Virus record (IMG/VR): IMGVR_UViG_3300012944_000057
Location: 1 to 25,466 of that record
Length of the DNA: 25,466 nt
Strand: one strand, 5' to 3'
Origin: a virus
The translations under genes and the position numbers were made by a program. Positions within the stretch are counted from its first letter, which is position 1; each line of letters begins with the position of its first letter. Of the stretch, positions 1 through 25,466 are shown piece after piece. Below the pieces are notes generated by a model, which saw only the letters and a list, made by a program, of their open reading frames with translations, made no database searches and was not told the DNA's origin.

Positions 1-2361
1 AAAAGCATTCGTTCCATCGAACGTCGTCGTCGCCGACGTCGCCGAGTTGATCGTGATCCCGGAACCGCCGGAGAGCCACGTCCAGGCATAGGTATAGCCC
101 GGCGTGCCACCCGTTGCCGTGACGGTGACCGATCCCGAGGTGATCGTCTTCGGATCGGGCGGCGGCGGCCAGGCGTTCTTCGTGATGCTCGAGGGCGCCG
201 CGCTCCCGGCGAGCGCCGAGGTCACCGATGAGGCCTGCGCGGCGAGGCCGGTCACCGTCGGGAGCGGTGTGCTCTTCTGATTGCCGCGGGTCAGGCGGAT
301 CCAGTAATAGCGGGTCGTCGTGTCGGATTTGCTCAGGAAATACCCGAGCGCGTAGCCCTCCCAGACCTTCGTCGCGCTGATGAAGGGCGTCGACGAGGTG
401 TATTCGAAGAGCTCGATGAGCCCGAGCATCCGCCCGATCGTCGGCAACGACCAGCTGAAGAGGATGCCGTTCACCTGGCCGACCGCATCGAAGTCGCGCG
501 GGGAGTCTTCGGATTCGCCCGGCGATTCGGTATTGGAACTCGCACCGTTCGTCGAGCCCGTCGGCTCCCAGTCCGAATACGGGCCGGCGGCGCTTCGCGC
601 CCGGATCCAGTAGTAGCGCAGGCCACCGAGGGCGATCTGATGGAAGAAGCCAGAGCCCTGCACCTCCCCGACGAGCACGGCGTTCGTCCGGTTGTTGTCG
701 AGGCTCGCCCAGACCTCGATCGCGAAGTAAGAACCAGATACGGGCGGCGACCAGGTGAGGGAGTTCCCGCCGTTCGTGCGGCTTGCGACAAGGTTCGTCG
801 GCGCGTCGGGCAGCTCGGTCGTGAAGACATCCGTCGCGCTCGTACCGGTCACATAGTCGGCCGTCACCATATCGGCCCACACGCCAGAATCTTCTCGCTT
901 CGCCGTGATCGTGACGCGGCCGGCTTCCGCGTTAAACTCGAACTGACGTTCGAGACACTTGAAGATGCGCTGGTTCCAGCCCCACCGCGTATGGGTGAGC
1001 GTGAAGTTCTCGTACTTCGCGATCTTTAGAAGATTCAACGCACCGACGAGCTTCACCGTGCGCATCATCCGGGACTTGCGCAGTTCGATTTCAGCAAGGC
1101 GCTGCGCTTGGTACTGCTCGGTCACGCCATCGAGCGTGATCTCGCGTGGCAATTGCTCGCCGCCGTCTTGTGTCTCGTAACCAGAGTCAGTGCGCAGCGG
1201 CGTCGTCTGCTCGATGTAACCCTTGCTGTCATCGATGAACGTAGCGGCTACGGCGTTGTAGCGGTCATCGTGCGTATCGGTGTCCTGCACCTCGATAGCG
1301 CCGTAGAGGTCATCCTGCGTCAGCGCGTGGATCGGTGCGTCATAGGCGCCCGCCCAGATGCGCCATTGCCCGTGCTCGGTCGTTGCGGCGCCCGCCATTG
1401 ATGCGAGGATCTTCGTCAGGATGTCCCCGCGAGTCTCGCCGCAGCTCACTTCCACGTTGCAGGTGTAACGCTTGTTGCTGCCGCCAGAGGGCACGACGTT
1501 GCCGCCACTCAGCACTTGATCGCAGATCGTCGCGGCCGCAGCGAAGTACGAATCAACGATGCGCGCATCGGGTTCCTTGAGCCCGTACTTGATCATGCGC
1601 GTCGATTGATCGTTGACAACGCTGCCGCCCGTCAGGAACCAGCGCGCGTGAAGCGATGGATTACGCGAAAACACCCACGTCGATGGATTGGCCATCCGCT
1701 GGGTGCCGCTTCCGCCATTGGTCGAGTCCGCGCGCGGGTCATAAACGAGCGCACCGTCGACCAGGGAGGTCACGTTTTGCGGAGCCCCGCTATCGTAAAC
1801 TTTATCGTCGCGCGACATCTTCACGACGATGTAGGCGCAGCCGCTTAGCTTGTGATTGCTCGTCCACTTCGTGGCGAAGGCCGTATCGACATTGGTATCG
1901 GCGGCTTGCGCGCCTGTGCCGAGGTGCTTGTAGATCGAGAGTTTGCCAGCGAATTTGCCAGCCGTGACGGCGCCACCGCCGGCCGCGCCGGCGTTGATAT
2001 CAGCGTTCGACACGAACTCGTTCCCCATCCAGATGTTCGTGATCGCGCTCACCTGATGGCCGGCAACGACAATCACGTACCAGAGGACATCGAGCTTGCT
2101 GCCGCCCGTGCTCGACACATCGAAGAACGCGAACACGCCACCCACCCGCCGCGTCCCCAATACGATTCGCCGGTATTCGATCGGGCCGCGAATCGAGACG
2201 TTGATAGGCGGCACGTCGGGACGCCGCACCAGTTTCTTGGTAAGAGCGCCGAGCGCGACGTTGATCAGGATGGTCTGAACGAGCTGCGCCGCGATCAACG
2301 CGCCTGATGCGCTCGCGCCAAAGTAGGTTACTAAGAATTGAGCGATGGCTGCCTGCGGCAT
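1..2361 (-). CDS. J-like tail tip / host-specificity protein, C-terminus beyond the left edge
   Basis: The open frame runs from ATG at 2361 to the left edge (787 codons, no stop), so the C-terminus is missing. The upstream stop is one base away (TGA C ATG). The N-terminus has a hydrophobic, Ala-rich stretch (residues about 5-42), as in tail-tip hub proteins that follow an NlpC/P60-like gene. Residues about 60-510 resemble the phage-tail_3/J hub region. From about 513 (PDAPTNLVASR) there is a fibronectin type III-like domain with the closing motif YYWIRARSAAG, then a second at about 620-690 (YYWIRLTRG). A Pro-rich linker and an Ig/PKD-like start (VTVTATGGTPGYTYAW, from about 733) follow. The presumed role is to form the tail tip and carry host-range modules toward the C-terminus. 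The family call rests on motifs and position at the end of the tail genes. Domain limits are approximate. Confidence 0.85.
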   Translation of the reverse strand, partial: MPQAAIAQFLVTYFGASASGALIAAQLVQTILINVALGALTKKLVRRPDVPPINVSIRGPIEYRRIVLGTRRVGGVFAFFDVSSTGGSKLDVLWYVIVVAGHQVSAITNIWMGNEFVSNADINAGAAGGGAVTAGKFAGKLSIYKHLGTGAQAADTNVDTAFATKWTSNHKLSGCAYIVVKMSRDDKVYDSGAPQNVTSLVDGALVYDPRADSTNGGSGTQRMANPSTWVFSRNPSLHARWFLTGGSVVNDQSTRMIKYGLKEPDARIVDSYFAAAATICDQVLSGGNVVPSGGSNKRYTCNVEVSCGETRGDILTKILASMAGAATTEHGQWRIWAGAYDAPIHALTQDDLYGAIEVQDTDTHDDRYNAVAATFIDDSKGYIEQTTPLRTDSGYETQDGGEQLPREITLDGVTEQYQAQRLAEIELRKSRMMRTVKLVGALNLLKIAKYENFTLTHTRWGWNQRIFKCLERQFEFNAEAGRVTITAKREDSGVWADMVTADYVTGTSATDVFTTELPDAPTNLVASRTNGGNSLTWSPPVSGSYFAIEVWASLDNNRTNAVLVGEVQGSGFFHQIALGGLRYYWIRARSAAGPYSDWEPTGSTNGASSNTESPGESEDSPRDFDAVGQVNGILFSWSLPTIGRMLGLIELFEYTSSTPFISATKVWEGYALGYFLSKSDTTTRYYWIRLTRGNQKSTPLPTVTGLAAQASSVTSALAGSAAPSSITKNAWPPPPDPKTITSGSVTVTATGGTPGYTYAWTWLSGGSGITINSATSATTTFDGTNAF

Positions 2362-2362
2362 G

Positions 2363-2761
2363 TCAGAGGTCCCACGCGGCAGTTGCGACCGACAGATCGC
2401 GAAAGCGCAGGCCCTTCGGGCTCGGTGCACAGATGTTCGCGCCCAAGCAAATGCCAGCAGCGAGACCGTCACCGAAGTCGGCGGCAATCACGTCGCCCAC
2501 GCAGGCTAGCAGCGGCGCCTTGGGCTCGCCGAAGACAGAGGTAAGAAGCCCAGCCATTCCACCGTGCGCCGCAAGGATGGCCTCAGCTGCTTCCCGCGAC
2601 TCATACGCCGGAAACTCCTTGCGGTAGTCCGTGCCCGTCATGGCAAGCACGGCCTCGCCGACGAACTGACAGCAGTCGGAATCGGAATAGCTAAACGGTC
2701 GCGACAGCCATGCGTGAACGACAGCAGCAAGCGTTGTGTGCCAGTCCGGAACGCGGCCCAC
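2363..2761 (-). CDS. DUF6950-like tail-tip protein with NlpC/P60-like Cys motif
   Basis: I place the start at GTG 2761, giving 132 residues. The GTG shares its G with the TAG stop of the gene before (TAGTGG), and a GGTGGCG stretch lies just upstream. The longer reading from 2833 would overlap that gene by 73 bases and adds a peptide that looks out of frame. Residues 23-37 (FSYSDSDCCQFVGEA) look like the DC-x-x-F motif around the catalytic Cys of NlpC/P60 peptidases. The end (GDVIAADFGDG, then SPKGLRFRDLSVATAAW) matches my memory of DUF6950 phage proteins found just before the tip protein. In lambda this position is held by gpK, a peptidoglycan hydrolase of the tail. I see no clear catalytic His in the expected place, so activity is uncertain; it may be a structural relic. 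Confidence 0.72.
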   Translation of the reverse strand: MGRVPDWHTTLAAVVHAWLSRPFSYSDSDCCQFVGEAVLAMTGTDYRKEFPAYESREAAEAILAAHGGMAGLLTSVFGEPKAPLLACVGDVIAADFGDGLAAGICLGANICAPSPKGLRFRDLSVATAAWDL

Positions 2762-3378
2762 TAGTCGCCACCGTAGATCGGAATGGGTCGTGCGCCGTGC
2801 CTGATTCCAATGATCGCGCGCGTGCCGCCCCAAAAGAAGTCCTTGGACTCCTGCGCCGGCAACTGATCAAAACCCAGGTCGCCAGGGAAGAATTGCTGCT
2901 GATGCTCGTTGTTATATCGCCAGCCGTCCGTGCGTTGCAGCCATACGCTGCGATGCTCACAGTTCACGTCGATGACGGGCTCTTCGCCGTCGACACGACG
3001 CATGGCGTCCATGCGCCCTTCCCAATTGATCTCTGGAGCCGCGATCAGCGCGTGCGTGTCGGGATTCAGGAAGCCGAAATACTCTGTGACATCGCGGCCG
3101 AAGCTCGCATCAATATCAGTCTCAGGCACGATGGCCGGGTCGACACCAGAGAGGCGAAAGGTTTTGGTCTCGCCAATGAGACGTATCGATTCGGACGGGG
3201 TTGAAATACTGCCAAGTTCGCCGGTGCCCGTGTACGTGAAGCCGCCGAAGGTGAGATCACCGATGCCCGACCAGTAGCGCGAGATGCCTGACGCAAAGTC
3301 GAAAGCGGCAGCGACGAACATGAGCACGTGCTCTTTCGCCGCCTCGGTCTCGTTCGGGCTCTGCGCGAACCAGGTCAT
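2761..3378 (-). CDS. Tail-tip assembly protein (unnamed family)
   Basis: It encodes 205 residues and starts at ATG 3378, which overlaps the previous stop as ATGA. The N-terminal half is beta-rich: FAAAFDFASG, then WSGIGDLTFGGFTYTGTGELGSIS, then a segment rich in Glu and Thr (IRLIGETKTFRLSGVD). The middle has Asp- and Glu-rich strands (INWEGRMDAM, then VDGEEPVIDVNCEHRSVWL). It ends with a Phe/Gly motif (QQQFFPGDLGFDQLPAQ ... FFWGG) that I recall from uncharacterised tail-tip proteins near NlpC-like genes. It sits where lambda L and related baseplate-hub genes lie, so I infer a structural tail-tip role. No enzymatic motif is visible. The product and exact family are inference; the reading frame is certain. 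Confidence 0.78.
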   Translation of the reverse strand: MTWFAQSPNETEAAKEHVLMFVAAAFDFASGISRYWSGIGDLTFGGFTYTGTGELGSISTPSESIRLIGETKTFRLSGVDPAIVPETDIDASFGRDVTEYFGFLNPDTHALIAAPEINWEGRMDAMRRVDGEEPVIDVNCEHRSVWLQRTDGWRYNNEHQQQFFPGDLGFDQLPAQESKDFFWGGTRAIIGIRHGARPIPIYGGD

Positions 3379-3587
3379 GCGAGCGCCTCGACGTGCTCGA
3401 TTACCTCACCGTCTTCCAGCACGGCGTAACCGCAGCGATCGGCGTCCAGCAAGGCGTGCGCGCTCTTCACGCGATAACGCAGCGCCCAGCGCCATGAGCC
3501 ATGCCAGCGCGCAAGGATTTCGTCCGAATCAATCTTCTTCGACCAGCGCGTCTTCGGGCCGGCGTAGTAGATGACGGCCTCGAACAT
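3375..3587 (-). CDS. Small tail-module protein of unknown function
   Basis: It encodes 70 residues beginning MFEAVIYYAGPKTRW. I chose ATG 3587 because it forms a TGATG overlap with the preceding stop. The extension to 3650 is an Arg-rich peptide that reads through the preceding gene. The small protein is rich in aromatic residues and Arg (WHGSWRWALRYRVKSAH), ends in an acidic tail (LEDGEVIEHVEALA), and has no membrane segment or metal motif. Its stop overlaps the next start as ATGA, so it is translated together with the tail-tip genes on both sides. It may be an assembly helper. I do not recognise a family. Confidence 0.68.
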   Translation of the reverse strand: MFEAVIYYAGPKTRWSKKIDSDEILARWHGSWRWALRYRVKSAHALLDADRCGYAVLEDGEVIEHVEALA

Positions 3588-5242
3588 CAGTTCGCCGCCT
3601 CTTCGAACTCCATGGACGCGCGCACGAGGACGCCGGGCTCGCTGTCCCAATTGACGGGGCCGCCGCCGGCATAGAGGAATCGCCCCATCGGCTTATTCAG
3701 CATGATCGGCGCGCCGTCCGCCGGCGCTGCGCGAAGCGCGGGCTCGAACTGGAAGTAACCCTTGCCGGCGGCGTCGAGATTGCAAGGGCGCACCGCGCGC
3801 ACGAGTTGCGAGTAGTTCGGCAAGATGATCTCGGCCAGGTCTCCTTCCGCGATCGCGTTAGCGAGCGCGCCCTCGGTCGGCGTGCGACCGCCCTGCACGT
3901 AGAGTGCAGAGCCTGATTGGCTAGCAGCGGCGACCGCCGCGGAAGTCGTGAAGGTGTAGCGCGTAGGCACGGATGCTAGCTTGAGATTCGCTCCCCAAAC
4001 GATGATGTTCGAAGCGCCGTCGCCTGCGTAGGTGGTCGTGGTACCGACGCTTTGCTGCATGATGATGCGAACCCCTAAGCTCGTCGCCGCGTTCGTCTTG
4101 CGCCCGATGATCCAGACGAAAACGAATGATGAGAACTTCATCGAGTAGCAACGGATGTTTGACCAATTTGCACCGTTGATAGTCAAGTTAGAGTTCGCGC
4201 CGGTCGTTAGATCGATGCTGGCAAAAATGTTGGACGCGCCAGTGTTCTCTATGATCGAAACACCGGCCGCGTGTCGTGAGCCGTCTCGCAGGACGACGCC
4301 GAAACAATAATCCGCCGCTGCACTCGATACCGTTACGATTTGTTCGCGAAAATGAGTGCTGTTGCTGGAATTCTCCTGCAACTGATCCATCGTGATGGTG
4401 CCATCCGGCGCCGTGGTGGTGTTGCCAGTCACGGTGGAAAGCCCGTTCGCCGTCAGTGAGCCCCAGGCCCCGGTGTTTTCGAACTCCTGCGAGCGCAGGA
4501 GAAGGTTTCCTCCGTTGTCGACCTGCAGACACCGCGACAGCGAGACGTAGGGACACTCGAAGTAGTCTCCGGTTTTTGCACCGGTCGCGCTCTCATCGAG
4601 GACGCTCACGCAGCCGGGGGAGGTCGCCGGGATAAAGCTATCGGTGCGCAGGCCGTAGGACGTCGTGATGGGCCCGATGAATACATCGACCAAGGTCTGC
4701 GCGGTTCCCACACCGAGATTGAATCCGGTGGGATACGCGCCAAGTCCTTGCAGAAGCATCGCGCGCACGGCATAGGCGGTGTAAGGGCTCAGTGTCGGCG
4801 CTGATCCTGTGTTCTGATCGATCGCCGGGCTCGATCCGACGCCCGAGACCCGCGTCGCGCGGACGGTGCGATTCGCTACGCTGAGCGTCGTCTGCGTTCC
4901 CGAGACCCATCCCGTCAATCCGTTGCTGAAGTCGCCGTTCGTGACGAGCTCGTTTGCCGGGAATGTGCCGTTACGGTTGTAGGCCGGGTCCGTCATCCAC
5001 AGCCGATTTTGACGCCCGCGAATGCGCGCGAGCAAAGCGAGCAGCACCGCCTGTTTCATCTCCGAGTCCGCGTTCGTCGTGATCGTCGGCGTGAAATCGA
5101 TGGAGGCACTGAACCGATCACCGCCGCGAGACGCCGTCTTAGCGGCGCCCGTGTACATGCCGCGGGAGACGCCCGTCGAATCGATGTAGCCCATCCTGGC
5201 TCGCGCGATGTTGAGCCAGGGCGGAAGGAAGAGATCGGTCAT
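3587..5242 (-). CDS. Tail-tip protein with two carbohydrate-binding-like inserts
   Basis: It encodes 551 residues; ATG 5242 overlaps the tape measure stop (ATGA). Residues 1-95 (start MTDLFLPPWLNIARAR, then RQNRLWMTDPAYNRNG) and 440-551 (RAVRPCNLDAAGKGYFQFEP ... FEEAAN) look like one tail-structural core, possibly distal-tail-like. Two modules interrupt it. Residues about 97-240 open with LVTNGDFSNGLTGW, the usual opening of CBM4/9-like jelly rolls. Residues about 246-433 open with NLLLRSQEFENTGAW and close with DGASNIIVWGANL ... TRYTFTT, a pattern common in phage adhesion modules. The likely role is to link the tail end to the tip and bind surface sugars. The second module is less GC-rich: 125 of 240 bases in 4141-4380, 52%, compared with 75 of 120 in 5281-5400. 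This suggests separate acquisition. Confidence 0.78.
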   Translation of the reverse strand: MTDLFLPPWLNIARARMGYIDSTGVSRGMYTGAAKTASRGGDRFSASIDFTPTITTNADSEMKQAVLLALLARIRGRQNRLWMTDPAYNRNGTFPANELVTNGDFSNGLTGWVSGTQTTLSVANRTVRATRVSGVGSSPAIDQNTGSAPTLSPYTAYAVRAMLLQGLGAYPTGFNLGVGTAQTLVDVFIGPITTSYGLRTDSFIPATSPGCVSVLDESATGAKTGDYFECPYVSLSRCLQVDNGGNLLLRSQEFENTGAWGSLTANGLSTVTGNTTTAPDGTITMDQLQENSSNSTHFREQIVTVSSAAADYCFGVVLRDGSRHAAGVSIIENTGASNIFASIDLTTGANSNLTINGANWSNIRCYSMKFSSFVFVWIIGRKTNAATSLGVRIIMQQSVGTTTTYAGDGASNIIVWGANLKLASVPTRYTFTTSAAVAAASQSGSALYVQGGRTPTEGALANAIAEGDLAEIILPNYSQLVRAVRPCNLDAAGKGYFQFEPALRAAPADGAPIMLNKPMGRFLYAGGGPVNWDSEPGVLVRASMEFEEAAN

Positions 5243-7050
5243 ACCGGGTATTTCTTGCGCCGAATGCCCGTGATAATGTCGGCCTTCAGGCTCTCATTGT
5301 TGCGCCGGAGGATCTCGGGCATCGCGGCCATCGCATCGAGCGTCGAGCCGCGCATGTCATTGTGCTGCGTGATGTAGATATTTCCGCCGCCAACACCGCC
5401 CGCCGGCGTGACATCGACGCGCTCGCCGCGCGTGAGGCTCATCGCGACGAGATTGCGATCGCGGCCGCTCGCCCCTCCCACCATGAAACTCGCGCCGCCA
5501 GCCGCAGCGCCGGCGTAGGTATAGCCCCCACTCGCTCCAGCGCCGGCGGCAGAGCCGAAGAGGCTCGCGAGGAACCCGCCGCTACCGCCAAAAAGACCGG
5601 ACAGCGAATCGACGAGCGAGTTGATCGCATTGAGCAGGGGCTTCTTCGTGAGCTCGGCGATGATGAATTGCACGAGCGATCGCACATTGAATTTGCCGGT
5701 GCGAAGCATGTCATCCAAGGCGTTGCCGAGCCCCTCCTTCAGTGTCTTCGCGAAGGAATCCATTTGCGCGGCTGCCGCTTGGGTCGCGCGGGCAAAGGTG
5801 TCCTGGTTGATCGCGCCATCGGCGAGGAGCTGGTTGAGGTGCGCGAGCGTGTCCTCGTAGGCCTCCGCCGGCGTGCGCAATGAGTCATAGAGCTCGCGCC
5901 CTTCGGCGAGCTCCTGATTGTGCTTGCGCTGCGCGTCTTCGATCTGCTGGATGACGTCGCGGTTGTGGATCTGGCTGAGCGTCACCTCTTTCACCGAGAC
6001 GTTGATCTCGCTCAGGCTCTCGGTGACGTCGGCCGCGTTCTTCTTCGCGGCGTCCGCAAAGCCAGGTGCTAGGAGTCCCTGGCCGCGTGTCGGCTGTCGG
6101 CCTTCGTCCGGCGTCGGATTCTGCAGCAGGTCGAGCTTTGCCTTGAGCTGATCGATCTCCGCGAAGATCTTCTCCTTCGCGCCAGGCGCGAGGATGCCGG
6201 CGCCGCGAGCGCCGCCGCCCGCGAGCGTGCGTTGCAGCCGAATGATCTGACTATTGACGTCCTCGATCTGCTGCTCGCGCTCGGTCGCGCCGCCGAGGCC
6301 CTTGCGGAGAGTATCGAAAAAGTATTCGAGGGCCGGAGTCGCCTTCGCGGCTAGCGTGCGCCAGAAGCCGAGCCAGCTAGCGTCGAGCTTCTTGATCGAG
6401 TCGTCGGCCTCACGCAATTTCTCGATGTCCTCGGCCGACAGGACCGCGCCGAGCTGCTCGGCTTCCTGGCGCATGGCGCGAATGCCACGCGACCCCTGCA
6501 GGAGAACTGGCAGGAGATCGGTGCCGGATCGCCCGAAGAGATCGACGGACGCCCGAGCGCGATCGGCCGGGTCCTTGAGCGCGGAGACGCTGTCGGCGAG
6601 CTTCTCGAATTGCTGGTCGGGAGAGAGTGCGATGAGGTCCTCGATCGTGAGACCGAGGGCGGCGAGGGTCTTGGTGTTCTCCTTGTTGCCGCTCGCGGCC
6701 TGGGAGACGAAGACCTGCATTTTCTTGAGGGCGGTGGAGAGGCTTTCGAGATCGATATCCCCCGCCTTCTTCGCGGCGAAGGAGAGTTCCTGGATCGCGG
6801 TCGTGCCGATTCCGGTCTTCTCGGCGGTCCGCGCGATCTGATCGCCAAACTTCGCGGCGGCTTCGAGTGAGGCGAGGAGTTCGTGCGCGAGAGCGCCGAC
6901 GGCGATGCCGCTGAGCGCGGTCGTGAAGGTCTTCTTGATCTTCTTCGCGGCGTTTTCCGACATGACAAACGCGCGGCCGAGGTCGGAGGAGAGCTTCGCG
7001 GTATTGGCGGCGAGCTCGATGACGAGGCTGCCGAGGGTGGCTGTGCTCAT
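5239..7050 (-). CDS. Tail tape measure protein
   Basis: It encodes 603 residues and starts at ATG 7050, overlapping the stop of the G-T chaperone frame as ATGA. It opens MSTATLGSLVIELAANTAKL and contains the typical tape measure segment TAEKTGIGTTAIQELSFAAKKAG. Long helical, Lys- and Glu-rich stretches follow, including about residues 260-305 and 335-400. A small-residue hydrophobic region lies near 458-520 (FLASLFGSAAGAGASGG). The C-terminal part (MVGGASGRDRNLVAMSLTRGERVDVTP ... IYITQHNDMRG) matches the lambda-type tape measure C-terminal domain. The protein spans the tail tube and sets its length. At the usual 0.15 nm per residue it would predict a tail near 90 nm. Position directly after the frameshifted chaperone pair supports the call. 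Confidence 0.95.
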   Translation of the reverse strand: MSTATLGSLVIELAANTAKLSSDLGRAFVMSENAAKKIKKTFTTALSGIAVGALAHELLASLEAAAKFGDQIARTAEKTGIGTTAIQELSFAAKKAGDIDLESLSTALKKMQVFVSQAASGNKENTKTLAALGLTIEDLIALSPDQQFEKLADSVSALKDPADRARASVDLFGRSGTDLLPVLLQGSRGIRAMRQEAEQLGAVLSAEDIEKLREADDSIKKLDASWLGFWRTLAAKATPALEYFFDTLRKGLGGATEREQQIEDVNSQIIRLQRTLAGGGARGAGILAPGAKEKIFAEIDQLKAKLDLLQNPTPDEGRQPTRGQGLLAPGFADAAKKNAADVTESLSEINVSVKEVTLSQIHNRDVIQQIEDAQRKHNQELAEGRELYDSLRTPAEAYEDTLAHLNQLLADGAINQDTFARATQAAAAQMDSFAKTLKEGLGNALDDMLRTGKFNVRSLVQFIIAELTKKPLLNAINSLVDSLSGLFGGSGGFLASLFGSAAGAGASGGYTYAGAAAGGASFMVGGASGRDRNLVAMSLTRGERVDVTPAGGVGGGNIYITQHNDMRGSTLDAMAAMPEILRRNNESLKADIITGIRRKKYPV

Positions 7051-7612
7051 GCGCCGAAGTAGCTTCGTAGTTGCGCGCTCGCCGCTTCAGGCGACCGCGC
7101 AGTTGTTTTATCTGGCATAGCAGTCTCGTCCGCCTGAATGTCGAAAAAGGCGAGGTACTCGGTGAGCTGAGCGCTCGTCATGCGCGCGAGCATCTCATCG
7201 ACCAGCATGCCCAGCCGTAGCGCGAGCGCGATGTAGATGCGCCGCTGCGGCCGGGCTAGGAGTTTCCCTTGGCGGTGTCCTCCTCATCCTTGCCGATTTT
7301 GTTGAGGCGCTTCGCAACTTCGACCAGGCGACCGAGTGCGACGCCATTCTTGTTGCCGAGCGCAGCAACGTCCGACATCGAGAAGAGGCGCGTGCCCTGC
7401 TCGTCGCAGATCGCGAAGCTCAGCAGCTTCGCGCGCAGGTTGTCCATGTTCGCCTTCCCGTTCTCGAGGACGGAGGCCTCCCAGGCATCGCGATCGGCGC
7501 CGGAGAAGACGCGAATATTGACCATCGCGGCCTCGCCCCATTCGGGCACGGCGACTTGCTCGATCTGAAGATCGGGCGCGGCTAGGATCTGCTCCCGGCT
7601 GAGTACGTGCAT
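7047..7612 (-). CDS. G-T tail chaperone fusion made by -1 frameshift
   Basis: Slippage on GGGAAAC (7268-7262) takes the ribosome past the TAG at 7256 into a -1 frame that stays open to TGA at 7047. The extension has 71 residues beginning LLARPQRRIYIALALRLGM and containing LTEYLAFFDIQ, the helix-aromatic pattern expected of a T domain. The fusion would total 188 residues. The T frame starts only with internal codons and has no ribosome binding site near its beginning. Its stop overlaps the tape measure start as ATGA, so fusion translation would couple to tape measure synthesis. In lambda the G-T ratio is a few percent and is essential for tail assembly; the ratio here is unknown. Confidence 0.85.
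7256..7612 (-). CDS. Tail assembly chaperone G
   Basis: It encodes 118 residues from ATG 7612, with an AAGGGG ribosome binding site upstream. The protein is mainly helical and contains VPEWGEAAMVNIRVFSGADRDAWEAS and LLSFAICDEQGTRLF, typical of siphophage tail assembly chaperones between the major tail and tape measure genes. Lambda gpG binds the tape measure and brings tail tube subunits to it. Near the end, codons AAG GGA AAC TCC TAG contain the heptamer GGGAAAC in the correct phase for -1 slippage, as in lambda G. The frame 0 product should be the abundant form. The family call rests on position, length, sequence pattern and the slip site together. Confidence 0.9.
   Translation of the reverse strand: MHVLSREQILAAPDLQIEQVAVPEWGEAAMVNIRVFSGADRDAWEASVLENGKANMDNLRAKLLSFAICDEQGTRLFSMSDVAALGNKNGVALGRLVEVAKRLNKIGKDEEDTAKGNS
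7262..7268 (-). other. -1 programmed frameshift slippery heptamer GGGAAAC
   Basis: Reading the minus strand, G GGA AAC sits in frame 0 of chaperone G, two codons before its stop. It differs from lambda's GGGAAAG only in the last base and fits X XXY YYZ. A short GC-rich stem (GCCG CAG CGGC) is possible a few bases downstream as a weak stimulator. Confidence 0.87.
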
Positions 7613-7649
7613 AGGGGCCCCTTTTGCATTGTTGTCGGTTCGATTGTGG

Positions 7650-8288
7650 TCAGGCGAAATAGGTGCGCTGCGCCTGCATCAGAAGATCGACGCTCGCGCG
7701 CCAGGCTTCGTTTTGGGGCGCCGTGATTTTGAAATTCTTGGCGAAGGCGTTGCAGCAGGCGACCTTCGCGTTCGGATCGGTGAAGGAGAAACCCTTCGCG
7801 GCCTGCGCCTCGTTCATGGTCCGGATCGCGGCCTGGCCGGTGTCGGTGTTATCGAGCACGAGCTCGAGTGAGATGCCGCCCGGATCGGGAAGTCCCTGCA
7901 GCTTCTCCTTCGCGACCGAGAGGAGGTGCGTGACGTCGATGTCATCGGCGGCGCCATCGAACATGCTCGGAATGCCCGAGCACAGGCCGAGCGCCGTCAT
8001 CGTGAGCTTGAAGGAATCGCCGCCCGAGGTGTACGGCGTATATCCGGTCCCGTCGACGCCCTTCAGCTCGAACGTATTCGTCACCGGATTCGCGACGACG
8101 AAGACCCGGTTATTGAGCTGCACCATGCCGCCGATGTTCGCGAGGCGGACGATGTCGCCGGCCGAGTAGCCGTGCGCCGTCGCGGTAACGACCGGCGGGC
8201 TCGCCGCAGTGAGGCCGGTGATCGCTTTCGTCGCGGCGGCGGCCGTCTCGACTTTCACCTGGGTACCTTGGGTCTTTGTCGCGGGCAT
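7650..8288 (-). CDS. Major tail (tube) protein with E1-FCCH-like insert
   Basis: It encodes 212 residues and starts at ATG 8288 behind AGGAG. The start MPATKTQGTQVKVETAAA and the later stretch DITHLL-type core (ADDIDVTHLLSVAKEKLQGLPDPGGISLEL split around residues 115-145) are typical of siphophage tube proteins. Residues about 25-90 (VTATAHGYSAGDIVRLANIG ... FVVANPVTNTFELKGVDGTGY) resemble the small beta domain that databases name after the ubiquitin-activating E1 FCCH region, common in phage structural proteins. Such an insert would probably project from the tube surface. The tube polymerises around the tape measure under control of the chaperones encoded next. Position between the tail terminator gene and chaperone G supports the call. 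Confidence 0.88.
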   Translation of the reverse strand: MPATKTQGTQVKVETAAAATKAITGLTAASPPVVTATAHGYSAGDIVRLANIGGMVQLNNRVFVVANPVTNTFELKGVDGTGYTPYTSGGDSFKLTMTALGLCSGIPSMFDGAADDIDVTHLLSVAKEKLQGLPDPGGISLELVLDNTDTGQAAIRTMNEAQAAKGFSFTDPNAKVACCNAFAKNFKITAPQNEAWRASVDLLMQAQRTYFA

Positions 8289-8300
8289 GGGCGATCGCTC

Positions 8301-8657
8301 CTATAGCCAAACGTTGAATTGCAGCGTGATGCGGTGCTGCTCGATGTCCGGGTCGTAGTTCGTGAACTGCGCAGCGCAGAGAACGCCGGCGGCCTCGAGC
8401 GCGGCGCGCGCAACAGCCGCGAGTGCGAGTGCATCCGTATAGGTCGCCGCGTAGCAGTCCACCTGCACGATGGAACCGTCGAGGCCTGCGAAAGCGACGA
8501 GACCGTTCACCGGTGCCGTGCTCACCGTCTGCAGGGCAAGGCAGGGGATCGTGAGATCCTGCGGCTTGATGATGTACTCGACACGATCGGCGACGAGCGC
8601 GACCGTCGGCGCATCCGCGACCAGGATGTCGCGGCAGTAATCGAGCGGGTCGCTCAC
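8301..8657 (-). CDS. Tail terminator / completion protein (DUF3168-like)
   Basis: It encodes 118 residues from ATG 8657, overlapping the previous stop as ATGA. The pattern MSDPLDYCRDILVADAPTVA, then PCLALQTVSTAPVNGL, then IVQVDCYAATYTDALALAAVARAALEAAG, and the ending HRITLQFNVWL is that of DUF3168 proteins. These cap the tail tube on the head-proximal side, like lambda gpU and SPP1 gp17, stop its growth and join it to the head. Length and position, after the gp10-like gene and before the major tail gene, are the usual ones. No unusual residues are seen. Confidence 0.87.
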   Translation of the reverse strand: MSDPLDYCRDILVADAPTVALVADRVEYIIKPQDLTIPCLALQTVSTAPVNGLVAFAGLDGSIVQVDCYAATYTDALALAAVARAALEAAGVLCAAQFTNYDPDIEQHRITLQFNVWL

Positions 8658-9169
8658 GGTGCGATGCCGAACCGCTTCGACTGGCTCGCGATCACGCGCG
8701 CCAGGCGGAGTCGGATTTTCTCGAGCGCGTTGAGCTTCTGAATCTCGAAGGCAGGGCGGAGAAAGGGATGTGCCGGGTAAGCCTTGACCGTCCTACCGAA
8801 GAAGCCGGCCTTCGGGGTGCCGAGTGATCCCTTCGCCCTCGAAACGGCAGCGCGACCGAACTCGATCCAGCGCCAGTAGTAGGCGTCATGCAGGTCGCCG
8901 AGTCGATTGCGCACCTTCTTGCCGGAGCGGACCGTGATGATCCGCGACTCGCGGACATCGTTGCTCGCGCGCTTGTCGCGCGTGCTGTAGATCTCATTCT
9001 TGAGGCGCCCGGTCTTCCCCTGCGGCGCTCGAGTTCGAGCATCGGTGACGATAACCTCGGCGCCGGCGGCGAGCGCCCGCTGCAAGGTTCGCCCCTGCAC
9101 GCTCTTCGGGAGATTGGTGAGCCGCGTCCGGAGCTCTGCGAGCCCGCTAATCTGGATGTCATCGCTCAT
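8654..9169 (-). CDS. HK97 gp10-like head-tail joining / tail completion protein
   Basis: It encodes 171 residues from ATG 9169, with ATGA overlaps on both sides. It has the HK97 gp10 pattern: an N-terminal helix (ISGLAELRTRLTNLPKSVQGRTL), then ARTRAPQGKTGRLKNEI, then YYWRWIEFG and the closing AHPFLRPAFE. The family acts at the head-tail interface in tail completion. At 171 residues it is a little longer than many members; the extra part is the basic stretch between residues 75 and 95 (IITVRSGKKVRNRL). Gene order agrees with the assignment. Confidence 0.9.
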   Translation of the reverse strand: MSDDIQISGLAELRTRLTNLPKSVQGRTLQRALAAGAEVIVTDARTRAPQGKTGRLKNEIYSTRDKRASNDVRESRIITVRSGKKVRNRLGDLHDAYYWRWIEFGRAAVSRAKGSLGTPKAGFFGRTVKAYPAHPFLRPAFEIQKLNALEKIRLRLARVIASQSKRFGIAP

Positions 9170-9489
9170 GGCGTGAACGCCCGGCAGAATATCTCGAGGC
9201 CTTCGCGTCGCCCGATCTCGGAAACCTGCTGGATATCGTAGGTGCGCCCCTCGCAGACGAGGCGGTCGAGCACCGTCACGTCATCGCGATAGCGGATTCG
9301 AAAGCGGGTGTTCACATCGCCCTGCAACTGCTGCCCGGCAAAGAACTCGCGAGCGCGAATGTCGAGACGTTGCGCCCATATCGTCGCGAGGTCGGCGAAG
9401 GATTCGATCGACTCGCCCTTGCCATTTCGCGTGAGCGTGCGGCGCTGGATGGTCACACGCCGATCGAGCTGCCCCGCCTCGATGACCAT
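9166..9489 (-). CDS. Head closure / head-tail adaptor protein
   Basis: It encodes 107 residues. ATG 9489 forms a TGATG overlap with the preceding connector stop. It starts with GQLDRRVTIQRRTLTRNGKG, continues ATIWAQRLDIRAREFFAGQQ, and has FRIRYRDDVTVLDRLVCEGRTYDIQ and ICR-like ending, the standard pattern of the phage head-tail joining family (PF05521, SPP1 gp16-like). The protein closes the connector after packaging and forms the docking surface for the tail. Length is typical for the family. Confidence 0.92.
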   Translation of the reverse strand: MVIEAGQLDRRVTIQRRTLTRNGKGESIESFADLATIWAQRLDIRAREFFAGQQLQGDVNTRFRIRYRDDVTVLDRLVCEGRTYDIQQVSEIGRREGLEIFCRAFTP

Positions 9490-10076
9490 CAGATATAGAC
9501 CTTGTACTTCGCGATCAGCGCGGCCGCCGTACTATCGAGGTCCTCCGTGATCTGTCGATTGTCGAAATAGTGGGAGAGCTGCAGCCGCGCGGCCTGGCGC
9601 AAATCCTCGGGAACGGCGCCGGGGCCCGCCCCGTAGCCCGAAACGAAACGCACGGTGATCGCCTTGGCCTGGCAGCGGACCGCCGGCCAGGTCACGCCAT
9701 AGGCCGGATAGATCCGGCCGATGACGTTCGTCACGTCGACGAGATACTGATTCGAGGCGAGCGTCTGCGTGTTGCCGGATCCGTCGACGTAGCTGATCGA
9801 GGTGACCGACTGGCACGGCGGCCGCGGCAGCTCAATGAGCTGCTCATGCCGGTGCGTGTCGATGTCGATCGACCACGGCCATTCACGATCGATCGTGAAA
9901 TCCCAGGTCTGTGTGACGAAGGCCCGGCCGCAGATCCGTTCGAAATGCTCGCGCGTTGCCCGAATATAGGCCGCCAGGACCGCATCCTGCTCCGACGTAT
10001 CTATCCGGCAGTGATCGCGCGCCTCCGAGACCTCGAGGATCTCATTGACCGGGCCCGCGACTAGCGCGAGTCCCAT
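9489..10076 (-). CDS. Head-tail connector (gp6-like adaptor)
   Basis: It encodes 195 residues from ATG 10076. The pattern VSEARDHCRIDTSEQDAVLA, then YIRATREHFERICGRAFVTQTW, then PPCQSVTSISYVDGSGN and the late RFVSGYG with AVPEDLRQAARLQLSHYFDN matches connector proteins of the HK97 gp6 / phage gp8-like group. These form the ring under the portal. The start has no strong ribosome binding site; a GC-rich hairpin lies 14 bases upstream (10090-10110), so its translation could depend on upstream coupling or RNA folding. The gene is of usual length. Confidence 0.9.
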   Translation of the reverse strand: MGLALVAGPVNEILEVSEARDHCRIDTSEQDAVLAAYIRATREHFERICGRAFVTQTWDFTIDREWPWSIDIDTHRHEQLIELPRPPCQSVTSISYVDGSGNTQTLASNQYLVDVTNVIGRIYPAYGVTWPAVRCQAKAITVRFVSGYGAGPGAVPEDLRQAARLQLSHYFDNRQITEDLDSTAAALIAKYKVYI

Positions 10077-10089
10077 AGCGTGCGCAGAA

Positions 10090-10110
10090 GCGGGGCCGCG
10101 GGCGCCCCGC
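10090..10110 (-). other. GC-rich hairpin between decoration and connector genes
   Basis: A perfect 7-bp stem (GCGGGGC / GCCCCGC) encloses a 7-base loop. No T-run follows on either strand, so it is not a normal intrinsic terminator. It lies in the 42-base gap between the decoration and connector genes and could act as an RNA stability or processing element. Confidence 0.55.
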
Positions 10111-10118
10111 CTTGCGGA

Positions 10119-10565
10119 TTACGCGACGACCTGGATTACGGTGGCGTTGTCGAAGTTCGTGGCTGGCATGTAGCGCAGCCCGTGTCCTTCGACAATGATC
10201 GAGACGACGCCGCCGGTCGCACCGCCCGTCACGATCCGCCCCGCAACGAACGTGAAGCCGCCATCCGCATCGAGATCGTTGCTGTCGCAACCGATCACGA
10301 CCTGCTTCGAGTCGTTCGCGCCGGCGCTCGCAGCGAGCTGCGTTGCGGCCTTGAGATTCTTCGCGCCGGCGCCGCCCGAGGACGTCGCCTGCTGAAGAGA
10401 GATGTCGATCGTCTCGCTCGCCATGTCGCCGAGCAGCGCGATCAGCATGAGTTGCTGCGCGTACTGCGCGCTCACCCAGCTGGTGAGGAGCGGGGTGGAG
10501 CTTGCCGTACCGGTGACCGCGACGAGGACCGCGACCCGTTCGGCGGGAGATGCGAAAACAGTCAT
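10119..10565 (-). CDS. Probable head decoration / minor capsid protein
   Basis: It encodes 148 residues from ATG 10565, with a very good GGAGGAA ribosome binding site. It is rich in Ala, Thr, Ser and Val, with one helical, partly hydrophobic stretch (YAQQLMLIALLGDMASETIDI). A beta-rich C-terminal half follows (SKQVVIGCDSNDLDADGG, then GGVVSIIVEGHGLRYMPATNF). Proteins of this type lie directly after the capsid gene in many siphophages and are usually annotated only as hypothetical. The strong ribosome binding site and position next to capsid argue for a high-copy virion protein such as a decoration protein. No motif proves this. Confidence 0.6.
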   Translation of the reverse strand: MTVFASPAERVAVLVAVTGTASSTPLLTSWVSAQYAQQLMLIALLGDMASETIDISLQQATSSGGAGAKNLKAATQLAASAGANDSKQVVIGCDSNDLDADGGFTFVAGRIVTGGATGGVVSIIVEGHGLRYMPATNFDNATVIQVVA

Positions 10566-10601
10566 GACAGTATTCCTCCGAAGATTGGGATGAGATCAGC
10601 A

Positions 10602-10630
10602 CACACGCTCGCCAAAGGCACGAGCGTGTG
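10602..10630 (-). other. 10-bp perfect hairpin between capsid and decoration genes
   Basis: The arms CACACGCTCG (10602-10611) and CGAGCGTGTG (10621-10630) pair perfectly around a 9-base loop. It lies in the 83-base gap after the capsid stop and just before the decoration ribosome binding site. There is no T-run on either strand. It could protect the 3' end of capsid mRNA or be a processing site. Confidence 0.65.
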
Positions 10631-10648
10631 GCCGTCGCTGGAGGGCGA

Positions 10649-12007
10649 CTACCGAGCAGCCAGGGTGACGAACGGGCCGTAGGTCGTTGAACCGCTCTTC
10701 GCTGCGATCGGCGCGCTCCACCAGGGCTGACCGCCCATGCGGAGAATGAACCGGAAGGCCGTGTGATCCGTGTCGAAGTAGACATGGATCGACACATCGG
10801 TCCGAAGGCCGCCGGACTTCAGGATCGCCGCGTACTGCTTGAGTGACGCGAAGATGATGTCGCCCACCGTTCCGACCGCCTTGCAGGCCTGCGTCGGGAT
10901 GATCGGCCGGCCGAGGAGCGTCGCGTAGGGCGATTGGCTCAATCCGCCCGGCGGCATCCAGACGAGAGTGCCACCCGTCGCGGCGCCCGCGGCTGCGGGA
11001 CCGACCTGAAGGCCAGCCCGCATGAGGAACGGCTCGACGTCCGGATGGCAGAGCCACACCGCGTCACGGCGCCAGCGGGCCGGCATGCGCGCCCACATGT
11101 TCGTGATGTTGATGCCGTGGATCGTGGCCGCGACCTGCGAGGCTTCCGCCGCCTGCGAGACCGTCGCCGGCGAGTTCAGGATGCCAAGCGGCATGCCGGC
11201 TCCCGTGCCGTTCACGATCGCGTCCGTGCACTTGAAGTCGATCACGTCGCCCGCCTTGCGCGGGATATACGTGTTCATCTGCGGCGCGTCTTCGAGGAGC
11301 TCGTCGGTCACCGGCACGAGGCAGGTGAGCTTGTTGACCTTGCAGGTCGTCGATTCGAGGGCGAGCTTCCGCTGCGTGAGCGTCGCCGCTTCGCCGTCCC
11401 AGAAGGCATTGATGCCAACCGAGCCCCAGGGCGTCGCCTCATCCTTCGGCCAGGTGACGGAGTTCGATCCGGTCTCGCTCTGGTCGCAGTACTGCAGGAG
11501 CGAATCATCGCCCAGGACCTTCTGCAGGATGGTGCTGCGAAACTCGGGCGGCACCGCGAACCCGCCGTCCGCGCCGACGCCTTCGGATCCGTAGGTCGTC
11601 GGAGCGTTGACGATGCGCGGGTCGGCCGCCCCGCCTTCGCCGATCGTCTTCACGGCCGAGAAATAGTCGCCCATGCTCTGCCAGCCCCACCGCCCGCGCT
11701 CGCCGGCGCTCGATCGAACGCTCTCGATGCGGCGCCCCTTGGCCCCGCCCTTGTCATCATCGACCGCGGCCACCACCGTTGCGGCGCTCTTGCGGCCGGC
11801 GCTTGCAGCGAGGCGGGCGTCCTGGCCGGCGAGCTTCTCGCGGCGTTTGATGTCGAGCTCGATCTTGTCGAACTCGGCGAAGATGCCTTCGAGCTCCGTC
11901 TGCTCCTCTTCCTTCAGGTCGCGCTTCTCGGCGTCCGCCGTGGCCTGGATTGCCTTCGCGGATTCCTGAAGCTCCGCGAGCCGGGCTCGCAGTTCTTCGA
12001 TGGTCAT
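10649..12007 (-). CDS. Major capsid protein (HK97 fold) with N-terminal scaffold domain
   Basis: It encodes 452 residues from ATG 12007, with GAGGTGA five bases upstream. A reading from 12058 would include a terminator, so I reject it. Residues 1-65 (MTIEELRARLAELQESAKAI ... FDKIELDIKRREKL) are a charged coiled coil like the HK97 delta domain, which scaffolds the procapsid and is removed by the protease encoded just upstream. The mature part probably begins near residue 105-115 (GWQSMGDYFSAVK). Typical features follow: YGSEGVGADGGFAVPPEF, DDSLLQYCDQSETGSNSVTWP, and the late LLGRPIIPTQACKAVG. It forms the icosahedral shell. The cleavage site is an estimate. Confidence 0.95.
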   Translation of the reverse strand: MTIEELRARLAELQESAKAIQATADAEKRDLKEEEQTELEGIFAEFDKIELDIKRREKLAGQDARLAASAGRKSAATVVAAVDDDKGGAKGRRIESVRSSAGERGRWGWQSMGDYFSAVKTIGEGGAADPRIVNAPTTYGSEGVGADGGFAVPPEFRSTILQKVLGDDSLLQYCDQSETGSNSVTWPKDEATPWGSVGINAFWDGEAATLTQRKLALESTTCKVNKLTCLVPVTDELLEDAPQMNTYIPRKAGDVIDFKCTDAIVNGTGAGMPLGILNSPATVSQAAEASQVAATIHGINITNMWARMPARWRRDAVWLCHPDVEPFLMRAGLQVGPAAAGAATGGTLVWMPPGGLSQSPYATLLGRPIIPTQACKAVGTVGDIIFASLKQYAAILKSGGLRTDVSIHVYFDTDHTAFRFILRMGGQPWWSAPIAAKSGSTTYGPFVTLAAR

Positions 12008-12025
12008 GGCGTCACCTCGTAGTGA

Positions 12026-12052
12026 AAATAAAAAAGCCGCCTTTAGGCGGCT
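12026..12052 (-). terminator. Intrinsic terminator-like hairpin before the capsid gene
   Basis: On the minus strand AGCCGCC TAAA GGCGGCT is followed by a T-rich tract (TTTTTATTTT). It lies between the protease stop (12079) and capsid start (12007). No space is left for a promoter between it and the capsid gene, so late transcription must read through it or it works in mRNA processing. Confidence 0.8.
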
Positions 12053-12078
12053 GCACACACACTGGGATAGCGCGAAGG

Positions 12079-12747
12079 CTACTTGCCCAGAACTCTCTTC
12101 AGGCGTCCGTCGTTCGCCGCGAGGCGGGCGCGGAATGGATTCGCTCTCGGCGCGTCGGCCGCGATCTGCATCTTCGGCACATTCTTGAATTGTGAGAGAT
12201 CGAAGCAGGCGGCCATCTGCAGCTCGTCGGTGATCTCATCGACGAAGCCGAACTTCTTCGCCTCTGAGGCATTCATCCATGTCTCGGCGTCGGCGAGATC
12301 GCTGATTTTCGGCGCCCCGAGTTCCGTGCGTTTGTCATAGGTCGCGATCATGTTCTCGCGTATCTGATCCAGCAGGTCGGCCTTCGATCGCAGATCCTCA
12401 GCCGAGCCGTACTGCCCGCTCATGGGGTTGTGGATCATCATCATCGCGTTGTCAGCCATGCGGATCGTGTCGCCCGCCATCGCGATGATCGAGGCGATCG
12501 AGGCGGCGAGTCCGTCGATGTCGACAATGACATCTGCCGGGTGCTGCTTCAGCACGTTGTAGATCGCGAAACCCTCGAACACATCCCCGCCTGGCGAATT
12601 GATGTGCACGTTCAGGACGTCGATCTTGCCGAGCGCTTTCACATCGTCGACGACGGTCCTCGCGGTGATGCCGCCGAGCCATCCGCCGATGACGTCGTAC
12701 AGGTAAATCTCTGCGCCCTTGGCCGCGGCACGGATTCGGTAATTCAT
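12079..12747 (-). CDS. ClpP-like head maturation protease
   Basis: It encodes 222 residues; ATG 12747 overlaps the portal stop (ATGA), and GAGGAG lies just upstream. It contains NVHINSPGGDVFEGFAIYN, the nucleophile motif GLAASIAS (Ser83), the His motif MMMIHNPMSGQYG (His106), and the ending DAETWMNASEAKKFGFVDEI. The third catalytic residue is probably Asp153 or Glu155, in the position where ClpP has its Asp. Phage proteins of this type (S14 family) cut the scaffold domain off the capsid protein during maturation. Position between portal and capsid is standard. The C-terminal 40 residues (from about 180) are basic and less conserved. Confidence 0.93.
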   Translation of the reverse strand: MNYRIRAAAKGAEIYLYDVIGGWLGGITARTVVDDVKALGKIDVLNVHINSPGGDVFEGFAIYNVLKQHPADVIVDIDGLAASIASIIAMAGDTIRMADNAMMMIHNPMSGQYGSAEDLRSKADLLDQIRENMIATYDKRTELGAPKISDLADAETWMNASEAKKFGFVDEITDELQMAACFDLSQFKNVPKMQIAADAPRANPFRARLAANDGRLKRVLGK

Positions 12748-14060
12748 TTGCTCCTCGCGGTGTTGAGCACGCGCCCCTCGCGAAGGGCGGCAATCAGTCG
12801 GTTCTCGATATCGGTGTAGCCTGGCTCATCCGGACTCGCTGGATTGACCGGCGCCGGCTTTGCAGACGTCTGCACCGGGCCCGCCTTCATGGCCTCGCGC
12901 GTCATCTGGTTCGCTGGCACAAGGTAGAGATTCCCGTTCGGGATCGGGTTCATTTCCTCGAGCTCGCGGATGTCGTTCGCCGAGAGCCAGCCCCACATCG
13001 AGCCGACGGCATAGGCGTCATATCTGGCCTTGAGGTCACCGCGCAGGAGCGCCGCAAGGTTGAACTTCGTGTAAAAGAGCCCGCGCTGCTGCCGGCCGAA
13101 GAGCTTGAGGTTTGCCTCCTCTTCGAACTGCGTGACGTAAAACTGCAGCGTATCGGTGACGTACTCGAGCGCCTGGTGCTCGATGTTGTTCCAGGTCGCA
13201 CGATCGAGCGCCGCGATCTTGTGCGGCGGCACCCCGTACCAGCGGCAGATCTCGAGCGTCTCGAACTTGCGCGACTCGAGGAACTGCGCCTCCTCGGGCG
13301 GGATCCCGATGCGCTCGTAGCCCATGCCCTCCTCGAGCACGATCGTCTTGAGGGCATTCTTGCCGCCGGTCCGCTTCTGCAGCGACTCCTCGAGATGCTT
13401 GCGCGCATCGGGGCCGAGCGTCTTTGGATGCTTCAGCGCGCCGCCGAGGTTCGCACCATTGCCGAAGAACGAGGCGCCGAACTGTTGCATCGCGACCCCG
13501 AGGCCGATCGACTGCGACGCCATCGCGATCACGCTATAGCCGATCAAACCATCGAAGCCGAGACCGCGGATGTGCAACATGTCTGCCGCTGGGATCAGAG
13601 AATCCCCGGCGCGATCATTCTTGACACGATAGACGATCGAGCCACCGTCCGCGCGCTCGACCCTCACGCGATCCGGCGTGATCGGCCAGAGCCAATAGGG
13701 GCGCCCCATCTGGTCGCGTTCGATCTCGCAGAACGCATTGCCCCACGTGAGCACATGCGCCGTGAGGATGTTCTTGAAGACCGCCGGCGTCATCTCCGGA
13801 TTCGGCTGATTGTGCAGCAGCCAGTAGACCGGATGCTCGCTCGATTCCTTCCGGCCCGTCTTCGTCTTCTGATAGACGCACCAGGGAAGCGTCGCCATCG
13901 ATTTCGAGATGACGCTGACGCACGCCCACACCGTCGAATAGGTGAGCGCACTCTCCTCGTCGACGTTCTGCCCGGCCTGCGTCATCTGCGTGAGCCAGCG
14001 CTTCGTCTGGATCGGACGGAAGCGCTGCGCGAGATTGATCAGCCGGTCGAGCCAGTTCAT
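12744..14060 (-). CDS. Portal protein (HK97 family)
   Basis: It encodes 438 residues from ATG 14060, which overlaps the terminase stop as ATGA. The longer reading from 14123 extends into the terminase gene and is rejected. Family features are SALTYSTVWACVSVISKSMA (38-57), TWGNAFCEIERD, and the later GIPPEEAQFLESRKF (252-266), RWYGVPPHKI (273-282) and ATWNNIEHQ (288-296). These are typical of HK97-type portals. The dodecameric ring sits at one vertex, takes the DNA during packaging and binds the connector. The last 45 residues are a Pro- and Ala-rich linker plus a short helix. Confidence 0.95.
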   Translation of the reverse strand: MNWLDRLINLAQRFRPIQTKRWLTQMTQAGQNVDEESALTYSTVWACVSVISKSMATLPWCVYQKTKTGRKESSEHPVYWLLHNQPNPEMTPAVFKNILTAHVLTWGNAFCEIERDQMGRPYWLWPITPDRVRVERADGGSIVYRVKNDRAGDSLIPAADMLHIRGLGFDGLIGYSVIAMASQSIGLGVAMQQFGASFFGNGANLGGALKHPKTLGPDARKHLEESLQKRTGGKNALKTIVLEEGMGYERIGIPPEEAQFLESRKFETLEICRWYGVPPHKIAALDRATWNNIEHQALEYVTDTLQFYVTQFEEEANLKLFGRQQRGLFYTKFNLAALLRGDLKARYDAYAVGSMWGWLSANDIRELEEMNPIPNGNLYLVPANQMTREAMKAGPVQTSAKPAPVNPASPDEPGYTDIENRLIAALREGRVLNTARSK

Positions 14061-15652
14061 ATCATCAAGAAGCCTCGTGATTCGTAGACGCTCGGGCCAC
14101 TCTGCTGCGCCTTCGACGCGCAACGCACTGCCATCGCGAGCGCGACGACGCCGTCGATGCGCCCGGTAGATTTGCCGGGGCGCTTGTCAAACTTCCGCGC
14201 GCCGGTCGGATCCATGGTCGTTGCCGCATTCGCGGCGCACATCGTCATCACGGGATTCTTCTGCACGCGCAGCGTCCGGTTGAAGATGCCCGTCTCGAGC
14301 ATCTCGACCGCCGGGCTCATGTCCTGGTAGCCCTGCCCGTGTGGCACCAGGATGAACTCCGGATTCCCCTTTGGTTCCTCGCCGTCCTTGACGATCTCGA
14401 CCGCAAGGCCGAGTTCCTCGAACTCCCGCAGGAGGTCATCGATGCGCCAGCGATCGAAGGCGATCGCCTTGAGATTGACCTTCGCGCGAATCTCCACGAT
14501 CCGCTGCGCGACCCAGGCGTAATCGATCGACCGTCCAGGCGTCGTCGCGAGGTGGCCTTCCTTTTTCCACTGCGTGTAGGGCACGCGGTCGCGATCCTCG
14601 CGTTCTCGAATCCCTTCCTCGGGAGCCCAGAACATCGGGATCGCATCGACGCCGATGTCCGTCTGGAACGTCAGCACGAGCGCCGTGAGATCGTTCTTCC
14701 CCGAGAGATCAAGGCCTCCCCATGCATCCTGGTCGGCGTACTCCTCGAGCTTGAGAAAGCATTCGCAGGCCAGCCAATCCGAGGAGCTGATCCAGGCTGC
14801 CTCGGCATCGACACGCTGATTGAGATAGAGATTCCGGAACGTTGATTCGGCGCCTGGCATGCGCTTCGCGCGTGCAGCGAAGGTGCGCATTTCCTCGAGG
14901 CTTCGGAAGTCTCCGAGAGCCGGATTCGCGAGCGGCCAGTTCTGCTCGTCCCACGCATCCGCCTGCATGGGAACTTCGAAGACGAAGGCCTTGAACGTCG
15001 GATCTTGAATCGTTCCTGCAGAGACTTTATTACCGTAGTCCGTGAGCTCCGACATCAAATGGAGCGGATCCGCGCTCTGCGTCGAGATGATCCATGTCAG
15101 CGGCTCGGCGCGCGCGCCCATCGACGTCGTGAGCACATCGTACAATTTTCGATTCGGCGCCTGGGCGAGTTCGTCGTAAAGAATCACGCTCGCATTGAAG
15201 CCGTGCTTCGTCTTCGACTCGCTCGAGATCGCCTGGTAGAACGAGCCGCTGCGATAATGAATGATCCGCTTCTGCCCATCCATCACATTGAGCCGCGAGA
15301 TGAACTCTGGCTCCATCGCCACCATAGCCGACGCGGCGTTGAAAATTTGCGTCGCCTGTTCCTTATCAGCCGCGCAGGAATAAATCTGCCCGTTGAGCTC
15401 GGCGACAGGTCCGCACAGGTGCGCGAGGCAAAGCGCCGCGATCAGTTCGGTCTTGCCGTTCTTTCGACCCATGCTTAAGAGCGCCGTGCGGCAAATGCGC
15501 CGGCCGTTCTTGTCACAAGGGTCATAGACCTCGCGGATGATTTTCTTTTGCCAGTCGCGGAGTCTGAAGAGCTTGCCGGCAAATGGGCCCGCTGTGTTTC
15601 GGCAATGCTCTTCGATAAACGCAATTACTTCGTCGGCCCGCCCTCGAAGAAT
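14057..15652 (-). CDS. Terminase large subunit (start uncertain)
   Basis: The motor ATPase and nuclease cuts and packages DNA. Numbering from ATT 15652 (531 residues): Walker A GRKNGKT 62-68, Walker B VILYDE 156-161, coupling motif STQS 190-193, and nuclease acids in GGLDLSGKNDLTAL (Asp315), AIAFDRW (Asp400) and RIDGVVALA (Asp500). The start is a problem. The family's N-terminus begins about ten residues before VIAFIEEHC, but there is no ATG, GTG or TTG between GTG 15787 and the ATG of residue 61. Starts at GTG 15862 or 15787 would overlap the small subunit gene by 238 or 163 bases and add an Arg/Gly-rich peptide that looks out of frame. ATT 15652 follows GAAGGG; ATT 15625 overlaps the upstream stop as TAATT. 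The enzyme call is certain; the 5' end is not. Confidence 0.9.
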   Translation of the reverse strand: MLRGRADEVIAFIEEHCRNTAGPFAGKLFRLRDWQKKIIREVYDPCDKNGRRICRTALLSMGRKNGKTELIAALCLAHLCGPVAELNGQIYSCAADKEQATQIFNAASAMVAMEPEFISRLNVMDGQKRIIHYRSGSFYQAISSESKTKHGFNASVILYDELAQAPNRKLYDVLTTSMGARAEPLTWIISTQSADPLHLMSELTDYGNKVSAGTIQDPTFKAFVFEVPMQADAWDEQNWPLANPALGDFRSLEEMRTFAARAKRMPGAESTFRNLYLNQRVDAEAAWISSSDWLACECFLKLEEYADQDAWGGLDLSGKNDLTALVLTFQTDIGVDAIPMFWAPEEGIREREDRDRVPYTQWKKEGHLATTPGRSIDYAWVAQRIVEIRAKVNLKAIAFDRWRIDDLLREFEELGLAVEIVKDGEEPKGNPEFILVPHGQGYQDMSPAVEMLETGIFNRTLRVQKNPVMTMCAANAATTMDPTGARKFDKRPGKSTGRIDGVVALAMAVRCASKAQQSGPSVYESRGFLMI

Positions 15653-16089
15653 AGGCCCTTCTGTTTTTCCGCTGCCTTTGCGGCCTTCCCTGCCGGCACG
15701 CTTGAAACGCGGCGGGCCGGGCCTATGCCCAGCCGGTCGCCGAGCTGCACCATCTGAGCGTGAGCTTCTCGCAGCACCTGCAGCCACGGGTTTCTTTTTG
15801 GACCGAAGTCGGTCTTTAGAATCTCGCCTTCCGCCGCGATTTGATCCTTTGCCTTTTGCCACCGTGCGACCGCCGTGCAGTAAGCGCCGAGATGTTGCTC
15901 GTCGGCGGACTTGAAGTAGCCAGGCGGGAACGTCGCGAGCACGCGGCGCCAGACTTTCCGCTCGAGCGCGCTCAATCCGCCAGGAATTTCCGCGAATTCG
16001 TCATTCGTCGGAAGAGAAATGACTTGTGAAGCCGTCCCTTCCAGCTGCCTCAGCAGGTAAGGTTTTGGACTGGGACCCCTAAGACCCAT
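15625..16089 (-). CDS. Terminase small subunit (P27 family)
   Basis: It encodes 154 residues from ATG 16089. The start MGLRGPSPKPYLLRQLEGT is the hallmark of P27-type small terminases. LSALERKVWRRVLATFPPGY and then the helix ADEQHLGAYCTAVARWQKAKDQIAAEG follow, with NPWLQVLREAHAQMVQLGDRLGIGP near the end. It binds the packaging site on DNA and stimulates the large subunit. The gene before it encodes an HNH protein, the order found in HK97-like cos phages. Upstream is a gap of 71 bases with two copies of CTTACAA just before the start (16093-16107). Confidence 0.95.
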   Translation of the reverse strand: MGLRGPSPKPYLLRQLEGTASQVISLPTNDEFAEIPGGLSALERKVWRRVLATFPPGYFKSADEQHLGAYCTAVARWQKAKDQIAAEGEILKTDFGPKRNPWLQVLREAHAQMVQLGDRLGIGPARRVSSVPAGKAAKAAEKQKGLFFEGGPTK

Positions 16090-16160
16090 AACCTTACAAA
16101 CTTACAAGGCGTCGGCACGTTCGGTTGCCGCGCAAAAGGTACAAAGTCGGCGACCCCGCC
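16090..16160 (-). other. Gap between HNH and small terminase genes
   Basis: These 71 bases hold two CTTACAA direct repeats with an 8-base period (16093-16107), just upstream of the small terminase start, and no gene. A cos or terminase binding site would be plausible here, but nothing proves it. Confidence 0.3.
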
Positions 16161-16466
16161 CTACCCGTCGGCTCTGCGCCAGCGGTGGCGGGCATCGAGA
16201 GGAATGCCCGAGGTGTCGCAGCCGGAAATGAGCGAGCCTGTCTTGTCGCTGCCCGTCTTGATCGAGTGGCATGAGTGACAGAGCGATTGCAGATTGCCCG
16301 AATCTCGGCGATCGCCACCGTCTTCGATGCGCTTGATGTGATCGGCATCGGTTGCCGCTTCGGTGAGCCCGCGAGCGAGGCACATGGCACAGAGCGGCTC
16401 GCGTGCCAGTTGTGCAGGTCGAATGAAATCTCGCCACTCGCGCGTGTCATAGAATCGTCCGCTCAC
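16161..16466 (-). CDS. HNH endonuclease, terminase-associated
   Basis: It encodes 101 residues from GTG 16466, directly after the previous stop (TGA GTG). Zinc ligands are C26-x2-C29 (CAMC) and C63-x2-C66. The HNH core is DH at 42-43 (ADHIKRIEDGG), N58 (SGNLQSLCHSCH) and His67. The end GIPLDARHRW is also usual for phage HNH proteins near terminase. In HK97 the homologous gp74 stimulates terminase cutting at cos, so I infer a packaging role and cohesive-end packaging. A free homing nuclease is less likely, because the gene is in line with the operon and no split gene is seen. Confidence 0.92.
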   Translation of the reverse strand: MSGRFYDTREWRDFIRPAQLAREPLCAMCLARGLTEAATDADHIKRIEDGGDRRDSGNLQSLCHSCHSIKTGSDKTGSLISGCDTSGIPLDARHRWRRADG

Positions 16467-16694
16467 TCACCGCGAACCGATGATCCGAACCGGTGCAGGC
16501 CTCACCTCTTCAGGCGTGAAGGCGATCCCTTTGAGATCCACTATCGCTGGCATACCACGCACGGGCTGCTGTGTAATGGGATCCAGCCAGGCAATGCGCA
16601 CCTGGCTCCCATCACGCAGCTTGATGATCAGGGACTGCCCATCCTGCAGCACCAAGTCGACTGTCTTGCCTCTCAGCAGGCGAGTGATGTGCAT
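16467..16694 (-). CDS. Small phage protein of unknown function
   Basis: It encodes 75 residues from ATG 16694, three bases after the previous stop; an AGGAAGG lies about 11 bases upstream. The sequence is beta-rich: VDLVLQDGQSLIIKLRDGSQVRIAWLD, then GMPAIVDLKGIAFTPEEV. It has no Cys, membrane segment or catalytic motif. It looks like a small beta-barrel of about five strands. Its stop directly precedes the GTG of the HNH gene, so the two are probably coupled. I do not recognise a characterised family. Confidence 0.7.
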   Translation of the reverse strand: MHITRLLRGKTVDLVLQDGQSLIIKLRDGSQVRIAWLDPITQQPVRGMPAIVDLKGIAFTPEEVRPAPVRIIGSR

Positions 16695-16697
16695 GGG

Positions 16698-17018
16698 CTA
16701 GAGACCTTCCTGCCGCTGAATCCAGAACTCGTGATTGTTTCGCACCTTATCCGTGCCCGAGTAGGTGGCCTCGACTGAGACACGAATCAACTCGAGTTCC
16801 CTCTCTCTTGGCGCCGCGATCGTGAGTTCGCCGGGGGTCACGGTGATCGAGGCAACGCCCGCACTCGGTGTCGTCGCAGTCCAGTTCGTGATCTGCACGC
16901 CCGTCGTCAGATTGTCGATCCGGTACCGTGCGCTTGCCGGCTGCGCCGCGACACCGCTCGCGTCCTTGAACGTCGATTGAATATAGACGGTGTTCTGTTC
17001 GGGCTTGATCGGGGTCAT
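16698..17018 (-). CDS. Small Ig-like beta protein of unknown function
   Basis: It encodes 106 residues from ATG 17018. The strand pattern is VYIQSTFKDASGVAAQPASA, then ARYRIDNLTTGVQITNWT, SAGVASITVTPGEL and LELIRVSVEATYSG, ending NNHEFWIQRQEGL. This is the composition of an Ig-like beta sandwich; similar small proteins of unknown role are common in siphophage genomes. It may be a virion component that works with the repeat protein encoded upstream, five bases away. No experimental function is known to me. Confidence 0.68.
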   Translation of the reverse strand: MTPIKPEQNTVYIQSTFKDASGVAAQPASARYRIDNLTTGVQITNWTATTPSAGVASITVTPGELTIAAPRERELELIRVSVEATYSGTDKVRNNHEFWIQRQEGL

Positions 17019-17023
17019 GGCTT

Positions 17024-18307
17024 CTAGCTCAGCACCGAATCGGCATCGCGTTCGGACATGCTGTTCTCCGCTGTGCGATGCGTCTGCACCAGGTCATCGA
17101 ATCGGACCGTCATCGTGAGATCAATCGATCGAATGATGGCCGTCGCCGGCGGAGCGAGCGGCGGCAGTGTCAACGTGATCGGCGTTGCCGAACCCTGCAG
17201 CTCCGCACGCTTGATGCGCCTCGGCGTCGGCCAATCGAAGGGCACCAGGGGCGCGGGGCCGATGACCCGGAGCGTCGATGTCAGCAGATTGACTGCAGCA
17301 TCGGTCGGCGCCAGACGCCGGCGTGAGATCTGCGAGAGATCAACTGGCGCAAACGGCGCCACCGCTGGCGGTGGCAGCGAGAGCGTCGTCAGCGTGAGAT
17401 TCGGCGCGAGATATCCGTCGGGCGTCTTGCGCTTCGCGGCCTGCCATACATCCACTGGCGCGAAAGGCGCAACGGTTGGCGGCGGGAGCGCGAATACCGT
17501 CAGGACAAGATTCGGGGCCGAGTCCTTATCCTGGCTCTTGCGGACAGCAGCCTGGCTGCCATCCCACGGCAAGAACGGCGCGAGCGCTGGCGGCGCAAGC
17601 GAGAGCGTCGTCAGCGTGAGATTCGGCGCGCCGTCGAGTGCCGGCGGGCGCTTCACTTTCGCCGCGAGCCATTCGCCCGACGCTAACGGTAGTACATCCT
17701 GCGGCACGATGACCGCGAGGGTCGAGGTGAGCAGGTTTGTCGAATCGAACTGCGTCGGCGCCCGGCGCTTGCCACCTTGGGCAAGATCGATCGGCGCGAA
17801 AGGCGCGATGACAGGCGCGGCTGAGAGCGTCGATGTCAGTAAATTCAGTGCATTGTCGTCGGCCCGCGCACTGCGACGACGCGCTTGGCCGAGATCCTCC
17901 GGCGTGAGCAAGACGCTCGGCGCCGCAAGAGTCGAGTGCAGCAGATTCGGCGCCTCATCGCTTCTCGCGATGCGTCGGATCGAATCCTGATCAAGATCGA
18001 TCGGCCTAAACGGCGCTACGACCGGCGCAGCCGAGAGCGTCGTCAGGAGCAGGTTCTGCTCTGCCTGCGCCGGCGGCAGCCGCTTCAGGGTCGGCTGCGA
18101 GATAACGGGGCCGCGGCAAAGCGCCGTGACGACCGCGAGCGTCGTCAGTAACAGGTTCGGCGATAGATCCCCGAGAAAAACCGGGCGCCGGCGGGGCTGA
18201 TCTCCCCCGCCCGAAGCGGCTTGTGAAAGTGCGACACTCGAACCGGTAGCCGGGGGGCCGGTGAATGGCCCTCGACTAAAAGGCCCCGGTCTCCAAAGCA
18301 GAGCCAT
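17024..18307 (-). CDS. Repeat protein: nine ~36-residue NLL-x-TL repeats
   Basis: It encodes 427 residues from ATG 18307. Nine tandem repeats begin at residues 51, 85, 121, 155, 191, 229, 266, 303 and 340. Each opens with NL-x-x-(T/S)TL, has a Pro/Val-rich middle often ending APFxPxDL, and then a Gln plus a basic cluster (QxxxRR). The last carries PFDWPTPRR, which I recall from repeat proteins of other phages with DWPNPR motifs. Two repeats share an exact 33-base stretch (17376-17408 and 17598-17630) exactly 222 bases apart, which means two 37-codon units. Residues 1-50 are Gly/Pro-rich and 370-427 form a distinct C-terminal part. Neighbours suggest a virion fibre or decoration. Function is unknown. 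Confidence 0.78.
   Translation of the reverse strand: MALLWRPGPFSRGPFTGPPATGSSVALSQAASGGGDQPRRRPVFLGDLSPNLLLTTLAVVTALCRGPVISQPTLKRLPPAQAEQNLLLTTLSAAPVVAPFRPIDLDQDSIRRIARSDEAPNLLHSTLAAPSVLLTPEDLGQARRRSARADDNALNLLTSTLSAAPVIAPFAPIDLAQGGKRRAPTQFDSTNLLTSTLAVIVPQDVLPLASGEWLAAKVKRPPALDGAPNLTLTTLSLAPPALAPFLPWDGSQAAVRKSQDKDSAPNLVLTVFALPPPTVAPFAPVDVWQAAKRKTPDGYLAPNLTLTTLSLPPPAVAPFAPVDLSQISRRRLAPTDAAVNLLTSTLRVIGPAPLVPFDWPTPRRIKRAELQGSATPITLTLPPLAPPATAIIRSIDLTMTVRFDDLVQTHRTAENSMSERDADSVLS
17376..17630 (-). repeat. 33-base exact direct repeat inside the repeat gene
   Basis: The copies at 17376-17408 and 17598-17630 are identical over 33 bases and offset by 222 bases, two repeat units. They encode the part around NLTLTTLSL in repeats 6 and 8. 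Identity at silent positions suggests recent duplication or conversion. Confidence 0.85.
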
Positions 18308-18317
18308 GTGGGCTGGC

Positions 18318-18869
18318 TCAGTTCATCGCTATGACATTGACGTCATGGACCTGCATCGTCTCCGCGGTGGATCCGGAGCGAAGCGCCTGCACGCTCAGCA
18401 CGTTGCCGGCGACGGTGAGGTCGCAGGCGCCCGATACCGCCGCAGTATTCGCGGGCATCAAAAAATCTCCGGCCGCGATGACGGCGGTGCCGAAAAATGC
18501 TTTCCCCCAGCCAAACAGTGTCCCCGCCGATCCTGTCGATCGACAATGCACGATGAACTTGGCGCGCCACGATATTGCGGTTTGGCTTGCAATAAGCGTC
18601 TGAGCGGCCGAGGCGACAATCGACACACCGTTCGCATCTGCTCCGGTGCCGTAGAAGAGCGCGAGAGTGAGGTTGCCCGGAGTCGCGGCCGTGGTGATGC
18701 GGCCGAAGAGTTCGATCCGTACCTTCTTCCCAGCCCACCAGTAGTCCTTGCCCATCGCCGGAACATTGGCGATCGGATAGAGGGCCTTGTTCGTCGCGGC
18801 GAGCGTGACAGAGGCCACGTCGCTCGTGATGAACGGCGCGCGCAGGTCGTTATAGAACTGACCGTCCAT
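18318..18869 (-). CDS. Probable virion protein (beta-rich, unknown)
   Basis: It encodes 183 residues from ATG 18869. Sequence: MDGQFYNDLRAPFITSDVAS, then a Gly/Trp segment YWWAGKKVRIELFGRITTAA, then TPGNLTLALFYGTGADANGV and SGACDLTVAGNVLSVQAL. It is beta-rich, with many Thr and Ala and no catalytic motif, membrane segment or signal peptide. Related sequences that I recall come from uncharacterised genes in virion-gene clusters of actinobacterial and proteobacterial phages. Together with the next 166-residue protein it resembles jelly-roll head-fibre or decoration subunits. I infer a structural role. Confidence 0.65.
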   Translation of the reverse strand: MDGQFYNDLRAPFITSDVASVTLAATNKALYPIANVPAMGKDYWWAGKKVRIELFGRITTAATPGNLTLALFYGTGADANGVSIVASAAQTLIASQTAISWRAKFIVHCRSTGSAGTLFGWGKAFFGTAVIAAGDFLMPANTAAVSGACDLTVAGNVLSVQALRSGSTAETMQVHDVNVIAMN

Positions 18870-18881
18870 GAACGGCGCGCC

Positions 18882-19382
18882 CTATTGCGGCTCGAGGATG
18901 ATCTCGGACGCCATCAGGCCAGGCGTGCCGCCCGTGAATGCATTGAGCGAAAGCTCTCCGAGGGGCTGCGTGTTGCCGAGCGAGGAGATCTGCTGCCCGA
19001 TGCCCTGATACTGGTATCGGAAGATGCCACCGTAGGCGTTGAACGAGCACGAGAGCAGCATGCCGACGGTCGCCGAGCGCTGCGGCTTCGTGGTCGATGC
19101 GATGTAAGGCAACGGGGGCGCGGCGAGCGCAACCGCCGACGGATCGACCGCCGCAAGGCGGGCGGCCGTCAAAGTGACGCCGACGACCGAATTACGGCCC
19201 ACAACCATGATGCATGGCGAGGACGTCGATGGCGCCTGGCCCTGCAGCACGACCTCGCAGAGGCCGACGCGCTGCGTAGTGCTGCCACCCTGAATCGTGT
19301 GGTGACCGTTGTCGGTGAAGGCGGCTGCGTCGGCGACGGCAACCGGCGTCCAGGTCGGGACCACACTTGACCACTGGCTCAT
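18882..19382 (-). CDS. Probable virion protein (unknown)
   Basis: It encodes 166 residues from ATG 19382 behind GAGGAA. It begins MSQWSSVVPTWTPVAVADAAAF, continues NGHHTIQGGSTTQRVGLCEVVL and ends LGNTQPLGELSLNAFTGGTPG with EIILEPQ. It is beta-rich and small-residue-rich, without signal peptide or enzymatic motif. The even spacing of Gly and Thr and its place next to the 183-residue protein suggest both are parts of one particle structure. It is not a recognised family to me beyond similarity to unnamed phage virion proteins. Confidence 0.65.
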   Translation of the reverse strand: MSQWSSVVPTWTPVAVADAAAFTDNGHHTIQGGSTTQRVGLCEVVLQGQAPSTSSPCIMVVGRNSVVGVTLTAARLAAVDPSAVALAAPPLPYIASTTKPQRSATVGMLLSCSFNAYGGIFRYQYQGIGQQISSLGNTQPLGELSLNAFTGGTPGLMASEIILEPQ

Positions 19383-19395
19383 GGGGAGTTCCTCG

Positions 19396-19746
19396 TTAAG
19401 GGATTAGTAGATGCGTGCCGAGCTGCTCAGCACGAAAAGCCGCTTCTTGCGCGTCGTCGAGAATCTTTGCCATGGGAAGGCACGCCGCGCCCAGGGAGCG
19501 CGCGAGGCCGCATTGATCACAGAGATAGGCATCGCAGGTCCGGCAGAAGGCTCGCTCGCGCGAGCGATCGGGATTGAGGAGCACACCGCGCGAGCAGTGC
19601 GAACAATGCACAAGCGCTGTCTCGTAGTTGACGCTGCCGACGGCGTGCTTACCGAAGCCCGCGCGCTCGGCCGTGGCACGATCGAATCCTGGGCTCTGCC
19701 GATGGTCGACTTGCAGATAGCTCTCGAGCCGTCGTCGCGATCCCAT
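19396..19746 (-). CDS. Zinc-ribbon phage protein
   Basis: It encodes 116 residues from ATG 19746, with GAGGTG upstream. It opens RRRLESYLQVDHRQSPGF, a pattern I recall from small phage zinc proteins of unknown role. Cys pairs are C48-x2-C51, C68-x2-C71 and C76-x2-C79, plus C89, enough for two zinc sites. The segment NPDRSRERAFCRTCDAYLC lies between. The C-terminus is helical (AKILDDAQEAAFRAEQLG). It may act as a regulator, an assembly factor or a nucleic-acid binder. It lies between the Kelch protein and virion proteins, so translation is linked to these. Confidence 0.75.
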   Translation of the reverse strand: MGSRRRLESYLQVDHRQSPGFDRATAERAGFGKHAVGSVNYETALVHCSHCSRGVLLNPDRSRERAFCRTCDAYLCDQCGLARSLGAACLPMAKILDDAQEAAFRAEQLGTHLLIP

Positions 19747-19754
19747 GCATCACC

Positions 19755-20906
19755 TCAGAAGCACGACTGCGCCATCATTGGATTGGTCACGACCGCCCCA
19801 GAGCTGCGATAGAAATAGACGTGCGTCGTTGTCGAGTTGACGAGTATGAAAAGGCCTTCGTAGCCAGGTATATCGCCGAGGTACGCCCAGCGTCCGTAGG
19901 TGCCATTCGCCGTCGGATTGCCTGGCGTGTCGCCGGTGCCGGCGATCCGCGTGACAATCTTCGTGCCGAGATTCAGCTGGTAAACGTCGCGGTTATCGGC
20001 GCCGCCCGTCGCCGTACCACCCCAAATGACCATGCATGAGATGACCGGATCCCATGCGATGCCGGGCACTTCCACATCGAAGATATTTAGCGATCCCGTC
20101 GCCGGGAGGCCCGTCGTCTCCGATCCGATATAAGCATTCGTATCGAGACGTCGGCCGAAGGCCTGCCCGGATGCCGCGGTGCCTGTAAATATCAGCTGGC
20201 TCGGTGCGATCGGCGCGATGGCGCACGAGTCATCACCAATGACCGGGCCTTCAAAATTTGTGAGCGCCGTGTATTGGGAGCCAGGCGACGCCGCCGGGTT
20301 GAACTTCGCGAGTCCGCGCCGATGCTGCGTGTAGAAAAATGCGGAAGCGGAATCGTAAGCCACATTGCAGCGCGGGTCCGCCGCGGTCGGCGAGATAGCC
20401 GGCGCATCGTCGAGCCGCGTCCAGGCCGACGGAGCCGCCGTGTTCGGACTTTCGGTCGAACAGTCGAACTCATAAGTGCGAATCGCACGGTTCCCGGTCG
20501 GCCCCGCGAGGAAGCCGCCTGGCATGACCAGCATGCGATCACGAGAGGCCTGATAGATCAGACCGTGATAGGTGTGTCTCGAAGCCGGCGAGCCGTCGGC
20601 GTTCGCTTCCGAATCATCGTTCAGTGGCGTCGAGTAATACGCCTTGCGGCGCCATGTCAGATAGTTGCCGCTGCCCGAGTCGAAGTTGAAGGCGTACACC
20701 TCATTGCCGGTGTAGTCGGTATGCCCGCCGCCGAAGATGAGTAGATCCTTACGCGAGGTGTCGATGCATCCACCGCTCCATTTGTCCATCACGCCTTGTT
20801 GCCCGCCGCCAGGATTCGGCGTCGCATAGACGTCCGCGAGCTGGCTATTGCCGACGCGCGGAACCTGCCACCACTCGCCATTGGCAAGATCGAACGGCTT
20901 CGCCAT
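19755..20906 (-). CDS. Kelch-type beta-propeller protein
   Basis: It encodes 383 residues from ATG 20906, with GAGGTAG upstream. Repeated blade-like units contain a Gly-Gly pair after hydrophobic strands and a Tyr or Trp: SGGCIDTSRKDLLIFGGGHT (44-63), HGLIYQASRDRMLVMPGG (about 114-131), and PGIAWDPVISCMVIWGG (about 290-306). YGRWAYLGDIPGYEGLFIL follows near 340-360. This is the Kelch/galactose-oxidase repeat style, with about five to seven blades possible in this length. There is no signal peptide, so it probably acts in the phage particle or the cytoplasm. I see no galactose-oxidase copper site. A receptor-binding, decoration or enzymatic role are all possible. Confidence 0.75.
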   Translation of the reverse strand: MAKPFDLANGEWWQVPRVGNSQLADVYATPNPGGGQQGVMDKWSGGCIDTSRKDLLIFGGGHTDYTGNEVYAFNFDSGSGNYLTWRRKAYYSTPLNDDSEANADGSPASRHTYHGLIYQASRDRMLVMPGGFLAGPTGNRAIRTYEFDCSTESPNTAAPSAWTRLDDAPAISPTAADPRCNVAYDSASAFFYTQHRRGLAKFNPAASPGSQYTALTNFEGPVIGDDSCAIAPIAPSQLIFTGTAASGQAFGRRLDTNAYIGSETTGLPATGSLNIFDVEVPGIAWDPVISCMVIWGGTATGGADNRDVYQLNLGTKIVTRIAGTGDTPGNPTANGTYGRWAYLGDIPGYEGLFILVNSTTTHVYFYRSSGAVVTNPMMAQSCF

Positions 20907-20915
20907 TGAACTACC

Positions 20916-21053
20916 TCAGCGAACCACGGCCGCGGGCAGTGACATTGCAGGTCGATCGGAGCGTTCCCGAGTTTCCACGGCAGGCGCGATGAGGCTCCCC
21001 CGTGCAACATCGAGCGAGCAGACGAATCCACCCGCGGCTGTGGTGCGTTTCAC
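20916..21053 (-). CDS. Candidate small ORF (45 aa), GTGA-coupled
   Basis: GTG 21053 overlaps the stop of the secreted protein as GTGA, and the frame ends at TGA 20916, ten bases before the Kelch start. The sequence begins MKRTTAAGGFVCSLDVARG and ends SLPAAVVR. Without it the 143 bases would be a rare gap in a tightly packed operon. There is no clear ribosome binding site and no family, so it could be chance. The Kelch ribosome binding site overlaps its last codons. Confidence 0.4.
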   Translation of the reverse strand: MKRTTAAGGFVCSLDVARGSLIAPAVETRERSDRPAMSLPAAVVR

Positions 21054-22393
21054 GGCGGCCAGCCGCCGACCGGCGCATCTTGGCGAAGGCACTCGGCGAA
21101 GGCGTTGAAGGGCAGACGATAGCCCTGCGCATCGGGCGCGGGATAGACGCGCTGGTAGCGCTTGCCAGAGTCCGTCACCTTGCGCCCGAGGAGGCACGGC
21201 TCGCTCGCGGAGACCGTGATCGGCGCGCCGTCGCGCAGAAGCGGCACCCCGAGCGTGCCATCGGCGTTGCTGACGTAGACCGCCCCGCCGACCGCGACGA
21301 AGCGCGGCAGGAATCTCTGGCCGAGATCATCGGCAATCGCGGCATCGGCTGCCGTCAGCTTCGCCTTGCAGCGCTGCCACTGGCGATCCGCATTCGCATG
21401 CGTGAGCACGAAACTATCGACGCACATCGCATAGGCGCCCGGGTTGTAGGACGTGCGATAGCGCGCGACATAGTCGGGGCCGTCGACGAGCCACACCTTG
21501 ACGTGTCCGTCGGGTGGGGGCTGCTCGACGAACGGGCAATTCGGCTCCGTCGGGTAGCACGCGGGGAGCGGCGCCTCGGTGATGACGGGGAGCGCGGGCG
21601 GCTCGCCCTCAATGGTGACGAAGTAGGTCGCGGGGCGCCCATCGGCCGTCCTCACGCACGCGATGCGGTACTCAGCTGTCTGAATCGCTGGGCCGGGCGC
21701 GGGGAGCGTCGTGCTACCAGGGTTCCCGGTCGGCGCGCCGGGGAAGTCCGTGACGCAAGTTGCCGCTACGTCGCTCGCCTGCCAGTTGATCGTGATCGGC
21801 GTCCCGACGGGCTTCGTCATCTGCGAGCCGGTGGGCGTTACGGTAATCGTGAGCGGCGGGAGCGGCGCCGTACACGCTCCCGCTGGCGCACTCGTCGGTA
21901 GCCAGGCCCCGGCGACCCAATTCGGCGCCACACAGGTGTACGTGCGCGTCTGCGTCCAACTGCCGAGAAGCGGCGCACACGAAATGCCCTGCGTATCGTC
22001 GGCGGGCTTGGGCGTCGCGCACGTCGGCGGCGGAGCGGCGTTGTTTGCCACGGTGAAGGAGGCTTTCGCCCGTACCGTCACGCCATCGCCGTTCCTCGCC
22101 TCGATGACGTGCGGGCCGTCGGCGACGGTCTTGCTGTCCCACAGGAAATTGTCGCCGCCGAAGTCATACGGGCACCCGCCTTCCGGGTTGCCGTAGAGCT
22201 TCGCATCGAGAAAGAACTTCACGCCAGGCGAGGCGCACGGATTCATGCGTACGTTGATCTTGCCCTTCACCGCCGCGACGTCGAGCTCGGCGTGAACGCC
22301 TGCGACCGTCGCTGCATATTGGAGCGTCGCGGCTTCGGCTGCATGCTCCATCGACGCGACGAACATCAGCGCCGCGATCCAGAAAGCGCGCAT
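21050..22393 (-). CDS. Secreted cysteine-rich protein with Ig-like domains
   Basis: It encodes 447 residues. I chose ATG 22393 (GAGG just upstream), because it begins a signal peptide, MRAFWIAALMFVASMEHAAEA, with a likely cut near residue 21. The longer reading to 22603 crosses two terminators. The mature part has an Ig-like domain (24-116; FFLDAKLYGNP, FLWDSKTVADGPHVIEARN), a segment at 125-174 with W-T-Q-T-R-T-Y-T-C like thrombospondin type 1, a second Ig-like domain (181-262; ITVTPTGSQMTKPVGTPITI), and a C-terminal part of about 170 residues. There are 14 Cys (53, 74, 125, 139, 154, 174, 213, 246, 279, 286, 324, 342, 400, 435), which suggests disulfides in the periplasm or outside. It is the first late gene. 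Its role is unknown: superinfection exclusion, adhesion or host-surface change are possible. Confidence 0.75.
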   Translation of the reverse strand: MRAFWIAALMFVASMEHAAEAATLQYAATVAGVHAELDVAAVKGKINVRMNPCASPGVKFFLDAKLYGNPEGGCPYDFGGDNFLWDSKTVADGPHVIEARNGDGVTVRAKASFTVANNAAPPPTCATPKPADDTQGISCAPLLGSWTQTRTYTCVAPNWVAGAWLPTSAPAGACTAPLPPLTITVTPTGSQMTKPVGTPITINWQASDVAATCVTDFPGAPTGNPGSTTLPAPGPAIQTAEYRIACVRTADGRPATYFVTIEGEPPALPVITEAPLPACYPTEPNCPFVEQPPPDGHVKVWLVDGPDYVARYRTSYNPGAYAMCVDSFVLTHANADRQWQRCKAKLTAADAAIADDLGQRFLPRFVAVGGAVYVSNADGTLGVPLLRDGAPITVSASEPCLLGRKVTDSGKRYQRVYPAPDAQGYRLPFNAFAECLRQDAPVGGWPP

Positions 22394-22407
22394 GGAGCCT
22401 CGCGATG

Positions 22408-22435
22408 AAAAAATGGCCCGCTTCGCAGGCGGGCC
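22408..22435 (-). terminator. Intrinsic terminator upstream of the secreted protein gene
   Basis: On the minus strand GGCCCGC CTGCGAA GCGGGCC is followed by A and then six T. The stem is 7 bp. It lies only 15 bases before the late gene start at 22393, so genes after it require readthrough. Confidence 0.87.
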
Positions 22436-22547
22436 AGTCGTTTCGAGCTCGCCGAGGGGAACGGCGGGCCATGGGAGATAGGTCGCCCGGTAGTCGCGGC
22501 CTAAGCAATAGATGCTGATGGAGTGTGTGCCGGGCCGGGCGTCGGAC

Positions 22548-22575
22548 AAGAAAAAGCCCGCGCGTGGCGGGCTTT
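22548..22575 (-). terminator. Intrinsic terminator after the late promoter candidate
   Basis: On the minus strand AAAGCCCGC CACGC GCGGGCTTT extends into five T and CTT. The stem is 9 bp. It lies about 33 bases beyond the predicted start of transcription, as a late-leader terminator would. Confidence 0.87.
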
Positions 22576-22615
22576 CCGGTTGCGTCGGGGGATACCTCCC
22601 CAACTCTGGGAGCGG

Positions 22616-22645
22616 AAACTACCCCCAAGTGGGCCGCCCCGTCAA
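22616..22645 (-). promoter_or_regulatory. Candidate sigma-70 late promoter
   Basis: On the minus strand the -35 TTGACG (22645-22640) matches consensus at five of six bases. An 18-base spacer leads to TAGTTT (22621-22616), which matches TATAAT at three of six. The weak -10 box would suit a Q-controlled promoter. The predicted start of transcription is near 22608. Confidence 0.42.
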
Positions 22646-22655
22646 GGTCCTTGAT

Positions 22656-23231
22656 TCAGTTGGCGGATTTTTCGAGCGCGTTGAGCTTTCGCGCAAGGTG
22701 CGAGATGGCCTCGCTCGACCAGCCGCAGGCGATGCGGTGCGCGCCCTCATAGCGTGTCGACCAGCCCTCGCGCCATCGTGTCCAGGAGACCTGCGCGAGC
22801 GCGGCTCGACGGCGTGAGCTCAAGGTCCGAGCGCCGGCTGACTGGCATTGCGGACAGGCGAACGTCATCACTCCATTCGAGGTGTATCCGCGGCCCTTGC
22901 AAGGCACACACGGAACGGAACGCGGGGAGAGTACCTCATAGACAGCAAGCGCCGCGAAGTGCCGGCACCGCCAGAAGAGATCCGTGCCCTTCGCCGGCCA
23001 CGCATCGGCGACTGCGAAGTCGTGGATCTCGTCGGAGAGACGCTCCTCGAGCTCGGCCAGGCTGAAGAGGTCCAGCGTCTCGCGCACCATACCCATGAGG
23101 AACGGCCCGCGCGGCAGGTCTTTCAAAAGCGCGGCGAGCGGATATGCCGAAGCGATCATCGTGCCGTCCGGCAATTCGATCCGCTGGATGAAGCTCATGC
23201 CGAGGCGCTGCCAGCCCTTTTCGGGATTCAT
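22656..23231 (-). CDS. Q-like late antiterminator (zinc CxxC/CxxC)
   Basis: It encodes 191 residues; ATG 23231 overlaps the previous stop as ATGA. A helical N-terminal part (30-105; DLFWRCRHFAALAVYEVLS at its end) is followed by a zinc module C108-x2-C111 and C126-x2-C129 (CVPCKGRG ... CPQCQSAG). A basic helix-rich end follows (SSRRRAALAQVSWTRWREGW). This resembles the antitermination Q families of lambdoid phages (PF03589-like). Q joins RNA polymerase near the late promoter and lets it pass terminators. The candidate promoter and two terminators immediately downstream fit this role well. The alternative would be a DnaJ-like zinc protein, but no J domain is present. Confidence 0.72.
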   Translation of the reverse strand: MNPEKGWQRLGMSFIQRIELPDGTMIASAYPLAALLKDLPRGPFLMGMVRETLDLFSLAELEERLSDEIHDFAVADAWPAKGTDLFWRCRHFAALAVYEVLSPRSVPCVPCKGRGYTSNGVMTFACPQCQSAGARTLSSRRRAALAQVSWTRWREGWSTRYEGAHRIACGWSSEAISHLARKLNALEKSAN

Positions 23232-23464
23232 CCAGGCACCTCGCCCTTGGTCTTGGTCTTGGCCAGCTCAAGAGCAAGCAGCGAGTCGAAGGTCCGGCTG
23301 AGATCGGGCGCCGGCGACCTGAGCGTGATCATGCCGTCTTCTCGACCGTAGATCTGCGCCCACCGCGGCGTCGGATCCTCCGCCAGCGCCTTCAGAAGGC
23401 AAAGCGAAATCTTGAAGCCATTGACCTCGATATCTTCGCCACTCGTGCTGACCAGGATCTTCAT
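23228..23464 (-). CDS. Small protein of unknown function
   Basis: It encodes 78 residues from ATG 23464, overlapping the previous stop as ATGA. Sequence: MKILVSTSGEDIEVNGFKIS, then LCLLKALAEDPTPRWAQIYG, then MITLRSPAPDLSRTFDSLLA with a Lys/Glu-rich end. A beta-hairpin followed by a helix is likely, with no metal motif. Its stop overlaps the start of the Q-like gene, so the two are made together. It may be a partner or regulator of Q, but there is no direct evidence. The family is not recognised. Confidence 0.68.
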   Translation of the reverse strand: MKILVSTSGEDIEVNGFKISLCLLKALAEDPTPRWAQIYGREDGMITLRSPAPDLSRTFDSLLALELAKTKTKGEVPG

Positions 23465-23727
23465 GCCTTGAGGTCTCCCCGCTCGAGTTTCTCAAGCGCA
23501 TCGTGATAGCGAGCGAGCGCCGGCGTTCGCGCCTGGCGCGGGTCGAGCGTCTTCAGCTCCACCATTGCGAGGTATAGAGCGCGTACGCGCCGCCAGCGCC
23601 CGCGGAATTCCTCGACCTTCTTCGCGAGCTGCGCGGTCTCGCCGTCGACGAGCTTGTCGATGAGCTTCGCCTTCTGCGTCGGCGACTTGCCCTTGAGCGC
23701 AGATTCCTCGCGGATCACCGTCGTCAT
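23461..23727 (-). CDS. Small helical protein of unknown function
   Basis: It encodes 88 residues from ATG 23727, fixed by the ATGA overlap with the previous gene; the reading to 23814 is rejected as overlap. It is charged and helical: KGKSPTQKAKLIDKLVDGET, QLAKKVEEFRGRWRRVRALY, and DALEKLERGDLKA at the end. Trp and Arg in the middle (RGRWRRVR) could contact nucleic acid. There is no Cys and no membrane segment. The conserved order RuvC, three small genes, 78-residue protein, Q suggests a replication or late-control role. Function is unknown. Confidence 0.68.
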   Translation of the reverse strand: MTTVIREESALKGKSPTQKAKLIDKLVDGETAQLAKKVEEFRGRWRRVRALYLAMVELKTLDPRQARTPALARYHDALEKLERGDLKA

Positions 23728-24062
23728 TGAGGGCGCTTGAGCCCGTTCAATGACTTCGCGACCTCGAGGCGGGGAGCCCTCTCCTCGCTCAGCTCCGCCG
23801 CGGTCTTCTCCCATTCTGCGGTGATGCGCTCATCGAACTCCGCCTCGAGCATGGTGCCGCGCTCGATGAGGATCGAGGCGAGAACGCCACAGCGGATCGC
23901 ATCGAACTGCGCCTGCACCGCGAACTGGATGATATCCGTGACCTCGATGATCCCCTTCGCCGCCATGGCAAGGGCGAAGGATTCCATCGCGGCGAGTCTG
24001 CGTTCCGAGCGCGCGATCGTCGCCGCCTCCGCCGCCTTCTCCGCCTGTGCTGCATCGATCAT
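23724..24062 (-). CDS. Small Ala/Glu-rich coiled-coil protein
   Basis: It encodes 112 residues from ATG 24062, with ATGA overlaps on both sides. It is Ala-, Glu- and Arg-rich and mostly helical (AQAEKAAEAATIARSERRL, then ERGTMLEAEFDERITAEWEK). A more hydrophobic central section is FAVQAQFDAIRCGVLASILI, not long or apolar enough for a membrane helix. Coiled-coil oligomerisation is likely. It could be a small replication accessory protein. I recognise no family. The reading to 24113 runs into the previous gene and is rejected. Confidence 0.68.
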   Translation of the reverse strand: MIDAAQAEKAAEAATIARSERRLAAMESFALAMAAKGIIEVTDIIQFAVQAQFDAIRCGVLASILIERGTMLEAEFDERITAEWEKTAAELSEERAPRLEVAKSLNGLKRPQ

Positions 24063-24361
24063 GTCGTTGCCTCCGGTTGTGTTTCTTTTGCTCGCGTCCA
24101 ATCCGGCGCCCATCCCCAGTGCTTCACCGGAATGACGCCGCTCGGGAGCCTCGGCGCCTGCTCCGCGCGCAGCTCCCGCTCGCGACGCTGAATGCTTGAA
24201 GGATTCGGCTTCTTCGGTCGCGCCTGGCGGATAAGACGATCATCGCGATCGCCGCGCATCCAGCGGCCGTAGATGGTGTCCCGATTGAGGCTGTATCTCC
24301 GGCAGAGATAGGGGAGCGTGCACGCCATGCCGTAGAGCGTGTAGTCGGCGCGGCGCGTCAT
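24059..24361 (-). CDS. Putative helix-turn-helix protein
   Basis: It encodes 100 residues from ATG 24361, which forms an ATGA overlap with the RuvC stop. The longer reading to 24619 lies within the RuvC gene. Residues about 15-45 (LPYLCRRYSLNRDTIYGRWM) look like a helix-turn-helix with a recognition helix NRDTIYGRW, followed by RGDRDDRLI. The rest is basic (QARPKKPNPSSIQRRERELR) and ends WGWAPDWTRAKETQ. The protein is probably a DNA-binding factor, perhaps a regulator of the operon. No partner domain is visible. Confidence 0.65.
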   Translation of the reverse strand: MTRRADYTLYGMACTLPYLCRRYSLNRDTIYGRWMRGDRDDRLIRQARPKKPNPSSIQRRERELRAEQAPRLPSGVIPVKHWGWAPDWTRAKETQPEATT

Positions 24362-24858
24362 GCGGACCTCGGTGCGCGTTCGCGCGCATAGAGTGCGATG
24401 AGGAGTGCCTCGGCGCGGCCGTGATGTTTCGCGAGGCCGAGCTCGGCGAGCGGGAACGTGAGCCGCGCCTTGTCGAGCGAGGCGCGCTTGCGCTGTGTAT
24501 CGGTGAGTTTCGTGCCGGTTGTGATAAGTCCTAGCGCCCGCTTCCAGGTCGCTGGAGCGATGAGTTCGATCGGCAGCGACATCGTCTGCAGGGTCGCGAG
24601 AATCGATCCGAGCGTACAACCCTGGCTGAAGCCGCCGGCGCTACCCGTCTTCGGCATCGCGTGGACGAGTTCGACGTAAGCGCGTGTCGGCGAACCCGGC
24701 GGTCGTGTGATCAGGATGTCGCGCAGGGCGCGTCCATCAATCCATGCGAGCTTTCGAATGCGAATCACCGGCAGATCGACGAGAAGCTCGATCGAGCCGC
24801 TTGGACCCAGCACGGCGAGCGCGCCTGTGAGCCCTGGATCGATGCCGATGATGCGCAT
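24358..24858 (-). CDS. RuvC-like Holliday junction resolvase
   Basis: It encodes 166 residues; ATG 24858 forms TGATG with the previous stop. The RNase H fold starts MRIIGIDPGLTGALAV with Asp7, the first catalytic acid. AYVELVHAMP gives Glu63. The end GLAKHHGRAEALLIALYA holds His145/His146 and Glu150, in the place of the last acids of cellular RuvC; a His in that site is known in some RuvC proteins. GFSQGCTLGSILATL (76-90) is typical of the phage type. It would cut branched DNA before packaging. The family is clear; the active-site variant is an observation. Confidence 0.88.
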   Translation of the reverse strand: MRIIGIDPGLTGALAVLGPSGSIELLVDLPVIRIRKLAWIDGRALRDILITRPPGSPTRAYVELVHAMPKTGSAGGFSQGCTLGSILATLQTMSLPIELIAPATWKRALGLITTGTKLTDTQRKRASLDKARLTFPLAELGLAKHHGRAEALLIALYARERAPRSA

Positions 24859-25271
24859 CAGACGTCGACCTCGGCGAATATCTTCTTCAGTTGGCGGAGC
24901 GTCTCAGGATGCAGCTTGCCGAGCCGCGGCAGGATGTCGTTGAGCTCCGTCAGGAAGACTGGAATCGGGACTTCGGTGGCTGGGTTCTTCGATCCCGTCG
25001 GCTGCCAGTCCGAATGCGTGCCGTCGGCGCGTCGCACCCGAAGGTACAGCCGCTTCGTCTTCGCTGCCTTGCGCGGCTTCTTTGGCTTCGCCACTTTACC
25101 GCCCCCCCCGTTTTTCGCCGCCGGCGCAGACGTCTGCGCTGGCGTTTTCTTCTTCGCCGCATAGGTGCAGGGCTTGCACGTCGGCGTGTGCCCGCCCTTG
25201 CAGCCCGCGTTCTTCGGGAAGTCCTCGAGCGGTTTTGTCACGCCGCACTTCTTGCAGTCCTTCGATTCCAT
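24858..25271 (-). CDS. Zinc-finger protein, possibly part of a longer protein
   Basis: It encodes 137 residues from ATG 25271, behind GAGGGG with a six-base spacer. Cys6-x2-Cys9 (CKKCGVTKPLEDF) and Cys32-x2-Cys35 (CKPC) make a zinc knuckle like those at the start of phage HNH-like and recombination proteins, with CKGGH between. A Lys/Ala/Pro linker (38-72) follows. Residues about 73-95 (KRLYLRVRRADGTHSDWQPT) closely resemble the end of the first fibronectin-like domain of the J-like protein. The same frame stays open from 25272 to the right edge, so the start might lie outside the window. Function unknown; perhaps DNA binding. Confidence 0.68.
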   Translation of the reverse strand: MESKDCKKCGVTKPLEDFPKNAGCKGGHTPTCKPCTYAAKKKTPAQTSAPAAKNGGGGKVAKPKKPRKAAKTKRLYLRVRRADGTHSDWQPTGSKNPATEVPIPVFLTELNDILPRLGKLHPETLRQLKKIFAEVDV

Positions 25272-25466
25272 GTCGTTCCCCTCGGTTGCTTTGGTGTCGT
25301 TCTTCGCCGGCGTCTTGTCCGGCTCTGGCTGCTCGATCAGGTAGTAGCGGAGATTGCGGACGGCAACCAGGCGCTCGGTGATGAGATCGCCGAGTTCGAG
25401 GTCGACGCGATCGGGCGAGCTCGTGCCGAGTTTCGAAAGGATGACGCTGCGAACGATCGGCCCGCC
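25272..25466 (-). other. Coding-like open frame at the right edge, in frame with the zinc-finger gene
   Basis: These 65 codons have no stop and join the frame of the gene above. They read like protein (VDLELGDLITERLVAVRNLR, then a charged linker EPDKTPAKNDTKATEGND). There is no ATG, GTG or TTG start here. It is either the C-terminal end of a protein fused to the zinc finger, or an upstream gene with no stop visible. Confidence 0.45.

Follow-up and report, generated by a model that had tools for sequence, protein, structure and literature searches.

We have analyzed a 25,466-base window (the whole stretch of DNA studied), a soil-type phage fragment whose record is a linear virus sequence. With a probability that we put at about 83%, its minus-strand gene at 22656-23231 encodes a Q-type processive antiterminator with the fold of lambda Q, and the next 262 bases are the target of this protein, comprising a sigma-70-type late promoter and two terminators. 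The original prediction placed a late-switch module at 22408-23231, and all of its elements are present there on the minus strand. The late-switch reading is supported by the match of the predicted protein fold to lambda Q and by relatives of the protein that lie ahead of the same promoter-terminator block. By analogy with lambda Q, 21Q, 82Q and AlpA (PMC6606751, PMC9371919, PMC7969949), RNA polymerase that starts near 22609 early in infection would be halted around +60 and +203; with Q acting, it would then transcribe the late operon as far as the left edge. It is from this analogy that we infer promoter activity, a pause, a binding site and antitermination.

Gene order and the promoter-terminator block

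The early operon lies upstream of 22656 on the minus strand and consists of overlapping genes: an endonuclease VII-like gene, a RuvC-like Holliday junction resolvase gene (24358-24858; phrog_1770, E=8e-24), four small genes of unknown function and, in last position, the Q-type gene, which is predicted from its ORF, a profile link and a fold match. The start of the Q-type gene overlaps the stop of the gene upstream (ATGA). The minus strand also carries every gene between 22393 and the left edge, among them an ORF of 829 residues that is open at the window end. Plus-strand genes at this edge were considered and rejected, as codon-position GC and the open 829-residue ORF indicate a late operon running off the end. 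The late genes encode secreted-looking and Kelch-like proteins, terminase, portal, capsid and tail proteins. The first of them (21050-22393, minus strand, 447 residues) has a signal-peptide-like N-terminus, a GC3 of 0.83 and an ATG at 22393 preceded by GAGG. The gene of the terminase large subunit (14057-15862, minus strand; Pfam TerL) is HK97/HK022-like, with 42% identity to HK97 and HK022, and served both as the anchor of the late operon and as the bait for collecting a comparison set. Of the first two late products, both encoded on the minus strand, that of 22393-21050 is secreted-looking with a WTQTRTYTC-type stretch and that of 20906-19755 is Kelch-like; their genes occupy the place of the lambda lysis genes, and no lysis gene was recognised.

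The late-promoter candidate (22616-22645, minus strand) begins ten bases past the Q-type gene and consists of TTGACG (22645-22640), an 18-base spacer and TAGTTT (22621-22616), with a predicted transcription start near 22609. It matches the consensus at 8 of 12 positions, a level reached by 6 sites on the minus strand and by 11.5 in shuffles; taken alone it is thus not above chance, its -10 element is poor, and no site was found at a stricter scan cut-off. What gives this candidate its weight is its position and its recurrence in relatives. The candidate Q-binding element would be in the promoter spacer, which is G-rich and ends in TTGGGGGTA, where the lambda spacer ends in TTGGGTA. Both TTGGGGGTA and the lambda sequence (L086, pR') abut the -10 element, and the zinc-less relatives described below are without the G run, which might be related to zinc-finger recognition. 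A short dyad, GGGGAGGTATCCCC (22588-22601, minus strand), falls among the first transcribed bases, around +9 to +22, and is a candidate place for the pause signal; no clear -10-like hexamer was seen. Neither a Q-binding element nor a -10-like pause sequence was identified with confidence in the region. The 15-mer TTGGGGGTAGTTTCC has 46 matches in IMG/VR, none of them in a similar context.

Terminator 1 (22550-22575, minus strand) has the hairpin AAAGCCCGC-CACGC-GCGGGCTTTTTC (-17.0 kcal/mol) followed by TTTTTC and starts from about +35. Terminator 2 (22407-22436, minus strand) has the hairpin TGGCCCGC-CTGCGAA-GCGGGCCATTTTTTC (-16.5 kcal/mol) followed by TTTTTTC, starts from about +174 and ends approximately 14 bases ahead of the first late ATG. 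A strict search for hairpin-plus-T sites over the whole window gave only three, all of them on the minus strand, and 20 shuffles gave none. Two of these sites fall in the 262-base gap after the Q-type gene, and this pair is beyond chance. A general terminator scan listed terminator 2 and missed terminator 1; the apparent reason is that some of the U-tract of the latter can be counted as G-U stem pairs. In an Rfam search of the gap nothing came near the gathering score, and the weak matches (Trp leader, isrK, rsmX) reflect the terminator hairpins.

Family searches and relatives of the Q-type protein

The Q-type protein has 191 residues, with a zinc module at residues 106-131 (22839-22916, minus strand) formed by the pairs C108-x2-C111 and C126-x2-C129. 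The original prediction counted the lack of a Q-family match among the outcomes that would speak against it. Taken literally, that outcome was obtained: no Pfam or NCBIfam model, PF03589 included, matched the protein at cut-off, and the link to the Q family was made instead through profile and fold comparison. Searches of PHROG, Pfam, NCBIfam and PDB sequences with this protein alone gave only zinc-knuckle noise and were set aside. The match to phrog_127 (E=0.027) begins at the zinc knuckle and is non-specific, since the same profile also matches 12-13 of 14 control genomes, archaeal ones included; across related contigs phrog_127 gave no match. Close homologues were found neither in IMG/VR nor in GTDB genomes nor in phages, the solved chains of AlpA and 21Q gave no profile match at E<=10, and contigs bearing the resolvase have no recognisable relative of the Q-type protein downstream. 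Judged by sequence, the protein is not filed in PF03589 because it falls below the cut-off of that family.

Relatives were found in a set of 80 prophages gathered by their terminase, in which the protein was compared with all ORFs. The best match (E=0.003) is a protein of 161 residues without the cysteine pairs, encoded in a prophage of a gammaproteobacterial symbiont (L145:8325-8810), 1.2-1.7 kb ahead of the terminase match. Further relatives of this protein occur in L149, L174, L175 and L176, and in the IMG/VR phage L187. An HMM of five zinc-less relatives (L145, L149, L174, L175 and L176), built without the window protein, picks that protein out of 16,000 ORFs at E=7.3e-5, with a lambda Q homologue as the match after it; when the L187 protein is added the E value becomes 2.7e-6. 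When compared with a 12-member profile of the lambda Q family, the window protein reached 74% and a score of 39 in hhalign; none of 60 shuffles that preserved the cysteines scored above 27, and none of 216 other ORFs carrying two CxxC pairs scored above 31. The C-terminal stretch from the zinc module to the helix-turn-helix aligns with lambda Q in hhalign, an alignment that HMMER alone misses. A further Q-like relative, split by a TAG stop, lies on the reverse strand in an apparently decayed, prophage-like region (L177:1420-1926).

The comparison of layout rests on L145, L149 and L187, in which the late region is intact; the surroundings in L174-L177 are decayed-looking or different and are uninformative on this point. 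In L145 a promoter of the form TTGACA-17-TAGCTT starts inside the end of the gene and is followed by the dyad TAGGGATAGTTCCCTA, a terminator from +28 and then the late genes. L149 has TTGACA-17-TAGGCT, the dyad TAGGGATAATTCCCTA and a terminator from +28, the dyads of both prophages lying at about the same distance as GGGGAGGTATCCCC. L187 combines TTGACA-17-TAGTAT with two terminators. The first runs from +16 (-18.0 kcal/mol); the other, from +69 (-16.5 kcal/mol), is close before an ATG and ahead of terminase-like genes. All three blocks precede late genes with TerS/TerL. Thus the promoter form and the terminators recur in relatives, the double terminator included. A search of IMG/VR for the promoter-plus-dyad pattern of L145 and L149 gave nothing beyond the two prophages themselves, so that the dyad in its exact form is not widespread. 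In L187 two opposite-strand genes (L187:5658-7339) separate the Q-like gene from the late promoter, so a Q gene need not lie next to its target.

These layouts bear on the strongest competing explanation, in which the gene does encode a Q-fold regulator but the hairpins simply mark the end of the early operon, with transcription of the late genes beginning at a promoter further down. The Q-type gene is indeed the last of its operon and the promoter candidate is unremarkable alone, but two strong terminators exceed what the end of an operon needs, and the second is placed immediately before the late ATG. Moreover, the relatives keep a promoter ahead of the terminators, and in L187 the block adjoins the late genes despite the two genes between it and the Q gene. 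We consider this explanation unlikely, and prefer to read the block as the target of the Q-type protein.

Predicted fold and the zinc module

The protein was modelled by AlphaFold from an alignment of four sequences, the window protein and its relatives from L145, L149 and L187; lambda Q was absent from the alignment and templates were unused. The model has a pLDDT of 65 (82-88 in the helical core) and a pTM of 0.65. A single-sequence model (pLDDT 36) was discarded. Among approximately 350,000 PDB chains searched with Foldseek, lambda Q (7ubj_B) ranks first, with a weak E value of its own (0.31). When the fold matches were realigned, the best six were the six lambda Q entries, with Z scores of 7.4-7.9 that, being below 8, are middling for a helical protein; the next entry, which is unrelated, scored 5.1. 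The realignment with lambda Q is collinear over residues 48-184. Residues 1-56, the presumed counterpart of the N-terminal nozzle segment that lambda Q places in the RNA exit channel, are modelled mostly at low confidence. The C-terminal helices, residues 139-190 (22662-22817, minus strand), align to the C-terminal part of lambda Q and in the model are equivalent to its helix-turn-helix, presumably the DNA-binding part; a W..RY motif in this region is conserved in all relatives in the alignment. The medium-confidence model thus agrees, as a prediction, with the core and helix-turn-helix fold of lambda Q. AlpA and 21Q are absent among the fold matches listed, an absence that is uninformative about structural likeness. 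The second-ranked match in BFVD carries the annotation 'Antitermination protein Q'. The closest viral predicted structure there is entry M4MCI9 (E 0.0039, probability 1.00), which is nameless in the tables.

In our best reading the protein belongs to a separate sequence family with the lambda Q fold, a family apparently new to description, and it probably works like lambda Q. A protein with a DNA-binding core like that of lambda Q could instead be an activator of the late promoter, for which a helix-turn-helix and a zinc module would be suitable, and the -10 element is weak. Activation leaves the two terminators between promoter and gene unexplained, and those members of the fold group that have been characterised (lambda Q, 82Q and AlpA) are antiterminators (PMC9371919), which makes this alternative highly improbable by comparison with antitermination. 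It is hardly credible that the gene encodes an unrelated small zinc protein with coincidental similarity and layout, for although a direct sequence comparison matches lambda Q only weakly, and false family matches are common with zinc knuckles, the zinc-less relatives, the profile E values, the fold ranking and the common layout are all independent of the zinc motif.

The zinc module and the position of the gene had been taken as the marks of a Q protein. The zinc module is weak evidence for this, given the non-specificity of phrog_127 and nearest relatives that are zinc-less. The two CxxC pairs sit between the helical core and the helix-turn-helix, as in lambda Q, forming a putative zinc insert, and in the alignments this insert is missing from L145, L149, L174, L175, L176 and L187. 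An inserted zinc finger is also what sets lambda Q apart from 82Q and AlpA (PMC9371919), and the same contrast recurs here within one alignable set, that of the window protein and its zinc-less relatives. From the alignment and the predicted fold, the zinc finger would be an optional insert and not a family hallmark, because the relatives lack it while the window protein has it. A tentative extension, with the odds somewhat against it, is that this separate Q family carries zinc as a plug-in on a common core and helix-turn-helix, in a series from zinc-bearing to zinc-less members, and that zinc tunes promoter recognition and is dispensable for antitermination. A lambda Q core with or without zinc offers a way to ask which parts serve antitermination and which DNA recognition, and how such unlike Q families arose.

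Comparison with known antitermination systems

Known Q proteins bind DNA between the -35 and -10 elements, load on polymerase at a -10-like early pause and narrow the channel through which the RNA leaves, which keeps terminator hairpins from forming (PMC6606751, PMC9371919); AlpA works likewise, whether its promoter is followed by one terminator or by two (PMC7969949). The closest likeness is to lambda Q and its pR'-tR' region. The window protein is predicted to have the fold of lambda Q (PDB 4mo1, 7ubj-7ubn) and its order of parts, namely an N-terminal segment, the helical core, the zinc insert and a C-terminal helix-turn-helix, although PF03589 fails and phrog_127 is not specific for the window protein, and the loop between the CxxC pairs has 14 residues compared to 22 in lambda Q. 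In both phages Q follows an early operon that bears a resolvase gene, a promoter lies just past the Q gene, and a terminator stands ahead of the late genes, as expected from the lambda plan proposed originally. The RuvC-like resolvase gene in the operon that ends with Q recalls the lambdoid phages, where NinG or RusA comes before Q.

The 82Q and 21Q families of lambdoid phages have an equivalent role and the same promoter-terminator plan, and Q proteins are stated to form three families that have no significant mutual sequence similarity (PMC9371919). QuuD of DLP12, a Q homologue of 127 residues, matches phrog_79, phrog_943 and phrog_753, none of which is listed for the window protein or its relatives, a difference seen at the level of these phrog models. 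AlpA of Pseudomonas aeruginosa acts by antitermination at alpBCDE and PA0807, where one terminator (alpB) or two (PA0807) come after the promoter (PMC7969949, PMC9371919). No sequence match between AlpA and the window protein was found; AlpA is without a zinc insert, and its binding motif, GGGACGN5GGTA, is absent at the published spacing in the window module. In environmental phages, a small gene close to the terminase with a promoter-terminator block next to it can lead to antiterminators and late promoters that are beyond the reach of family models.

The number of terminators, two in the window compared to the single tR' located approximately 200 bases down in lambda, had been put forward as a departure from the lambda plan. 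Both terminators are present, but the arrangement is not novel: two are predicted at PA0807, which is under AlpA control (PMC7969949), and two are found in L187. The third strong terminator of the window (12052-12020, minus strand; AGCCGCC-TAAA-GGCGGCT-TTTTT) is inside the late operon, with the gene at 12079-12747 on one side and that of the putative major capsid protein (10649-12058) on the other, where it may be a tuner of capsid expression or another Q target.
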